Positions 1 to 64,000 of a DNA stretch of 64,000 bases are shown one piece after another. Below the pieces are notes generated by a model. The model had not been told where the DNA came from, made no database searches, and was given only the letters and a program-made list of their open reading frames with translations. A program made the translations under genes and the position numbers. Each line of letters begins with the position of its first letter. Positions within the stretch are counted from its first letter, which is position 1. Source of the stretch: Phreatobacter sp. (GTDB taxonomy: Bacteria > Pseudomonadota > Alphaproteobacteria > Rhizobiales > Phreatobacteraceae). The stretch is taken from assembly GCF_022843985.1 (NCBI RefSeq), contig NZ_JALHMP010000021.1, positions 1-64,000 of the forward strand, read 5' to 3'.

Positions 1-2
1 CC

Positions 3-323
3 CCCGCCCGCCAGCCGGTCCGCGCCGGCCGTCAGGCGCCGCCGCCGCCGATGGTCGCCCCCAATGCCGAAGGCGCCGGCGGCACCGTCGTCTTCGCCCG
101 CCAGACGACCGAGCGCGCCGCCGTCGTCGCCACCATGCATGCGCCCGATCCGCGGGCCCCGCGGCTGATCCAGCAGCCTGTCCAGGTCGTCGCCATGACC
201 TTCTCGGCCTCAGCGCCGGCAACCGTCCCGACCCAGCGCTTCACCGGCCAGGCTGTCTCGACGCTGCGGACCATCGAGTTTGCTGCCGTCACGCCGCAGC
301 GCGGCGCCTTCCTCTCCCGCTGA
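3..323 (+). CDS. 3' end of an unidentified protein gene cut by the left edge
   Basis: The frame is open from the first bases of the window to a TGA at 321-323, so this is probably the C-terminal 106 residues of a gene starting outside. Third codon positions are strongly G/C, as in the neighbouring real genes. The visible tail is rich in Ala, Pro, Thr and Val without transmembrane segments and shows no motif that I recognise. An opposite-strand frame over the same bases exists but has a low-complexity product made by the 14-bp repeat, so I prefer the forward frame. Function unknown. Confidence 0.45.
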   Translation, partial: PARQPVRAGRQAPPPPMVAPNAEGAGGTVVFARQTTERAAVVATMHAPDPRAPRLIQQPVQVVAMTFSASAPATVPTQRFTGQAVSTLRTIEFAAVTPQRGAFLSR

Positions 324-400
324 CCCCCCGCCCGCTGACCCCCTCCCGCTGACCCCCTCCCGCTGACCCCCTCCCGCTGACCCCCTCCCGCTGACCCCAC
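318..400. repeat. 14-bp tandem repeat, about six units
   Basis: The unit CGCTGACCCCCTCC starts at 318, 333, 347, 361, 375 and 389; the first step is 15 bp and the others 14 bp. The last unit degenerates. The array starts at the stop codon of the left-edge reading frame and lies in its 3' flank. There is no spacer variation, so it is not a CRISPR array; it looks like a slippage-prone minisatellite. The remaining 150 bases up to the next gene hold nothing I recognise. Confidence 0.85.
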
Positions 401-548
401 CGCTCGCCGTCGGCCGCCGCGCGCCTGATCTGCGCGCCGGACCATGGTGGGCCCGGCCTATCCGTTGCATCGTCCCGCCACCGGTCGCTGCGGCCGGTTC
501 CGATCGGAGCGCCGGGACGGCTGGCCGCCGCGGACGAGACGGGACGCC

Positions 549-1415
549 ATGGACCCCATCCGCTTCATTCCGCCGGCTCTGGCGATCCTCTGGGGCCTGA
601 ACTGGCCTGCCGTGAAAATCGGTCTGTCGGAAGTGCCGCCCTTCGCGCTGCGCATGGGCGGCATGGGCGCCGGCGGGCTCATCCTGCTCGCGGTGGCGCT
701 GGCGGGCGGTCGCTCGCTGCGGATCGCGCGGCGTGACTGGGGGCCGCTGGTGGTGGGCGGCTTCCTCAGCATCACGGTGTTCAATCTGGCGGTGGTCTTC
801 GCCCAGCTGAACACGACGACGTCGCGGGCCGCGATCCTCACCTTCACCACGCCGCTTTGGGCGATCGTGCTTGCCTATTGCGTGTTGGGCGAGAGGCTGG
901 ACCGGGCACGCATCGCGGCGCTGGTGATCGGGCTCGCCGGCATCGGCGTGCTGGCGTCACCGATCTTCACCGGCGCAATCAATCCTCTCGGCGTGCTGTT
1001 TCCGGTGGTGGCGGCGGTCAGCTGGGCGGCCGGCTCGGTCTATCTGAAATGCCAGCCGCTTGGCGGCGATCGCATGGTGGCGATCGGCTATCAACTGCTG
1101 CTGGCGGCGGGAATCGCCGCCATCGGCTTCGCCGCGAGCGGCGAGGTCCTGCCGACGCGGCTGTCTCCGGGGACGGCCCTCGCCATCGCCTATCATGTCA
1201 TCGGCGCAACCGCGCTGGCCTATCTGCTGTGGTTCACGCTGCTCGACCGGCTGACGGTGGGAGCGGCCGCGATGACCACCTTCGCCATTCCCGTCGTCGG
1301 CGTCGCCAGCGCCATGGTGCTGGTGGGCGACCGGCCGGGCCTGCTCGACTATGTCGGCTTCGCCGCGGTGATCACCGCGGCAGGGCTTGCGACGTTCGGA
1401 ACGAATCGAGCCTGA
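549..1415 (+). CDS. EamA/DMT-family inner-membrane transporter
   Basis: A 288-residue, strongly hydrophobic protein with about ten predicted membrane segments arranged as two EamA halves; the first begins with the typical ILWGLNWPAVKIG stretch and the second near VSWAAGSVYLK. Members of the drug/metabolite transporter superfamily export amino acids, drugs or metabolites; the substrate cannot be told. I chose the ATG at 549 because the frame upstream (from 444) is Arg-rich and lacks family features. It converges on gapR with a 12-bp gap. Confidence 0.85.
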   Translation: MDPIRFIPPALAILWGLNWPAVKIGLSEVPPFALRMGGMGAGGLILLAVALAGGRSLRIARRDWGPLVVGGFLSITVFNLAVVFAQLNTTTSRAAILTFTTPLWAIVLAYCVLGERLDRARIAALVIGLAGIGVLASPIFTGAINPLGVLFPVVAAVSWAAGSVYLKCQPLGGDRMVAIGYQLLLAAGIAAIGFAASGEVLPTRLSPGTALAIAYHVIGATALAYLLWFTLLDRLTVGAAAMTTFAIPVVGVASAMVLVGDRPGLLDYVGFAAVITAAGLATFGTNRA

Positions 1416-1427
1416 GAGCGGGGGCCG

Positions 1428-1673
1428 TCAGCCCATGCCGAGCGCCTGCTTGTAGAGTTCGAGGATCGCCTCTTCCTCCATGCGTTCGTCGCGGTCCTGC
1501 TTGCGCAGCGAGATGATCTTGCGCAGCACCTTGGTGTCGAAGCCATTGGCCTTGGCCTCGCCATAGACGTCCTTGATGTCGTCCGACAGTGCCTTCTTCT
1601 CTTCCTCGAGGCGCTCGATGCGCTCGATGATGGACTTGAGCTGATCGGCTGCGACGCTTTGGGTATCGACCAT
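1428..1673 (-). CDS. gapR: GapR, nucleoid-associated protein of the DUF2312/UPF0335 family
   Basis: An 81-residue protein made of a long basic and acidic coiled coil ([18 protein letters not shown]) followed by the family signature [19 protein letters not shown] and an [14 protein letters not shown] tail. It closely follows Caulobacter GapR in order and length. GapR is known to bind overtwisted, AT-rich DNA ahead of replication and transcription forks and to assist topoisomerases. The start at 1673 ([11 protein letters not shown]) is favoured over 1727 because upstream residues are not conserved family sequence. It is divergent from the exporter at 1775 with a 101-bp gap. Confidence 0.9.
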
Positions 1674-1774
1674 GTGCGGCTCCAGGGGCGAGGGCGAAGG
1701 GAGCCGCACTGGTTCGCGAATTCGCACCGCGGGGTCAAGCGGCGCGGCGCTTGTCCACAGGCCCGCCGGCCCCT

Positions 1775-2704
1775 ATGCATCGACGGGCGAACCCAGGCCG
1801 TGACACCCGCGTTTTGACATCCTCCCTCACCCCCGACACGCCCGCGCCCCGGGCCTCCAAGGCGGGCGCCTTCATCGCCCTGCTTGCTGGCGCACTCGCG
1901 CTCGGCATCTCGCCCGTCTTCGTCCGGCTGGCCGATGTCGGGCCCTTCGCCTCGGCCTTCTGGCGGGCGCTGCTGGCGCTGCCCATCCTCTTTCTGTGGA
2001 TGAAGATCGCCGACCGTGGCCGGCTCGGGGGCCCCGGTTACACCGTGCCCGTCGTCCTGGCCGGCCTGTTCTTCGCCGGTGACCTGTTCTTCTGGCACCT
2101 GTCGATCCTCAACACGACGATCGCCAATTCCACCTTCCTCGCCACCACCGCGCCGGTCTGGGTCATTCTCGTCGCCTGGCTCTGGTTCAAGGAGCGCATT
2201 TCCGTCTCGACGCTGTCTGGCCTTGCCCTGTGCATCGCCGGCGGTGCGGCCCTGGTCGGCGACAGCCTGCAGATCGATCGCTCGCGGCTGATCGGCGATG
2301 CCTATGGGGCGACGACCGGCATCTTCTTCGGGCTCTATTTCCACGCCATCCGGGCCGGGCGTCTTACCCATGGCGCGGCACGGCTGACCCTGCAATCGAC
2401 CGCGGTGACGGCGCTCGTCCTCTTCGCCGTGGCGCTGATGCTGGAGCCGCGCATCCTGCCGCAGAGCCTCCAGGGCTGGCTGGCGGTGCTGGCGCTCGGC
2501 ATGCTGACCCATGCGGCAGGGCAGGGGCTGCTGTCGGTGGCGCTCGGCACGCTGCCCACGGTCTTTTCCTCCCTGGTGATCTTCCTGGAGGCGGTCATCG
2601 CCGCGCTGTTCGCCTGGGTCGTGCTGGGGGAGGCCATCAGCCTCGTCCAGGTCGCGGGCGGTGCGGCCATCATGCTCGGCATCTGGGTGGCACGGCCGCG
2701 CTGA
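1775..2704 (+). CDS. EamA/DMT-family transporter
   Basis: About 309 residues with ten hydrophobic segments and two EamA repeats; the family pattern of Pro- and Gly-rich helix starts (ALALGISPVFVRLADVGPF; FLEAVIAALFAWVVLGE) is clear. It is a second exporter of the same superfamily as the 549-1415 gene, but the two are not close copies. The first ATG at 1775 is used; a TTG at 1751 would add eight residues. The N-terminal 25 residues are hydrophilic. Substrate unknown. Confidence 0.85.
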   Translation: MHRRANPGRDTRVLTSSLTPDTPAPRASKAGAFIALLAGALALGISPVFVRLADVGPFASAFWRALLALPILFLWMKIADRGRLGGPGYTVPVVLAGLFFAGDLFFWHLSILNTTIANSTFLATTAPVWVILVAWLWFKERISVSTLSGLALCIAGGAALVGDSLQIDRSRLIGDAYGATTGIFFGLYFHAIRAGRLTHGAARLTLQSTAVTALVLFAVALMLEPRILPQSLQGWLAVLALGMLTHAAGQGLLSVALGTLPTVFSSLVIFLEAVIAALFAWVVLGEAISLVQVAGGAAIMLGIWVARPR

Positions 2705-2803
2705 GGGCGGCCGCGCGGTGGATATAGCCCCACCCGCCCGGCCTTTCGTTGACAGGCCCCATGCGATCAAGGAAAAGCCAAAGAGCTGGATGACAAGGCG
2801 CCG

Positions 2804-3421
2804 ATGACTCGTCTCTCCCCCTGCGCATTCGCGATGCTCGCCGGCCTGCTGGCGGGCACGACGTGGCTGTCGGGCACCAGCCCCGCCGCCGCCGATCTTC
2901 GCCTCTGCAACACGACGCAGAGCCGCGTGGGCGTCGCCATCGGCTACAAGGACGGCGAGGGCTGGACCACCGAAGGCTGGTGGAACGTCCCGGCACGCTC
3001 CTGCGAGACCATCCTCCGGGGGCCGCTGGTCGCCCGCTACTACTATCTCTATGCCGTCGACTACGATCAAGGCGGGGAATGGTCAGGCCGGGCCTTCATG
3101 TGCTCGCGCGACAAGGAGTTCACCATCCGCGGCATCGAACAGTGCCTGGCCCGCGGCTATGACCGCCTCGGCTTCTTCGAGGTCGATACGCAAGACCAGC
3201 GGCAATGGACAGTGCAACTGACCGACGAGGGCCAGCGTCCGGCGCCGGCGGCCCCGCCCATGGCGGCGCCGGTCCCGCCGCCGGGTCCGGTGCGCCGGCC
3301 CGATCCGACGCCGGCCGCGTCGGGAACGCGCAGCACGCCGCTGCCCAATGCTCCCGCCGGATCGGGCGGCGCCGGGGCAGGCGTCCAGAGCGGCGTCCCG
3401 GCCTTCACCGCGCCGCGGTGA
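2804..3421 (+). CDS. Secreted DUF1036 protein
   Basis: 205 residues. Residues 1-30 form a signal peptide ending in PAAA before DLRLCN. The DUF1036 core follows (CNTTQSRVGVAIGYKDGEGW, then ARSCETILRGPL and YYYLYAVD), with four cysteines that could form disulfides in the periplasm. The last 60 residues are Pro/Ala/Gly-rich and probably disordered. DUF1036 proteins are common in Hyphomicrobiales and their function is not known. The gene stands alone, about 100 bp from each neighbour. Confidence 0.85.
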   Translation: MTRLSPCAFAMLAGLLAGTTWLSGTSPAAADLRLCNTTQSRVGVAIGYKDGEGWTTEGWWNVPARSCETILRGPLVARYYYLYAVDYDQGGEWSGRAFMCSRDKEFTIRGIEQCLARGYDRLGFFEVDTQDQRQWTVQLTDEGQRPAPAAPPMAAPVPPPGPVRRPDPTPAASGTRSTPLPNAPAGSGGAGAGVQSGVPAFTAPR

Positions 3422-3515
3422 TGCGGCGAAATTAGCCGCCACGTCTGCGTTGCAAGACCACGATCCATGCGCTACCCCACATGGATAGAATGGGCTGGCT
3501 TTCAGGAGTTGAACC

Positions 3516-3662
3516 ATGGCCTCCGAACCGCGAGTCGACGGCACCGCACCGATGGACTACCCCGAACACGAGCGCACCTATGCCTTCTTCGTCGGGTTGA
3601 CGAAATGGGGGACGATTTCCCTGGTTATCCTCATGATCCTGATGGCAATCTTTCTGCTCTGA
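3516..3662 (+). CDS. aa3-type cytochrome c oxidase subunit IV, small membrane protein
   Basis: A 48-residue protein beginning MASEPRVDGT with one C-terminal membrane helix (SLVILMILMAIFLL) preceded by YAFFVGLTKWG. This matches the bacterial COX4_pro_2 family, a one-helix accessory subunit of aa3 oxidase. A clear ribosome site CAGGAG (3503-3508) lies 7 bases before the ATG. It stands 102 bp before pntAA, away from any oxidase genes; this isolated position next to transhydrogenase genes is one I recall from related genomes. Confidence 0.85.
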   Translation: MASEPRVDGTAPMDYPEHERTYAFFVGLTKWGTISLVILMILMAIFLL

Positions 3663-3764
3663 CGGGTGACGCAAACCCGTTATCGAGGGGCAACGGGGGC
3701 CGCGACGACTGACATGACGCCCCTCGGAGCGGCCCGGCACAAGGGCGGACCGGAGGAGCATTCT

Positions 3765-4985
3765 ATGCGGATCGCGATCCCCAGGGAGACGGAGGCCGGC
3801 GAGCCGCGCGTCGCCGGCACGCCCGACACGGTGAAGCGCCTCATGGCGCTGGGGGCAGAGCTGGTCGTTGAACCGGGCGCGGGCCTCGATTCCGGTATCA
3901 TCGACGCGGATTACGCAGCGGTCGGCGCGACGCTCTCCGCCGATGCGGTAAAGGGCGCCGACGTGGTACTCAAGGTGCGCCGTCCGAGCGCCGCCGAACT
4001 CACGTCCTACAAGGCCGGTGCCGTGGTGCTCGCCACCATGGATCCCTATGGTAACGAGGCCGCCCTCGCCGCTATGGCGCAGGCCGGAATCGCCGCCTTC
4101 GCCATGGAACTGATGCCGCGCATCACCCGCGCCCAGGTGATGGACGTGCTGTCCAGCCAGGCGAACCTCGCCGGCTACCGCGCCGTGATCGATGGCGCCG
4201 GAGAGTTTGGCCGCGCCCTGCCGATGATGATGACCGCCGCCGGCACCGTCCCGGCCGCGAAGATCTTTGTGATGGGTGCCGGCGTTGCCGGGCTCCAGGC
4301 CATTGCCACGGCCCGCCGCCTCGGCGCGGTGGTGACGGCCACCGACGTGCGGCCTGCCGCCAAGGAGCAGGTGGAGAGCCTCGGCGCCAAGTTCGTCGCC
4401 GTCATGGACGACGAGTTCAAGCAGGCCGAGACGGCGGCAGGCTATGCCAAGCCGATGTCGGCCGAGTACCAGGCCAAGCAGGCGGCCCTCGTTGCCGAGC
4501 ACATTGCCAAGCAGGACATCGTCATCACCACGGCGCTGATCCCTGGCCGGGCCGCGCCGCGGCTCGTCACTGCCGCCATGGTGGCCTCGATGAAGGCCGG
4601 GTCTGTGCTGGTCGACCTCGCCGTCGAGCGGGGCGGCAATGTCGAGGGTGCCAAGGTCGGCGAGACGGTGGTCACTGCCAATGGCGCGAGGATCGTCGGC
4701 CATGCCAATGTGCCCGGACGCCTCGCGGCGACCTCCTCGGCGCTCTATGCGAAGAACCTCTTCTCCTTCCTTGAGATCATGATCGACAAGGCGTCGAAAT
4801 CGCTGGTCGTGCCGTGGGAGGACGAGCTGGTGAAGGCGACGCTGCTGACGCGCGATGGCGCCGTGGTCCATCCGAATTTCCAGTCGGTGGTGCCAGCGCC
4901 GCCGGCCGCCGCCGCAGCACCGGCGGCCGAGGATACGGCGCCGGCCAAGGCTAAGCCTGCGCCGAAGAAGTCCACCAAGGCCTGA
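3765..4985 (+). CDS. pntAA: NAD(P) transhydrogenase, NAD(H)-binding subunit alpha-1
   Basis: 406 residues. The protein opens MRIAIPRETEAGEPRVAGTP, the typical start of the alanine dehydrogenase/PntA family, and carries the NAD-binding Rossmann segment VMGAGVAGLQAIATARRLGA and the RAAPRLVTAAMVASMKAGSVLVD region. With the next two genes it forms the membrane enzyme that couples proton entry to hydride transfer from NADH to NADP+. The last 40 residues are an Ala/Pro/Lys-rich tail without known role. The start at 3765 is chosen for the CGGAGGAG ribosome site at 3751-3758 and the family N-terminus; the longer frame from 3666 is not conserved. Confidence 0.96.
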   Translation: MRIAIPRETEAGEPRVAGTPDTVKRLMALGAELVVEPGAGLDSGIIDADYAAVGATLSADAVKGADVVLKVRRPSAAELTSYKAGAVVLATMDPYGNEAALAAMAQAGIAAFAMELMPRITRAQVMDVLSSQANLAGYRAVIDGAGEFGRALPMMMTAAGTVPAAKIFVMGAGVAGLQAIATARRLGAVVTATDVRPAAKEQVESLGAKFVAVMDDEFKQAETAAGYAKPMSAEYQAKQAALVAEHIAKQDIVITTALIPGRAAPRLVTAAMVASMKAGSVLVDLAVERGGNVEGAKVGETVVTANGARIVGHANVPGRLAATSSALYAKNLFSFLEIMIDKASKSLVVPWEDELVKATLLTRDGAVVHPNFQSVVPAPPAAAAAPAAEDTAPAKAKPAPKKSTKA

Positions 4986-5000
4986 TCCGAGGGGAAACGA

Positions 5001-5483
5001 ATGACGACGCTGACGCCTGACCAGGCCCTCGAACGGGCCCGCGCCGCCGCCGAGGCCGCGCGCATCGCCGCCGAACAGGCGCGCCTCGCGGCCGAACAGG
5101 CCACCGCCGTGGCCGACCAGATCGCCACGGTGGCCGGCGCCGCGGTGCACAGCGCGACGGGCGGGGCCATCGACCCGACGGTCTTCCGGCTCACCATCTT
5201 CGCCCTTGCGGTTTTTGTCGGCTATTACGTGGTCTGGTCGGTGACGCCGGCCCTGCATACGCCGCTGATGTCGGTGACCAATGCCATCTCCTCCGTCATC
5301 GTCGTCGGTGCGCTGCTCGCCGTCGGCGTCCAGGTGATGGATTCCGGCACGGTCTGGGCGCGGATCTTCGGCTTCATCGGGCTCGTGCTCGCAGCGATCA
5401 ACATCTTCGGCGGCTTCCTCGTCACACAGCGCATGCTTGCGATGTACAAGGCGAAGGACAAGCCGGCGACGAGCAAGGGCTGA
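5001..5483 (+). CDS. pntAB: NAD(P) transhydrogenase membrane subunit alpha-2
   Basis: 160 residues. The first 50 form an Ala-rich amphipathic helix ([20 protein letters not shown]) that is longer than the short N-terminus of most PntAB proteins. Membrane helices follow from about residue 65 ([20 protein letters not shown]), including the conserved [15 protein letters not shown] segment of the proton channel. It starts 15 bp after pntAA and ends 4 bp before pntB, so the three genes are one operon. Confidence 0.94.
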
Positions 5484-5487
5484 ACCC

Positions 5488-6891
5488 ATGTCGGCAAATC
5501 TCGCAGCCCTTCTCTATCTCCTCGCCGGCGTCCTGTTCATTCTGAGCCTCAGGGGCCTGTCCAGCCCGGCCTCCTCGCGGCAGGGCAACCTCTTTGGCAT
5601 GGTCGGCATGACCATCGCCGTGCTGACGACGCTCGCCTATGCGCGGCCGTCCGGGATCGGCGCCTGGATCCTCGTCCTCGCCGGCCTCGGCATCGGCGGC
5701 GGCATCGGTGCGGTCATCGCCCGCCGCGTGCCCATGACGTCGATGCCACAGCTCGTGGCCGCCTTCCATTCGGGCGTTGGTCTCGCCGCTGTCTTCGTCG
5801 CCGCCGCCGCGCTCTATGCGCCGACGGCTTTCGACATCGGCGCCCGCGGCGCGATCAAGGGCCTGTCGCTGTTCGAGATGGGCCTCGGCGCCGCCATCGG
5901 CGCGATCACCTTCACCGGCTCGGTCATCGCCTTCCTGAAGCTCGACGGGCGGATGAGCGGCAAGCCGATCATGCTGCCGCAGCGCCATCTCATCAACATT
6001 GCCCTGGCCGCGGCCATCATCGTGCTGATGATCGTCTTCATGCGGACGGAGAGCACGCTCGCCTTCTGGCTGATCGTGATCCTCGCCTTCGTCGTCGGCG
6101 TGACGCTGATCATCCCGATCGGCGGCGCCGACATGCCGGTCGTCGTGTCGATGCTCAATTCCTATTCGGGCTGGGCGGCGGCGGGCATCGGCTTCACGCT
6201 GGGCAACACGGCGCTGATCATCACCGGCGCCCTGGTGGGCTCGTCGGGCGCGATCCTGTCCTACATCATGTGCAAGGCGATGAACCGGTCCTTCATCTCC
6301 GTCATTCTCGGTGGCTTCGGCGGCGATGATGCGGCGGCGGGCGGATCAGCCGAAGCGCGCCCCTTCAAGGCGGGTTCGGCGGAGGACGCCGCCTATATTA
6401 TGAAAAACGCCCAGAAGGTCATCATCGTGCCGGGCTACGGCATGGCGGTGGCACAGGCCCAGCACGCCCTGCGCGAGATGGCCGACCTCCTGAAGAAGGA
6501 GGGCGTCGAGGTGAAATATGCCATCCACCCGGTGGCCGGCCGCATGCCCGGGCACATGAACGTGCTCCTCGCCGAGGCCAACGTGCCCTATGACGAGGTC
6601 TTCGAGCTCGAGGATATCAACTCCGAATTCGCCCAGGCCGACGTCGCCTTCGTCATCGGCGCCAATGACGTGACCAACCCGGCGGCGAAGACCGACAAGA
6701 CCTCGCCGATCTATGGCATGCCCATCCTCGACGTGGAGAAGGCTGGCAACATCCTGTTCGTCAAGCGTGGCATGGGCGGCGTCGGCTATGCCGGCATCGA
6801 CAACGACGTTTTCTACCGCGACAACACGATGATGTTGCTCGCCGACGCCAAGAAGATGGTGGAGAACATCGTCAAGGCGCTGGGGCATTGA
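5488..6891 (+). CDS. pntB: NAD(P) transhydrogenase subunit beta, NADP(H)-binding
   Basis: 467 residues. The N-terminal two thirds are membrane helices with channel segments such as MPQLVAAFHSGVGLAAVFVA and ADMPVVVSMLNSYSGWAAAG. The C-terminal soluble NADP(H) domain contains VPGYGMAVAQAQHALREM, HPVAGRMPGHMNVLLAEANV, FVIGANDVTNPAA and the final GYAGIDNDVFY stretch. Together with PntAA and PntAB it makes NADPH for biosynthesis and redox defence. A good terminator follows at 6940-6971. Confidence 0.96.
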   Translation: MSANLAALLYLLAGVLFILSLRGLSSPASSRQGNLFGMVGMTIAVLTTLAYARPSGIGAWILVLAGLGIGGGIGAVIARRVPMTSMPQLVAAFHSGVGLAAVFVAAAALYAPTAFDIGARGAIKGLSLFEMGLGAAIGAITFTGSVIAFLKLDGRMSGKPIMLPQRHLINIALAAAIIVLMIVFMRTESTLAFWLIVILAFVVGVTLIIPIGGADMPVVVSMLNSYSGWAAAGIGFTLGNTALIITGALVGSSGAILSYIMCKAMNRSFISVILGGFGGDDAAAGGSAEARPFKAGSAEDAAYIMKNAQKVIIVPGYGMAVAQAQHALREMADLLKKEGVEVKYAIHPVAGRMPGHMNVLLAEANVPYDEVFELEDINSEFAQADVAFVIGANDVTNPAAKTDKTSPIYGMPILDVEKAGNILFVKRGMGGVGYAGIDNDVFYRDNTMMLLADAKKMVENIVKALGH

Positions 6892-6939
6892 CCGGGCGCC
6901 TCTCCGGTTGAGGGGGGCGCGCATCGTGATCTAGGATTG

Positions 6940-6971
6940 AAGCGGGGTCTTTCTGGCCCCGCTTCTATTTT
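6940..6971 (+). terminator. Rho-independent terminator after pntB
   Basis: Stem AAGCGGGG / CCCCGCTT with a nine-base loop, followed by CTATTTT. It lies only nine bases before the ATG of the DUF3303 gene, so it also forms the untranslated leader of that gene. Confidence 0.8.
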
Positions 6972-6980
6972 GGAGACGCC

Positions 6981-7271
6981 ATGCTGTTCATGGTCATCGA
7001 GCGCTTCGCCGGCTGCGGCCCGGTGCCGCTCTATCGGCGTCTGCGGGACACGGGCCGCTCGCTGCCCGCGGGGCTCACCGATGTCGGCAGCTGGATCGAG
7101 CCGAATTTCGACCGCTGTTTCCAGCTGATCGACTGCGACGACGCGCGCCTGCTGCAGGAATGGGTGCTGTCGTGGCGCGGCTCAGGCGGGAGCTTCGAGA
7201 TGGTCCCTGTCGTGCTGAGCGACCAGATCCGGGCGGTCGCTGCGCCCCATCTCGACGGTCCGGCGCCATGA
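6981..7271 (+). CDS. DUF3303-like small protein
   Basis: 96 residues beginning MLFMVIERFAGCGPVPLYRRL, with the conserved pattern of the family: a MxxxERF start, a GR-x-LP-G loop and a CFQLIDCDD segment. Such proteins resemble small dimeric alpha/beta barrels; no function is established. The start codon follows TTGGAG at a usual distance. Its stop overlaps the start of the next gene (ATGA at 7268), so the two are translated together. Confidence 0.75.
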   Translation: MLFMVIERFAGCGPVPLYRRLRDTGRSLPAGLTDVGSWIEPNFDRCFQLIDCDDARLLQEWVLSWRGSGGSFEMVPVVLSDQIRAVAAPHLDGPAP

Positions 7272-7747
7272 GCATCGTCATCCGTCCCTATGCGGCCGGC
7301 GACCGGGCCGTCGTCATCGGCCTCGTCCACCAGCTCAATCTCTATGAGGACGGCATTTCCGCCGACCGTGCCCGCGACCTGAAGGCGGCGGAGGCCTGCC
7401 TCGATTTCGACCTGGCACGCGTCGCCCGCGACGGTGGTGCCGTCGTGGTGGCGGTCGATGGCCGCGAGGTCATCGGCGTGATGTGTTTCGTGCTGGAACG
7501 GCCACCGCCCTATCTCAGGGCGGAGTTCGCGCAGGTCGGCTGGGTGTCGGAACTGGTCGTCGACGAGCGCCACCGGGGGCAGGGTATCGGCACCGCGCTG
7601 CTGGAAGAGGCTGAACGCCTCGCCCGCCGCCACGGCGTCCGGCGCCTGATGATCGGTGCCATCGTCGGCAATCACATCGCCCGCAAGGCCTATGAGCGCT
7701 TCGGCTTCCGCCCGGCGGCGATCGAAATGGCGAAGGACCTGGGGTGA
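7268..7747 (+). CDS. GNAT-family N-acetyltransferase
   Basis: 159 residues. The acetyl-CoA binding motif A is clear: VSELVVDERHRGQGIGTALLEEAERLA (motif RGQGIG), followed by the motif B end YERFGFRP. These enzymes transfer an acetyl group from acetyl-CoA to an amine; the substrate is unknown. The ATG overlaps the stop of the DUF3303 gene by four bases. It converges on the TPR lipoprotein gene with a 6-bp gap. Confidence 0.88.
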   Translation: MSIVIRPYAAGDRAVVIGLVHQLNLYEDGISADRARDLKAAEACLDFDLARVARDGGAVVVAVDGREVIGVMCFVLERPPPYLRAEFAQVGWVSELVVDERHRGQGIGTALLEEAERLARRHGVRRLMIGAIVGNHIARKAYERFGFRPAAIEMAKDLG

Positions 7748-7753
7748 TGCGCC

Positions 7754-8641
7754 TCAGTTGAACAGGCGGTAGCTCTGGCCGGCGCGGCCACCGAGGCGGG
7801 CGAAGCCCTCGCGGCCACCGGGATGGTTCTCCTCGACGCTGATGGCCTTGGCATAGGAGCCGAGCGCGCGCTCGTTGTCGCCGGTGCGCTCCAGCGCCTG
7901 TCCGCGCGCCACCCAGAGATCGGGATTGCGCTGGTCGAACTGCACCGCCTCGTTGAAGTCGTCGAGGGCGAGCTTGTACTCGTTCATGGCGAGATAGCTG
8001 AGGCCGCGGCCGTAATAGGGCTCGGCATTGTTCGGGGCGAGGCCGAGGGCGGTGGTGAAATCCTCGACCGCCTGGCGGTGATTGCCCTGGGCGGCCCAGA
8101 CGAGGGCGCGGTTGTGATAGGCCTGCGCGTTGGAGCCGTTGATCTGGATGGCGCGGTTATAGTCAGCCAGAGCCTCGGCCAGGCGGTTCTGCGTCCGATA
8201 GACATTGCCGCGGCCGATATAGGCGGCGGCATAATTGGCGTCGGCAGCGATGGCCTTGTTGTAATCGGCGAGCGCGAGGTCGGCGCGGCCGCTCTGGCGA
8301 TGCACCAGGGCGCGATTCGACAGGGCCTGCACGTAGTTCGGATCGATCTGGATGGCGCGGGAGAAGTCGGCCAGCGCCTCGGCGCGGCGTCCGGTGCGCG
8401 CCAGCACCGTGCCGCGCATGTTGAAGGCCTGGGGATCGTTGGGATTGCGCTGCACCACATCGGTCAGCGAGGCCAGGTTGGCGGTCGAGCCGATGTAGCT
8501 GGATTCGACGTCGTCACCGCCGGTGGTGGAGCCCACCGATGTCACGCCACCCGTCGAACTGCACCCGGCGAGGGCGAGGCCCGCGGCGAGGAGGAGCAGC
8601 CGCGGTGTCAGGCGGACCGTCGCGTGGGCCGAACATGTCAT
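7754..8641 (-). CDS. TPR-repeat lipoprotein
   Basis: 295 residues. The N-terminus is a lipoprotein signal peptide (RLLLLAAGLALAGC) with the lipidated cysteine at residue 27. After a Gly/Ser/Thr linker there are six or seven consecutive 34-residue tetratricopeptide repeats, each recognisable by an A-x-x-x-Y/R-x-x-A and D-Y/F-x-x-A-I pattern (for example GRAEALADFSRAIQIDPNY in slightly varied forms). It probably scaffolds protein contacts in the periplasm, anchored to a membrane. The start at 8641 is chosen so that a normal-length signal peptide results. Confidence 0.88.
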   Translation of the reverse strand: MTCSAHATVRLTPRLLLLAAGLALAGCSSTGGVTSVGSTTGGDDVESSYIGSTANLASLTDVVQRNPNDPQAFNMRGTVLARTGRRAEALADFSRAIQIDPNYVQALSNRALVHRQSGRADLALADYNKAIAADANYAAAYIGRGNVYRTQNRLAEALADYNRAIQINGSNAQAYHNRALVWAAQGNHRQAVEDFTTALGLAPNNAEPYYGRGLSYLAMNEYKLALDDFNEAVQFDQRNPDLWVARGQALERTGDNERALGSYAKAISVEENHPGGREGFARLGGRAGQSYRLFN

Positions 8642-8771
8642 GTCCCATCGTCCTATCATCGGCCTGAGTGGCATGGCGGTCCGCACGATGCGGCGCTGGA
8701 ATCGAACCGGCCCGCGATGATCTTTCGTCGCGGGCCTGTCAAAAATGCGGCGAGGTCGCCTGTCGGTCTTG

Positions 8772-9020
8772 TCAGCGGGCGCCGGGGGCGGCGCGAACCT
8801 TCACCGGCTTGGCCGGGATCAGTCCTTCGCGCTGGGCCTTCTTGCGGGCGAGCTTGCGGGCCCGGCGCACCGCCTCGGCCTTCTCGCGCGCCTTTTTCTC
8901 CGACGGCTTCTCGAAGTGGCCGCGCAGCTTCATTTCGCGGAAGATGCCTTCACGCTGCATCTTCTTCTTGAGCGCCTTGAGCGCCTGATCGACATTGTTG
9001 TCGCGAACAAGAACCTGCAC
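8772..9020 (-). CDS. rpsU: 30S ribosomal protein bS21
   Basis: 82 residues starting [20 protein letters not shown], with the family signature [22 protein letters not shown] and a long basic tail. Alphaproteobacterial bS21 is often extended at the C-terminus like this one. The protein sits on the small subunit near the anti-Shine-Dalgarno region and helps initiation. It lies 130 bp upstream of the TPR lipoprotein on the same strand. Confidence 0.96.
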
Positions 9021-9340
9021 GCCGATGATCCTTCAAGCCATCTGGATTCTAGGTCAAGCAGAGCCCTCACGGACTGTCCGTGCGGAAGCTTCATGCCCAA
9101 AGAAGCTAGGCGCGTAACAGAAACCGTCCGCTCTGTCCATGGTCTTTCGGGATTTCTGCCGATTTCTGAAGTCCTCGTTTGCGTCGCGGGAGCGGCGCGG
9201 CTATATCGGGGGCGATTTCCCGATCCATTGATCGATACGAGGCGGTCGCCTCGCCTGGGCCCTCGGGGCCTGGGCACGGGAGCCCTCACGCTCCTGCTGC
9301 GGCTGCCGTCCTCGTCCCGATCATCTTCACGAGGCACGCC
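9021..9340. other. Intergenic region between rpsU and trcR
   Basis: 320 bases between two divergent genes, so it must hold both promoters. I see one GANTC site (GATTC near 9044) and no convincing terminator or -35/-10 pair that I could defend. Open frames across it on the trcR side lack family sequence. Confidence 0.5.
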
Positions 9341-10039
9341 ATGACCCAGCTTCTCATGCCCAAGGCGACCGCCGTCTGGCTCGTCGACAATACCGGCCTG
9401 TCTTTCGAGCAGATCGCCGCCTTCTGCACCCTGCATCCGCTCGAAGTGAAGGCCATCGCCGACGGCGAGGCGGCCCAGGGCATCAAGGGGGCCGACCCGA
9501 TCATCACCGGGCAACTGACCCGCGATGAGATCTCCAAGGCGGAGAAGGATCCGGCCTATCGTCTCAAGCTCGCCCCGCCGAAGGTCAAGCTGCCCGAGGT
9601 CAAGTCGAAGAAGGGCCCGCGCTATACGCCGGTCTCGCGCCGGCAGGACCGACCGAACGCCATCCTCTGGCTGGTGCGCAACCATCCGGAAGTGAAGGAC
9701 GCGGCCATCATGCGCCTCGTCGGCACCACCAAGCCGACCATCGCGGCGATCCGAGACCGGACGCACTGGAACTCGCAGACGCTGTCGCCGATGGATCCGG
9801 TGACGCTCGGCCTGTGCTCGCAGATCGACCTCGACCTCGAGGTCAATCGCGCTGCCAAGGAGCGCGGGCCCGTCGATACCACGCCGGAGCAGACCCTGCT
9901 GCCTGCAGACCAGACGACCGCGGCGCCGGCCAAGTATGATCCTTTCGAGCGCGACGATGGGCCGAAGCGCGAAGAGCGCTACGACGCTGAAAAGGTCTTC
10001 GCCAATCTGAAGTCGATCCGCGACGACGACCAGGGCTGA
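9341..10039 (+). CDS. trcR: Cell-cycle transcriptional regulator TrcR (DUF1013)
   Basis: 232 residues. It opens MTQLLMPKATAVWLVDNTGL, contains a helix-turn-helix-like stretch near residues 18-45 (SFEQIAAFCTLHPLEVKAIA), and the DUF1013 core RRQDRPNAILWLVRNHPEVK followed by LVGTTKPTIAAIRDRTHWNS. TrcR is a conserved alphaproteobacterial regulator linked to cell-cycle transcription. The start at 9341 is where family similarity begins. chpT follows 89 bp downstream on the same strand. Confidence 0.88.
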   Translation: MTQLLMPKATAVWLVDNTGLSFEQIAAFCTLHPLEVKAIADGEAAQGIKGADPIITGQLTRDEISKAEKDPAYRLKLAPPKVKLPEVKSKKGPRYTPVSRRQDRPNAILWLVRNHPEVKDAAIMRLVGTTKPTIAAIRDRTHWNSQTLSPMDPVTLGLCSQIDLDLEVNRAAKERGPVDTTPEQTLLPADQTTAAPAKYDPFERDDGPKREERYDAEKVFANLKSIRDDDQG

Positions 10040-10128
10040 CGCGTCCCTTTTCCGAACGCGCCCGACGTTGTAACCGGGGGCGTCCCTATGTGGTGGGGCG
10101 CGCCCGATTCGCATTCCGGAGACCGATC

Positions 10129-10785
10129 ATGGCCGATGCAGCACGCAGCCCGATCTCGCTCGAAGGGCTCGATCTGGCCGCCCTCGTGGCAAGCCGTGTC
10201 TGCCATGACGTGATCTCGCCGGTCGGCGCCATTGTCAACGGTCTCGAACTGATGGAAGACGGTGCCGACCAGGCGACGACCGAACTGGCCCTCGACCTGA
10301 TCCGCAAGAGTGCCAAGACGGCCTCGGCCCGCCTGCAGTTCTGCCGCATCGCCTTCGGCGCTGCGGGCTCGGCCGGGTCGGCCATCGATACGCGCGACGC
10401 CCATCAGGTGGCGACGAATTTCCTCAATGACGACCGCACGACGGTCGACTGGCATATTCCGCCGGCCTTTCTGCCGAAGAACCGGGTGAAGCTTCTGCTC
10501 AATCTCCTCATGCTCGCGGCCGGCGCCATTCCGCGCGGTGGCGTCATCAAGGTGGAGATGACCGGCGAAGGCGATACGGCGGGTTTCGCGATCCTGGTGA
10601 CGGGGCTTAACGCACGCATTCCGCCGCACGCCAATGAACTGCTCGCCGGCATTCCCGCCAACGAGCAGGGCACCATCGATGCCCATGCGATTCAGCCCTA
10701 TTACGCCGGTCTGTTGGCCCGTGCCGCAGGGATGTCCGTCCGGGTCGAGAAGATCGAGGACAGGGTCGAGATCAGCGCCTCCTGA
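10129..10785 (+). CDS. chpT: Histidine phosphotransferase ChpT
   Basis: 218 residues. The dimerisation/phosphotransfer helix reads LVASRVCHDVISPVGAIVNG, with the phospho-accepting histidine at residue 26, followed by a degenerate ATPase-like fold (NRVKLLLNLLMLAAGAIPRGG). In Caulobacter and relatives ChpT passes phosphate from the kinase CckA to CtrA and CpdR. Its target CtrA is encoded 15 kb away in this window. One GANTC site lies at 10106-10110 just upstream of the start. Confidence 0.93.
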   Translation: MADAARSPISLEGLDLAALVASRVCHDVISPVGAIVNGLELMEDGADQATTELALDLIRKSAKTASARLQFCRIAFGAAGSAGSAIDTRDAHQVATNFLNDDRTTVDWHIPPAFLPKNRVKLLLNLLMLAAGAIPRGGVIKVEMTGEGDTAGFAILVTGLNARIPPHANELLAGIPANEQGTIDAHAIQPYYAGLLARAAGMSVRVEKIEDRVEISAS

Positions 10786-10872
10786 AATAGGCATGGCTTC
10801 CTGTGGAATGATTAACCCCTTGTGAGGTAAGCGGTTCTTTCCCCTCCGATCGGTGCAGCACGGTCAAATCGC

Positions 10873-10889
10873 TTCAGCAAAGCTTAACC
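10873..10889. promoter_or_regulatory. Near-consensus CtrA box upstream of cheA
   Basis: The sequence reads TTCA, seven bases, then TTAACC, one mismatch from TTAA-N7-TTAACC. It ends 81 bp before the cheA start, in the 184-bp gap after chpT. A weaker TTAA-N7-TGAG lies at about 10812. Binding is inferred only. Confidence 0.4.
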
Positions 10890-10969
10890 CTTTTCCCCCA
10901 CACTTGGAAACATGAGGTAAGCCGCAACGTCGGCGAAGCCGTAGTTTCTACAGTCCAGGTTGGGCGACG

Positions 10970-13669
10970 ATGGATGATCTGCTGCGCGAATTCCTGACGG
11001 AAACCAACGAAAGCCTCGATGTCGTTGACGTCGAGCTCGTGCGGTTCGAGCAAGACCCCAATAATGCGGCGATCCTTGGGAACATCTTCCGCCTCGTCCA
11101 CACCATCAAGGGGACCTGCGGGTTCCTCGGCCTGCCGCGGCTCGAAGCTCTGGCCCACGCCGCCGAGACGCTGATGGGCAAGTATCGTGACGGCTCCCCG
11201 GTGACGGGGCAGGGCGTCACCATGATCCTCTTTACGATCGATCGCCTCAAGGAAATCCTCGGCGATCTCGAAGGCGCCGGTGCCGAACCCGAGGGCGACG
11301 ACGGCGATCTGATCTCGCAGCTGGAGGCGATGTCGATCGCCGCTGATGCGGCGCCTGCCGCGGCTCCCGTCGCCGAGAAAGCTCCAGCTCCGGCGCCGAC
11401 CGCCGCACCCGAGCAGGCCCTCGAGCGTGCGCTGCGTCCCGGCGAAGTGTCGCTTGACGAGCTGGAGCGTGCCTTCCGCGAGACCGAGGCCGAGGTGGCC
11501 GTGGCGCCGCTCCCCGAAGTCGCAGCTCCTCCGGTCGCGCCGGAGGCCGCCAAGGTGGAGGCCAAGAAGCCCGCTGCCCGCCCTGCCAAGGCCGCCAGTG
11601 CCGGTGGCGACGACGAGATCGAGGGCGTGAAGGGCCAGCAGACGCTGCGCGTCAATGTCGACACGCTCGAGCAGCTGATGACCATGGTCTCGGAGCTTGT
11701 GCTAACCCGGAATCAGCTCCTGGAAATCGTCCGCCGCCACGAGGATTCGGAATTCAAGGTGCCGCTGCAGCGGCTCTCCAACGTCACGGCCGAGCTGCAG
11801 GACGGCGTTATGAAGACCCGCATGCAGCCGATCGGCAATGCCTGGCAGAAGTTGCCGCGCATCGTCCGCGACCTCGGCAACGAACTCGGCAAGCAGATCG
11901 ACCTGGAGATGCACGGCGCCGAGACCGAACTCGACCGCCAGGTGCTCGACCTGATCAAGGACCCGCTCACCCACATGGTGCGCAACTCCGCCGATCACGG
12001 CCTCGAGGCCACCGAGCAGCGTCGCCTCGCCGGCAAGCCGGAGAAGGGCACGATCAAGCTGTCCGCCTATCACGAGGGCGGCCATATCGTCATCGCGATC
12101 TCCGACGATGGACGCGGCCTCAACACGGACCGCATCAAGAAGAAGATCCTCGAGCAGAACCTCGCCACCGAGGCCGAGCTCGAAAAAATGACGGAAGCGC
12201 AGATCCACAAGTACATCTTCGCGCCGGGCTTCTCGACCGCCGCGGCCGTCACCTCGGTCTCCGGCCGCGGCGTCGGCATGGACGTGGTGCGCACCAATAT
12301 CGACCAGATCGGTGGCACAATCGACCTGAAGTCAGTCCCGGGCGAAGGGACGACCGTCACCATCAAGATCCCGCTGACCCTTGCCATCGTCTCGGCCCTG
12401 ATCGTCGAGAGCGCCGGTGATCGCTTCGCTGTCCCGCAACTCTCGGTGATCGAGCTGGTCCGCGCCCAGCAGAACTCCGAGCATCGGATCGAGCGCATCA
12501 AGGACACTCCCGTCCTGCGCCTGCGGAACAAGCTCCTGCCGCTGGTCCACCTGCGCCAGCTCCTCGGCATCGCCGGCGGCGAGACCCTGGACGAGACGGC
12601 CGGCTTCATCGTTGTGACCCAGGTCGGCAGCCAGACCTTCGGCATCGTCGTCGACCAGGTATTCCACACCGAGGAAATCGTGGTGAAGCCGATGTCCTCG
12701 AAGCTGCGGCACATCACGATGTTCTCGGGAACGACCATCCTCGGCGACGGATCGGTCATCATGATCATCGACCCGAACGGCATCGCCTCCGCGATCGGCA
12801 CCGACGTATCGACCGAGGTCAACGAGACCGAGGCCGACTCCCGCCGCGGCAACGAGCGCCAGCTTATCTCGATGCTGGTGTTCCGCGCCGGCTCGCGCGA
12901 GCAGAAGGCGGTTCCGCTGTCCCTCGTCACCCGCCTTGAAGAGGTCGCCGTCGACAAGATCGAGCAGGCCCACGGGCGCCATCTGGTCCAGTATCGCGGG
13001 GCGCTCATGCCGCTCGTCTCGGTGTCGGGCTATATGGAGCTCAAGAGCGAGGGCAGCCAGCCGCTGCTGGTCTTCTCCGACTCGGGCCGCTCCATGGGCC
13101 TCGTCGTCGACGAGATCGTCGACATCGTCGAGGACGCGCTCAACATCGAGGTGTCGGCCGATGTTCCCGGCCTGCTCGGCTCGGCCGTCATCAAGGGCCA
13201 GGCCACCGAGATCCTCGACATCGGACACTACCTGCCGCTGGCCTTCGAGGACTGGTTCAAGCGCAAGGAGATGCGCATCGAGGCGCTGACCCGCAAGCTG
13301 CTCTTCGTCGACGACTCGCCGTTCTTCCGCAACATGCTCACCCCCGTGCTGAAGGCGGCCGGCTACGATGTCGTCACCGCGGCGGCGGGCTCGGAAGCCC
13401 TCGACATCCTCAAGGGTGGCGACAAGTTCGACGTCGTCGTCTCGGACATCGAGATGCCGGAGATGAACGGCTTCGAGTTCGCCGAGGCCATGCGCGCCGA
13501 CAAGCGCTTCGCCACCACCCCGGTGATCGCCCTGTCCTCGCTGACCAACCCGGCCGCCATCGAGCGGGCGCGGGTGGCCGGCTTCCACGACTATGTCGCG
13601 AAATTCGACCGTCAGGGCCTCATCGCGGCACTGAAGGAAACCTCCAACGAAATCGCCCAGGCGGCGTAA
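10970..13669 (+). CDS. cheA: Hybrid chemotaxis histidine kinase CheA with C-terminal receiver
   Basis: 899 residues. Order of domains: HPt at 1-105 with phospho-histidine H44 in LVHTIKGTCGFLG; an Ala/Pro linker to about 215; dimerisation helices; the HATPase domain with HMVRNSADHGLE, DDGRGL and GRGVGMDVV; a first CheW-like domain (about 470-610); a second CheW-like segment (about 625-770, from RQLISMLVFRAG); and a receiver domain at about 780-899 with acceptor D826 in VVVSDIEMPEMNG. It phosphorylates CheY and CheB in response to receptors. No P2-type domain is evident. First gene of cheAWYBR. Confidence 0.96.
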   Translation: MDDLLREFLTETNESLDVVDVELVRFEQDPNNAAILGNIFRLVHTIKGTCGFLGLPRLEALAHAAETLMGKYRDGSPVTGQGVTMILFTIDRLKEILGDLEGAGAEPEGDDGDLISQLEAMSIAADAAPAAAPVAEKAPAPAPTAAPEQALERALRPGEVSLDELERAFRETEAEVAVAPLPEVAAPPVAPEAAKVEAKKPAARPAKAASAGGDDEIEGVKGQQTLRVNVDTLEQLMTMVSELVLTRNQLLEIVRRHEDSEFKVPLQRLSNVTAELQDGVMKTRMQPIGNAWQKLPRIVRDLGNELGKQIDLEMHGAETELDRQVLDLIKDPLTHMVRNSADHGLEATEQRRLAGKPEKGTIKLSAYHEGGHIVIAISDDGRGLNTDRIKKKILEQNLATEAELEKMTEAQIHKYIFAPGFSTAAAVTSVSGRGVGMDVVRTNIDQIGGTIDLKSVPGEGTTVTIKIPLTLAIVSALIVESAGDRFAVPQLSVIELVRAQQNSEHRIERIKDTPVLRLRNKLLPLVHLRQLLGIAGGETLDETAGFIVVTQVGSQTFGIVVDQVFHTEEIVVKPMSSKLRHITMFSGTTILGDGSVIMIIDPNGIASAIGTDVSTEVNETEADSRRGNERQLISMLVFRAGSREQKAVPLSLVTRLEEVAVDKIEQAHGRHLVQYRGALMPLVSVSGYMELKSEGSQPLLVFSDSGRSMGLVVDEIVDIVEDALNIEVSADVPGLLGSAVIKGQATEILDIGHYLPLAFEDWFKRKEMRIEALTRKLLFVDDSPFFRNMLTPVLKAAGYDVVTAAAGSEALDILKGGDKFDVVVSDIEMPEMNGFEFAEAMRADKRFATTPVIALSSLTNPAAIERARVAGFHDYVAKFDRQGLIAALKETSNEIAQAA

Positions 13670-13693
13670 GTCATCTTGCGTGAGGATCTGTCC

Positions 13694-14152
13694 ATGCAGA
13701 CCACCAGCGACGACGTCACGGAATACGTGACCGTGCTGATCGGCGGCCAGTTGTTCGGCCTGCCCATCTCCCGCGTGCAGGACGTGTTCATGCCCGACCG
13801 GCTGACACGCGTGCCGCTCTCCCACCCGGATATTGCCGGCGTGCTCAACCTGCGCGGCCGCATCGTCACAGCCATCGACATGCGGATCCGCCTCGGGATC
13901 GCGCGCGAGAAGGACGCCAAGCCCGCCATGGCGGTCGGCATCGAATCGCGCGGCGAGAGCTACGGCCTGCTGATCGACTCGGTTGGCGAGGTGCTGAAGC
14001 TCTCTCCCGACAGCCGCGAGCAGAACCCGATCAATCTCGATTCACGCTGGGCGCGCGTTTCGGCAGGCGTTCATCGCCTGGAGGGCCAGCTGATGGTCAT
14101 CCTCGACGTCGATTCCGTCCTCGCCATGGGCGGCGAACAACTGGCTGCATGA
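13694..14152 (+). CDS. cheW: Chemotaxis adaptor CheW
   Basis: 152 residues forming one CheW domain: YVTVLIGGQLFGLPISRVQD, then GVLNLRGRIVTAIDMRIRLG and YGLLIDSVGEVLKL. It bridges chemoreceptors and CheA. The start at 13694 follows TGAGGA at a normal distance; a TTG at 13676 would add six residues. It begins 24 bp after cheA. Confidence 0.95.
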   Translation: MQTTSDDVTEYVTVLIGGQLFGLPISRVQDVFMPDRLTRVPLSHPDIAGVLNLRGRIVTAIDMRIRLGIAREKDAKPAMAVGIESRGESYGLLIDSVGEVLKLSPDSREQNPINLDSRWARVSAGVHRLEGQLMVILDVDSVLAMGGEQLAA

Positions 14153-14180
14153 TCGTATCGAAAGCGTGGGACCGAAGCCG

Positions 14181-14546
14181 ATGAAAACCTGTCTGGTGGT
14201 CGACGACAGCTCGGTGATCCGCAAGGTCGCCCGGCGTATCCTTGAAGGGCTCGGCTTTGCCATCGAGGAGGCCGAAGACGGGCAGAAGGCGCTGGAATTC
14301 TGCTACGGCACCATGCCGGAAGCGATCCTCCTCGACTGGAACATGCCGGTCATGGACGGTTACGAGTTCCTGAGGGAGCTGCGCAAGCTTCCCGGCGGAC
14401 AGGCACCGAAGGTGGTGTTCTGCACCACCGAGAACGATGTCGCCCATATCGCCCGCGCCATGCATGCGGGAGCGAACGAATACATCATGAAGCCCTTCGA
14501 CAAGGACATTGTCGAAGCGAAGTTTGCCGAAGTCGGCCTGATCTGA
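14181..14546 (+). CDS. cheY: CheY-type single-domain response regulator
   Basis: 121 residues, only a receiver domain. The acidic pair is VVDDSS (D9/D10 region), the acceptor aspartate is in AILLDWNMPVMDGYEFL, and the conserved lysine is in EYIMKPFDKD. Its place between cheW and cheB supports a chemotaxis role in switching the flagellar motor. The ATG at 14181 is preferred to the GTG at 14166. Confidence 0.92.
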   Translation: MKTCLVVDDSSVIRKVARRILEGLGFAIEEAEDGQKALEFCYGTMPEAILLDWNMPVMDGYEFLRELRKLPGGQAPKVVFCTTENDVAHIARAMHAGANEYIMKPFDKDIVEAKFAEVGLI

Positions 14547-14597
14547 TCCATCGCGGCGCAAGCCGTCCTGTCCCGCGTAAGTTCCGAGTACCGGCGT

Positions 14598-15785
14598 ATG
14601 AGTCTCGTGTCCTTCAAGGCCACCCCCGGTGGGGCTGTGCCCACTGCCAGCGACCCCATCAAGGTAATGGTGGTCGACGACGCGGTCGTCGTCCGTGGAC
14701 TGGTCGGCCGCTGGGTCGCCGAAGAATCCGACATGACGCTGGTCGCCTCCCACCGTTCGGGACGCGACGCGGTCGCGGACATCGCCAAGAAAAACCCGGA
14801 TGTCGTCATTCTCGACATCGAGATGCCGGATATGGACGGCCTGACGGCGCTGCCGCTGATCATCGCCGCCAAGCGCGACGTCATGGTCCTCATGGCGTCC
14901 ACCCTGACCCGCCGCAACGCCGAGATCTCGCTGAAATGTCTGTCGCTGGGCGCGGCCGACTACGTGCCGAAGCCGGAGACCAATGCCGGCGTCACCACCT
15001 CGCCCGCCTTCAAGCGTGAGATCCTCGACAAGGTCCGCGCACTCGGCCGTCGCCGCAAGATCGCCGGCCGCGTCTTTCGCGCTGCCTCGGCCGCGGGCAG
15101 CGCGCCGGCCGCTCCTGGCCGTGTCGCAGCGCCGGCACTCGCCCCCCAGTCGATCGGTTTCAACGAGCCGACCTTCAAGATTCGCCCCTTCGGCACGACC
15201 ATGCCGAAGGTCCTGGCCATCGGTTCGTCGACAGGTGGCCCGCAGGCGCTGACCACGGTGCTCAAGGCTCTCGGCGCGTTCATCGACCGCGTGCCGGTGC
15301 TGATCACCCAGCACATGCCGCCGACCTTCACCACCATCCTCGCCGAACATGCGGCCAAGGCCTCGGGACGTCCCGCGGCCGAGGGACGCGACGGCGAGCC
15401 GGTCGTCGCGGGCCGCATCTATGTCGCCCCAGGCGGCAAGCACATGGTGGTCAAGAAGACCGGCGGGACGACAGTCATCCAGCTCGAGGACGGGCCGCCC
15501 GTCAATTTCTGCAAGCCCGCCGTCGACCCGCTCTTCGCCTCGGTCGCTCAGGTCTGGGGTGCGCAGTCCTTCGGCTGCGTGCTCACCGGCATGGGCCATG
15601 ACGGCGCCCATGGCTGCGGCGACATCGTCGCGGCCGGCGGTAGCGTCATCGCCCAGGACGAAGCGACCAGCGTCGTGTGGGGCATGCCGGGGGCCGTTGC
15701 CCAGGGCGGCCACGCCTCGGCCGTGCTGCCGATCGACCAGATCGCCCCGAAGATCATGCGTATTTTCTCGGGAGACCGGTCGTGA
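14598..15785 (+). CDS. cheB: Chemotaxis protein-glutamate methylesterase CheB
   Basis: 395 residues. Receiver domain at about 20-140 with D73 in VVILDIEMPDMDG, an Ala/Pro linker, and a methylesterase domain whose catalytic triad is visible: S211 in IGSSTGGPQAL, H239 in ITQHMPPTFT and D335 in LTGMGHDGAHG. It removes methyl groups from receptors after phosphorylation by CheA. The linker is longer than in enteric CheB. Its last four bases overlap cheR. Confidence 0.95.
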   Translation: MSLVSFKATPGGAVPTASDPIKVMVVDDAVVVRGLVGRWVAEESDMTLVASHRSGRDAVADIAKKNPDVVILDIEMPDMDGLTALPLIIAAKRDVMVLMASTLTRRNAEISLKCLSLGAADYVPKPETNAGVTTSPAFKREILDKVRALGRRRKIAGRVFRAASAAGSAPAAPGRVAAPALAPQSIGFNEPTFKIRPFGTTMPKVLAIGSSTGGPQALTTVLKALGAFIDRVPVLITQHMPPTFTTILAEHAAKASGRPAAEGRDGEPVVAGRIYVAPGGKHMVVKKTGGTTVIQLEDGPPVNFCKPAVDPLFASVAQVWGAQSFGCVLTGMGHDGAHGCGDIVAAGGSVIAQDEATSVVWGMPGAVAQGGHASAVLPIDQIAPKIMRIFSGDRS

Positions 15786-16660
15786 CGCCACTCGATTACG
15801 ACTTCCTGCGCGGGTTCCTGAAAGCGCGCTCCGGCCTGGTCCTGTCCAATGACAAACAGTATCTCATCGAGAGCCGGCTGATGCCGATCGTGCGGAAGCA
15901 CGGGATGAACGGCATTACCGACCTTGTGCAGAAGCTCAAGGCCCCCGGTTCCGAGATGCTCGCCGCCTCGGTCACCGAGGCGATGACGACCAACGAGAGC
16001 TTCTTCTTCCGCGACAAGACCCCCTTCGACCACTTCAAGGAGGTCATGCTGCCGGCCATGCTGAAGGCGCGTGCGAGCAAGCGGCATGTCCGCATCTGGT
16101 GCGCGGCAGCATCGACCGGCCAGGAGCCCTATTCGCTGGCCATGATCCTGAAGGAAATGGGCCATCAGCTCGCGGGCTGGCGTTTCGAGATCATCGGAAC
16201 AGACCTGTCGGGCGAGGTGCTGGAGCGCGCCAAGGCGGGCATCTACAGCCAGTTCGAGGTCCAGCGCGGCCTGCCGATCCAGATGCTGCTGAAATATTTC
16301 GTCCAGAATGGCGACCAGTGGACCATCTCGCCGGAGATCAGGTCGATGGTGCATTACCGGACGCTCAACCTGCTGAACGACTTCTCGGCCCTCGGTCAGT
16401 TCGACATCGTCTATTGCCGCAACGTACTGATCTATTTCGACCAGCCGACCAAGATCGACGTGCTGAACCGGACCGCCAAGCTGACGGCGCCGGATGGCTA
16501 CCTGCTGCTCGGCGCCGCCGAAACGGTGGTCGGACTCACCGATTCCTTCAAGCCGATCGCCGATCGCCGTGGCCTCTATGCCCCTGCCGTCAAGACGCCG
16601 GTGGCTGCGGCAGCGCCTGCAGCCAAGGTCTTCGCTATGGCGGGCGGCCGGCCGCTCTGA
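15782..16660 (+). CDS. cheR: Chemoreceptor methyltransferase CheR
   Basis: 292 residues with the N-terminal all-helical domain (LDYDFLRGFLKARSGLVLSN, ESRLMPI) and the S-adenosylmethionine domain (TNESFFFRDK, IWCAAASTGQEPYSLAMIL, DIVYCRNVLIYF). It methylates receptor glutamates, opposing CheB. It starts with GTG at 15782 overlapping the cheB stop by four bases. The last 30 residues are an Ala-rich tail. A terminator follows, closing the chemotaxis operon; no receptor gene is present in the window. Confidence 0.95.
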   Translation: MTPLDYDFLRGFLKARSGLVLSNDKQYLIESRLMPIVRKHGMNGITDLVQKLKAPGSEMLAASVTEAMTTNESFFFRDKTPFDHFKEVMLPAMLKARASKRHVRIWCAAASTGQEPYSLAMILKEMGHQLAGWRFEIIGTDLSGEVLERAKAGIYSQFEVQRGLPIQMLLKYFVQNGDQWTISPEIRSMVHYRTLNLLNDFSALGQFDIVYCRNVLIYFDQPTKIDVLNRTAKLTAPDGYLLLGAAETVVGLTDSFKPIADRRGLYAPAVKTPVAAAAPAAKVFAMAGGRPL

Positions 16661-16687
16661 GCCGGTCCACCGTCTCGCAGAAGCCAG

Positions 16688-16714
16688 GGGCGCCCGTCGG
16701 GCGCCCTTCTTCTT
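16688..16714 (+). terminator. Rho-independent terminator after cheR
   Basis: Stem GGGCGCC / GGCGCCC with a CGTCG loop followed by TTCTTCTT. Confidence 0.8.
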
Positions 16715-16776
16715 GATGCATCCAGATGCTACGGGCTCTGCCGCGACTCCGCGGCATTCCGAGGCATCCAGGCGCG

Positions 16777-17532
16777 ATGATCACCGATCCCTTCTTCTAT
16801 GTCGTCGCCGTGCCGGCGGTCATCCTCTTCGGCCTATCGAAAGGCGGCTTCAGCGGTGTCGCCATCCTGTCGATGCCGCTGCTGTCGCTGGCGATCTCGC
16901 CCATCCAGGCCGCCGCCATCATGCTGCCTGTGCTGATGGTGCAGGACGTGGTCAGTGTGTGGAGCTATCGGCGCACCTGGGACAAGGCAACGCTCATCCA
17001 CCTTGCCCCCGGGGCCCTGGCCGGGATCCTCGCCGGCTATGTCTTTGCCTCCTACGTATCCGAGCCGGCTGTTCGGATCATTGTCGGGATCATCGCGGTT
17101 GTATTCTGCCTCGACCGCTGGCTGCGCCCGCTGCCGGCCGGCGGCGAGAAACGCCCGCACAACTGGTTCTCTGGCTCCATTCTCGGCACGCTCTCTGGCT
17201 ATACCAGCTTCGTCATCCATGTCGGCGGTCCGCCGTTCAACATGTACGCCATACCCCGCGGCCTTTCGCGCGATGTCTTCGTCGGATCGGCGGCGCTGTT
17301 CTTCGCGGCGGTCAATCTCGTCAAGGTGACGCCCTTCATCGCGCTCGGGCAATTGACCTTCGGCAACCTCGCCACCGCGGCCACGCTGTTTCCGCTGGCG
17401 GTGCTGGCGAACATGGGCGGGATTTGGCTGGACAGGCGGGTACCGACAATCCTGTTCTACCGGATCATCTACATCCTCACCTTCGGCGTCGGCTGTGTGC
17501 TGCTCGCCGACGGGGTGAGGGCGATCTTGTAA
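16777..17532 (+). CDS. TauE/SafE-type membrane permease
   Basis: 251 residues with about eight hydrophobic segments; the family signature at the start (VILFGLSKGGFSGVAILSMP) and in the second half (SGYTSFVIHVGGPPFNMY) is clear. The family exports sulfite, sulfonates or sulfoacetate; the substrate here is not shown. The start at 16777 (MITDPFFYVVAVPAV) places the first helix at the N-terminus; the frame upstream to 16726 is Arg-rich. Confidence 0.88.
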   Translation: MITDPFFYVVAVPAVILFGLSKGGFSGVAILSMPLLSLAISPIQAAAIMLPVLMVQDVVSVWSYRRTWDKATLIHLAPGALAGILAGYVFASYVSEPAVRIIVGIIAVVFCLDRWLRPLPAGGEKRPHNWFSGSILGTLSGYTSFVIHVGGPPFNMYAIPRGLSRDVFVGSAALFFAAVNLVKVTPFIALGQLTFGNLATAATLFPLAVLANMGGIWLDRRVPTILFYRIIYILTFGVGCVLLADGVRAIL

Positions 17533-17694
17533 GGGATCCCGCTGGTCGGGGCTGATGCCGCAGCGGTTATTCCGAAAGGCCGCCCGGGTGCAGGGCGAAT
17601 GCGCAACGATGGCGGTTCCCGTCGGCGAGCCACACCTCGTCCTCGGCGTCCGGTCAGTTCTCGCTGCGATGGCGACCCCACGCGAGGGAGAACG

Positions 17695-17723
17695 AAAAAG
17701 GGCCGCCCGAAGGCGGCCCTTTC
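17695..17723 (-). terminator. Terminator after the outer-membrane protein gene
   Basis: Stem GGGCCGCC / GGCGGCCC with a four-base loop. On the minus strand it is followed by five T residues, on the plus strand by three, so it may end transcripts from both sides. The other bases between 17533 and 17752 show nothing. Confidence 0.75.
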
Positions 17724-17752
17724 GCGGATGATCCTGGACGGAACGATCAGGC

Positions 17753-18454
17753 TCAGTAACGGGCGACCACAGCCGACGGGCCGGTCGAGAACAGGTAGTT
17801 GATGCCCAGCTTCACGGTGTGGATGTCGGTGCGCTGACGATCGCCCGGGGTCACGAGGTTCCGGCGGTCGCCGAAGCCGTAGTAGTTGTACTCGACCTTG
17901 GCAGTCCAGTTCGGCGTGAAGGCGTACTCGACGCCGGCACCCAGGACGTAACCGGCGCGGGTCGTCGTGGCATTGGTCGTCACGCCACCGATGACCCAGC
18001 GATCCTGCAGCGAGGCAATGCCGAGACCACCGGTCACGTAGAACAGGGCGCGGTCAGCAGCAACACCGGCGCGGGCGCGGACCGTCGACAGGAAGGGAAC
18101 CGAGGCGCGGTAGGTGTTGCCGCCACCGAGTGCGAAGGTGCGGTTCATGGCGCCGCCGGCAACATCGGCTTCGAGACCGAAGACGAAGTTGTTCATCTGC
18201 CAGTTGTAACCGGCCTGAATGCCGCCGAGGAAGCCATTGGCGTTGACGCTGCCGTTGTTGGCGACGATCGGGCTCGTGTAGCGCGCCTGGGCCCAGCCGT
18301 AACCGACATGGCCACCGAGGTAGAAGCCGGTCCAGGAAAAGGCCGGGGCGTAGACGGAAGCAGCAATCGGGGCACGCGGAGCACCGAGGTCGGCGGCCTG
18401 GGCGCCGGTGGCGAGGGCGGCGATGGCGGCGCTCGCAAGGAGGAATTTCTTCAT
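17753..18454 (-). CDS. Outer-membrane beta-barrel protein, Omp25/Omp31-like
   Basis: 233 residues. A signal peptide MKKFLLASAAIAALATGAQA is followed by the family opening FSWTGFYLGGHVGYGWAQ, alternating beta strands typical of an eight-strand barrel (GFLGGIQAGYNWQM, AGYVLGAGVEYAFTPNWTAK), and a final strand with HTVKLGINYLF. Such porin-family proteins are abundant surface proteins in Hyphomicrobiales. The start is supported by AAGGA 9 bases upstream. It stands alone with its own terminator. Confidence 0.93.
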   Translation of the reverse strand: MKKFLLASAAIAALATGAQAADLGAPRAPIAASVYAPAFSWTGFYLGGHVGYGWAQARYTSPIVANNGSVNANGFLGGIQAGYNWQMNNFVFGLEADVAGGAMNRTFALGGGNTYRASVPFLSTVRARAGVAADRALFYVTGGLGIASLQDRWVIGGVTTNATTTRAGYVLGAGVEYAFTPNWTAKVEYNYYGFGDRRNLVTPGDRQRTDIHTVKLGINYLFSTGPSAVVARY

Positions 18455-18843
18455 GGCGTAGATCCTTATGTCGTAATTAGGCCGTGGGCGAACCACCGCC
18501 AAGACTCTCGATGCCGTTTCCGACGGTTCCCCGGCAACCCCCTGCTTCACCGCAGAACCGCTTCTAACGATGCGACCGGGATACAGGGGATTGGTTACTA
18601 ATCAACTCCCAAGGCTGTGATCGGGAGCAGTTCCCGCGCCAAGGCCCATTTGCGTGGGGGCACTGTGTTCTTGTCGCCACAGGTCACCCAGGGGGAGACG
18701 GTATCATGATGGGTTAACGTGCAATAGCTGTAAAGCACAGGCGTTTACGGTGAAAAGACGTGGAGAATCGGTTGGGCGTTGAACCCCCCGCGGTCGACGC
18801 CTACCGTCTGCGCTGGAAACGCCTCTCAGCCCAGGACGCCGCC
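18455..18843. other. Divergent intergenic region, barrel protein and acyl-CoA synthetase
   Basis: About 390 bases with a lower GC content than the genes. It must carry the promoter of the outer-membrane protein. A single TTAAC lies at 18714 with no second half-site at the right spacing. I see no RNA gene or repeat. Confidence 0.4.
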
Positions 18844-20479
18844 ATGAGCGCCTATGATCGCGACCTCGACAAGAACCCGGCGAACTACCAGCCGCTGACG
18901 CCGATCACCTTTCTGGAGCGTGCGGCACGGGTTTTCCCCGATCATCCACGGGCGCATCCGCCGGTCCTACCGGGACTTCTATGCGCGTTCTCGTCGCCTC
19001 GCCTCGGCACTGGCCCGGGCGGGAGTCGGCAAGGACGATACGGTGGCCGTCATCTGCGCCAACACGCCGGCCATGCTCGAGTGCCATTACGGCGTCCCGA
19101 TGTGCGGCGCGGTGCTCAACACGCTGAACACGCGCCTCGACGCGCCCATCATCGCCTTCTCGCTCGACCACGGCGAGGCCAAGGTCTTCATCGTCGACCG
19201 GGAGTTCTCGAAGCTCGCGCAGGAGGCCCTGGCCCTCGCCGCGGTGAAGCCGCTGGTCATCGACTACGACGATCCGGAATATGAAGGGCCGGGCGAGAGG
19301 ATCGGATCGGTCGAGTACGAGGAGTTCCTCGCCGGCGGCGATCCCACCTATGCCTGGGAGCGGCCGGCTGACGAGTGGGACGCCATCGCCCTCAATTATA
19401 CCTCGGGCACGACCGGTAATCCCAAGGGCGTCGTCTATCACCACCGCGGTGCCTATCTGCTCGGCATCGGCAACATCGTCACCTGCGGCATGGCCAAGCA
19501 TCCGGTTTATCTGTGGACCCTGCCGATGTTCCATTGCAACGGCTGGTGCTTCCCCTGGTCCATCTCTGCTGTGGCGGGTACCCATGTCTGCCTGCGCTGG
19601 GTGCGGGCCAAGGCCATGTACGATGCGATCGCTCACCACGGCGTGACGCATCTGTGCGGCGCGCCCATCGTCATGAGCCTGCTCCTCAACGCTCCGGCGG
19701 AGGACAAGCGCGAAACCGGCCGCATCATCTCGTTCTTCACGGCGGCCGCGCCGCCGCCCGAGGCGGTGCTGGCGGCGATGAAGGCGGCCGGATTCGACGT
19801 AACCCATCTCTATGGCCTGACCGAGACCTACGGGCCCTCCGTCATCAACGACTGGAACCGTGATTGGGACGCGCTGTCGAGCGCCGACTATGCCGCCAAG
19901 AAGGCGCGGCAGGGCGTGCCCTATACCGTGCTCGAAGGCATGACCGTGATGAACCCGGAGACGATGCAGCCCGTGCCTGCCGACGGGGCCACGCTCGGCG
20001 AGGTGATGATGCGGGGCAATGTGGTGATGAAGGGCTACCTGAAGAACCCCAAGGCCTCGGATGAGGCCTTTGCCGGCGGCTGGTTCCATTCCGGCGACCT
20101 CGGTGTCCTCTATCCCGACGGCTATATCCAGTTGAAGGACCGCTCCAAGGACATCATCATCTCCGGCGGTGAGAACATCTCCTCCATCGAGGTGGAGGAC
20201 GTGCTGTTCAAGCATCCGGCCGTGCAGGCGGCGGCGGTGGTCGCCAAGCCCGATGACAAGTGGGGCGAGACGCCCTGTGCCTTTGTCGAGTTGAAGCCGG
20301 GCATGAGTGCCACGGCCGAGGAGATCATGGCCTGGTGCCGGCAGAATCTCGCGGCTTTCAAATGCCCGCGAACGGTGGTCTTCACCGAACTGCCGAAGAC
20401 CAGCACCGGCAAGATCCAGAAATTCGTGTTGCGCGAACTAGCGAAGGCCAGTTCGGGCGGCGCGCTGCAACCACGATAG
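18844..20479 (+). pseudogene. Acyl-CoA synthetase gene broken by an 11-bp deletion
   Basis: The first 34 codons (MSAYDRDLDKNPANYQPLTP to VFPDH) are in one frame and the rest (IIHGRIRRSYRDFYARSRRL onward) in the next. The body is a full AMP-forming synthetase: YTSGTTGNPKGVVYHHRG, YGLTETYGPS, GWFHSGDLG, KDIIISGGENISSIEVED and the catalytic lysine in TSTGKIQKF. Homologues read FPDH, two residues, IIHG; here GATCATCCAC is short by 11 bases. The downstream frame could start at a GTG at 18920 to give 519 residues lacking the N-terminus, so partial function is not excluded. It would activate medium or aryl fatty acids. A sequencing error is possible. Confidence 0.75.
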
Positions 20480-20648
20480 GCGCTGACCCTGCGACGAAAG
20501 TCTGGCGTGACCTGTATCCATCGATCGGGGGTGACGCTGTTGCGTCCGGGGCGGTCCGGGTGGCAAATGCGCCAGCCCCCGAGAAGAATGGCGGCCGGCG
20601 CGGATCCCCTGTCCGGGCAAGGCCGCCTCCCAGGCGAGGAGACGCCCC

Positions 20649-22556
20649 ATGGATGCCCGAGCACCTTCCCGCTATGGCGAGGTCTATGCTGCCTGGAAGG
20701 CCGAGCCCATCGGCTTCTGGGCCGAACAGGCCGCCGCAATCGACTGGATCACGCCACCCCGGACCGTCTTCGACCCGGGGCAGGGCACCTATGGCCGCTG
20801 GTTCGCCGGCGCAGTCTGCAACACCTGCTTCAACGCGGTCGACCGCCACGCCGCGGCGCGGCCCGATCAGGCCGCCATCATCTACGATTCACCCGTCACC
20901 GGGACTCAGCGCCGCATCACCTATGCCGCGTTGAAGGAGGAGGTGGCGACCTTCGCCGCCGTGCTTCAGGACCTCGGCGTCGGCAAGGGCGACCGTGTCA
21001 TCGTCTATATGCCGATGGTGCCGGAAGCGGCCGTCGCCATGCTCGCCTGCGCCCGCATCGGCGCGATCCATTCGGTGGTCTTCGGCGGCTTCGCGGCAAA
21101 GGAACTCGCCACCCGCATCGACGACTGTCATCCGAAGGTCATCGTCTCGGCCTCGTGCGGCATCGAGGGGTCGAAGGTCATCGCCTACAAGCCGTTGCTG
21201 GACGGCGCCATCGACCTGTCCCTGGCCAAGCCCGAGGCCTGTATCATCCTGCAGCGGCCGCAGGCCGAGGCGTTGCTGGTGGCCGGGCGCGACCATGACT
21301 GGGCAGGGCTCGTCGAGCGCGCCCGCGCCGCCGGCCGGCAGGCCGATTGCGTACCCGTGGCCGCCACCGATCCGCTCTATGTCCTCTACACCTCGGGCAC
21401 GACCGGCAAGCCGAAGGGCGTGGTGGGCGACAATGGCGGGCATATGGTCGCGCTCGCCTGGTCGATGACCAATCTCTACGGCATGCGTCCGGGCGAGGTG
21501 TTCTGGGCCGCGTCCGACGTAGGCTGGGTCGTCGGCCATTCCTATATCGTCTATGCGCCGCTGATCGCCGGGGTCACGTCGATCCTCTACGAGGGCAAGC
21601 CCGTCGGCACGCCCGATCCCGGTGCCTATTGGCGGGTCATCGCCGAGCACGGCGTCAACGCGCTGTTCACGGCGCCGACGGCCTTCCGCGCCATCAAGAA
21701 GGAAGACCCCAAGGCGGACCATCTGAAGCGCTATCAACTGCCGACCTTCCGCACGCTGTTTCTCGCCGGCGAGCGCGCCGACCCGGACACGGTCGTCTGG
21801 GCCGAGACCATCCTCGGCGTGCCGGTCATCGATCACTGGTGGCAGACCGAGACGGGCTGGTGCATCGCGGGCAATCCGGTCGGGCTCGGTGCCCTGCCGG
21901 TGAAGCCGGGTTCACCGACCGTGCCCATGCCGGGCTACGACGTGCGCATCGTCGACGAGGCCGGGCACGACCTGCCGGCCAATACGATGGGATCGATCGT
22001 GGTGAAGCTGCCGCTGCCGCCCGGCGCTTTTCCGACACTGTGGCAGCAGGATGAGCGGTTCCGCGAGAGTTATCTGGCGCAGTTCCCGGGCTTCTATTCG
22101 ACATCGGATGCCGGGTTCGTCGACGATGACGGCTATCTCTACATCATGGGCCGTACCGACGACATCATCAACGTCGCTGGCCACCGCCTGTCGACCGGCG
22201 GCATGGAGGAGGTGCTGTCCTCCCATCCCGACGTCGCGGAATGCGCCGTGATCGGCATGGCCGACCAGCTCAAGGGCGAGGTGCCCTGCGGTTTCGTCGT
22301 GCTCAAGGCGGGGGTCAACAAGCGGCCGGACGAGGTGGAGAAGGAGCTCGTGGCGCTGGTGCGCGAGAAGATCGGCCCTGTGGCGGCCTTCAAGCTCGCC
22401 ATCGCCGTCTCGCGTCTGCCGAAGACGCGGTCGGGGAAGATCCTGCGTGGCACGATGAAGAAGATCGCCGATGGCGGCGAGTGGTCGATGCCCGCGACGA
22501 TCGATGATCCCGCCGTCCTGTCCGAGATCGCGGAGGCTTTGAAGGACAGGCGCTGA
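20649..22556 (+). CDS. prpE: Propionyl-CoA synthetase, AMP-forming
   Basis: 635 residues, the usual PrpE length. The acetyl-CoA synthetase-like N-terminal segment (YAAWKAEPIGFWAEQAAAID), the nucleotide loop YTSGTTGKPKGVVGDNGG, VIDHWWQTETGW, GRTDDIINVAGHRLSTGGME and the catalytic lysine in RSGKILRGTMK are all present. It makes propionyl-CoA from propionate, ATP and CoA. GGDNGGH and the HRLSTG form fit propionyl- rather than acetyl-CoA synthetases. The ribosome site GAGGAGA precedes the ATG. It follows the broken synthetase by 169 bp. Confidence 0.9.
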   Translation: MDARAPSRYGEVYAAWKAEPIGFWAEQAAAIDWITPPRTVFDPGQGTYGRWFAGAVCNTCFNAVDRHAAARPDQAAIIYDSPVTGTQRRITYAALKEEVATFAAVLQDLGVGKGDRVIVYMPMVPEAAVAMLACARIGAIHSVVFGGFAAKELATRIDDCHPKVIVSASCGIEGSKVIAYKPLLDGAIDLSLAKPEACIILQRPQAEALLVAGRDHDWAGLVERARAAGRQADCVPVAATDPLYVLYTSGTTGKPKGVVGDNGGHMVALAWSMTNLYGMRPGEVFWAASDVGWVVGHSYIVYAPLIAGVTSILYEGKPVGTPDPGAYWRVIAEHGVNALFTAPTAFRAIKKEDPKADHLKRYQLPTFRTLFLAGERADPDTVVWAETILGVPVIDHWWQTETGWCIAGNPVGLGALPVKPGSPTVPMPGYDVRIVDEAGHDLPANTMGSIVVKLPLPPGAFPTLWQQDERFRESYLAQFPGFYSTSDAGFVDDDGYLYIMGRTDDIINVAGHRLSTGGMEEVLSSHPDVAECAVIGMADQLKGEVPCGFVVLKAGVNKRPDEVEKELVALVREKIGPVAAFKLAIAVSRLPKTRSGKILRGTMKKIADGGEWSMPATIDDPAVLSEIAEALKDRR

Positions 22557-22634
22557 TCGCGCCAGTTGTAGCGGCACACATGACAAAGAGCCGACGCTGC
22601 GGCACCCTCGGCGGCATCCGAATCGGAGGGTTGC

Positions 22635-23276
22635 ATGCGGTGGTCTTTGCACAGGACGGGCTTGGCCTGCCTCGTCGCGGCTCTGGCGGCGCTCGCCACG
22701 CCCGTCGCGGCCCAGCCGGTGACGCGGACGGCGCCTTCCTCGGGGAGCCACGCCTTTGACCGGCTCGACCTCCAATCCGCGGAAGCGGCGCTCAGGACGT
22801 TCCTGTCGGCTTATCGCCGCGGGGACTTTGTCACCGCATTCTGGATCCTGGCGCCGGCTAGCCAGTCGGCCTTCTACACCCACCTGTCACGGTTCGACAT
22901 GCGCAGGGTGGCAAGGGTCAAAGCCGAGAGCGCCCTGATGCATGCCGCCGAGATGATCCCCTCGCCGGCCCAAATGGACCAGACGGACCTGAGCTTCATC
23001 TTCGCCCATGCCATGGCGGTGGCGCGCCGGCTGGACATCATGCCGCTCAATCTCGCGGGCTTGCCGGAAGACCTGTCGCCGGCCAATGTGCCTCGCGTCG
23101 GCACACGCAACCAGCTGGCCGATGGCCGAGTCGAGTTCTCCGTCCCGCTGCCGGCCTACCGGGCGCCCGTCGTCTTCCGGATGGTCCAGAGGGCGCAGGG
23201 GCGCTGGCGGCTTGAACAGGTCCTGCCGCCCGGCGGCGTGCTGGATTCGCTGCCCTTCGGCCTGCCGACCGAGTAG
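22635..23276 (+). CDS. Secreted protein of unknown function
   Basis: 213 residues. A signal peptide (LACLVAALAALATPVAAQ) ends near residue 27. The mature part begins with a helical segment SAEAALRTFLSAYRRGDFVT and contains a FRMVQRAQGRWRLEQVLPPG strand pattern that recalls the cystatin-like fold of DUF4864 or NTF2-like proteins, but I cannot assign it. GGAGG lies 6 bases before the ATG. It converges on cysK with a 19-bp gap. Confidence 0.75.
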   Translation: MRWSLHRTGLACLVAALAALATPVAAQPVTRTAPSSGSHAFDRLDLQSAEAALRTFLSAYRRGDFVTAFWILAPASQSAFYTHLSRFDMRRVARVKAESALMHAAEMIPSPAQMDQTDLSFIFAHAMAVARRLDIMPLNLAGLPEDLSPANVPRVGTRNQLADGRVEFSVPLPAYRAPVVFRMVQRAQGRWRLEQVLPPGGVLDSLPFGLPTE

Positions 23277-23295
23277 CCGGTTTGACTGCCGACGT

Positions 23296-24282
23296 TCAGA
23301 GCCCGTCGAAGAGGGCGGTGGACAGGTAGCGCTCGGCGAAGCTCGGGATGATCACCACGATGGTCTTGCCGGCATTTTCGGTGCGCTTGCCGATCTCCAG
23401 CGCGGCATGGACGGCGGCTCCGGCCGAGATGCCGGTGGGGATGCCCTCGGTGCGGGCGAGTTCGCGGGCCAGCGCGAAGGCCTGGTCGTTCGAGACCTGA
23501 ACCACCTCGTCGATGATGCTGCGGTCCAGCACATCGGGCACGAAGCCGGCGCCGATGCCCTGAATCTTGTGAGGCCCCGGCGGGCCGCCGGAGAGAACGG
23601 GCGAGTCCGCGGGCTCGACGGCGATCACCCTGACCCCCGGCTTGCGGTCCTTCAGCACGTGGCCGACGCCGGTGATCGTGCCGCCGGTGCCGACGCCCGA
23701 GACGAAGACGTCGACCGCGCCGGCCGTGTCGTTCCAAATCTCCTCGGCCGTCGTGTGGCGATGGACCGCCGGATTGGCAGGGTTCATGAACTGCTGCGGG
23801 ATGATGGCGTGGGGGTTTGCCGCCGCCAGTTCCTCGGCCCTGGCGACGGCGCCCTTCATGCCCTTGGCGCCTTCCGTCAGCACGAGTTCGGCGCCAAGAA
23901 GGGCGAGCATCTTGCGCCGTTCGACCGACATGGTCTCCGGCATGACCAGGATCAGCCGGATGCCACGTGCCGCGGCAACAAAAGCGAGTGCGATACCGGT
24001 ATTGCCGGAGGTCGGCTCAATCAGGACGGTCTTGTCGGTGAGCAGTCCGGAGGCTTCCATCGCATCGATCATCGCCACACCGATGCGGTCCTTCACCGAG
24101 GCAATGGGGTTAAAGAATTCGAGCTTAGCCAGGATCGTGGCGAGGGAGCCGTGGGCTCTGGCGAGCTTGTCCAGCCGGACCAAGGGCGTGTCACCGACCG
24201 TCTCGGTGATGGAATTGTAGATCCGGCCCCGTCCCGGCTTTCCGGAAGCGGAGCGTGAAGCAGGGGAAACATGCGCTGTCAT
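23296..24282 (-). CDS. cysK: Cysteine synthase A (O-acetylserine sulfhydrylase)
   Basis: 328 residues. All family marks are present: [16 protein letters not shown], the pyridoxal-phosphate lysine in [41 protein letters not shown] and the final [10 protein letters not shown]. It makes cysteine from O-acetylserine and sulfide. The N-terminal 20 residues before GRIYNSI are an extension rich in Ser and Ala. The ATG at 24282 is used; a GTG three codons earlier is possible. The gene stands alone. Confidence 0.95.
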
Positions 24283-24480
24283 GGCGGACACCCAAGGTGA
24301 AACAGAGGGTGCTCATCATGTGCTTGGACGATGCAACATTCTACAATCGGTGCCGAAGCGCGCAAAATAAGGCCAATGGTCCCGTCTTTTGGCTTTCTCG
24401 GAGAATTCTGTTGCCTGTCGACGCCTGACGGCAGGTGGCATTACCGCGGCCCTGCGCCACTTTTGGGAGGATGAACTGGC

Positions 24481-25161
24481 ATGACCGTGACAAAAGGGCA
24501 GCGCCTGTGCCCGGGCTTCGGACTGGCGGTCGGGCTCGGTTTGATGGCCAGCCTGATGGCGGGGGCGGCCGGACCGGCCCTGGCGCAGGAGCGGCCAGCC
24601 TATATCCGCGCCGATCCCGCAGCTCTCAGCCAGACCTATGGGCCTGCGATCGCCGCCCGGGTTTTTTCCAATCAACTGACCGGCCAGAGGCTTCAGGCGC
24701 TCCAGGCCAGCGCCGCGCGCATTCCCGGCTTCACCTGTCCGGAGCGGCCCGCTGCGGTTCTGGTCACCGTGTTTCCCTGGCGCGGAGTCGCGGGCCGCGC
24801 CGCCTGGATTGAACGCTTTGCCGTGCAGTGCCAACCTGTGGCCACGCGCAATTTCCTGATGGTGCTGGAAGGCGACACCGTCCGCGTCATGGAAATGGCG
24901 CCCGGCACCTCCAACACGGACCCGCTGCTGCAGCGCGACCTGATGGTGGGCATCGCCGGGGCGGCGCAGCGGACAGCTCCGGCCGGCTGCGCCCAGCCGC
25001 CGGTGGTGAGCAATGTGCGGATGCTCGCCGACCCGCCGCCGGCGTCCGGCCGCTGGGCGGAGAACTGGTCGGTCATGCAATGTGGCGTCGCCGCCGAGAT
25101 CCGCGTGCAGTTCCAGCCCTCGCCCCAGGGCGGCACGACATGGAGCATTCCAGCCCGCTGA
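24481..25161 (+). CDS. Secreted protein of unknown function
   Basis: 226 residues. A long signal peptide (FGLAVGLGLMASLMAGAAGP) ends at ALAQE near residue 35. The mature part has four to five cysteines (CPERP, VQCQP, GCAQPP, MQCGVAAEI) likely paired in the periplasm and no known motif. Third-position GC bias is that of real genes. It runs toward the end of ctrA. Confidence 0.7.
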   Translation: MTVTKGQRLCPGFGLAVGLGLMASLMAGAAGPALAQERPAYIRADPAALSQTYGPAIAARVFSNQLTGQRLQALQASAARIPGFTCPERPAAVLVTVFPWRGVAGRAAWIERFAVQCQPVATRNFLMVLEGDTVRVMEMAPGTSNTDPLLQRDLMVGIAGAAQRTAPAGCAQPPVVSNVRMLADPPPASGRWAENWSVMQCGVAAEIRVQFQPSPQGGTTWSIPAR

Positions 25162-25203
25162 GATCAGCGGACGGGGGCAAGCATCTGGCGTCGCGCCAAA
25201 CGA

Positions 25204-25236
25204 CAAAAAGCCCCGCGCGGTTTCCCGGCGGGGCCC
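25204..25236 (-). terminator. Terminator downstream of ctrA
   Basis: On the minus strand the stem GCCCCGCC / GGCGCGGGGC-like pairing is followed by TTTTTGTC. It lies 112 bp past the ctrA stop codon. On the plus strand there is no T tract. Confidence 0.7.
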
Positions 25237-25347
25237 TCGTCGTCTGACGGCATTTCATCCGTACTCGCCAGACTATTGGGATGCCATTACCCATCCGGCC
25301 GTGACGGCCATGTGACGCAGTTGCGGCGAAATTGTTGCCGGCAAGGG

Positions 25348-26049
25348 TCAGGCCGGGATGCGTTCCTCGGCTTCGGTCGGCTCGCGCAGCACATAACCGC
25401 GGCCCCAGACGGTCTCGATGTAGTTCTTGCCGTCGGAGGCATTGGCGAGCTTCTTGCGCAGCTTGCAGATGAAGACGTCGATGATCTTCAGCTCGGGCTC
25501 GTCCATGCCGCCATAGAGATGGTTCAGGAACATTTCCTTGGTCAGGGTCGTGCCCTTGCGCAGCGAAAGGAGCTCCAGCATCTGGTACTCCTTGCCGGTG
25601 AGGTGGACACGCTGGCCCGACACTTCAACCGTCTTCTGGTCGAGATTGACCAGGAGGTCGCCGGTGGTGATGACCGACTGGGCGTGGCCCTTCGAGCGGC
25701 GCACGATGGCATGGATGCGGGCGACGAGCTCGTCCTTGTGGAAGGGCTTGGTCAGATAGTCATCGGCGCCGAAGCCGAGGCCGCGGACCTTGTCCTCGAT
25801 GCCGGCCAGGCCGGAGAGGATCAGGATGGGCGTCTTGACCTTGGCCACGCGAAGCGACTTCAGCACTTCGTAGCCCGACATGTCGGGCAGGTTCAGGTCG
25901 AGAAGAATGATGTCGTAATCGTAGAGCTTGCCGAGGTCGATCCCTTCCTCGCCGAGGTCCGTCGTATAGACGTTGAAGCTCTCGGACTTGAGCATCAGCT
26001 CGATGCTCTTCGCAGTGGCGCTGTCATCTTCGATCAACAGAACGCGCAT
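25348..26049 (-). CDS. ctrA: Master cell-cycle response regulator CtrA
   Basis: 233 residues, matching CtrA nearly throughout. The receiver begins [20 protein letters not shown] with acceptor D51 in [14 protein letters not shown]; the OmpR-type winged helix domain contains [20 protein letters not shown] and [19 protein letters not shown]. CtrA activates flagellar, chemotaxis and division genes and can silence the replication origin. Phosphate comes through ChpT, encoded at 10.1 kb. The C-terminus ends EAEERIPA, lacking the Ala-Ala end by which Caulobacter CtrA is degraded. The ATG at 26049 is chosen because AAGGGG lies at proper distance; another ATG is two codons upstream. Confidence 0.97.
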
Positions 26050-26174
26050 GCCCATCCCCTTCCGCTGACCCTAAACCGGCCATTCCGCCACCGATGACGA
26101 AACAGCCGTTCGGCATAGCGATCCCATGCCTCCGCCGCCGCGCGGATGGCGATTGGGATCCGTCCCCGTTCACT

Positions 26175-26299
26175 GATTCGACGTTACGCCCCAATGGTTA
26201 ACAAACTGTGATTCGCAGGGGCAAGAGTCCTCGCAAAATATTTCTGCGACTCACTCCAACCCTCTGCCGAATCGACCATTTCGGCCGTCTCGTCGAGTC
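26175..26299. promoter_or_regulatory. Cluster of six GANTC (CcrM) sites upstream of ctrA
   Basis: GATTC at 26175, GATTC at 26210, GAGTC at 26225, GACTC at 26248, GAATC at 26269 and GAGTC at 26295. In Caulobacter, methylation of a GANTC site in the ctrA promoter sets transcription timing. About half a site would be expected by chance in 125 bp. Confidence 0.65.
26194..26201 (-). promoter_or_regulatory. CtrA half-site TTAACCAT near ctrA
   Basis: On the minus strand the sequence is TTAACCAT, the classic half-site, 145 bp before the ctrA start codon. It lies between two of the GANTC sites and fits autoregulation. Confidence 0.4.
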
Positions 26300-26593
26300 C
26301 GGGTCCTGCCTTTCCGCGACCAGGGTCCGCAGTGGGTCGTTCCAAACGAACCCCTCACGGTCACGGATGCCTTTTAATCGGCTGCTAGGGATCATTAACG
26401 GGCCGGGTTAAGGAAGGGTTACCCGACAGGGCGCAATCCGGGCGGCGGTTGCCTTTACTTTGACTCGCATTGGCCCGTGATCGTTAAACTTCGGCGGTTT
26501 CGGAGCCCCGTCGCGGCGGCTGAAGGCTCCTATCGGCAGCTCTGCGGGGAAGGGGCGTGAGCGGCCGATGGGCAGCTTCTACCGGGCTCATGG

Positions 26594-26609
26594 TTAACAG
26601 CGGGTAAAC
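26594..26609. promoter_or_regulatory. CtrA-like box upstream of fliI
   Basis: TTAA, seven bases, TAAAC: one mismatch from TTAA-N7-TTAAC. The left half also reads TTAACCAT on the minus strand. Confidence 0.4.
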
Positions 26610-26705
26610 ATTGCCGACCGAGCCTCGCAAAGCGCAAGAGTGACCGGCCAAATTCCATGGCCGATGGGCAAATTCTGCCGCCTGCCGTTTACCCGGCCCG
26701 GTTCG

Positions 26706-26722
26706 TTAACGCTTCGTTGACC
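26706..26722 (+). promoter_or_regulatory. CtrA-like box just upstream of fliI
   Basis: TTAA, seven bases, TTGACC: one mismatch from TTAA-N7-TTAACC. It ends 43 bp before the fliI ATG, a position where it could activate or overlap the promoter. Confidence 0.4.
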
Positions 26723-26765
26723 ATCCCGGCGGGAATGTGGGGATCCTGTCACGGATTGCTCATTC

Positions 26766-28082
26766 ATGCGCGCCCTCGCCGACCACATCGCCGATATCGA
26801 TTCCGTCTCGATCTATGGCCGCGTCTCCGGAGTGCGCGGCCTGATGATCGAGGCGGCAGGTCCCATCCATGCCATGTCGGTCGGGGCGCGGGTCACAGTC
26901 GAGACCGGTGCGCGGCCGATTCCCTGCGAGGTCGTCGGGTTTGCCGGCGACCAGGCGCTGCTGATGCCCTTTGCCGGACTCGAGGGTGTCCGGCGTGGCT
27001 GCAAGGCAATGGTCTCGCTGGCACCGGCCGCCGTGCGACCCTGCCAGGGCTGGCTCGGGCGTGTGGTCAATGCCTTGGGCGAGCCGATCGATGGCAAGGG
27101 GCCGCTGCCGCAGGGTGGCTTTCCCATGCCCTACCGGGCCGATCCGCCGGCGGCCCATACCCGCCGCCGGGTCGGCGCGCCGCTCGATCTCGGTGTCCGG
27201 GCGCTGAACACCTTCCTCACCTGCTGCCGCGGCCAGCGCATGGGCATCTTCGCCGGCTCCGGGGTCGGCAAGTCGGTGCTGCTGTCGATGATCGCCCGCA
27301 ATGTCGATGCCGATGTCGCGGTGATCGGCCTCATCGGTGAGCGTGGCCGCGAGGTCCAGGAATTCCTGCAGGAGGATCTCGGCGAGGAGGGGCTCGCCCG
27401 GTCCGTGGTGGTCGTCGCCACCTCGGACGAGCCGGCGCTGATGCGCAAGCAGGCCGCCTATCTCACCCTCTCCATCGCCGAATATTTCCGCGACATGGAC
27501 CAGCAGGTGATGCTGATGATGGATTCAGTCACGCGCTTCGCCATGGCGCAGCGCGAGATCGGCCTGTCCGCCGGCGAGCCGCCCACCGCCAAGGGCTATA
27601 CGCCGACGGTCTTCTCGGAACTGCCGCGGCTGCTCGAGCGCGCCGGCCCGGGGGCCGGGGAGGGGGCCATCACCGCCATCTTCACCGTGCTGGTCGACGG
27701 CGACGATCACAACGAGCCGGTGGCAGATGCGGTGCGCGGCATCCTTGACGGCCATATCGTCATGGAACGGTCGATTGCCGAGCGCGGACGCTATCCCGCT
27801 ATCAACGTGCTGAAGAGCGTGTCGCGGACCATGCCGCGTTCCGCCGATCCGGAGTTCTGGCCGGTGATCCAGAAGGCCAAGCGGACTCTGGCGACCTATG
27901 CCGACATGGAGGAACTGATCCGGCTCGGCGCCTACCGGCAGGGATCCTCGGCAGAGGTCGATGAGGCGATCCGGCTGCAGCCGGCGCTGGAGGCCTTCCT
28001 CGGCCAGGGCAAGGACGAGCAGGCGTCGATCCGCGAGGGCTACCGCCGGCTCGCCGAGATCCTGGAGGTTGCCGGCGCATGA
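26766..28082 (+). CDS. fliI: Flagellar export ATPase FliI
   Basis: 438 residues. The Walker A loop is [20 protein letters not shown], the Walker B strand [20 protein letters not shown], followed by the [20 protein letters not shown] region of the type III ATPases. It energises export of flagellar rod, hook and filament proteins. The N-terminal 90 residues form the beta-barrel domain. fliJ follows 204 bp downstream. No other flagellar genes are in the window. Confidence 0.95.
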
Positions 28083-28286
28083 GTCGGGGCGAAATTCCCC
28101 AATGAATGGCGCGACTTATGAATGCCCGTTTACCATGAATCGTCGTTTCCGGAAACGGAATCTCAACCTCGTGGGCCTAGCTTCAGTTTTCATTAGGGGT
28201 AAGGCGGCCGTGGTGCGGCTGTCGCGGACGACCGTGAGACGTGTGTGTGTCTTGCGGAATAAGGGGACTTCTGGGAGTACGAGTCG

Positions 28287-28706
28287 ATGAAGTCGCGAGA
28301 GACTTTGATCCGCCTGAAGCGCTTTCAGGTCGATGAAAAGCGCCGCCAGGTCGCGCAGATCGAGATGATGATCGCCGAGTTCGAGCGCATGGCGAACGAA
28401 CTCGACCGCGAGATCGTGGCCGAACAGACCCGGGCCAACGTGCACGACCCGGCGCACTATGCCTATCCGACCTATGCCAAGGCGGCGCGCCAGCGGCGCG
28501 ACAACCTGATGGGGTCGGCCGGCGAACTGAAGGGGCAGCTTGACGATGCCAAGGCGGCTCTCGCCGAGGCCTTCGAGGAGCTGAAGAAGGTCGAAATCCT
28601 CGACGAGCGCGAGAGCGCCCGCGATCGTGCCGCCGATGCGGTGCGCGAGCAGGCGGAAATGGACCGCATCGGTCTTTCCCGACGTGGCGCCTATCTCGGC
28701 GCCTGA
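28287..28706 (+). CDS. fliJ: Flagellar export protein FliJ
   Basis: 139 residues, almost entirely a two-helix coiled coil: MKSRETLIRLKRFQVDEKRR, then YAKAARQRRDNLMGSAGELK and AFEELKKVEILDERESARDR. Length, opening and place after fliI fit FliJ, the central stalk of the export ATPase. A terminator follows at 28735. Confidence 0.88.
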   Translation: MKSRETLIRLKRFQVDEKRRQVAQIEMMIAEFERMANELDREIVAEQTRANVHDPAHYAYPTYAKAARQRRDNLMGSAGELKGQLDDAKAALAEAFEELKKVEILDERESARDRAADAVREQAEMDRIGLSRRGAYLGA

Positions 28707-28734
28707 AGCGGCGGGATATGGCGGGTTTGCACAG

Positions 28735-28758
28735 GGCGCGGTGAAAGCCGCGCCTTTC
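28735..28758 (+). terminator. Terminator after fliJ
   Basis: Stem GGCGCGG / CCGCGCC with a TGAAAG loop and TTTCGC after it. The T tract is short, so it may be weak. It separates fliJ from the convergent phosphoesterase gene. Confidence 0.55.
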
Positions 28759-28771
28759 GCATATCCGGGGT

Positions 28772-29620
28772 TCAGATGACCGGCCGGCGCTCCACGGCGA
28801 CCTGCCAGGCTCCGGGCTCGCCGGTGACTGTGACGAGGTTCCAGGCCGCCGGGTCGGATCCGCTGCCGGGCGCGGCCGAGGCCGAGGGGACGCCGATGAC
28901 CGGGATGGGGCCGTGCGGACCGCGCAGTTCCCGCAGCGTGCCCTTGTGGGTATGGCCGTGCAGCACCGCTTCCGCACCAACCTTGGCCAGCATGGCGGCG
29001 AGTTCCCGATGGTCGCTCAGCCGCTTCTGGAAGCCGATGTCGAAGGGCGGATGGTGGATCAGCACCAGTCGGGCAAGGCCCTGTTGTCCCAGCATCTCCA
29101 ACTCGTCGGCGAGCGCGGCGATTTGCCGGGGTCCAAGCAGGCCGGTGGCGAGGAAGGCCGGAGTCGGAACGCCGCTGTTGACGCCGATCAGGGCGACCCG
29201 GTCGCGCACCCGCGTGAAAGGGAACGCATAGCCGCCGTCGGTCTCGGCGACGCCGTCGGACAGGAACCAGGGGCGCCAGTGATGGACGATGCCCGGTACC
29301 GTCTCCCGCAGATAGGCGTCGTGGTTGCCGGGGACGAAGCTGACGCGGTCCGGCGGGCCGACGCGCCAGAGCAGCGCCCGCGCCGCCTTGTATTCGTCGG
29401 CGAGGCCGAGATTGATGAGGTCGCCGGTCACCGCGACATGGTCGACCTCGGCGTGGGCGATATCGTCCAGCAGCCGGTCGAGGATGTCCATGCGATGATG
29501 GGCTGCCCGGTTGCGCCGCCAGTTGAGATAGCCGGTCAGGCGCTTGCCGAGAAGCTGGCGCCAGGACACGTCCGGAAGGGGGCCGATATGCGGATCGGAG
29601 AGATGGGCGAGGCGGAACAT
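28772..29620 (-). CDS. Metallophosphoesterase
   Basis: 282 residues of the calcineurin-like fold. All five metal-ligand blocks are visible: HLSDPHIG at the start, TGDLINLG, VPGNHDAYL, LIHHPPF and the final HGHTHKG. The family hydrolyses phosphomono- or diesters, including cyclic nucleotides; the H-H-P-P and GNHDA forms are seen in 3',5'-cAMP phosphodiesterase-like members, but the substrate is not known. It is convergent with fliJ. Confidence 0.9.
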   Translation of the reverse strand: MFRLAHLSDPHIGPLPDVSWRQLLGKRLTGYLNWRRNRAAHHRMDILDRLLDDIAHAEVDHVAVTGDLINLGLADEYKAARALLWRVGPPDRVSFVPGNHDAYLRETVPGIVHHWRPWFLSDGVAETDGGYAFPFTRVRDRVALIGVNSGVPTPAFLATGLLGPRQIAALADELEMLGQQGLARLVLIHHPPFDIGFQKRLSDHRELAAMLAKVGAEAVLHGHTHKGTLRELRGPHGPIPVIGVPSASAAPGSGSDPAAWNLVTVTGEPGAWQVAVERRPVI

Positions 29621-29705
29621 GGCCTCTCCCTATGCTTGAGGTCGCCAGTGCCTGTCCAGCCGTGCCGGTTGCGCCAGCACGACCCGACGCGGCGCCGACC
29701 GCGTG

Positions 29706-29828
29706 TCAGCGGCGCGCGTTGTAGATGCCGAGGGCGGCGGCCGTGGCACCGTCACGGATCTCGATCGAGGGCTGCCAATGGAAGGTGGGTCGACGCTTCA
29801 CCAGCGCACTGATCAGTGAAATGAGCAT
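29706..29828 (-). CDS. 40-residue small protein of unknown function
   Basis: The frame runs from an ATG at 29828 to TGA at 29706. It begins MLISLISALVKRRP and ends GATAAALGIYNARR. A strong ribosome site GAGGAG lies seven bases before the ATG, and codons follow the genome's GC-rich third positions. The first 11 residues are hydrophobic, the rest polar and basic. The promoter probably lies in the AT-richer 29829-29950. Confidence 0.6.
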   Translation of the reverse strand: MLISLISALVKRRPTFHWQPSIEIRDGATAAALGIYNARR

Positions 29829-29988
29829 CAAAAGCTCCTCAAATGGGCGCGATGCTTAATTGTGCAGCGCAACATGGTGCAGATTTAGGCGCCCGGAGCC
29901 CATTTTTGAAGTGCTTGCACCGCGAGGCCTGCCATGCATTTTTGATCGCGGACCTTCATGAAACCGCAATCTTTCATTCGCGACAGTG

Positions 29989-30477
29989 ATGAGAACGCCG
30001 ATGATCCTGCGCAGTCCCGACCGGCGCTCCCCGCTGACCCCCCTTCTCCATCTCTACTGGCGGTTCTCCCGCGGCATGACGCTCGGCGTGCGCGCCTGCG
30101 TCGTCGATGCCGACGGCCGGCTCCTCCTCATTCGCCACAGCTATACGCCCGGCTGGCATTTTCCGGGCGGCGGTGTCGAGGTCGGGCAGACCGTGGAGGA
30201 AGCGCTGGCGGTGGAACTGCGGGAGGAGGCGCATGTTGTCATGACCGGCCCGCCGGCTTTCTGCGGCCTCTTTCTCAATCTGAGGACCTCCCGGCGCGAC
30301 CATGTCGCCCTGTTCCGCGTCGACGCCTTCGCGCAGCCCTCGCCCTTCGTGCCGACGCGGGAAATCCTCGAAGCGGGCTTCTTCCCGCGCGATGCCCTGC
30401 CCGAGGGCGTGACACGGGGCACGCGGGAGCGCATCGCCGAACTGTTCGAGGGGTGCCCGCGCAGTCCCCACTGGTGA
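29989..30477 (+). CDS. Nudix-domain protein with a degenerate Nudix box
   Basis: 162 residues. GVRACVVDADGRLLLIRHSY and GWHFPGGGVEVGQTVEEA leading to VELREEAHV mark a Nudix hydrolase. Compared with G-x5-E-x7-REUxEExGU, the first Glu is Gln, the Arg is Val and the last Gly is His, while the metal-binding E-x-x-E-E (ELREE) remains. It may still hydrolyse a nucleoside diphosphate derivative. Start: ATG at 29989, with another in-frame ATG at 30001. Confidence 0.82.
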   Translation: MRTPMILRSPDRRSPLTPLLHLYWRFSRGMTLGVRACVVDADGRLLLIRHSYTPGWHFPGGGVEVGQTVEEALAVELREEAHVVMTGPPAFCGLFLNLRTSRRDHVALFRVDAFAQPSPFVPTREILEAGFFPRDALPEGVTRGTRERIAELFEGCPRSPHW

Positions 30478-30481
30478 GGCG

Positions 30482-31732
30482 TCAGCGGCGTCGCCCCGCC
30501 AGAAGGGTCACAATGGCGAGGACGAATCCGGCGGCGGTCGCGGCATAGACAAGGGGCGCGTTGCCGGATCCGGCCTCCGCTGTCGCCTCGCGCAGAAGGC
30601 CGAAGGCGGCCGGCGCGAAGGCGTAGACGCCCTGGCCGATGGCCACCGTCAGGGCGACGACGCGGGGCACGTCGGTCCGGACGAATTCGGCCTGGGCGAT
30701 CAGGGCCGGGAGATAGATGAGATTGCCGATGCCGAGGCCGACCAGCGCCACGCCGGCCCAGATAAGCCAGGTCTCGCTCCCGCCTGCAGCCATCAGGGCG
30801 AGGCAGCCGGCGATCTGGACGGCATAGCTCATCGCCGCGAACAGGCGTCGCTCGGCGTGGCCCGGCATCATCCAGCCGAGCAGCGTCCGGCCGCAGACCG
30901 CCGCCACCGTCGCGAGGGCCATGGCGATGCCGGCCCCGAGGGCGCCGAGCGGCGGGACGATCAGGGAATAGAGCTGCGCGAGGAGGCCGGCCTGGGCGAA
31001 GAGTCCGAGGGAGGTGGCGGCGGCCAGCGTCAGGAAGGGGCGGTCGCGCCAGACGGCCGCGCCGGCGAGCGGCACCGCCAGCGGCGAGGTCGGCCCCGGC
31101 GCGGCGGGTGTGCCTGGCGCGTCGCCGTCGGGTTCCTGGCCGAGGGACAGGGGCGAATGGACGAAGACGCGGCTTGCCAGGACCCACATGGCGGCGATGA
31201 CGCAGGCGGCAATGAGGGCCGCGGCGAGGGGAAAACCGAGCCAGCCGATGGTGACGACCCAGAGCGGAGCGACGAGGACACCGCCGAGGCTCGCGCCATT
31301 ATAGGCCAGGGCGAGGGCGGCGGGCCGGTTGCGCACGAACCAGGGGGAGACGATGGCGTTGACCGCGGCGGATCCCATCGTCACCCAGCCCACGCCGCTG
31401 ACCGCGGCGGCAATGAAGAGCTGCCAGGGCGCTGCGGCAAGGCTCCAGCCGAGGACGCCGAGGCCGAGCGCGCAGGCGCCCGCACGGGTGGAGCGGGCGA
31501 TGCCCCAGCGCGCATAGATGGCCGGAAGATTGGCCACCGTCACGGCGCCGACGAGATAGTGCACCGTGATGGCCAGGGAGACGAGGCCGACGGACCAGCC
31601 GCGGCTCTCGTTCAGGACATGGAGGTAGATCGGCGGTCCGTAGAAGCCGAGGCCCCAGCCGCAGATGGCCAGGGTGAAGGCGGCCCAGACCACCTTCCAG
31701 CCGAAGAAGTCCCTTGCCGCCGTGCCGCCCAT
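30482..31732 (-). CDS. Major facilitator superfamily transporter
   Basis: About 416 residues with twelve hydrophobic segments in two sets of six, separated by a Pro/Gly/Ala-rich loop (PDGDAPGTPAAPGPTSPLAV). The first helix follows RDFFGWKVVWAAFTLAICGW. The order of helices and the WGIARSTRAGAC loop fit monocarboxylate/oxalate-type MFS proteins; substrate unknown. The ATG at 31732 is chosen for its place just before RDFFGWK; ATG at 31807 is possible. Its stop lies 4 bp from that of the Nudix gene. Confidence 0.85.
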   Translation of the reverse strand: MGGTAARDFFGWKVVWAAFTLAICGWGLGFYGPPIYLHVLNESRGWSVGLVSLAITVHYLVGAVTVANLPAIYARWGIARSTRAGACALGLGVLGWSLAAAPWQLFIAAAVSGVGWVTMGSAAVNAIVSPWFVRNRPAALALAYNGASLGGVLVAPLWVVTIGWLGFPLAAALIAACVIAAMWVLASRVFVHSPLSLGQEPDGDAPGTPAAPGPTSPLAVPLAGAAVWRDRPFLTLAAATSLGLFAQAGLLAQLYSLIVPPLGALGAGIAMALATVAAVCGRTLLGWMMPGHAERRLFAAMSYAVQIAGCLALMAAGGSETWLIWAGVALVGLGIGNLIYLPALIAQAEFVRTDVPRVVALTVAIGQGVYAFAPAAFGLLREATAEAGSGNAPLVYAATAAGFVLAIVTLLAGRRR

Positions 31733-31997
31733 GCCGCTGCCATCCCCGTCGATCCCTGCGACGATGCCCGTGGGCGCCGGCGCGTGGTTCGCTCTCGCGT
31801 GAACCATCGCACGAAATGCCGGGCCTCTTGCGGCGGGGCGCCGTTGCACCGGCGGGAGGGTGACGCATCCCGCCCTCCATGCTATGCGCGCTGTCATGAT
31901 GGGCAGCGCATTTCCGCGGATCGCGCGACGACGACGGCCGGCATGATTGCCTGAAGCCCGAGATTTCGTTCGCCTCCTGCCGTTGGACGCCCGTGCC

Positions 31998-32510
31998 ATG
32001 CCCGACCTGTCGCTCGACCTGCATCCCGAGAGCCCTACCGATCAGGCCGCCATCGAGCGGCTGCACGAGCGCGCCTTCGGGCCTGGGCGCTTTTCCCGCA
32101 CCGCTTTCCGCCTGCGCGAGGGCGTGCCCTCCTTCGCCAACCTGTGTTTCACCGCGCGGGTCGGCACGCTGCTCGTCGGTTCCATCCGCCTGTCGCCGAT
32201 CGAGATCGGGCGGGGCGTGCCGGCGGTTCTGCTCGGCCCGATCACCATTGACCCGGCCTTCCAGAGCAAGGGCATCGGCGGGGCGCTGATGCGCCGCGCC
32301 ATGGACCAGGCGCGGCACGAGGGCCATCGCCTGATCATGCTGGTGGGCGATGCGCCCTATTACGAGCGCTTCGGCTTCGCGGTGGTGCCGCCGGGCCGCC
32401 TCCTGCTGCCCGGGCCGGTCGACCCGGCACGGCTCTTGGTGGCCGAACTGGTGGAGGGTGCATTCGCCGGTGTCGCGGGGGCGGTGCGGGGGGCGGCGGC
32501 GGCCCGTTGA
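31998..32510 (+). CDS. GNAT-family N-acetyltransferase, YhbS-like
   Basis: 170 residues. The acetyl-CoA loop is LGPITIDPAFQSKGIGGALM (Q/R-x-x-G-x-G/A form QSKGIG), followed by IMLVGDAPYYERFGFAVVPP, both typical of YhbS-type members. The Ala-rich tail is after residue 150. The ATG at 31998 is used; a TTG at 31947 would add 17 residues. It is divergent from the MFS gene. Confidence 0.88.
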   Translation: MPDLSLDLHPESPTDQAAIERLHERAFGPGRFSRTAFRLREGVPSFANLCFTARVGTLLVGSIRLSPIEIGRGVPAVLLGPITIDPAFQSKGIGGALMRRAMDQARHEGHRLIMLVGDAPYYERFGFAVVPPGRLLLPGPVDPARLLVAELVEGAFAGVAGAVRGAAAAR

Positions 32511-32589
32511 AACAGACGCCCTCGCTTGGCGACATCGAGAGGCAGTGCCTCGGCTCGACAACAGTCATGTCCTGGGACGGGAGCCCGTC

Positions 32590-32874
32590 ATGATCCGCAC
32601 CGCCACCCTTGCAGCCGGCCTCGCCGTCATCAGTCTTTCCTCCGGTGCGGAGGCGCAATCCGCGCGCTGCCGCGTAATGGACCCGACCGGTACTCCGCTC
32701 AACATCCGCGACGCACCGAACGGCGAAGTTATCGGGCGCATCCGCAATGGCAGTCTCGTCACCCGGCTACGGGTGCGCGAGGACCATCGCGGCCGACCCT
32801 GGGCCTATGTGGCCGACCGCGGCTCCGGGGACCCGCTCGGCTGGGTCTATCGCGAGTTCATCGCCTGCTTCTGA
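32590..32874 (+). CDS. Secreted bacterial SH3-like domain protein
   Basis: 94 residues. A signal peptide (TATLAAGLAVISLSSGAEAQ) is followed by one SH3_3-type domain: CRVMDPTGTPLNIRDAPNGE, VIGRIRNGSLV and a final GWVYREFIACF, with two cysteines near the ends that may pair. Such domains bind peptidoglycan or proteins in the periplasm. Starts 79 bp after the acetyltransferase. Confidence 0.85.
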   Translation: MIRTATLAAGLAVISLSSGAEAQSARCRVMDPTGTPLNIRDAPNGEVIGRIRNGSLVTRLRVREDHRGRPWAYVADRGSGDPLGWVYREFIACF

Positions 32875-33021
32875 CGCAGCCTGCCAGCCGTGCGGCGTGA
32901 CGGGCGCTGCCCGAGCGGCTTGCCCTGCCTTGACGGCGGGCTCGGCCCACGGTCCGCTTGGCAAAGGCCCGGGGTCGCCATTTCGCAGGCCACGGTCCCT
33001 GCTTCGTGGGAGGATCGACGG

Positions 33022-33288
33022 ATGATGATGCGACGCAATTTGCTGATGGCACTTTTCGCACTGCCGGTCGTTGCGCTGGCAGCCCCTGCCGAAGCGTCCT
33101 GGGTTACGCAGGGTGCCCGCAGGGCCGGACGGGCGGTGACCCGCACCGGCCGCGCCGCCAACCGGGGTGTCACCCGGGCCGGCCGCAGTATCGGCCTCGG
33201 TTCACGGCAGAGCCGCCGGAGAGCCAGGCGCGGCGAGCGCGCCATGGGTCGGCGCGTGTTCGGACGGCCGCGCCGCCCCGCCAACTGA
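33022..33288 (+). CDS. Small Arg-rich secreted protein
   Basis: 88 residues. Signal peptide MMMRRNLLMALFALPVVALA, then a mature part of about 60 residues that is one third arginine (for example SRQSRRRARRGERAMGRRV), with Gly, Ala and Thr. It must be very basic and could bind nucleic acids, lipopolysaccharide or a partner in the periplasm, but no family is recognised. GGAGGA lies seven bases before the first ATG. The 147 bases upstream hold nothing else. Confidence 0.65.
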   Translation: MMMRRNLLMALFALPVVALAAPAEASWVTQGARRAGRAVTRTGRAANRGVTRAGRSIGLGSRQSRRRARRGERAMGRRVFGRPRRPAN

Positions 33289-33337
33289 CAGGGTTGAACG
33301 CCAGGCTCGCGATGTGAGCTCCGGCCCGCGTGGAGGC

Positions 33338-35419
33338 TTATCGCCCCTCGCGGGCCCAGACCGCGGTCAGGGCGCCGAGCATCAGGACCAGGCCCAGAAG
33401 GCCGGCAAAGGCCGGCAGGATGCCGATGCCGCGCACCACGGAGGCGTCACGCTGGCGGATCCCCATCCAGTCCTCGCCGCGCAGCGAACTTGCCGAGCGC
33501 GTCGGCACGATGCGCGGGATGGAGAGGGTTCCCGTTTCCGAAATGCGCCACAGGCCGCCGCCGGTGGCGCGGACCAGCGGCTCGAGCAGCCGCAGGGTCG
33601 AGGTCACGTCGGTGAATTCGCGCGGATTGGGCGGGCCGACATTGATAAGGCGTGTCAGCCGCCCGGCCTGGGCACGCCAGAGGCCGAGTTCGGTGATGTC
33701 GATCTGGCCGCGCCACAGGCCCGGCTCGGCATCCTGCATCGCCACGGTGAGGCTGGTGCCGGAGGGACGGGTCAGCGTCACGGTCTCGGGGCGCTCGGCC
33801 ATGGTCTGCAGCTCGACGGCGAGCTGGCGGCCGCGCACGGCGAGGCGCAAGCTCTCCTCTTCCAGCTCCGGCTCCTTCATCAGCCAGTGCGACAGGCGGC
33901 GCAGCAGTTCGAGATGCGGCCCGCCGCCCTCGTAGCCGCGGGCCCAGAGCCAGATATGATCGGAGAGGAGCAGCGCGACGCGGCCCTCGCCCTGGCGGGT
34001 TAGCATCAGGACAGGGCGTGAATCAGGCCCGTCCATGACGGTCATGGCGCCCTGGGCCGGCTGGCGGCTCTCGATCAGGCGGAACCAGCGGCTCCATTGC
34101 GGATTGCCCTCGGCGACCATGCCGGGCAGCGAGCGCGTCACCGGATGGCGCCGGCCCTGGTCGGAGACGCGAGCATGGAAGGGGCGCTCCATGACCTCGC
34201 CGGTCGGCGCGGCGGGCAGGATGCTCTCCAGCGGCGTGTCGTTGATCGAGGCGGAGGTGGCGTGTTCGGGGCCGGCTGCGATCAGCAACGCGCCGCCGTT
34301 GCGGACATAGCGGGCGATGTTGTCGAAATAGAGCAGCGGCAGCACGCCCTGCTGGGCGTAGCGGTCGAAGATGATGAGGTCGAACTCGCGGATCTTGATC
34401 TGGAAGAGCTCGCGGGTCGGGAAAGCGATGAGCGAGAGCTCGTTGATCGGCGTGCCGTCCTGCTTCTCCGGCGGGCGCAGGATGGTGAAGTGGACGAGGT
34501 CGACGCCGGCATCGGACTTCAGCAGGTTGCGCCAGGTGCGCTCGCCGGCATGAGGCTCACCGGAGACGAGCAGCACGCGCAGCTTCTCGCGGATGCCGTC
34601 GATGACGACCACGGCGCGGTTATTGATGGGGGTGAGTTCGCCCGGCAGGCCGTCCACCTCGATCTCGACGATGTTGGCGCCGGCATGGGTGATCTGGACC
34701 GAGATGTTGGTGGTCGTGCCGGTCGTCACGGTGCGACGCTCAATGACCTCGCCGTCGCGGCTGATGGTGACGGCAGCCTGGGCCACCGCGCCGCCGGTGC
34801 CGTTGTCCTCGACGCGGAAGCCGATCGTCTGGTTCTGCTGGACGATGCCGAAGCGCGGCGTCTGGGTCAGGACGACCCGGCGGTCGCGGTCGGTCGAGCG
34901 GCCAGTGACGAGCGCATGGACCGGCGCCGTGAAGCCGATGGCGGCGGCCTGGGCTGGGACGTCGTGGACCTGACCGTCTGTGACGAGGATGGCGCCGCCG
35001 ACACGCTCGGCAGGGACGTCGGAGAGGCCCGACCGTAACGCCTCGAAGAGGTGGGTGCCGTCCGTCTGCCCGTCGGAGGCGCCAGCGTCGATCCAGCGCA
35101 CCTCGAAGCCCGGCGAGCGGGCAAAGGCGCGCTCCAGGGCGGCCTTCGCCTCGTCCGTCATGCGGGTGCGGTCGGCGAGCGACTGGCTGGCGGAGCGGTC
35201 GAACACCACGGCGACGACCGTCTGCAGCGGGTCGCGGTCCTCCTGCGTGAAGACCGGATTGGCGAGCGCCATGATGGCCAGCGCCATGGCGGCGATGCGC
35301 CACCAGGCGCCGCGGGTCCGCGACACGAGGAGCAGGCCGGCGACGAGGGCGACGGCGAGCGCGGCGAGGCCGAGCGCCCAGAGCGGGACGATGGGTGACC
35401 AGACGATGCCGAGGGTCAT
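33338..35419 (-). CDS. Large membrane protein of the MoxR-DUF58 operon, amidotransferase-like fold
   Basis: 693 residues. Two membrane helices at the N-terminus (IVPLWALGLAALAVALVAGL and WRIAAMALAIMALA) and one near the C-terminus. Between them an N-terminal part that resembles a vWA domain (VVAVVFDRSASQSLADRTRM, GGAILVTDGQVHD) and a class I amidotransferase-like part (LLVSGEPHAGERTWRNLL, YVRNGGALLIAAGPEH). The DxSxS metal site of vWA is present as DRSAS. Role unknown; probably a periplasmic complex with the next three genes. Last gene of the run, three bases past the DUF4159 gene. Confidence 0.78.
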   Translation of the reverse strand: MTLGIVWSPIVPLWALGLAALAVALVAGLLLVSRTRGAWWRIAAMALAIMALANPVFTQEDRDPLQTVVAVVFDRSASQSLADRTRMTDEAKAALERAFARSPGFEVRWIDAGASDGQTDGTHLFEALRSGLSDVPAERVGGAILVTDGQVHDVPAQAAAIGFTAPVHALVTGRSTDRDRRVVLTQTPRFGIVQQNQTIGFRVEDNGTGGAVAQAAVTISRDGEVIERRTVTTGTTTNISVQITHAGANIVEIEVDGLPGELTPINNRAVVVIDGIREKLRVLLVSGEPHAGERTWRNLLKSDAGVDLVHFTILRPPEKQDGTPINELSLIAFPTRELFQIKIREFDLIIFDRYAQQGVLPLLYFDNIARYVRNGGALLIAAGPEHATSASINDTPLESILPAAPTGEVMERPFHARVSDQGRRHPVTRSLPGMVAEGNPQWSRWFRLIESRQPAQGAMTVMDGPDSRPVLMLTRQGEGRVALLLSDHIWLWARGYEGGGPHLELLRRLSHWLMKEPELEEESLRLAVRGRQLAVELQTMAERPETVTLTRPSGTSLTVAMQDAEPGLWRGQIDITELGLWRAQAGRLTRLINVGPPNPREFTDVTSTLRLLEPLVRATGGGLWRISETGTLSIPRIVPTRSASSLRGEDWMGIRQRDASVVRGIGILPAFAGLLGLVLMLGALTAVWAREGR

Positions 35420-35422
35420 GGC

Positions 35423-38272
35423 TCAGTTCCCCAGCCGTTCGAGCAGGGCGGGCACATGCACCTGGTCCGTCTTGTAGTTGCCGGTGAGCGCGTACATGAC
35501 GATGTTGACGCCGAAGCGGAACGCCAGTTCGCGCTGGCGCGCCTCGCCCTGCACCGGCAGCAGGGGATTGCCCTGGCGGTCGACCGCCCAGGCGGAGGCG
35601 AGGTCGTTGGACGAGATGATGATGGGCGAAACGGAATCGGAGGCGCGGGCGGGACGCGCCGCTTCCTCGTCTGTTGCCGGCGGGATGGCCTCGACCCAGG
35701 TCGTGCCGTCGGTATAGCGGCCGGGAAATTCCCGCAGGATGAAGAAGGCGCGGGCAAGGACGTGGTCGCGCGGCACGGCTTCCAGCTCGGGGATGTCGAG
35801 GCCGGCGAGGATGCGGCGCAGCGTCGCCTGGGCCGGGCTCGTCTGGCCAGGCCGTGCGGTGAGGGCGTCACGGGTGTCGAAGATCACCATGCCGCCCTGT
35901 TTCATATAGGCGTCGAGCTTGAGCAGCGCCTGCGGCGTCGGCTCCTCGGCGCCCGCCACCACCGGCCAGTAGAGGACGGGAAAGAAGGCGAGCTCGTCGC
36001 GGGCGATATCGACGCCCTGCGGCTGGGCCGGCTCAAGCGCCGTGCGGGCGGAAAGGAACCGTGTCAGGCCCTCGAGCCCGGCGCGGGAGACGTCGTCGAT
36101 GTCGCGCGAACCGGTGATGACATAGGCGAGGCGGGTCGCCTGCGTCGCACGGAGGGCGGCGTCGTCGGCGGCATTGCCGGTGGAGACGATCGGGCGCTCC
36201 TGGCTGCGCCGGGTCTGGGCCTCCGCCCCAGGCGCAGCGAGCGCCAGGGCGCCGCCGAGGAGGATGAGCCAGGCGGCGGCGCGCCTGCGCTGGCCGAAGG
36301 ACAGGCGCGCCAGGCCACCGGCGATCAGGAAGACGATGAGGCCGTCGGCGAGGAGGAGGATCAGGGCGGTCACCACCAGCGGGGAACGGAGGTCGACGGG
36401 TTCACCCAGACGATATCGTTCGATCGTGGCATTGAGGGGACGCACGTCGAGCCGTTTCAGCCTTTCATCGGGCGCCAGCACATTGACCGCGATCGTGCCT
36501 TCCTGCGGGCCGTAGAAGCCCGGCGGAAAGTCGAAGGTGGCCGCCTCGCGCCAGTCGGCGGGGATCGGCTTGGCCGTGGCGGGAGGACGCACGAATCCAC
36601 CGAAGCCGTCGAGTACCCGCGTCGGGCTGATCCGCTCGCTTGCCCGCGGCTGGCCGGGAACGGCGGCGAGCCCCTCGGCGGCCGGGCGCCCCGCGGCCGA
36701 CAGACCGGCGATCCGCTTGAGCATGTCGACGAAGGCGCCGGAGATCGGCAGATCCGACCACGATGTGTCGGCGGTGATGTGGAACAGGATGAGAAGGCCC
36801 TGGCCGCGCTTCTCCGCCGTGACGAGCGGGGTGCCGTCGGCAAGCTGCGCCCAGGTCTTGTCGGCAAGAAGACCGTCGGGCTCGGCCAGGACCTGCCGGC
36901 GCACCCGCACGTCCGCCGGCACGGCAATGTCGGCAAAGGGGCTCTCGCGGCTGAAGGGCGCGAGGCCCTGCGGCGTCTCCCAGGACAGGGCGCCACCGAG
37001 CTGACGGCCGCCGCGCCGCAGCCGCACCGGCACGAGGTCGTCGTTCTGGGCGCCGGCCAGCCGCGTTCCGGCAAAGCGCAGCAGGATGCCGCCATTGTCG
37101 AGGAAGCGATTCAGCGCGTCGCGCGCCACCGGCGTGACGGTGCCGACATCGGTCAGCACGATCATCGGCACGCGCCCCTCGATGAAGCGGACGATGGCCT
37201 CGGAGGGCGATGCCCCCTCGACGGTGCGGATGTCGGCGAAGGGGTCGAGCGCCCGGCCGAGGTAATAGGTCGGCGAGAGCAGCGGCTGCGCCGTGTCGGC
37301 CGTGGCCCCGGAGACGACGCCGATGGTGCGGCGTGCCCAGCGCGAATCGATGAGCTGGACGGCGCCGGCCGATCGCTCGGACAGGATGTCCATCCGGGTG
37401 ATCTCGTTGCGGATTTCCACCGGCAGATCGAACCGCAAATCGGCCTCGGTCTTGCCGTCCTCGAAGGCGAAGGCGGCCTCGCCAAGCGGCAGACCGCGGC
37501 TGTCGAGGGCCCTGACGCGGCCGGGCTGGGCGGGCCCGCCCTCGGCGCGCAGCACTTTCGCGGTAAAGCCCCCGGCGGTGTTGGTGGCTCCGGCGAGGGC
37601 GAGCGGCACCGGCGTGCCGCCGTCGAAGACCGTGACGTTGCGGCCGCGGACGAGCGGCGCGAGCTGCCCGATGAAGGCCTCCGAGCGGCCGGTGTCAATG
37701 CCGTCGGTCAGCCAGACGATCTCGGCATCCGCCTGCGCGGCGAGGAATTTCTGCAGCGCCGGCAGGATGGCGCTGCGGTCGGGCGTGTGCGGCAGCGGCT
37801 CGAGCGAGCGCAGCCGCTCGCGCACCGCGGTGGGGGTCTCCAACGCGATGTCGATCACCGGACGCGCGGTCGGCACCAGCGCGACGGCGCGGCCGGCGCT
37901 CTCGGCGGATGCGACGATCTCGCCCGCCACCCGCTGGCGCTGTTCGAAGGAGGCGGCCGAGGGCCAGCCGTCATCCATCATCACGAGGACGGGCCCGCGC
38001 GAGCCGGAGGTCGCGGCGGGCGGGTTCCACAACGGGCCGGCCATGGCGAAGATGATGATGGCGGCCAGCAGCAGTCGCAGCAGCGTCAGCCACCACGGGC
38101 TGTTGGACGGTGTCTCCTCCTTCGGCGCGATGTCCATGAGGATGCGCGTCGGGGGGAAGCGGACACGGCGGGGACGCGGTGGCACCAGCCGCAAAAGCCA
38201 CCACAGCGCCGGCAGGGCGGCGAGGGCGAAGAGGACGAGCGGCGAGGCGAAGGCGAGGGGGAGGCCAAGCAT
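35423..38272 (-). CDS. BatA-like/DUF4159 membrane protein
   Basis: 949 residues. The N-terminus matches the BatA aerotolerance N-terminal region (ALAALPALWWLLRLVPPRPR, then WWLTLLRLLLAAIIIFAMAG). A vWA-like part follows (VLVMMDDGWPSAASFEQRQR), then further membrane helices and a C-terminal DUF4159 domain (ELAFFPVLYWPVVAGAEEPT, DAYMKQGGMVIFDTRDA). No function is established. Its ATG shares one base with the DUF58 stop codon, so translation is coupled. Confidence 0.85.
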   Translation of the reverse strand: MLGLPLAFASPLVLFALAALPALWWLLRLVPPRPRRVRFPPTRILMDIAPKEETPSNSPWWLTLLRLLLAAIIIFAMAGPLWNPPAATSGSRGPVLVMMDDGWPSAASFEQRQRVAGEIVASAESAGRAVALVPTARPVIDIALETPTAVRERLRSLEPLPHTPDRSAILPALQKFLAAQADAEIVWLTDGIDTGRSEAFIGQLAPLVRGRNVTVFDGGTPVPLALAGATNTAGGFTAKVLRAEGGPAQPGRVRALDSRGLPLGEAAFAFEDGKTEADLRFDLPVEIRNEITRMDILSERSAGAVQLIDSRWARRTIGVVSGATADTAQPLLSPTYYLGRALDPFADIRTVEGASPSEAIVRFIEGRVPMIVLTDVGTVTPVARDALNRFLDNGGILLRFAGTRLAGAQNDDLVPVRLRRGGRQLGGALSWETPQGLAPFSRESPFADIAVPADVRVRRQVLAEPDGLLADKTWAQLADGTPLVTAEKRGQGLLILFHITADTSWSDLPISGAFVDMLKRIAGLSAAGRPAAEGLAAVPGQPRASERISPTRVLDGFGGFVRPPATAKPIPADWREAATFDFPPGFYGPQEGTIAVNVLAPDERLKRLDVRPLNATIERYRLGEPVDLRSPLVVTALILLLADGLIVFLIAGGLARLSFGQRRRAAAWLILLGGALALAAPGAEAQTRRSQERPIVSTGNAADDAALRATQATRLAYVITGSRDIDDVSRAGLEGLTRFLSARTALEPAQPQGVDIARDELAFFPVLYWPVVAGAEEPTPQALLKLDAYMKQGGMVIFDTRDALTARPGQTSPAQATLRRILAGLDIPELEAVPRDHVLARAFFILREFPGRYTDGTTWVEAIPPATDEEAARPARASDSVSPIIISSNDLASAWAVDRQGNPLLPVQGEARQRELAFRFGVNIVMYALTGNYKTDQVHVPALLERLGN

Positions 38273-39210
38273 CAGGCGCCTCCGACCCGGGGGCCGAGGT
38301 CCCGCGATCCGGGCCCCATGCGTTGATGCAGCGCGAGGATGGCCGTGGCTGGAGGCTGGTCGGTGCGGTGGATGCCGAAGCTCCAGCCGCGGCTGTCGCA
38401 TTCCTGGCGCAGCGCCGCGCGGTGGGCGGCGAGCCGCGCGACGTAATCGTCACGCCAGGTCTCGGCCCGGCCGGCGGTGATGGACAGGCTCTCCTCCAGC
38501 TCTTCGAACTCGACGCGACCCTTGTACGGAAAGGTCTCCTCGATCGGATCGTTGATCTGCAGGACATGGCCGCGCGAGCCGGATGAGGCGAGGTCCTTGA
38601 CCTCGTTGCGGAAGGCCTCGACCGGCACGAGGCAGTCGGAAAGGATGACCACTTCCGACAGGCGTGAGACCGGCGCGCGCGGCGGCAGGCTCGCGGCGGC
38701 GAGATCGGGAACTGACAGCAGGGCATCGGCCATGCGGTCGATGATAGCGCGGCTGGCGGTGGGTCGCATGATGCCGGGAATGCCGACCCGCTCGCCGCCG
38801 CGCACCATGATCTCGGCGAGGGCGAAGGCGAGGACGATGCAGCGGTCGCGCTTGGTCTCCCAGGCGAGGGGCGAGACGAATTGCATGGAAGCGGAGCAAT
38901 CCGGCCAGATCCACACCGTATGGGCCGCTTCCCATTCGCGCTCGCGCACGTAGAGATGCTGGTCGCGGCCCGAGCGGCGCCAGTCGATGCGGCTCGCCGG
39001 CTCGCCGCTGGAGAAACGGCGGAACTGCCAGAAATTCTCGCCCGATCCGGCCCGCCGTCGGCCGTGCAGGCCGTGGACGACGGTGGAGGCAACGCGGCGG
39101 GCCTCCAGCACCAGGCGCGGCAGGGCAGCCGCCAGCATCTCGCCGTCGCGCATCAGCCGACTGGCGTGATCCTCGCGACTGTCCGTCTGGGCGAGGTCGT
39201 ACAGGGCCAT
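38272..39210 (-). CDS. DUF58 protein
   Basis: 312 residues. The DUF58 signature GENFWQFRRFSSGEPASRID followed by WRRSGRDQHLYVREREWE is complete, with a following vWA-like segment starting WIWPDCSASM (a DxSxS metal site). DUF58 proteins are encoded beside MoxR ATPases in many bacteria and are thought to be substrates or partners of the chaperone. It begins three bases after moxR. Confidence 0.9.
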   Translation of the reverse strand: MALYDLAQTDSREDHASRLMRDGEMLAAALPRLVLEARRVASTVVHGLHGRRRAGSGENFWQFRRFSSGEPASRIDWRRSGRDQHLYVREREWEAAHTVWIWPDCSASMQFVSPLAWETKRDRCIVLAFALAEIMVRGGERVGIPGIMRPTASRAIIDRMADALLSVPDLAAASLPPRAPVSRLSEVVILSDCLVPVEAFRNEVKDLASSGSRGHVLQINDPIEETFPYKGRVEFEELEESLSITAGRAETWRDDYVARLAAHRAALRQECDSRGWSFGIHRTDQPPATAILALHQRMGPGSRDLGPRVGGA

Positions 39211-39213
39211 GGT

Positions 39214-40215
<1,002 letters not shown>

Positions 40216-40375
40216 GGTCACTCCCTTCGAGGCTGCGTTTCATCGCAGTGCATCATGGCCCATGCGTTGCGGCGGGGATAGTCGAGACTTACGTTCGTCA
40301 CAGGCTTGGCGCACGAGCAGGGCCGTTTTGAGACGTGTTTCACTCAATCGTGAGGTGCCGAGGGTGACCCCTGTC

Positions 40376-40954
40376 ATGTCCCCGCCGGGCGGGCTCGACG
40401 CCATCGCCGCGCAGGTCCGCGGCGGCGGCGGCGGCGCGCCGGTCCATCTGTGGAACCCACCCTATTGCGGTGACCTCGACATCCGGATCGGCGCGGACGG
40501 CACCTGGTATTACCTCAAGTCCCCGATCGGCCGCATGCCCCTGGTCAAGCTGTTTTCCTCGGTTTTGAAGCGTGAAGACGGGCGTTTCTTTCTTGTCACG
40601 CCGGTTGAGAAGATCGGGATCGTCGTCGACGACGCGCCCTTCGCGGCGGTCGAGATGCGCGTGGAGGGGAATGGCGCCGGCCGGCGCATCGCCTTCCGCA
40701 CCCAGGTCGACGACTGGATCGAGGTCGGCGAGGACCATCCGATCCGGTTCGAGAAGGAGGCCGGCACCGACGGGGTCAAGCCCTATGTGCATGTGCGCGG
40801 CGACCTCTGGGCGCGGGTGTCGCGCGCCCTCTTTCACGATCTCGCGAGCCTCGGTGAGGTGGCCGTCCGGGACGGTCGGCGCTGGTTCGGAATTTCCATT
40901 GCGGGAACCTTCTATCCCATGGTGGATGCGGCCGAGATCGAGGGCCTGACGTGA
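40376..40954 (+). CDS. DUF1285 protein
   Basis: 192 residues with the family signature VHLWNPPYCGDLDIRIGADG, TWYYLKSPIGRMPLVKLFSS and YVHVRGDLWARVSRALFHDL. Crystal structures of the family exist but its role is not known. The ATG at 40376 is used; GTG codons at 40355 and 40364 are possible. It opens a four-gene run with overlapping ends (DUF1285, CoA pyrophosphatase, DUF6111, cca). Confidence 0.85.
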   Translation: MSPPGGLDAIAAQVRGGGGGAPVHLWNPPYCGDLDIRIGADGTWYYLKSPIGRMPLVKLFSSVLKREDGRFFLVTPVEKIGIVVDDAPFAAVEMRVEGNGAGRRIAFRTQVDDWIEVGEDHPIRFEKEAGTDGVKPYVHVRGDLWARVSRALFHDLASLGEVAVRDGRRWFGISIAGTFYPMVDAAEIEGLT

Positions 40955-41607
40955 TTCCCCTGTCGTCCGACGCATTCAGCATGGTCGTTACCCGCCGGCT
41001 GTCCCTGACCGTGCCCTCGGTCCGCCAGGACCTGTTCGGCGGTCTCGGCAACGGCCCGGACCTCGGCGACCACACGGTCAACGAAGGTCTCCCTGCGAAA
41101 CCTGCAGCGGTGCTGATCCCGGTGGTCGCCAGGCCCGTCCCCACCATCCTCCTGACCCAGCGCTCCAGCGACATGCCGGATCATTCCGGCCAGATCGCCT
41201 TTCCCGGCGGCAAGATCGAGCCGGGCGATGCGACGCCGCTGGACGCGGCGCTGCGCGAGGCCGAGGAGGAGGTGGGGCTGTCACGCCATCACGTACGCCC
41301 GCTCGGCTATCTCCTGCCGTTCCTGTCGCGGACGGGCTATCTGATCACGCCGGTGGTCGGGCTCGTCTCGCCGCCTTTCGCGCTGACCTTGAACCCGCGT
41401 GAGGTGGCGGACGCCTTCGAGGTGCCGCTGGCCTTCCTGATGGACCCGCGCAACCATCACAGAAAGTCGCGCGACTTCAACGGTCAGACACGGCACTTCT
41501 ATGCCATGCCCTTCGAGGATCGCTACATCTGGGGAATCACCGCCGGGATCCTGCGCAATCTGTGGGAACGCCTGAGCGAGGAAGCGGAGACCGGGGACGA
41601 GACATGA
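40951..41607 (+). CDS. CoA pyrophosphatase (Nudix)
   Basis: 218 residues. The Nudix box GGKIEPGDATPLDAALREAEEEVGL is close to perfect and is preceded by RSSDMPDHSGQIAFPGG, the UPF0035 signature of CoA-hydrolysing members such as NudL. It would cleave CoA to 4'-phosphopantetheine and 3',5'-ADP. It starts at a GTG overlapping the DUF1285 stop. Confidence 0.9.
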   Translation: MIPLSSDAFSMVVTRRLSLTVPSVRQDLFGGLGNGPDLGDHTVNEGLPAKPAAVLIPVVARPVPTILLTQRSSDMPDHSGQIAFPGGKIEPGDATPLDAALREAEEEVGLSRHHVRPLGYLLPFLSRTGYLITPVVGLVSPPFALTLNPREVADAFEVPLAFLMDPRNHHRKSRDFNGQTRHFYAMPFEDRYIWGITAGILRNLWERLSEEAETGDET

Positions 41608-41885
41608 GGATCGTGGTCAATCTGGCGCTCTTCATCCTGCCCTTCGTGCTCTATTTCATCTGGCTGCACGTCAAGGAAAAGAGCCCCTTCCTGAAGGAGC
41701 ACTGGGACCGCCAGCCGGTGATCTGGCTCGGCCTGTTCGGCATCATGCTCGGCGGCGGCTATTTCCTCTATCACCTCGCCTATCAGGTGCGGGACCCCAA
41801 CGTGGTCTATCGCCCCGCCCGGGTTGAGAACGGCGTCTTCCATCCCGCGCGCATGGAGCGGCGGCCCGATCCGGCGCCGCGATGA
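41604..41885 (+). CDS. DUF6111 small membrane protein
   Basis: 93 residues with two membrane helices: LALFILPFVLYFIWLHV and PVIWLGLFGIMLGGGYFLYH. The tail has YRPARVENGVFHPARME, which is the DUF6111 family pattern. It overlaps both its neighbours by four bases (ATGA at each end), so all four genes are translationally coupled. No known function. Confidence 0.82.
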   Translation: MRIVVNLALFILPFVLYFIWLHVKEKSPFLKEHWDRQPVIWLGLFGIMLGGGYFLYHLAYQVRDPNVVYRPARVENGVFHPARMERRPDPAPR

Positions 41886-43120
41886 CCGCCCTGCCGCCCC
41901 TGCCGGACTGGCTCGCCGCAGGGCATGTGCCGCAGTTGATCCGGGCGATCAGTGTCGAAGGCGATGCCGTTCGCGTCGTCGGCGGAGCGGTCAGGAACTG
42001 GCTGATCGGGCTGCCGCCGGGCGATATCGACCTTGCCACCACGGCCGAACCGGGCCTCGTCGCGGCGCGGGCGGGCGGAGCCGGGTTCAAGGTCGTGCCG
42101 ACCGGAATCGCCCACGGCACCGTCACGATCGTGGTCGACGGCACCGGCTACGAGGTGACGACGCTGCGCCAGGACATCGCGACGGATGGACGCAGGGCTG
42201 TCGTGCGTTTCGGCCGTGACTGGGAGGCGGATGCGGCGCGGCGCGACTTCACCATCAATGCCATGAGCCTGTCGGCGGAGGGCGAACTCTGCGACTATTT
42301 CGGCGGCCGGCGGGATCTCGCGGATGGCAAGGTGCGGTTCATCGGCGAGGCGCTCATGCGCGTGCGCGAGGATCGGCTGCGCATCCTCCGCCTGTTCCGC
42401 TTCCATGCCACCTATGCCCGCGGCGCGGTCGACCGGGCGGCGCTGTCGGCCTGCATCGCTGAACGGGAAGGGCTCGCCGACCTTTCGCGCGAGCGCCTGC
42501 GCGCGGAGATGATGAAGCTTGTCGTCGCCCCGCGCGCCGGCGCGACGCTGCAGGCCATGGCCGATTGCGGGCTCCTCGGCCAGGTGCTCGGCGGTGTGCC
42601 GATGGTGGCCGGCCTCGACCGGCTGGTGGCCCTTGAGTCGGCACTGGCGATGGCGGCCGATCCCGTGCAGCGCCTGGCTTCTCTCGCGATTCTGACCCGG
42701 GAGGACGCGCTGCGGCTACGCGAGCGTCTGGCCCTGTCCAATGCCGAGTTCCGCCGCCTGGACGGCATCGGCCACGGCTGGCGCCTCGATCCCGCAGCCG
42801 GCCTGGCCGCCGCCAAGCAGCTTCTCTATGCCGTCGGGCCGCGCGGTTTCCGCGACCGGGTCCTGGTCGGTTTCGCCCGCTCGGCGGCCGAGCCCGCCGA
42901 TGCGGCCTGGCGCGCTCTCCTCGCCCTCCCCGAGCGCTGGACGGCGCCGCACTTCCCGGTCTCGGGCGAGGATCTCCAGCGCCGGGGCCTCACCGCCGGT
43001 CCCGCACTTGGCACCGTACTCAGCCTCATCCGCGCCCGCTGGATGGCAGCCGATTTTCCCGTTGCACGGGATCGTGTCGCCGCGCTGGTGGACGAGGTTC
43101 TCGGTGAGGGCAGGGGGTGA
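41882..43120 (+). CDS. cca: CCA tRNA nucleotidyltransferase
   Basis: 412 residues. The class II nucleotidyltransferase head has the DxD pair within VRVVGGAVRNWLIGLPPGDIDLATT, then DFTINAM and the RFIGEALMRVREDRLRILRL motif. It adds or repairs the CCA end of tRNAs, or the A-adding part, since some alphaproteobacteria use one enzyme for all three bases. The C-terminal half is helical and variable. Confidence 0.92.
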   Translation: MTALPPLPDWLAAGHVPQLIRAISVEGDAVRVVGGAVRNWLIGLPPGDIDLATTAEPGLVAARAGGAGFKVVPTGIAHGTVTIVVDGTGYEVTTLRQDIATDGRRAVVRFGRDWEADAARRDFTINAMSLSAEGELCDYFGGRRDLADGKVRFIGEALMRVREDRLRILRLFRFHATYARGAVDRAALSACIAEREGLADLSRERLRAEMMKLVVAPRAGATLQAMADCGLLGQVLGGVPMVAGLDRLVALESALAMAADPVQRLASLAILTREDALRLRERLALSNAEFRRLDGIGHGWRLDPAAGLAAAKQLLYAVGPRGFRDRVLVGFARSAAEPADAAWRALLALPERWTAPHFPVSGEDLQRRGLTAGPALGTVLSLIRARWMAADFPVARDRVAALVDEVLGEGRG

Positions 43121-43262
43121 GGGGACAGGCGCCGGCGCCGGACTGGTGCAGGAGTGCTAGCAACCATCTCGTGCCAATTAATTGATAGGCAAGTTTTTTT
43201 TGATTGATTTCGTTGGCAAGCCTCTCCGCTCGGAGCAGATCCCCCGGTGGTCCATTTTTGAT

Positions 43263-45575
43263 ATGGCGTTCGTTCAGGGCAAGTCATCGAGCGACATGAT
43301 GCGCGAACTGCCCGTCGAAATTTATGTTTCGATGGTCGACTCGCTCTACGAGGACGTGCGCTCGCTGCTGCTCGGCGTGGTCGCGGCCCTGGCCGGGACC
43401 ATCTACACCGCGCACCTGACCGGGCACCCTGTGCTCATCGCCTTTCCCTTCGCCGTCGCGTTGATCGGCTTTGTGCGCACGCTTCGGATGCTGGCCTATC
43501 GACGCGTGCGTGCCGACGTCGTCACCCATGAACAGGCACTCCGCTGGGAGCGCGAATATACGATCGGCGCCAATCTCTTGGTCTTCACGATCGGACTGTG
43601 GTGCTTCGCAACCTTCAATCTGACCCAGTCCATGGCCGCTCACCTGTTCTGCGTGTCGGTCGCACTGTCCTACATGGTCGGGGTCACCGGTCGGAATTTC
43701 GCCAACGGCCCCTTCGTCGACAACCAGATCGCCCTGCTCTGCGCCCCGCTGGTGGTGGGCATGATGATGACAGGCGTGTGGGACTACATGGTCCTCGCCT
43801 GTTTCGCGATTCCCTTCTTCGGCAGCGTCCGCAGCATCGCCCGCCGGCTTCGCGAGATCCTCCTCAACGCCATCATCGCCAAGCGCGACGTGTCACTTCT
43901 CGCCGACCGGTTCGACACCGCCCTCAACAACATGCCGCATGGTCTCGCCATGTTCGATGCCGAAGGACGCCTGGTGGTGGTCAACCGGCGCTGGGCGCAG
44001 ATTCTGCCGCTCGACCCCGACAGCCTCGCGCAAGGCGCCCGCGTCGAGGCGATCGTCGCCGCCTATGTCGATCTGGGCATCCTCGGCGAGCGTGACGCCG
44101 GCCGGGTCCTCGACGCGGTGGCACGCCGCGTTCACGGACGGACGCGCGAACAATTCGAACTCCAGGCCAATGGCTGGAATGTCGACCTTACCTTCCAGCC
44201 GATGGAAACGGGCGGCCTTGTCGTCGCCATCGAGGACATCACCGAAAAGCGGCGCACCGAGGCACGGATCGCCCATATGGCGCGCCATGATGCCCTTACC
44301 GGCCTGCCGAACCGCTCGCTGTTCCAAGAGCGTCTGGAGACGGCCCTCGCCCTGACCACCGACGAGGACATGCTCGCGGTGCTCTTCGTCGATCTCGACC
44401 ATTTCCAGCAGGTCAACGACACGCTCGGCCACACGGCTGGTGATGCGCTTCTCGTGGAAGTCGCCGACCGCCTGCGCTTCGCCGTGGGGGAGAACGACCT
44501 CGTGGCCCGTTTCGGCGCCGACGAGTTCGTCATCCTCCAGAGCGGCGCGCGCAGCGTCAACGACGTCACGACGCTGGCGGCGCGGATCATCGAGACCGTC
44601 GCCGACATCTCTCAGATCGACGACAAGCCGATCGCCAGCGGGGCGTCGGTGGGCATCGCGCTGGCGCCGCGCGACGGGCGCGAGCCGGATCAGTTGCTGA
44701 AGAGTGCCGACATGGCGCTGAGCCGCGCCAAGGCGGGTGGCCGGGGCATCCTGCACTTCTATGAAGAGGAAATGGATCGTCAGGCCCAGGCGCGCCGGGC
44801 CATCGAGATGGATCTGCGGAAGGCGATCCAGAACGAGGAACTGGCGGTCTATTTCCAGCCCATGCTCAATCTCAAGTCGCTGTCCATCTCGACCTGCGAG
44901 GCCCTCGTGCGATGGCCTCATCGGATCCGCGGCATGATTTCTCCGGCGGAGTTCATTCCGGTGGCCGAGGAAACCGGGCTGATCATCGAACTCGGCCGTC
45001 AGGTGCTGCGCAAGGCCTGCCAGGCCTGCGTCGCTTGGCCTGACCGGATCCGTGTATCCGTCAACCTGTCCTCCGTGCAGTTCGAGCGGGACGATGTGGT
45101 GGCCCTGGTCGCCGAGACCCTGAGAACGACTGGGCTCGAACCCGACCGCCTCGAACTCGAGATCACCGAGACCTTGCTGCTGCAGGATTCGGAGGGCGTC
45201 CTGTCCGTCTTGGCGCAGTTGCGCGCGATGGGCGTCAGGCTGGCGCTCGACGATTTCGGCACGGGCTATTCGAGCCTGAGCTATCTGCACAAATTCCCGC
45301 TGGACAAGGTCAAGATCGATCGCTCCTTCGTCCGCAACATCACCAGCGACCGCAAGGCCGCCAAGCTGCTGCGCGGCGTGACGCGGCTGGGATCCGAACT
45401 TGGCCTTTCGGTGGTCGTCGAAGGCGTCGAGACGCTCGAACAGCTGAAGATGATCGACGCGCCGGGTGTCGTCGGCGAGGTTCAGGGCTTTGTCCTCAGC
45501 CCCGCCATTCCCGATGGCCAGCTGAGGGCCCTGATGGGCCGGTCCGGCAAGGATCTTCTGGCGCGCGCCGCCTGA
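43263..45575 (+). CDS. GGDEF-EAL protein with a GADEF variant
   Basis: 770 residues. Two N-terminal membrane parts (residues 25-85, 105-190), a PAS-like segment (FDTALNNMPHGLAMFDAEGR), a GGDEF domain and an EAL domain. The cyclase motif is GADEF (residues 418-422), and the RxxD inhibition site before it is missing. The EAL domain is intact: E546-A547-L548 in CEALVRWPH, the ITETLLL strand and DDFGTGYSSLSYLHKFPLDK. It is therefore probably a c-di-GMP phosphodiesterase with an altered GGDEF domain. The ATG at 43263 is inferred; no strong ribosome site is visible. Confidence 0.88.
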   Translation: MAFVQGKSSSDMMRELPVEIYVSMVDSLYEDVRSLLLGVVAALAGTIYTAHLTGHPVLIAFPFAVALIGFVRTLRMLAYRRVRADVVTHEQALRWEREYTIGANLLVFTIGLWCFATFNLTQSMAAHLFCVSVALSYMVGVTGRNFANGPFVDNQIALLCAPLVVGMMMTGVWDYMVLACFAIPFFGSVRSIARRLREILLNAIIAKRDVSLLADRFDTALNNMPHGLAMFDAEGRLVVVNRRWAQILPLDPDSLAQGARVEAIVAAYVDLGILGERDAGRVLDAVARRVHGRTREQFELQANGWNVDLTFQPMETGGLVVAIEDITEKRRTEARIAHMARHDALTGLPNRSLFQERLETALALTTDEDMLAVLFVDLDHFQQVNDTLGHTAGDALLVEVADRLRFAVGENDLVARFGADEFVILQSGARSVNDVTTLAARIIETVADISQIDDKPIASGASVGIALAPRDGREPDQLLKSADMALSRAKAGGRGILHFYEEEMDRQAQARRAIEMDLRKAIQNEELAVYFQPMLNLKSLSISTCEALVRWPHRIRGMISPAEFIPVAEETGLIIELGRQVLRKACQACVAWPDRIRVSVNLSSVQFERDDVVALVAETLRTTGLEPDRLELEITETLLLQDSEGVLSVLAQLRAMGVRLALDDFGTGYSSLSYLHKFPLDKVKIDRSFVRNITSDRKAAKLLRGVTRLGSELGLSVVVEGVETLEQLKMIDAPGVVGEVQGFVLSPAIPDGQLRALMGRSGKDLLARAA

Positions 45576-45633
45576 GAGCGACAGGCTATACTGACGTTAC
45601 GTCATCGGTATTCACACGAAAGACTTTCGGCGG

Positions 45634-45666
45634 GCTGCCGGCAGCCCCGTTTCGGCTGCCGGCAGC
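45634..45666. repeat. Two copies of the palindrome GCTGCCGGCAGC
   Basis: Copies at 45634-45645 and 45655-45666, nine bases apart. Each can fold on itself or pair with the other; a TTTT lies at 45673. It may be the terminator of the GGDEF-EAL transcript or a protein binding site. Confidence 0.6.
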
Positions 45667-45911
45667 AGGCCGGTTTTGCGCTGCAATAAGACCAGGACCG
45701 ACGGCGCTGGCGCGGGTCTGTCGGCAAAAAAATGCATTCTAGGATCGTGATTTCTCCGCAAGACGGCAAATTCCATGCGGGGAAACGGTTGTTCCCATCC
45801 CTCGGACCCGCGTTTCCATCACGACCCCCACCGTGGTGATGCCGCGATGCGATAGAGTAAAGACGCGGCGCCGAGAGCGGTATCATCATAACGATCGTTG
45901 TATTTAATTGC

Positions 45912-45943
45912 GATTCTGCGACCGCATTAACGATGATTTAACC
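45912..45943. promoter_or_regulatory. GANTC site and perfect CtrA box
   Basis: GATTC at 45912-45916, then TTAA at 45927-45930, seven bases, and TTAACC at 45938-45943, an exact TTAA-N7-TTAACC. They lie 84-115 bp upstream of the FeeM-like start. Binding is inferred from the consensus. Confidence 0.6.
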
Positions 45944-46026
45944 AAACACTTCCCACCGGGTAAAAAAGCATTAACATCAATCGCACGTTAGCAGCGGGTG
46001 TGAACGCTTCTCGTGGGGCATGGCAG

Positions 46027-46758
46027 ATGACGACGGTGAATGCCGAGGGCTCGTTTTCACGGAACGTCGCTGATCTCATCGGCCGGATCGCCTACCGGCG
46101 GATCCAGTCGGACGAGGACCGCAGCGCCGTCTTTCGCCTGCGATACGAGTGCTACCTGCGCGAGGGGGCGATCGCACCGAACGCGACGGGCCTGTTCGAG
46201 GATGATTTCGACAGCGCTCCAAACGTCTCGATTTTCGGGCTCTATATCGACGGTGTCCTCGCCAGTTCCATCCGTGTGCACGTGGCGACCGCGGAGATGC
46301 CTTTCGCGCCCGCCCTGGCCGTTTTCAGTGACATCCTCGGCGCCCGCATCGCTGCCGGGGAGACCATCGTCGACCCGACCCGCTTTGTCGTTGACCAGGA
46401 ATTCTCGCGACTCTACCCGGGGCTGCCCTATGCGACCGTGCGCATGGGCATGCTGGCCTCCGAACATGCCGATGCAGACTATGCCCTGGCCACGGTCAGG
46501 ACCGAGCACAGGGCCTTCTACCGCCGCCTGCTGTTCATGGAACCGGTGGGCGAGCCGCGCCTCTATCCGAACCTGAAGAGCCCCATCAACCTGATGGGCG
46601 TGTCCTTTCCGTTGATGCGGCAAAGGGTCTACAGTCGCTATCCGTTCATGGCGTCGTCACGGGAAGAGCAGGATCGCCTGTTCGGGCCGCGCCGTCCTCG
46701 CGCCCCCCGGCGCGACCATGTCGCGGTGCCGGCGGCCGGAGAAGCCGCTGCCGCCTGA
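46027..46758 (+). CDS. N-acyl amino acid synthase FeeM / autoinducer-synthase-like acyltransferase
   Basis: 243 residues. YRRIQSDEDRSAVFRLRYEC, then FGLYIDGVLASSIRVHVA and DPTRFVVDQEFSRLYPG match the fold of FeeM-like N-acyl amino acid synthases and of LuxI-type autoinducer synthases (R-x-x-V/F-R-x-R-Y, then E-D-x-F-D-x). The C-terminus (after about 200) is basic and Pro/Ala-rich. It would join an acyl chain from acyl-ACP to an amino acid or amine. The ATG at 46027 follows a GTGGGG tract; a GTG at 46000 is possible. A perfect CtrA box lies upstream. Confidence 0.75.
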   Translation: MTTVNAEGSFSRNVADLIGRIAYRRIQSDEDRSAVFRLRYECYLREGAIAPNATGLFEDDFDSAPNVSIFGLYIDGVLASSIRVHVATAEMPFAPALAVFSDILGARIAAGETIVDPTRFVVDQEFSRLYPGLPYATVRMGMLASEHADADYALATVRTEHRAFYRRLLFMEPVGEPRLYPNLKSPINLMGVSFPLMRQRVYSRYPFMASSREEQDRLFGPRRPRAPRRDHVAVPAAGEAAAA

Positions 46759-46778
46759 AACGTCGGGAGGCGATGGCG

Positions 46779-47021
46779 ATGAGATCCGGCAGCCGCAAGC
46801 CTTTCGATGCCTTCCGCCGCGCGCCGGGATCCGGAAACCGCGCCTCGGACGGTTGGAAACGCGAAACCTTCGTGCTGCCGCTGGATGTGGCCCGCATCAA
46901 GGCGCGGGAAATCCTGGATCGCTTTCCCCGCGCCGCCTATCTGACCGAGGTCGAGTTCTGGCGGGAACTCGATGACGGTCGCATCGAATTCACGATGCGC
47001 CGCCTTCCGACAGCGGACTAA
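46779..47021 (+). CDS. Small conserved-looking protein of unknown function
   Basis: 80 residues, beginning MRSGSRKPFDAFRRAPGSGN. The second half (FVLPLDVARIKAREILDRFP, then TEVEFWRELDDGRIEFTMRR) looks like a folded alpha/beta unit with strong coding bias. GGGAGG lies eight bases before the ATG at 46779, which is why I chose it over 46773. It starts 20 bp after the FeeM-like gene and probably is cotranscribed with it. Confidence 0.65.
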   Translation: MRSGSRKPFDAFRRAPGSGNRASDGWKRETFVLPLDVARIKAREILDRFPRAAYLTEVEFWRELDDGRIEFTMRRLPTAD

Positions 47022-47028
47022 CGAGGGG

Positions 47029-47262
47029 TCAGGCCGCGGCCTCCTCCTCGTCCTCCGCGTCCGTTTCGCTGTCATCCTCGTCTTCTTGCTCGTCCTCATC
47101 GAGGTCGAGTGCCTGGAGGGCGATGAGCGGGATGGCTTCGCGGAAGAGGTCCCCCTCCTCGCCGAGCCAGATACAGGTGGCCTCTTCGCTGTCGATGGCG
47201 GTAATGGTGAGGGCCTGGCCGCCGGACTTGAGGGTAACGATATCGCCGGGTGAGAAAGTCAT
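47029..47262 (-). CDS. DUF2158/YodC-like small protein
   Basis: 77 residues. It opens MTFSPGDIVTLKSGGQALTI, then TAIDSEEATCIWLGEEGDLF, the pattern of DUF2158 (an SH3-like barrel). The last 25 residues are almost only Asp and Glu. GGAGG lies seven bases before the start. It converges on the previous gene with a 7-bp gap. Function not known. Confidence 0.78.
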   Translation of the reverse strand: MTFSPGDIVTLKSGGQALTITAIDSEEATCIWLGEEGDLFREAIPLIALQALDLDEDEQEDEDDSETDAEDEEEAAA

Positions 47263-47363
47263 GGGAGCCTCCATTGGGTGCGAGGCTACCCTAGATGCAC
47301 TCCGTGACGGGCCTATCACATCGGTCGGGACAAGCGGCTGGCAGCCGGTCGCCCGCCGTCCTC

Positions 47364-48536
47364 TCAGGCGCGCCTGTGGGCGAGGTTCCCCATCAAGGCC
47401 CGGATCCCTTCGGTCCAGGGCGGGCAATCGGTGGTCAGGCGGACGCGGTTGGTCAGGCTGCCGAGGCTGTCGCTGGCGATGGTGACGATGTCGCCGAGCT
47501 TGTGGGTGAAACCCTTGCCCGCCTCGCCGCGGTCCTTGATCGGCGCGAAGAGCGTTCCGCAATAAAGCACGAGCCCGTCGGGATATTGGTGATGCGGGCC
47601 GATTGCCTGGCGCGCCAGATCCTCGACGTCGCGGGAGATCGCCGCCATGTCGCTGCGGCCGTCGAGGACGAAGCCGTCCTCGCCGGTGACGGTGAGGGAG
47701 ACCTTCATGGTCCTGACGTCGTCGATCCCGAAGGTCCCATCGAAGAGGCGCACGAAGGGGCCGAGGGCGGCGGAGGCGTTGTTGTCCTTGGCCTTGCCGA
47801 GAAGCAGCGCGGAGCGGCCTTCGACATCGCGCAGATTGACGTCGTTACCGAGGGTGGCGCCAACAATGCGGCCGGCGGAGGAGATGACCAGCACCACTTC
47901 CGGCTCGGGATTGTTCCAGGTCGAGACCGGATGGATGCCCACATCGGCTCCCGTGCCAACCGAGGCGAGCACCGGGGCCTTGGTGAAGATCTCGGCGTCC
48001 GGGCCAATGCCGACCTCGAGATATTGCGACCAGAGCCCGCGCTCCTGAAGGTGCTTCTTCAGGGCCGCGGCCTCCGGCGAGCCGGGCTTGAGGCCCTTGA
48101 GCTCGCCGCCGATGATGGCGCCGATCTCGTCACGGATGGCGGCGGCGCGTTCCGGCACCCCTTTGGCCTGTTCCTCGATCACGCGCTCGACCATGGAGAT
48201 GGCGAAGGTGACGCCGGCGGCCTTCACCGCCTGCAGATCGATGGGGGAGAGGAGGAAGGGGGCCGCGGCGTCGCGGCCGGCGGGCACGGTGTTGGCGAGA
48301 ACGGCTGCAAGGTCGCCGATCCGCTCGCCGGTGACGCCTGCGAGGGCTTCAGCGGGGTCGGCGGTGTCGAAGAGGTCGGCCGTGGTCGGAAAGGCGCTGG
48401 TGACGTCAAAGACACCTTCGGCGCGCACCGCGACGACAGAAGGGCCGTAGCCCGGCCTGAAGATGCGGCCGACCAGGGTGCCTGCCGTGCCGTCGGCGGG
48501 AAGGGTGGTGGCGGCGGAGAGGGCGAGGGCGCTCAT
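47364..48536 (-). CDS. FAH-family hydrolase, sugar-acid dehydratase candidate
   Basis: 390 residues. A longer N-terminus than simple FAH proteins, then FTKAPVLASVGTGADVGIHP, PEPEVVLVISSAGRIVGATL and GNDVNLRDVEGRSALLLGKA, the metal-binding core, and GLVLYCGTLFAPIKDR. Length and neighbours recall XylX-type 2-keto-3-deoxy-xylonate dehydratases of the Weimberg pathway. Its start overlaps the dehydrogenase stop by four bases (ATGA). Confidence 0.82.
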   Translation of the reverse strand: MSALALSAATTLPADGTAGTLVGRIFRPGYGPSVVAVRAEGVFDVTSAFPTTADLFDTADPAEALAGVTGERIGDLAAVLANTVPAGRDAAAPFLLSPIDLQAVKAAGVTFAISMVERVIEEQAKGVPERAAAIRDEIGAIIGGELKGLKPGSPEAAALKKHLQERGLWSQYLEVGIGPDAEIFTKAPVLASVGTGADVGIHPVSTWNNPEPEVVLVISSAGRIVGATLGNDVNLRDVEGRSALLLGKAKDNNASAALGPFVRLFDGTFGIDDVRTMKVSLTVTGEDGFVLDGRSDMAAISRDVEDLARQAIGPHHQYPDGLVLYCGTLFAPIKDRGEAGKGFTHKLGDIVTIASDSLGSLTNRVRLTTDCPPWTEGIRALMGNLAHRRA

Positions 48537-49279
48537 ATGCAGCGTCCGCCGTCGACTTCCAGCACCACGCCGGTGAGGAAATTGCCGGGATCGGCGGCGA
48601 GGAACAGCGCCGCATCGGCGATGTCCTTCGGCGTCGACAGGCGCCCCATGGGGATCGAGGCGATGAACTTCTTGCGCATCTCCGGGGTGTCCTCGCCCAT
48701 GAAGGTGCCCAGCAGCGGCGTGTCGCCCGCCACCGGAGCCAGGGCGCAGACGCGGATCTTGTCCGGCGCCAGTTCCACCGCCATGGACTTGGTGAGCAGG
48801 TTCACCGCACCCTTGGAGGCATTGTACCAGGCGAGGCCGGGACGCGGCCGGATCCCGGCGGTGGAGCCGACATTGATGATGGCGCCGCCGCCATTCTGGC
48901 GCATCACCGGGATCACGGCATGGGCGAAATGGAAGATCGACTTGACGTTGACGTCGAAGACGCGGTCGAAAGTCGCCTCGTCGACCTGCAGCATCGGCTG
49001 GTTGCGGTGGGAGGTGCCGGCATTGTTGACCAGAACGTCGACCGTCCCGAAGCGCTCGACCGCCTTGGCGACGGCCCGCTGCACGTCCTTGGCCTTGGAG
49101 ACGTCGCACTTCAAGCCGAAGGCCTTGCGGCCATAGGGTTTGGCGGCCGCCTTGGCGCCCTCCTCGTTGAGATCGAGGACGACGACCCTGGCGCCTTCCT
49201 TCGCGAAGGTCTCGACGATGCCGAGACCGAAGCCCTGGGCACCGCCCGTGACGATGGCGACCTTGTCCTTGAGACGCAT
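48533..49279 (-). CDS. Short-chain dehydrogenase/reductase
   Basis: 248 residues of the classical SDR family: nucleotide loop VTGGAQGFGLGIVE, NNAG in VLVNNAGTSH, catalytic Ser in INVGSTAGI and YxxxK in WYNASKGAVN. It oxidises a secondary alcohol or sugar with NAD(P). Its place between the FAH and aldehyde dehydrogenase genes suggests a sugar or sugar-acid substrate. AGGGGG lies before the ATG at 49279; the longer frame to 49321 is not needed. Confidence 0.9.
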   Translation of the reverse strand: MRLKDKVAIVTGGAQGFGLGIVETFAKEGARVVVLDLNEEGAKAAAKPYGRKAFGLKCDVSKAKDVQRAVAKAVERFGTVDVLVNNAGTSHRNQPMLQVDEATFDRVFDVNVKSIFHFAHAVIPVMRQNGGGAIINVGSTAGIRPRPGLAWYNASKGAVNLLTKSMAVELAPDKIRVCALAPVAGDTPLLGTFMGEDTPEMRKKFIASIPMGRLSTPKDIADAALFLAADPGNFLTGVVLEVDGGRCI

Positions 49280-49377
49280 GGTTTCCCCCTGATGCGTGGC
49301 TGCTTGTTGGGTGATCGTCATCGCATTTTCTTCATGCGAACCGGTAGCCGCTTCGCTCGAATATGCGTTCGGCCCTG

Positions 49378-50856
49378 TCAGCCGTGGTTGATGACGACGG
49401 TCTTGGAGGCGGAGAACTCGTAGAGCGCCTCGAAGCCCTTTTCCCGGCCGTGGCCGGATTTCTTGACGCCGCCGAAGGGCAGCTCGATGCCGCCGCCGGC
49501 GCCGTAGCCGTTGACGAAGACCTGGCCGCAGCGCATGGCGCGGGCCACCCGCATGGAGCGCTTCGCGTCGCGGCTCCAGACGCCGGCCACCAGGCCGAAA
49601 TCGGTGCCGTTGGCGAGGCGGACGGCATCCTCCTCGTCGTCGAAGGGAATGGCCGAGAGGACGGGCCCGAAGACCTCGTCGCAGGCGAGACGGTTCGACC
49701 GCGGCACCGGGCCGAACAGCGTCGGCGCGACATAATAGCCGTTCGGCGGCAGGTTCGGCGCGAACTGACCCTCGGCGAGGACCGGAATGCCGTCGGCCCG
49801 GGCGCGGGCGAGGAAGTCCTCGACGCGCTTCTTCTGGCCGGGCGTGATCATCGGTCCGCAGTCGAGGTCCATGTCCCAGGCGCCGACGCGTACCGTGGCG
49901 AACCGCTCGGCGACGCGTGCCACCAATTCGTCATAGGCGGGGCGCTCGACCAGCATGCGCGAGCCGGCCGAACAGGTCTGGCCGGCATTCTGGATGATGG
50001 CGTTGACGAGGCTCGGTACCGCCGCGTCGAAATCGGCGTCCTTGAACACCACCTGGGGCGACTTGCCGCCGAGCTCGAGCGTGCAGCCGATATGGTTCTT
50101 CGCCGCCGCCGCCTGGATCAGCGTACCGACCTCGGGCGAGCCGGTGAAGGAGATGAAATCGATGCCGCGGTGGGAGGAGAGGGCCGCGCCGGCCTCCTCG
50201 CCCAGGCCGGTGACGAGGTTGAGGACACCCGGGGGAAAACCGACCTCCAGCGCCAGCTCGCTGATGCGGATCAGCGACAGGCAGGCATCCTCCGCCGGCT
50301 TGACCACGCAGGTATTGCCGCAGGCGAGCGAGGCGGCCACAGACCGGCCGAAGATCTGGGCGGGATAGTTCCACGGCACAATGTGGCCGGTGACGCCGTG
50401 AGGATCGCGTACCACGGCAACCGTGTAGCCGTTGAGGAAGGGGATGGTCTCGCCGTGCACCTTGTCGGCGGCGGTGCCGTAGAACTCGAAGTAGCGGGCG
50501 GCGGCGGTGATGTCGGCCTTGCCCTGCCGGGCCGGCTTGCCGGTGTCGATGCTTTCGAGGAAGGAGAGTTCGTCGTGGTTGGCGAGGATGGCCTCGCCAA
50601 GCTTGCAGAGCAGCCGGCCGCGCTCGGTGGCGGTCATGCGGCCCCACGGACCCTCCTCGAAGGCCTTGCGGGCGGCGGCGACTGCATGGTCGATGTCGGC
50701 GGCGCCGCTGCGCGGCATCTGGGTGAGGACGGTACCGTCCGACGGGCCGATCACGTCGAGGGTGGCCCCGCCCAGCGCGGCGACCGACCGGCCGTCGACG
50801 AGGTTGAGGAAGCGCGGGGGCATGGCACGGGCGGCAGGGCTGGTCTGGGTGGTCAT
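49378..50856 (-). CDS. NAD(P)-dependent aldehyde dehydrogenase
   Basis: 492 residues with the complete family pattern: TGHIVPWNYPAQIFGRSVAA, LELGGKSPQVVFKDADFDAA with the general-base Glu, and catalytic Cys in NAGQTCSAGSR, ending GGVKKSGHGREKGFEALYEF. In a sugar-acid pathway it would be the 2-oxoglutarate semialdehyde dehydrogenase, but similar enzymes oxidise betaine aldehyde or aromatic aldehydes. GGAAGG precedes the ATG. The gap to the dehydrogenase gene is 98 bp. Confidence 0.9.
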   Translation of the reverse strand: MTTQTSPAARAMPPRFLNLVDGRSVAALGGATLDVIGPSDGTVLTQMPRSGAADIDHAVAAARKAFEEGPWGRMTATERGRLLCKLGEAILANHDELSFLESIDTGKPARQGKADITAAARYFEFYGTAADKVHGETIPFLNGYTVAVVRDPHGVTGHIVPWNYPAQIFGRSVAASLACGNTCVVKPAEDACLSLIRISELALEVGFPPGVLNLVTGLGEEAGAALSSHRGIDFISFTGSPEVGTLIQAAAAKNHIGCTLELGGKSPQVVFKDADFDAAVPSLVNAIIQNAGQTCSAGSRMLVERPAYDELVARVAERFATVRVGAWDMDLDCGPMITPGQKKRVEDFLARARADGIPVLAEGQFAPNLPPNGYYVAPTLFGPVPRSNRLACDEVFGPVLSAIPFDDEEDAVRLANGTDFGLVAGVWSRDAKRSMRVARAMRCGQVFVNGYGAGGGIELPFGGVKKSGHGREKGFEALYEFSASKTVVINHG

Positions 50857-50986
50857 GGTCTTCCCTTCCGGGCGGTGGTCGGCCTGAGGCCGCTGCAAAT
50901 CGGGCCGGCACGCTAGCCTCTCGGCCTTGTCTTCCGAAAGAGGGGCACCGCATGGGAGCCCTTCCGCGCTGCGACCGGTCCTGTGT

Positions 50987-51658
50987 TCAGAGGCGTGCGG
51001 CGATCTGGGCGAGGCCCAGGACGCCGCCGATCCCGACCGCGATGCCGAGCAGGAACAGGACGAAGGCGCCAAGTCCCGAGAACCGGACGCCCTGACGCGG
51101 CGCGGGCGCCGCGGCGGGCTGCGGTGTCGTGTCCGGCCTCGCGGCGGTCGTGACGGCGACCGCCGGTTCGGCAGCCGGCGCTGCGATTCCCTGCATTGCG
51201 GTGGCGAAGGCCGGGGGAAGATCGGCCGGGGGCAGGGCAGGGGCAAGGTCAGCCGTCGCCGGCGGCAGGGCCAGAAGCCGCTCGCGCTCGATGAGACGGC
51301 GGGCGATATAGGCCGTGACGCGTTCGGCGACCGCGGCGAGGTCGGCGCTCTCGATCATCACGCGGCGGCCCTCGCGCGTGTCCTGCAGGAAGCGGTAGCT
51401 GCGCTTGTCGCGGGCGATCTCGACGAAGGCGATCATGTCGATCCAAAGGCGCGGCGTCATGCCGGGCGTGACGGCGACATCGAACAGGTCGACACCGCGG
51501 GGAATGTCGTCGAGCACCGGCTTCAGCCGGTCGTGAAGAATGTCGAGCCGGGCGATGTCGGCCTCGCGCAGCGCCACGACGACGCCGCTGCGCTCGGCCT
51601 CATCAATGCGGATGGCGCGGATCGTTTCGGTCAGGCTGGGAGCGGGCTTGGGGTCCAT
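50987..51658 (-). CDS. Conserved hypothetical protein with a C-terminal membrane anchor
   Basis: 223 residues. An acidic and basic N-terminal domain (VALREADIARLDILHDRLKP, FVEIARDKRSYRFLQDTREG, RLIERERLLALPP), then a Pro/Ala-rich linker, and one membrane helix at 200-220 (GAFVLFLLGIAVGIGGVLGL). It resembles alphaproteobacterial proteins without known role. It stands between the aldehyde dehydrogenase and trmL genes, separate from both. Confidence 0.72.
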   Translation of the reverse strand: MDPKPAPSLTETIRAIRIDEAERSGVVVALREADIARLDILHDRLKPVLDDIPRGVDLFDVAVTPGMTPRLWIDMIAFVEIARDKRSYRFLQDTREGRRVMIESADLAAVAERVTAYIARRLIERERLLALPPATADLAPALPPADLPPAFATAMQGIAAPAAEPAVAVTTAARPDTTPQPAAAPAPRQGVRFSGLGAFVLFLLGIAVGIGGVLGLAQIAARL

Positions 51659-51869
51659 GGGAACCTCGCGGATGGATGGCCGGCGGAACCGGCTTGGTTA
51701 ACCGCATCTAAGCATGTCCACGGGGCCGTCCCAAATCCGTGGCGGGAAAACCCCGGCCGAGAGGGCCGTTCCGTAGCGCCGCGACATCCATGCAGCAATG
51801 TGCCGCGACAGATCGCCGGCTTGTGAAGATGGTGGGCAAGGCTCGCCTGTCGGCGGCCACTTCGATCGT

Positions 51870-52334
51870 TCAGGGCGAGGGAAAGGCGGCCAACTGGCGC
51901 AGCGCCTCGCCGGCCACCATGGACACCGAAACGGCGACGTTGAGCGAGCGCAGGCCGGGGCGCATCGGGATGCGGATGCCGGCGTCGGCCGCGGTATGGA
52001 CCGCCTCCGGCACGCCGGCCGATTCGCGGCCCGCCATGAGCACGTCACCAGGCCGGAAGGCGAAAGCGGCATAGGGCAGGGCCGCACGGGTCGTCATCAG
52101 AACCAGCCGGCGGCCCTCCGCCGCTCGCCAGGTCTCGAAGGCAGTGAAGTCGTCATGACGATTCCAGGTGACATGGTCGAGATAATCCATGCCCGAGCGC
52201 CTAAACGCCTTATCGGAAACCGGGAAGCCGGCGGGCTCGATGATGTCGACGGCGATACCGAGACAGGCGGCGAGCCGGAGGATGGTGCCGGTATTCTGGG
52301 CGATGTCGGGTTGGTAGAGCGCAATGCGGAACAT
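51870..52334 (-). CDS. trmL: tRNA (cytidine(34)-2'-O)-methyltransferase TrmL
   Basis: 154 residues, the small SPOUT type: MFRIALYQPDIAQNTGTILR, then LAACLGIAVDIIEPAGFP and VLMAGRESAGVPEAVH, and RSLNVAVSVSMVAGEALRQL. It methylates the wobble base of two leucine tRNAs. Start at 52334 gives the usual length. Divergent from petA with a 309-bp gap. Confidence 0.93.
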   Translation of the reverse strand: MFRIALYQPDIAQNTGTILRLAACLGIAVDIIEPAGFPVSDKAFRRSGMDYLDHVTWNRHDDFTAFETWRAAEGRRLVLMTTRAALPYAAFAFRPGDVLMAGRESAGVPEAVHTAADAGIRIPMRPGLRSLNVAVSVSMVAGEALRQLAAFPSP

Positions 52335-52643
52335 CACCCAGTTTGAACCACAAGGTTTCAGTACGGAAGACCCTGCTCCGCGGTTCACCGCTCATACGAA
52401 GATGCCGTGCGGCGCAATGCCATGTTCACAAGCGCACACTGGACATCACCTTATAACGGTGCGAATAAGCGGCGCCGATTATGGTTCCCGCGCGGATTCC
52501 ACCAAGCCTTCGGGCTGTTTCGGCGTGGCGGCGCCACCCCTGAAGGCTGCCGCGCGCCGGACCAGGTGGCGCGGTTGCGCTCCGCGCGCGATCGGCGCGA
52601 TCTGGTCCCCATGGCGGGCCGACGAGCGAAAGGACGACGAGAA
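52335..52643. other. Intergenic region between trmL and petA
   Basis: 309 bases that must contain the petABC promoter. A TTATAAC at about 52451 could be a -10 element, but no matching -35 element at the right distance could be defended. The petA frame stays open upstream but carries no Rieske sequence. Confidence 0.4.
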
Positions 52644-53189
52644 GTGGCAAGCGTTCAACATTCCGAGGGTGATCGCCGCGATTTCCTCTATCTGGCGACC
52701 GGGGCGACCGCAGCGATCGGCGCCGGTGCGGCGATCTGGCCCTTCATCAGTCAATTGGCCCCCGATGCCGGGACCATCGCAGCCGGCGCGCCGATCGAAA
52801 TCGATCTCGCCGCGATCCCGGACGGTGGACAGATCAAGATCCTGTGGCGCGGCAAACCCTATTTCGTCCGCAGCCGCACCGAGGCCGAGATCAAGGCCGC
52901 CGTCGACGTGGAAATGTCCGCGCTGCGCGATCCGCAGCCCGACGCGGCGCGGGTGAAGGAGGGCCATGCCAAATGGCTGGTCATCGCTGCCAACTGCACC
53001 CATCTCGGCTGCGTGCCGCTCGGCAACCAGGGTGACTATGGCGGCTGGTTCTGCCCTTGCCACGGCTCCCACTTCGATACGTCGGGCCGTATCCGCAAGG
53101 GGCCCGCCCCGACCAACCTTCCCGTTCCGCAGTACACCTTCATCAGCGACACGCGCATCCGCATCACGGGTGCGGCGGCCACCGTCTGA
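52644..53189 (+). CDS. petA: Ubiquinol-cytochrome c reductase Rieske iron-sulfur subunit
   Basis: 181 residues. Twin-arginine signal [12 protein letters not shown] at the N-terminus, one membrane helix ([20 protein letters not shown]) and the 2Fe-2S cluster ligands in CTHLGC and CPCHGSH, close to the C-terminus. It carries electrons from ubiquinol to cytochrome c1. I chose the GTG at 52644 because AAGGA lies 9-10 bases upstream and the family starts a few residues before RRDF; an ATG at 52611 has no ribosome site. Confidence 0.94.
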
Positions 53190-53215
53190 CGCCCGGATCC
53201 AGAGGTAACTCGACC

Positions 53216-54532
53216 ATGCAGGGTCATTCGCACTACGTACCGACGTCGGGCATTGGCAAGTGGATGGACTCCCGTCTGCCCGTGCCGAGGCTGGTCTATG
53301 ACAGCTTCATCGCCTATCCGGTGCCCAAGAACCTCAACTATTTCTACACGTTCGGCGCCATCCTGTCGTTCATGCTGGTGTCCCAGATCGTCACCGGCGT
53401 GGTGCTGGCGATGCACTACACCGCCCATGTCGACCTCGCCTTCAACTCCATCGAGAAGATGATGCGCGACGTGAACTACGGCTGGTTGATGCGGTATCTT
53501 CACGCCAACGGCGCCTCGATGTTCTTCGTCGCCGTCTACATCCACATGTTCCGCGGCCTCTATTACGGGTCCTACAAGGCCCCGCGCGAGGTCCTGTGGA
53601 TCCTCGGCGTCATCATCTACCTACTGATGATGGCCACCGCCTTCCTCGGCTACGTGCTGCCCTGGGGCCAGATGTCGCTGTGGGGCGCCGTCGTCATCAC
53701 CAACCTGTTCTCGGCGATCCCGCTGGTCGGCCCGACCGTGGTCGAGTTCCTGTGGGGTGGCTATTCGGTCGACAATCCGACGCTGAACCGCTTCTTCTCG
53801 CTCCACTACCTGCTGCCGTTCATGATCGCCGGCGTCGTGGTCCTGCACGTCTGGGCGCTGCACGTCACCGGCCAGAACAATCCGACCGGCGTCGAGGTGA
53901 AGGATGTGAAGAAGGATACTGTTCCCTTCACGCCCTATGCGACGATCAAGGATGCCGTCGGCCTGATCTTCTTCCTGATCTTCTTCATGTGGTTCGTCTT
54001 CTTCCAGCCGACCTATCTCGGTCATGCGGTGAACTTCGTTCCCGCGGATCCGCTGGTGACGCCGCCGCATATCGTGCCGGAATGGTATTTCCTGCCCTTC
54101 TACGCGATCCTCCGCGCCATCACCTTTGACGTCAATCTGATCATCTTCACCATCCCGTCGAAGCTCGGCGGCGTGCTGGCCATGTTCGCCGCCATCGCGG
54201 TGCTGGCCTTCCTGCCCTGGCTTGATACCTCGAAGGTGAAGTCCTCGGCCTATCGGCCGATGCACAAGCAGTTCTTCTGGGCCTTCGTCGCGGTGTGCTT
54301 GATCCTCGGCTGGCTCGGTTCCAAGCCTGCCGAATATCCCTACACGGTGTTGTCGCTGATCTTCACCGGCCTGTACTTCGCCTACTTCCTCGTCGTCCTG
54401 CCGCTTCTCGGCCTCTTCGAGACGCCCCGCAAGCTCCCAGCCTCCATCGCCGACTCGGTGCTGGGCAAGGCGCGGTCGGGCGGCGCGCCGGTGACGGCAG
54501 GGGCTGCGGCAGCACCGCAGACCAAGGGCTGA
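53216..54532 (+). CDS. petB: Cytochrome b of the bc1 complex
   Basis: 438 residues, full length with both the N- and C-terminal regions in one protein. Two pairs of heme histidines are seen in [20 protein letters not shown] and [20 protein letters not shown], and the quinol-site motif PEWY in [17 protein letters not shown] Gly/Ala tail ends the protein. AGAGG precedes the ATG. The gap to petA is 26 bp, to petC 27 bp. Confidence 0.96.
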
Positions 54533-54559
54533 GGCGGGTAGAGAGCTTAAGGAACCACG

Positions 54560-55399
54560 ATGATGAAGCGTTTCTCTCTCCGCATGGCGACGGCCGGGCT
54601 CGCGGGCCTGGTCCTTGCCTCGCTCGGCCCGGCTCAGGCCGCCGAGCAGGTCCCGCCTCCGCGCTTTAACTGGGCGTCGTCCGGTATCTTCGGTACTTTC
54701 GACCGGGCGCAGCTCCAGCGCGGCTTTCAGGTCTACAAGGAGGCCTGCGCCGCCTGCCACGGCATCGACCAGATGTCGTTCCGCAATCTCGCCCAGCCGG
54801 GCGGGCCTGAATTCTCGACAGCGCAGGCGGCGGCGATCGCGGCCGACTGGATGCACAAGGTGCGCGAGATCGGCGACGACGGTCAGCCCACGGAGCGCAC
54901 GCCGCGCCTGGCCGACCGGATTCCCGGTCCTTTTGCCAACAAGAAGGCGGCCGAGGCGGCCCATGGCGGCAAGGCACCGCCGGACCTCAGCCTGATGCCG
55001 CGGGCGCGCTCTTACGAGCGCGGCTTCCCCTGGTTCCTGACGGATATCTTCACGCTCTACCAGGAGCATGGCGCCGACTATGTGAAGGCCTTCCTGACGG
55101 GCTACGAGGAAGGCAAGGAGACCCCGCCGGGCACGCATTACAACAAGTATTACCCGGGCAATTTCGTCGCCATGCCGAATGTGCTCCAGGACGGGCTGGT
55201 AACCTATTCGGATGGATCGCCGCAGACGGCGAAGCAATATGCCGCCGACGTCACGGCCTTCCTGATGTGGACGGCGGAGCCGCACATGGAGCAGCGCAAG
55301 CGCATCGGCTTCCAGGTGCTGCTGTTCCTGCTGGTTCTTGGCGGCCTGACTTACTTCACCAAGAAGAAGGTCTGGAAGAACGTCGAGGGGCACGCCTGA
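54560..55399 (+). CDS. petC: Cytochrome c1
   Basis: 279 residues. Signal peptide (MATAGLAGLVLASLGPAQAA), the heme attachment CAACH, the PPDLSLMPRAR segment, an axial methionine region (NFVAMPNVLQDG), and a C-terminal membrane anchor RIGFQVLLFLLVLGGLTYFT. Last gene of the bc1 operon, closed by a terminator at 55428. Confidence 0.95.
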   Translation: MMKRFSLRMATAGLAGLVLASLGPAQAAEQVPPPRFNWASSGIFGTFDRAQLQRGFQVYKEACAACHGIDQMSFRNLAQPGGPEFSTAQAAAIAADWMHKVREIGDDGQPTERTPRLADRIPGPFANKKAAEAAHGGKAPPDLSLMPRARSYERGFPWFLTDIFTLYQEHGADYVKAFLTGYEEGKETPPGTHYNKYYPGNFVAMPNVLQDGLVTYSDGSPQTAKQYAADVTAFLMWTAEPHMEQRKRIGFQVLLFLLVLGGLTYFTKKKVWKNVEGHA

Positions 55400-55427
55400 G
55401 GCATGTCCTTTCGCCGGTGACTTGACC

Positions 55428-55452
55428 AAGGGCCGCGTGAGCGGCCCTTTTT
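55428..55452 (+). terminator. Terminator after petC
   Basis: Stem GGGCCGC / GCGGCCC with a GTGA loop followed by five T residues. Confidence 0.85.
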
Positions 55453-55541
55453 CATGGGACAGGCCCCGTAACGTCACGCAGCCTTCGCACGAATCCGGTG
55501 CGTGCGACACGAAGGCCGGACACCGGACAGGGAGATGCAGG

Positions 55542-56417
55542 ATGACCAGAGCCGTGCTCGGCGTGATCGGAGGCTCCGGCATCTATGACCTGCCGGGTCT
55601 CGAAGGGCTTGAGGAGTTTGCCGTGTCCTCGCCCTGGGGCGAGGCCTCCGACGTCCTGCGCCGCGGGCGGATCGGCGCCACCGAGATCGTCTTCCTGCCG
55701 CGGCACGGGCGCGGGCATCGCTTCAGCCCGTCCGACATCAACTATCGCGCCAATATCGACGTGCTGAAGCGGGCCGGGGTGACCGATCTCGTGTCGCTGT
55801 CGGCGGTCGGCTCGTTCAAAGGCGATCTGCCGCCCGGCCATTTCGTGCTGGCGGACCAGTTCGTCGACCGGACCTATCTCCGCCCGTCGAGCTTCTTCGG
55901 CAAGGGCTGCGTGGCCCATGTGGCCTTTTCCCATCCGGTCGCGCCGCTGCTGCAGAAGCGGCTGGCGGCGGCGGCCGAGGCCGAGGGTATCGCCCACCAG
56001 ATCGGCGGCACGGCGGTGTGCATGGAGGGGCCCGCCTTCTCCACCCTGGCCGAGAGCCTGTTCCACAAGGGCCAGGGCTGGGATCTGATCGGGATGACCT
56101 CCATGCCCGAGGCCAAGCTCGCCCGCGAGGCGGAGATCTCCTATGCCTTCGTCGGCATGGTGACGGATTTCGACGCCTGGCACGAGGAGGTGGGCCCGGT
56201 GGACGTCTCGCAGGTGATCCATCACCTGCATTCCAACGCCGACAAGGGCCGCCGCCTCGTGGCGCGGCTCGCCCGCGACTTTCCCGCCGCGCACGAGCCG
56301 TGCCCGATCCATTCCGACCGGGCGCTCGAACATGCAGTCATCACCGCTGCCGAACACCGTGACCCGGCGCTTGTGGCCAAACTCGACGCCGTGGCCGGTC
56401 GCGTTCTGGTGCGCTGA
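55542..56417 (+). CDS. mtnP: S-methyl-5'-thioadenosine phosphorylase
   Basis: 291 residues. It opens VLGVIGGSGIYDLPGLEGLE, with PRHGRGHRFSPSDINYRANI, CMEGPAFSTLAES and GMTSMPEAKLAREAEISYAF, the purine phosphorylase signature with Met/Thr of MTAP. It splits methylthioadenosine in methionine salvage. The adenine it releases can be reused by Apt, encoded 379 bp further. GGGAG lies before the ATG. Confidence 0.93.
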   Translation: MTRAVLGVIGGSGIYDLPGLEGLEEFAVSSPWGEASDVLRRGRIGATEIVFLPRHGRGHRFSPSDINYRANIDVLKRAGVTDLVSLSAVGSFKGDLPPGHFVLADQFVDRTYLRPSSFFGKGCVAHVAFSHPVAPLLQKRLAAAAEAEGIAHQIGGTAVCMEGPAFSTLAESLFHKGQGWDLIGMTSMPEAKLAREAEISYAFVGMVTDFDAWHEEVGPVDVSQVIHHLHSNADKGRRLVARLARDFPAAHEPCPIHSDRALEHAVITAAEHRDPALVAKLDAVAGRVLVR

Positions 56418-56421
56418 GGCG

Positions 56422-56658
56422 TCAGAGCCAGCCGAAGGGGCCGCCGAAATAGCCGTCGCGCCAGGCTCCGAAGCCCCAGAAGAAGATGGCACCGACAAGG
56501 TTGAGGATGAGCGCCACCGCGATGAAGGCGGGAATGGCCGCCAATGCCGCCTTGAAGAAGAAGCCGACCAGCCGGGTGAAGGGAACGTCAATGGCGGTGA
56601 CGGTGATCGGGGTCGGCTGGTAGGGGGCCGGGCCGGCCGGTGCCTGCGGCATGGTCAT
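56422..56658 (-). CDS. Small one-helix membrane protein
   Basis: 78 residues. A Pro/Thr-rich N-terminus is followed by TRLVGFFFKAALAAIPAFIA and VALILNLVGAIFFWGFGAWR, one or two membrane helices, and a Gly/Phe-rich end. GGAGA precedes the start codon. Convergent with mtnP (4 bp). No family is assigned. Confidence 0.7.
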   Translation of the reverse strand: MTMPQAPAGPAPYQPTPITVTAIDVPFTRLVGFFFKAALAAIPAFIAVALILNLVGAIFFWGFGAWRDGYFGGPFGWL

Positions 56659-56795
56659 GGTGTGTCTCCATCGTCCTGGTCCGGCCTCCCCGCGCGATGG
56701 TCTGGGCAGGTTACCGTGTGCGCTAGAGTTAGAAGCGGCGTCGGTGTGGCGCCAATGAATTCGCGGTAAGGTTTCGCCGCCGACGGAGGGACAGC

Positions 56796-57335
56796 ATGGC
56801 CGAGGACGCGGATCTCAAGGCGACGGTGCGGACGATTCCGGACTATCCCAAGCCGGGCATCATGTTCCGCGACATTACCACGCTGCTCGGCGATGCCCGC
56901 GGCTTTCGACGTGCCGTCGACCTGCTGGTCCAGCCCTATGCCGGCGGCAAGATCGACCAGGTGGCGGGTATCGAGGCGCGGGGCTTCATTCTCGGCGGCG
57001 CCGTGGCCCACCAGCTCTCCGCCGGCTTCGTGCCCATCCGCAAGAAGGGCAAGCTGCCGCACCAGACCGTGCGCATGGCCTATGCGCTGGAATATGGCAC
57101 CGACGAGATGGAGATCCATGTCGACGCGATCCGCCCTGGCGAGAAGGTCATCCTGGTCGATGATCTCATCGCGACGGGCGGCACGGCAGAGGGCGCGGTG
57201 AAGCTCTTGCGCCAGATCGGCGCTGAGGTGGTGGCCGCCTGTTTCATCATCGACCTGCCGGACCTTGGCGGGGCGGACAAGCTCCGGGCCATGGGCGTGC
57301 CGGTGCGCACGCTGATGGCGTTTGGCGGGCATTGA
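56796..57335 (+). CDS. apt: Adenine phosphoribosyltransferase
   Basis: 179 residues. The opening [20 protein letters not shown], the [20 protein letters not shown] segment and the PRPP loop [18 protein letters not shown] identify Apt. It salvages adenine to AMP, and fits functionally with mtnP nearby although it has its own promoter region shared with the divergent small membrane protein. Confidence 0.95.
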
Positions 57336-57449
57336 GGGACCCATCACCAATGGAGGTGGATGGCGCCGCTCGCCCCTGCCGTTGGCGGACAGAGCCCGCA
57401 TTGCAGCCGGCTGCTTGGTATTACGGGCCGTTGGTCGGCCGCCGGCGCC

Positions 57450-58352
57450 TCACAACCGCCAGGGGCTGGCGCTGAACCTGGCGCTGACGAAGTCGAGGAA
57501 GGCGCGCACCTTGGGGAGCCTCTGGCGCCCCGGCGGAAAGACCAGGTGCATGGGAATCGGATCATCGACATGGGTGTCCGGGAGAAGCCGGACCAGGCGC
57601 CCCTCGCGGATCGACGGGGCGGCCAGCATGTCTCCGACCCGTGCAATGCCCAGGTCAGCGAGAGCAAGGGCCAAGGCTCCTTCCGCCGTGCCGATGCGGA
57701 CCGGTCCCTGCACGGTGATCTGGCTGAGTTGGCCGTCCTCCCGAAAGGGCCAGCGCGCCATATCCGCCGTGGTGGTGATGGCAAGGCAGGCGTGACGGGC
57801 AAGATCGGCCGGCCGTTTCGGAACGCCGTGGCGCTCCAGGTAGGCGGGGGAGGCGACAATGACGCGGCGGATCTCGGCGAAGCGACGGGCGACGAGGCGC
57901 TCGTCGGTGACCGGGCCGGTGCGGATGGCCACGTCCAGTTCCTCGCCGATGACATCGCAGATGCGGTCCTCGACCGTCAGATCGAGACGGATATCCGGAT
58001 AGGCGGCACCGAAGGCGACGAGGGCGGGGGCGAGCTGGCGCATGGCGAAGCTGATGCCGGAATTGACGCGGAGCCTGCCCTGGGGACGCCCGCCGCTCGC
58101 CATCGCCACAGCTTCGGCATCGTCGATCGCGCCGATGATGCGGCGGGCGGAATCGAGGTAGTCCTGCCCGGCCGGCGTCGGGACGATGCGCCGGGTTGTG
58201 CGCTCGAGCAGGCGGACACCGAGCCTCTGCTCCAGCCGCGTGATAGCCTTGGAGACGGCCGATGGCGTCACGCCAAGATGCACTGCGGCGGCGGTGAAAC
58301 CGCCGCGGTCGACCGCGGCGACCAGAATCTCCATCGCTTCGGCACGGTCCAT
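57450..58352 (-). CDS. LysR-family transcriptional regulator
   Basis: 300 residues. The winged helix-turn-helix is at the N-terminus (MDRAEAMEILVAAVDRGGFT, LGVTPSAVSKAITRLEQRLG, LLERTTRRIVPT), followed by the two-lobed effector domain. No nearby divergent target gene can be named; the flanking genes are apt and two MaoC genes. The start at 58352 has GGAGG six bases upstream; longer frames reach 58412. Confidence 0.92.
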   Translation of the reverse strand: MDRAEAMEILVAAVDRGGFTAAAVHLGVTPSAVSKAITRLEQRLGVRLLERTTRRIVPTPAGQDYLDSARRIIGAIDDAEAVAMASGGRPQGRLRVNSGISFAMRQLAPALVAFGAAYPDIRLDLTVEDRICDVIGEELDVAIRTGPVTDERLVARRFAEIRRVIVASPAYLERHGVPKRPADLARHACLAITTTADMARWPFREDGQLSQITVQGPVRIGTAEGALALALADLGIARVGDMLAAPSIREGRLVRLLPDTHVDDPIPMHLVFPPGRQRLPKVRAFLDFVSARFSASPWRL

Positions 58353-58459
58353 TGGTGCCTCCAGTTCCAGAATGAGTGGAACCATAGCCTGATTATCCAC
58401 CGTGCGGAACAAGCCTAGCCTTCCTCCGTCACCATGATGGCGACGCAGGAGACTTCGCG

Positions 58460-58732
58460 ATGGACCCTCGGACCGATCACCGGGACGGTTTCAACTATGA
58501 GGAAGCACGACGCCGGGCGCAGCGCGAGCGCGCGCTCGCCTGGCGTTCCGGGTGGCGATGGCTTTGGCAACTGTTCGGGCGCCCGCCGCGCCCTCACAGC
58601 GGCACGAAGACCGAGCCGTCGAACGAAAACACCAGTTCGCCCCGCTGGTTCTCGCCGGTGTTGAGGGAGAAGACGATGCCCCAGCCCGGGCGCGAGGCCA
58701 GCGGCCGCTTGGACACATATTCGGTGAAGTAG
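58460..58732 (+). CDS. Possible small basic protein overlapping a MaoC gene
   Basis: Up to 90 residues beginning MDPRTDHRDGFNYEEARRRA, with a basic, Trp-rich stretch (LAWRSGWRWLWQLFGRPPRP). AGGAG lies nine bases before the ATG and the first 45 codons have the usual bias. The second half overlaps 139 bases of the opposite-strand MaoC gene, where the bias disappears. The first half may be a real gene whose stop codon was lost or lies further than usual. Confidence 0.4.
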   Translation: MDPRTDHRDGFNYEEARRRAQRERALAWRSGWRWLWQLFGRPPRPHSGTKTEPSNENTSSPRWFSPVLREKTMPQPGREASGRLDTYSVK

Positions 58733-59055
58733 GTCACCGTGTCGCCGGCACGGACCGGCCGCGGCCATTTCAGGTTCTTGAAGCCGCCGGAGGGGCCGTT
58801 CCATTGCGGCGGCAGGCCCTTGGCCGCGCGGTCGGTGGCGATGCGCTGGGACTGCTCGACGCGCATGCGCATCCAGACGCTGCCGGTGTGCCAGCCGGAG
58901 GCCACCAGGCCGCCGAAATGGGTGGCGGCGCCGCCTTCCTCCGACAGGTGGAAGGGCTGGGGATCGTAGAGCCGCGCGAAGCCGATGATGGCCTCCGGCG
59001 TGAAGGTGTAGGCGCCGAGACGTTCCCGTTCGCCGAGGACGATGTCGTCATACAT
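58594..59055 (-). CDS. MaoC-like hydratase, second of a pair
   Basis: 153 residues, the hot-dog fold: YTFTPEAIIGFARLYDPQPF (the D-x-x-P-x-H motif as YDPQPFHL), then GGLVASGWHTGSVWMRMRVE and RPVRAGDTVTYFTEYVSKRP. Likely hydratase of an enoyl-CoA or a subunit of a two-part enzyme with its neighbour. Start at 59055, one base after the neighbour's stop codon. Confidence 0.85.
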   Translation of the reverse strand: MYDDIVLGERERLGAYTFTPEAIIGFARLYDPQPFHLSEEGGAATHFGGLVASGWHTGSVWMRMRVEQSQRIATDRAAKGLPPQWNGPSGGFKNLKWPRPVRAGDTVTYFTEYVSKRPLASRPGWGIVFSLNTGENQRGELVFSFDGSVFVPL

Positions 59056-59056
59056 G

Positions 59057-59527
59057 TCAGGCTGCGTCCTGGCTGCGCCGGGCAAAGAAGATCGGATTGG
59101 TCTGTTCCATGACCACCTCGCCCTTCTGGTTCATCAGGTCGAAGCGGAAACGCACCACGCCGCGGTCGGGCCTGGAGGCTGACGGCCGGGCGTCGAGGAT
59201 CTCGCGGCGGACGGAGAGCACATCGCCGGGAAAGACCGGGCGGATCCACTTCACCTCATCAATGCCGGGCGAGCCGATGGAGGTGGAGCCGTCCATGAAG
59301 TGGTCGAACATCATGCGCATCAGGATCGAACAGGTGTGCCAGCCTGACGCGGCGAGGCCGCCCAGCATGGAGGCGCGGCCCGCCTCATCGTCGAGATGGA
59401 AGGGCTGGGGGTCGAACTGGCTGGCGAAGGCGATCACCTCCTCCTTCGTCACCGCATAGGCGCCGAAGGTGGTGATCTCGCCGGGGACGAAATCCTCGAA
59501 GGCGGGATAGGGCGTGCCTGTCATCAT
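59057..59527 (-). CDS. MaoC-like hydratase, first of a pair
   Basis: 156 residues of the same fold: AYAVTKEEVIAFASQFDPQP (FDPQPFHLDDE), GGLAASGWHTCSILMRMMFD and RPVFPGDVLSVRREILDARP. It is clearly a paralogue of the next gene, and the pair may form a heterodimeric (R)-specific hydratase. The start could be the first or second of two adjacent ATGs. Confidence 0.85.
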   Translation of the reverse strand: MMTGTPYPAFEDFVPGEITTFGAYAVTKEEVIAFASQFDPQPFHLDDEAGRASMLGGLAASGWHTCSILMRMMFDHFMDGSTSIGSPGIDEVKWIRPVFPGDVLSVRREILDARPSASRPDRGVVRFRFDLMNQKGEVVMEQTNPIFFARRSQDAA

Positions 59528-59654
59528 GGCATCCGGCGCTTTGGCTTTTCCGCCTTATGCCGGAAACGAAGGGTTTCGTCGCGCTGGACCTTCGGCCGAG
59601 TTGGGGGAGGAGTGACGGCGCGTTTGAGCCGGAGCAACCTGCAGAGCGCAAACG

Positions 59655-59699
59655 CGTCCTTCGAGGCTCGGCCAAGTGGCCTCGCTCCTCAGGATGAGG
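59655..59699 (+). repeat. REP-like palindromic repeat, copy 1
   Basis: A 45-base imperfect palindrome running from GCGTCCTTCGAGGCTCGGCC to CTCCTCAGGATGAG. It matches the second copy in inverted order but for one extra base. The pattern (C/T)CCTGAGGAG ... GAGGC(C/T)TC(G/A)AAGGA is of a kind I recall in Bradyrhizobium-like genomes. Confidence 0.8.
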
Positions 59700-59762
59700 A
59701 ATGTTCGAGCGCTGCACGACGCCCGTCGACGCCACAGCCGTCGGTCCCCGTCACTACCCTTC

Positions 59763-59806
59763 TCATCCTGAGGAGCGAGGCCACTTGGCCGAGCCTCAAG
59801 GACGCA
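59763..59806 (-). repeat. REP-like palindromic repeat, copy 2
   Basis: A 44-base imperfect palindrome, inverted relative to the first copy and 63 bases away. Arms of both copies can pair to form a long hairpin. Confidence 0.8.
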
Positions 59807-59901
59807 CTTGGGTCGTGCCGTAAGGTGCGGCCCTGCGCCGGGGCCGAATGCCGGGCGAGTGGCCGAGGATTTATGCGCAGGGGGCCCACCCCCCTCGCGC
59901 C

Positions 59902-60999
59902 TCAATTGGCGAAGCGGAAATGCAGCACGTCGCCGTCGGCGACGACATAGTCCTTGCCTTCGAGGCGGAGCTTGCCGGCGTCGCGGGCCCCCGCCTCGCC
60001 GCCCAGCGCCGTGTAGTCGGCGAAGGCGATGGTTTCGGCGCGGATGAAGCCCTTCTCGAAATCGGTGTGGATCACCCCGGCCGCCCCCGGCGCCTTGGTG
60101 CCCCTGGTGATGGTCCAGGCGCGTGCCTCCTTGGGGCCCACGGTGAAATAGGTGACGAGGGCGAGGAGCTCGTAGCCGGCCCGGATGACCCGGTTGAGGC
60201 CGGGCTCGGCGAGGCCGACGGCCTCGAGGAAATCGTTTTGGTCCTCGGCCGCCATGACGGCGATCTCGCTCTCGATCTTGGCGGAGACGACAACGGCCTT
60301 GGCGCCCTCGGCCTTGGCCCGCGCGAAGACGCGGGCCGAGAAGCTGTTGCCCTGGTCGGCGGAGGCCTCTTCGACATTGCAGACATAGAGAACGGGCTTC
60401 GACGTGAGGAGGTTCAGCATCGCGAAGGTCTTCGCCTCCTCCGGCTTGACCTCGGTCATGCGGGCGGGGCGGCCGTCGCGCAGGTGGACCAGGGCGCGGT
60501 TGATCAGGTCGACCTGCTCCTTGGCCTCCTTGTCGCCGCCCTTGGCCTTCTTCTCGAGGCTGACGACCCGCTTTTCCAGGCTCTCGAGGTCGGCGAGCAT
60601 CAACTCGGTCTCGATGGTCTCGATATCGGCGATCGGGTCGACCTTGCCCTCGACATGGGTGATATCGCCGTCCTCGAAGCAGCGGACGACATGGGCGATG
60701 GCGTCGACTTCACGGATATTGGCGAGGAACTGGTTGCCGAGCCCCTCGCCCTTGGAGGCGCCGCGAACGATGCCGGCAATGTCGACGAAGGTGATGCGGG
60801 TCGGGATGATCTGCTGCGACTTGCCGATGGCCGCGAGCTGGTCAAGGCGCGGGTCGGGCACAGCGACGTCACCGACATTCGGCTCGATCGTGCAGAACGG
60901 GTAATTGGCCGCCTGCGCTGCCGCAGTCTGCGTCAGGGCGTTGAAGAGGGTCGACTTGCCGACGTTCGGCAGGCCGACGATGCCGCATTTGAAACCCAT
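59902..60999 (-). CDS. ychF: Redox-regulated ATPase YchF
   Basis: 365 residues, an Obg-like P-loop ATPase: GLPNVGKSTLFNALTQT, DIAGIVRGASKGEGLGNQFL and the specificity loop NVEEAS in place of NKxD, which favours ATP. The C-terminal TGS-like end has KGFIRAETIAFADY. It binds ribosomes and affects stress responses and translation. The ATG at 60999 is the family start. pth follows upstream by 64 bp on the same strand. Confidence 0.95.
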   Translation of the reverse strand: MGFKCGIVGLPNVGKSTLFNALTQTAAAQAANYPFCTIEPNVGDVAVPDPRLDQLAAIGKSQQIIPTRITFVDIAGIVRGASKGEGLGNQFLANIREVDAIAHVVRCFEDGDITHVEGKVDPIADIETIETELMLADLESLEKRVVSLEKKAKGGDKEAKEQVDLINRALVHLRDGRPARMTEVKPEEAKTFAMLNLLTSKPVLYVCNVEEASADQGNSFSARVFARAKAEGAKAVVVSAKIESEIAVMAAEDQNDFLEAVGLAEPGLNRVIRAGYELLALVTYFTVGPKEARAWTITRGTKAPGAAGVIHTDFEKGFIRAETIAFADYTALGGEAGARDAGKLRLEGKDYVVADGDVLHFRFAN

Positions 61000-61063
61000 G
61001 GGAGGTCCGATCTGAAACTGTGCCGCCTTGTCGAATGCATGGCGGGGGGTGTCAAGGGAGAGG

Positions 61064-61687
61064 TCAGGCTTTCGGCGCGTCCTTCGCCTCACCGGGACGC
61101 TTCACCTCACCCCAGCCGCGGCCCTCCATGGCGAGGTGGATGCGGTTCTGGAAGGCGACGTCCTCGCCGGCGGCGAGCAACTCGGCATGGTCGGCGCAGG
61201 CGTCGCAGAGGTCCTCCACCCAGGGCATCTCAGCCTTGGCGAAGTCATTGAGCACATAGGCATGGACCAGCGCCTTGTCGCCGGGATGACCGATACCCAT
61301 GCGCACGCGGCGGTAGTCGTTGCCGCACTGGGCGGTGATCGAGCGCAGGCCGTTATGGCCGGCATTGCCGCCGCCGGTCTTCACCCGCAGCCTGGCGGGG
61401 GGAAGGTCAAGCTCGTCGTGGAAGATGACGACCGCGGCGAGATCGATCTTGAAGAAGCGCATGGCCTCGCCGACGGCCCGGCCGCTCTCGTTCATATAGG
61501 TGCCGGGCATCAGCAGCAGCACCTTGTGCGCACCGACGGCGCCTTCCGCACAGAGCCCCTGGAAGCGCTGCCGCCAGGGGCCGAAGCGATGGCGGCGGTG
61601 GATCGCGGCGGCTGCCATGAAGCCGATATTGTGCCGGTTGTTCTGGTACTTCGCCCCGGGATTGCCGAGGCCTGCCATGAGGATCAT
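61064..61687 (-). CDS. pth: Peptidyl-tRNA hydrolase
   Basis: 207 residues. [20 protein letters not shown] carries the catalytic histidine H19 and Asn 9, and [36 protein letters not shown] and GHNGLRSI are all present. It frees tRNAs from stalled peptides. It sits between ychF and rplY, a common arrangement. Confidence 0.95.
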
Positions 61688-61723
61688 CGGTCCTAGTCCG
61701 TCAGCTGCCGAGGGTCTGGCCTC

Positions 61724-61757
61724 AAACGAAAGGGGCGCCCCGCTTGAGGGCGCCCCG
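61724..61757 (-). terminator. Terminator between rplY and pth
   Basis: On the minus strand a stem GGGGCGCCC / GGGCGCCCC with a seven-base loop is followed by TTTCGTTTG. It lies 37 bp past the end of rplY and 37 bp before pth, so pth and ychF probably have a promoter of their own or receive only part of the rplY transcript. Confidence 0.65.
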
Positions 61758-61793
61758 ATGCGGGAAACTTGCGGGGCGCGGGGCCCCGGCGGA

Positions 61794-62405
61794 TCATTTC
61801 TTGGCGGCAGGTGCAGGGGCCGCCGCCGGGGCGGGCTCTGCCTCGGCCGGCGCCATGACCGACAGGATCGTGACGTTTTCCTTGGTCGCCGGGCGGGTGC
61901 CGGCCGGCAGCTTGATGTCGGCAATATGCAGCGTGTCGCCGATGCCCATGCCGGAGATGTCGATCTCGACGCCGTCCGGGATATGGTCGGCGTTGCACAG
62001 CAGCGACAGCGAATGGAGAACGAGATTCACCGTGCCGCCGAGTTTCACGCCGGGCGCGGTATCGGCACCATGGATGTGGATCGGAATGTCGACGCTGATC
62101 TCGGCACCGGCGCCGAGGCGCAGGAAGTCGACATGGACAGGCGTGTCCTTGACCGGATCGAGCTGGTAGTCGCGCGGGATGACGCGGTGCTTCTCGCCGT
62201 CGACCTCGAGGGTGAAGACGGTCGACTTGAAGTGTCCGGCGTAGATCCGCAGGTGAAGGGTCTTGTAGTCGAGCGAGATCAGCACGGGGGGCTTCTTGTC
62301 CCCGTAGATGACGCCGGGCACGCGGCCCAGACGACGTTCAGCGCGTGCGGCCCCCTTGCCGCCCTTCGCGCGGACCGTCGCCGACAACGTTTCGTTGGCA
62401 GCCAT
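61794..62405 (-). CDS. rplY: 50S ribosomal protein bL25 (Ctc type)
   Basis: 203 residues, the long form with the general-stress-protein Ctc domain. It opens [20 protein letters not shown] and contains [40 protein letters not shown] and [19 protein letters not shown]. It binds 5S rRNA. The end is an Ala/Pro-rich tail. GGAG lies before the ATG. Confidence 0.95.
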
Positions 62406-62664
62406 GGTCGTGTTCTCCAAAAGAAAGACCCATGGCGGGAGCCTCCAGGGGTGCGGAGAATGCCACGGGACGGCCGGCCTATAGCGGAAATGGGGGGGAG
62501 GGGCAAGCGGGCCGGGATGGCCGGCCGCCTGCAACAAGGGCGCGGACCCACGCAGCAGGATGGACACAGAACCATGGGACGGTCGAAGCTGCGGTGAGGT
62601 ATAGCGCCGGGCCGCACGGTCCTACGGCGGCCGAGGCCCGGCCGGGCGTGACGGGAGACATGAC

Positions 62665-63156
62665 ATGCGGGCTGCGCTGATCATCGGCATGACGCTGGCG
62701 GCGACGGGCGTTGCGGAAGCGGGGCCGGTCTTCGACCGTCTGACGGGATCGTCGGTCAGGACCGATCCCTGTTTCGCCCGCGCCTATGACGCGGATCACC
62801 TCGCTCGCAACCCGCGGCAGAGGGTGGTGCGTTTCCATCTGGTGCGCGCGCGGGTGGACGTCGCGGACGAGAACCGCCCGCAGCGTTTCACCGTCCGCGT
62901 CGGCTTCCGCCTGCGCAACGACCGCGACGTCTACGAGACCAATGCCATCTGCACGGGGAACGGTACCCTGGCCGACTGTAGCGGGGAGGGCGATACCGGA
63001 GTCTTCCGCGTGATCCTCGCCGGTGAGGCGCTGCGCGTCGAGGTGGAGCGGCTCGAGGTCGAGGGCCGACGCGGGTCCAGTCCCGACCTCGCCCGCAGCG
63101 ACGACCGGGTGTTCCTGCTGCGCCCCGCAGCCGCCGCCGCTTGCGCGGCCGGCTGA
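62665..63156 (+). CDS. Secreted protein of unknown function
   Basis: 163 residues. Signal peptide MRAALIIGMTLAATGVAEAG, then a mature beta-rich protein with RVVRFHLVRARVDVADENRP and TVRVGFRLRNDRDVYETNAI and two cysteines (AICTGNGTLADC) likely to pair. No family recognised. GGGAG lies seven bases before the ATG. It converges on the next gene. Confidence 0.7.
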   Translation: MRAALIIGMTLAATGVAEAGPVFDRLTGSSVRTDPCFARAYDADHLARNPRQRVVRFHLVRARVDVADENRPQRFTVRVGFRLRNDRDVYETNAICTGNGTLADCSGEGDTGVFRVILAGEALRVEVERLEVEGRRGSSPDLARSDDRVFLLRPAAAAACAAG

Positions 63157-63160
63157 GCGA

Positions 63161-64000
63161 TCAGCCGTCGCGGCCGAGGACGCCGTCGAGGGCCGATTTC
63201 AGGTTTTCCAGCGACAGCGGCCGGTAGGTGAAGACGACACGGCTGGCACCGGCCGGTACCTCGACGCCGCGGAACAGGACGTCGGAGCGCAGCAGCGGCT
63301 TGCGCTCGCCATTCACCTCGACCTCCCAGCCCGGGTACCAGGGCTCGTGCAGGCTCAGGACGGTCGAGACGCGGGCATCCACGGCGATCTCGATGCGGTC
63401 GGGGCGCCAGGCGGTGATCTCCGCCTTGCCGGGCGAGCGCATCAGCGCCTGGACGGCGGGGGAGAGCGTCGCGGCGGCACGGCCGTCACGCGCGGCCGTG
63501 GTCGGCGCCGGAGCGCTTGCGGCCGCGGCGATGCGTGCCGGGCTCAGGTCGTCGTCGTCGTCAATCATGACCTCCGATGTTCCACTCGAGGGCGGGAACA
63601 GTCCGGCATCGACGAAGGCATCGGCATCCGCGACCCGGACGATACTGGCCAGGGCGACGCGCGGCGCGGCGTCCGGCAGGCGGTAGATCCAGGCGGTCGG
63701 GCCGGCCATGATCGTCTCCACCGTCGACCATTGGGCAAGATGCGGCATCCGTTCGATCGGCCGGTCGAGCACGATGTATTCGAGGCCGAGGAGCTTGCCG
63801 AGATCGCAGCTGTAGCCGGGGAACGACGTCGGGAAGCGGCGGTGGAAGACCGTGTAGGGGCTCTCGCCCGGCGCGACGAGCCGGTCATAGGCGCCAATGC
63901 GCAGCGGGTTGTAGCCGTTGGTGGCCTCGAGGCCATAGACCATCGCCGCGTTCTGCCAGGGGCCGCCGAGGCCGACGATCTCCACCCGCGGACGTGTCGC
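63161..64000 (-). CDS. 3' end of a YfhO-like membrane protein gene, cut by the right edge
   Basis: Only the last 280 codons are visible. They contain VYGLEATNGYNPLRIGAYDR, LLGLEYIVLDRP and LSLHEPWYPGWEVEVNGERK, then RGVEVPAGASRVVFTYRPLS, the periplasmic end of YfhO-like proteins, which help glycosylate wall polymers or lipids. The start lies outside the window. An in-frame ATG at 63985 is not taken as the start because the frame is open to the edge. Confidence 0.75.
   Translation of the reverse strand, partial: ATRPRVEIVGLGGPWQNAAMVYGLEATNGYNPLRIGAYDRLVAPGESPYTVFHRRFPTSFPGYSCDLGKLLGLEYIVLDRPIERMPHLAQWSTVETIMAGPTAWIYRLPDAAPRVALASIVRVADADAFVDAGLFPPSSGTSEVMIDDDDDLSPARIAAAASAPAPTTAARDGRAAATLSPAVQALMRSPGKAEITAWRPDRIEIAVDARVSTVLSLHEPWYPGWEVEVNGERKPLLRSDVLFRGVEVPAGASRVVFTYRPLSLENLKSALDGVLGRDG

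Follow-up and report, generated by a model that had tools for sequence, protein, structure and literature searches.

The locus examined here lies in a 64-kb window (the whole stretch of DNA that was analysed) and comprises a gene for a FeeM-family acyltransferase of 243 aa (46027..46758, forward strand), a promoter region with two CtrA-type boxes and, directly upstream on the same strand, a gene for a 770-aa membrane protein with PAS, GGDEF and EAL domains (43263..45575), hereafter the partner. The gene family and the first box had been recognized in the first-pass annotation, while the second box and the partner were overlooked, and the partner is the best clue to the function of the FeeM gene. 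The acyltransferase matched the Pfam FeeM model PF21926 (E = 7.6e-46; 156.2 bits against a cut-off of 27), and at E values up to 1 this was the only Pfam family found, with no match to the autoinducer synthase family PF00765. Its start is very likely ATG at 46027 and not the GTG at 46000 originally proposed, because 12/12 genomes of the genus share the N-terminal pattern M-[TNI]-T-[VA]-N. For the predicted structure (pLDDT 88.3), FeeM 2G0B held Foldseek ranks 1 to 6 and was the nearest structure in VIA-align (Z 20.1; 178 residues superposed at rmsd 2.9), such that the enzyme falls closest to FeeM and not to an ordinary GNAT. FeeM was reached by fold only: PDB sequence searches with the enzyme did not have 2G0B among their matches, and the two share ~19–20% sequence identity. 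Residues D59, D62, R83, D116 and R119 are invariant in 15 homologues. Directly downstream, an 82-aa open reading frame (46773..47021, forward strand) may be a third gene of the locus in some members of the genus: of three other genus loci inspected, two (G007 and G006) have a relative after FeeM and G008 does not. A Pfam search assigned it to no family and gave at most a sub-threshold match at E up to 1.

Box 1, TTAA-N7-TTAACC (TTAACGATGATTTAACC; 45927..45943, forward strand), matches exactly the CtrA consensus TTAA-N7-TTAAC, which derives from ChIP-seq in another alphaproteobacterium (PMC7200025). The first-pass claim of a perfect box was confirmed, as the exact pattern occurs once in the window and in none of 100 shuffled versions (0/100), and box 1 is far from a chance occurrence. 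Box 2, GTAA-N7-TTAAC (GTAAAAAAGCATTAAC; 45960..45975, forward strand), has one mismatch in the window. Read from the sequence, a putative promoter (45938..45966, forward strand) pairs the downstream half-site of box 1, TTAACC, as −35 with TAAAAA, which lies within box 2, as −10 over a 17-bp spacer. The spacing from TTAACC at box 1 to the second hexamer is identical across the genus alignment, with TAAAAA or TAAAAT in second place (for L011, where the script's first match was a different TTAACC, the spacing was taken from the printed alignment). Because a sigma-70 consensus scan of this promoter region called no promoter, we treat the pair as a candidate only. CtrA would thereby sit over the −35 element, a layout that is known from CtrA-activated promoters.

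A GANTC site before box 1 had also been singled out, and GATTC is indeed present at 45912..45916 on the forward strand, but it is found at this place in only one of the 12 genus promoters; two further promoters carry one 19 bp ahead of the ATG, and the remaining nine have none within 200 bp. Since the site is not conserved in the genus, control of the FeeM gene through GANTC and CcrM was dropped, and the site is probably incidental. GANTC is strongly depleted over the window as a whole (92 observed, 321 expected). The gene for CtrA itself lies in the same window (25348..26049, reverse strand, coding range checked), and its 233-aa product shares 84% identity with a 201-residue stretch of Caulobacter CtrA. 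Six GANTC sites are located 130–250 bp before the ctrA ATG, as expected if CcrM times ctrA transcription. Upstream of the gene there are also CtrA-like boxes with one mismatch, at 26407, 26593 and 26705.

Conservation of the boxes was assessed within the genus and across the order. Among 61 genomes in an initial search, 16 carried the FeeM gene, including 12/12 of the genus. In these 12, box 1 is exact throughout, ~100 bp before the FeeM ATG, and box 2 is retained with at most one mismatch (12/12; exact in 6/12), always 33 bp from box 1. When the promoters of the 12 genomes are aligned, every half-site position of box 1 is invariant (10/10), compared to 4/59 columns in the upstream flank and 4/50 in the downstream flank. 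An alignment of 15 FeeM homologues was then run against 199 genomes of the order and gave matches in 36 at E ≤ 0.001, 30 of them strong (E ≤ 3.0e-64). These 30 genomes and four further genus members from the 61-genome search supplied 34 orthologue promoters, while six weak matches were left out (E 5.5e-18 to 8.9e-4; G064, G152, G012, G184, G022 and G046).

Within 200 bp of promoter sequence, a CtrA box was found in 33/34 orthologues at one mismatch or fewer and in 22/34 as an exact match, against 14/489 and 1/489 background promoters from five genomes of five families (taken from genes found by a heuristic caller and preceded by intergenic space of 100 bp or more). The difference was similar outside the genus (21/22 and 10/22 in orthologue promoters; 9/310 and 1/310 in background). 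Fisher values for the enrichment were below 1e-11, but the loci are related by descent, and the safer statement is therefore that all six families show the box; the exact consensus recurs across these six families at differing positions. Presence of the box in orthologous promoters, which the first-pass annotation had suggested as a check on its reading, is therefore borne out. As a matched control, the partner gene's own promoters at the same loci had a box in 2/18 cases at one mismatch or fewer and in 0/18 as an exact match (20 were taken, of which L144 was too short and L148 had a miscalled start). The G200 orthologue promoter contained no box within one mismatch, nor was one found in the promoter of the distant G012 homologue (26% identity), the sole left-out weak match inspected. 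In 288 genomes drawn over the class, of which G000 and at least three others belong to the same order, a strong FeeM match occurred in G000 only, with two weak matches in the reduced 0.9-Mb genomes G268 and G373 (E 7.6e-5 and 3.7e-5; L164 and L165).

The partner gene (Pfam EAL, GGDEF and PAS_7) has an unsure start codon, its reading frame being open from TTG 43182. In the structure model the N-terminal part forms six predicted transmembrane helices, and a Foldseek search of this membrane domain against solved folds returned no match at E ≤ 0.001, which does not imply a new fold. The window partner has a degenerate GADEF in place of GGDEF, with intact EAL motifs. Across 20 partners the corresponding motif is GGDEF in 14, GADEF in four and MGDQF in two, and EAL and DDFGTG are kept in 20/20, on which basis the partner probably hydrolyses c-di-GMP.

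Association between the two genes is tight. A partner of ~770 aa was called directly upstream on the same strand in 18/20 loci with FeeM called and was located there by coordinates in the other two, and no other cluster of neighbours exceeded 5/20 FeeM loci. Strong matches to the N-terminal membrane part (E ≤ 2.8e-71) were confined to exactly the 30 of 199 genomes that have FeeM, and in 30/30 the two genes are adjacent on the same contig and strand, 2.4–2.8 kb apart. The C-terminal part of the partner is also found directly upstream of FeeM in the four extra genus genomes. The membrane-part search matched 67 genomes at E ≤ 0.001, of which we used these 30 and a further 12 (E 1.0e-59 to 1.8e-31); five loci with weaker matches were inspected. 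In G007 (L191), two membrane GGDEF proteins of 409 aa (3350-4579) and 403 aa (4697-5908) are encoded in tandem, and the first was matched by the partner membrane-domain profile.

The 12 further genomes carry a less similar relative of the partner and no FeeM, and a FeeM profile search of the 12 loci gave no match. Instead, the relative adjoins an RpfF-like crotonase in 11/11 readable loci, the twelfth being cut by a contig end. Eight of these 11 proteins were profile-tested; all eight scored above the curated cut-off of PRK08788 and matched the RpfF equivalog model at E = 4e-48 or better, yet below its cut-off, and the remaining three are 82–93% identical to tested ones. In PDB searches with two of the eight, the best four matches of each were 7zq7 (crotonase-family), 3m6m (RpfF), 5fus (putative enoyl-CoA hydratase) and 6dgn (RpfF). 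A CtrA-like box is present in 5/5 RpfF promoters of family f28, two of them exact, and in two of the six RpfF promoters from other families, with a mismatch, the other four having no box.

In a tree of the partner relatives, f28 joins f29 and two f16 rows (91/91) inside a group that includes the FeeM-paired proteins (99/93). A single clade of FeeM-paired rows was not rejected, however (AU p = 0.356), and we abandoned the idea that f28 came by its RpfF pairing from within the FeeM-paired group. Because of this value and a poor outgroup, whose rows are long-branched and do not form one side of any branch, our claim is limited to at least one exchange: FeeM and RpfF-like synthases appear to have replaced one another beside the partner lineage at least once. 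Three more distant relatives of 620–670 aa (L187, L188 and L189) lack the PAS domain and are followed by a gene with the aspartate/ornithine carbamoyltransferase fold. Pairing with an enzyme that is not an acyl synthase counts against a signal-receptor reading of the partner, although the joint absence of PAS domain and acyl enzyme at these three loci would fit a PAS that senses an acyl group.

These results resemble a known arrangement. According to PMC6361424, the PAS domain of RpfR binds the fatty-acyl signal BDSF, raising phosphodiesterase activity, and RpfF is encoded next to RpfR; a review places the BDSF–RpfR system in Beta- and Gammaproteobacteria (PMC8846402). As in RpfF/RpfR of Burkholderia and Cronobacter, a gene for a fatty-acyl signal synthase would here stand beside a PAS-GGDEF-EAL gene, and in the sister loci the membrane protein does have an RpfF-like gene as its neighbour, in several cases oriented convergently as in rpfF/rpfR. 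The differences are that the synthase is of FeeM type and not a crotonase, with RpfF-like genes in the FeeM-less sister loci only, that the partner has six helices and a PAS_7 domain where RpfR has an RpfF-binding domain and a PAS, that the FeeM promoter bears CtrA boxes, and that the lineage is Hyphomicrobiales. With its membrane-bound, RpfR-like design and an RpfF-like or FeeM-like neighbour, the partner is best read as a fatty-acyl signal receptor, and the FeeM-like enzyme is by analogy best explained as the synthase of that signal.

The FeeM gene and its partner look like an undescribed signal-receptor pair timed by the cell cycle. The enzyme would most likely take a fatty acyl chain from acyl-ACP (or acyl-CoA) and attach it to an amino acid, giving an N-acyl amino acid that could diffuse or dissolve in membranes. 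Binding of phosphorylated CtrA to box 1, over the −35, would induce the gene during the cell-cycle phase in which CtrA is active, and box 2, over the −10 and the start region, may cap output. The partner would sense the product, either directly through its PAS domain or by way of its membrane helices, and its EAL domain would then alter c-di-GMP hydrolysis, whichever way the response may run. The pair could by this route let motility, attachment or division respond to the cell-cycle state or to cell number. We are evenly divided over whether the locus indeed encodes an N-acyl-amino-acid signal synthase under CtrA timing together with a dedicated c-di-GMP effector, in the manner of RpfF/RpfR. 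More tentatively, and at somewhat under even confidence, we suggest that this is a separate Hyphomicrobiales module of CtrA-timed FeeM synthase and membrane receptor, in a lineage that uses FeeM and RpfF synthases interchangeably and can place either under CtrA. As a PAS_7 match, the PAS domain of the partner may bind a different ligand, and the conserved adjacency could reflect shared timing instead of signal and receptor.

The most serious competing explanation is that the N-acyl amino acid made by the enzyme is destined for the envelope, as an aminolipid or surfactant used in division or pole building, with CtrA timing its supply and the neighbour either regulating something else or tuning the same envelope process. 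In family f35, the FeeM-partner pair sits between tolB and pal in a tolQ-tolR-tolB ... pal-ftsH cluster (Pfam assignments in G045, L136), an order repeated in G169 and G190 (L137 and L138), which places the pair among tol-pal envelope and division genes. Formation of an acyl amino acid is moreover the first step of aminolipid synthesis (PMC11631085). The tol-pal position is, however, found in one family only, and casual inspection of the genes next to FeeM showed no second acyltransferase of the PlsC type. That the partner lineage has an RpfF-like gene in place of FeeM in some genomes favours signalling over envelope supply, and we consider the envelope explanation unlikely.

Proximity to the autoinducer synthases raises a second alternative, in which the enzyme is an unorthodox SAM-using synthase of the homoserine-lactone type and the signal is AHL-like. 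After FeeM, the next structures in VIA-align included RpaI (Z 16.8) and TofI (Z 16.6), a weak TofI profile alignment (E 0.11) pairs D59/D62, R83 and R119 of the enzyme, and luxI genes are already known to be under CtrA control (PMC4046655). Yet Pfam gave FeeM alone, and ordinary GNATs also reach 16 (Z 16.5 for one), so that the difference between 20.1 and 16.5–16.8 supports a FeeM fold with AHL synthases and GNATs nearby; we regard an AHL-like signal as rather improbable.

The luxI genes nevertheless bear on how new the regulatory link is. According to PMC4046655, CtrA-phosphorelay mutants of Dinoroseobacter shibae lose luxI2 and luxI3 expression, the luxR2I2 promoter has putative CtrA sites, and CtrA sites at pfam00765/pfam03475 genes are scattered in a survey of 89 genomes; CtrA control over luxI in Dinoroseobacter has further precedent (PMC6473078). 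The two systems would share an acyl-signal synthase driven by the CtrA phosphorelay through putative promoter sites, but the D. shibae enzymes are LuxI-type AHL synthases working with LuxR receptors, and the scattered sites of that survey contrast with a box in nearly all FeeM orthologue promoters here. The suggestion that an acyl-signal maker would be a novel CtrA target consequently gives way to the luxI precedent in its general form and may stand for FeeM-type enzymes, none of which was linked with CtrA or c-di-GMP by any paper that our search of the open literature turned up. Relative to FeeM and related N-acyl amino acid synthases from soil DNA, the enzyme shares the Pfam family and the closest fold, and differs in its low identity to 2G0B, its c-di-GMP neighbour and its CtrA boxes.

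We give very little weight to a third alternative, that the TTAA repeats serve another regulator or RNA polymerase alone and that CtrA is uninvolved. The role of CtrA at the boxes is a prediction from sequence, and conservation of box 2 has a second explanation because this box coincides with the putative −10. A non-CtrA origin is harder to reconcile with an exact CtrA consensus that recurs in six families at differing positions, and with the company that the pattern keeps in this genome, where it occurs beside flagellar and chemotaxis genes. Exact boxes were found at 15 distinct places genome-wide (20 hits when counted by strand, compared with 4 for the reversed pattern), next to genes for an MCP chemoreceptor, a flagellar rod protein, FlgI, an Amidase_3 protein and a sigma-54 response regulator, among others that are unremarkable, such as a SnoaL-like gene and an ETF-QO gene. 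Least probable of all is that the acyltransferase modifies a protein or other acceptor with no signalling role, as has been suggested for exosortase-linked relatives: N-acyl amino acid synthases are reportedly linked to PEP-CTERM/exosortase systems, going by the title of one paper, but we rejected such a link for the FeeM gene as exosortase (PF09721) was missing from all of the genomes searched (0/12), a further difference from FeeM and its relatives, and the NCBIfam exosortase-acyltransferase model did not match the enzyme at E up to 1.

If the locus does encode a CtrA-timed synthase and its c-di-GMP effector, FeeM-type N-acyl amino acids would gain a concrete signalling job together with a candidate receptor, and CtrA boxes on the synthase gene would confine signal making to one phase of the cell cycle. 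One receptor family would then be served by two unrelated signal synthases, and the alphaproteobacterial cell-cycle regulator would be tied to c-di-GMP via a small molecule.
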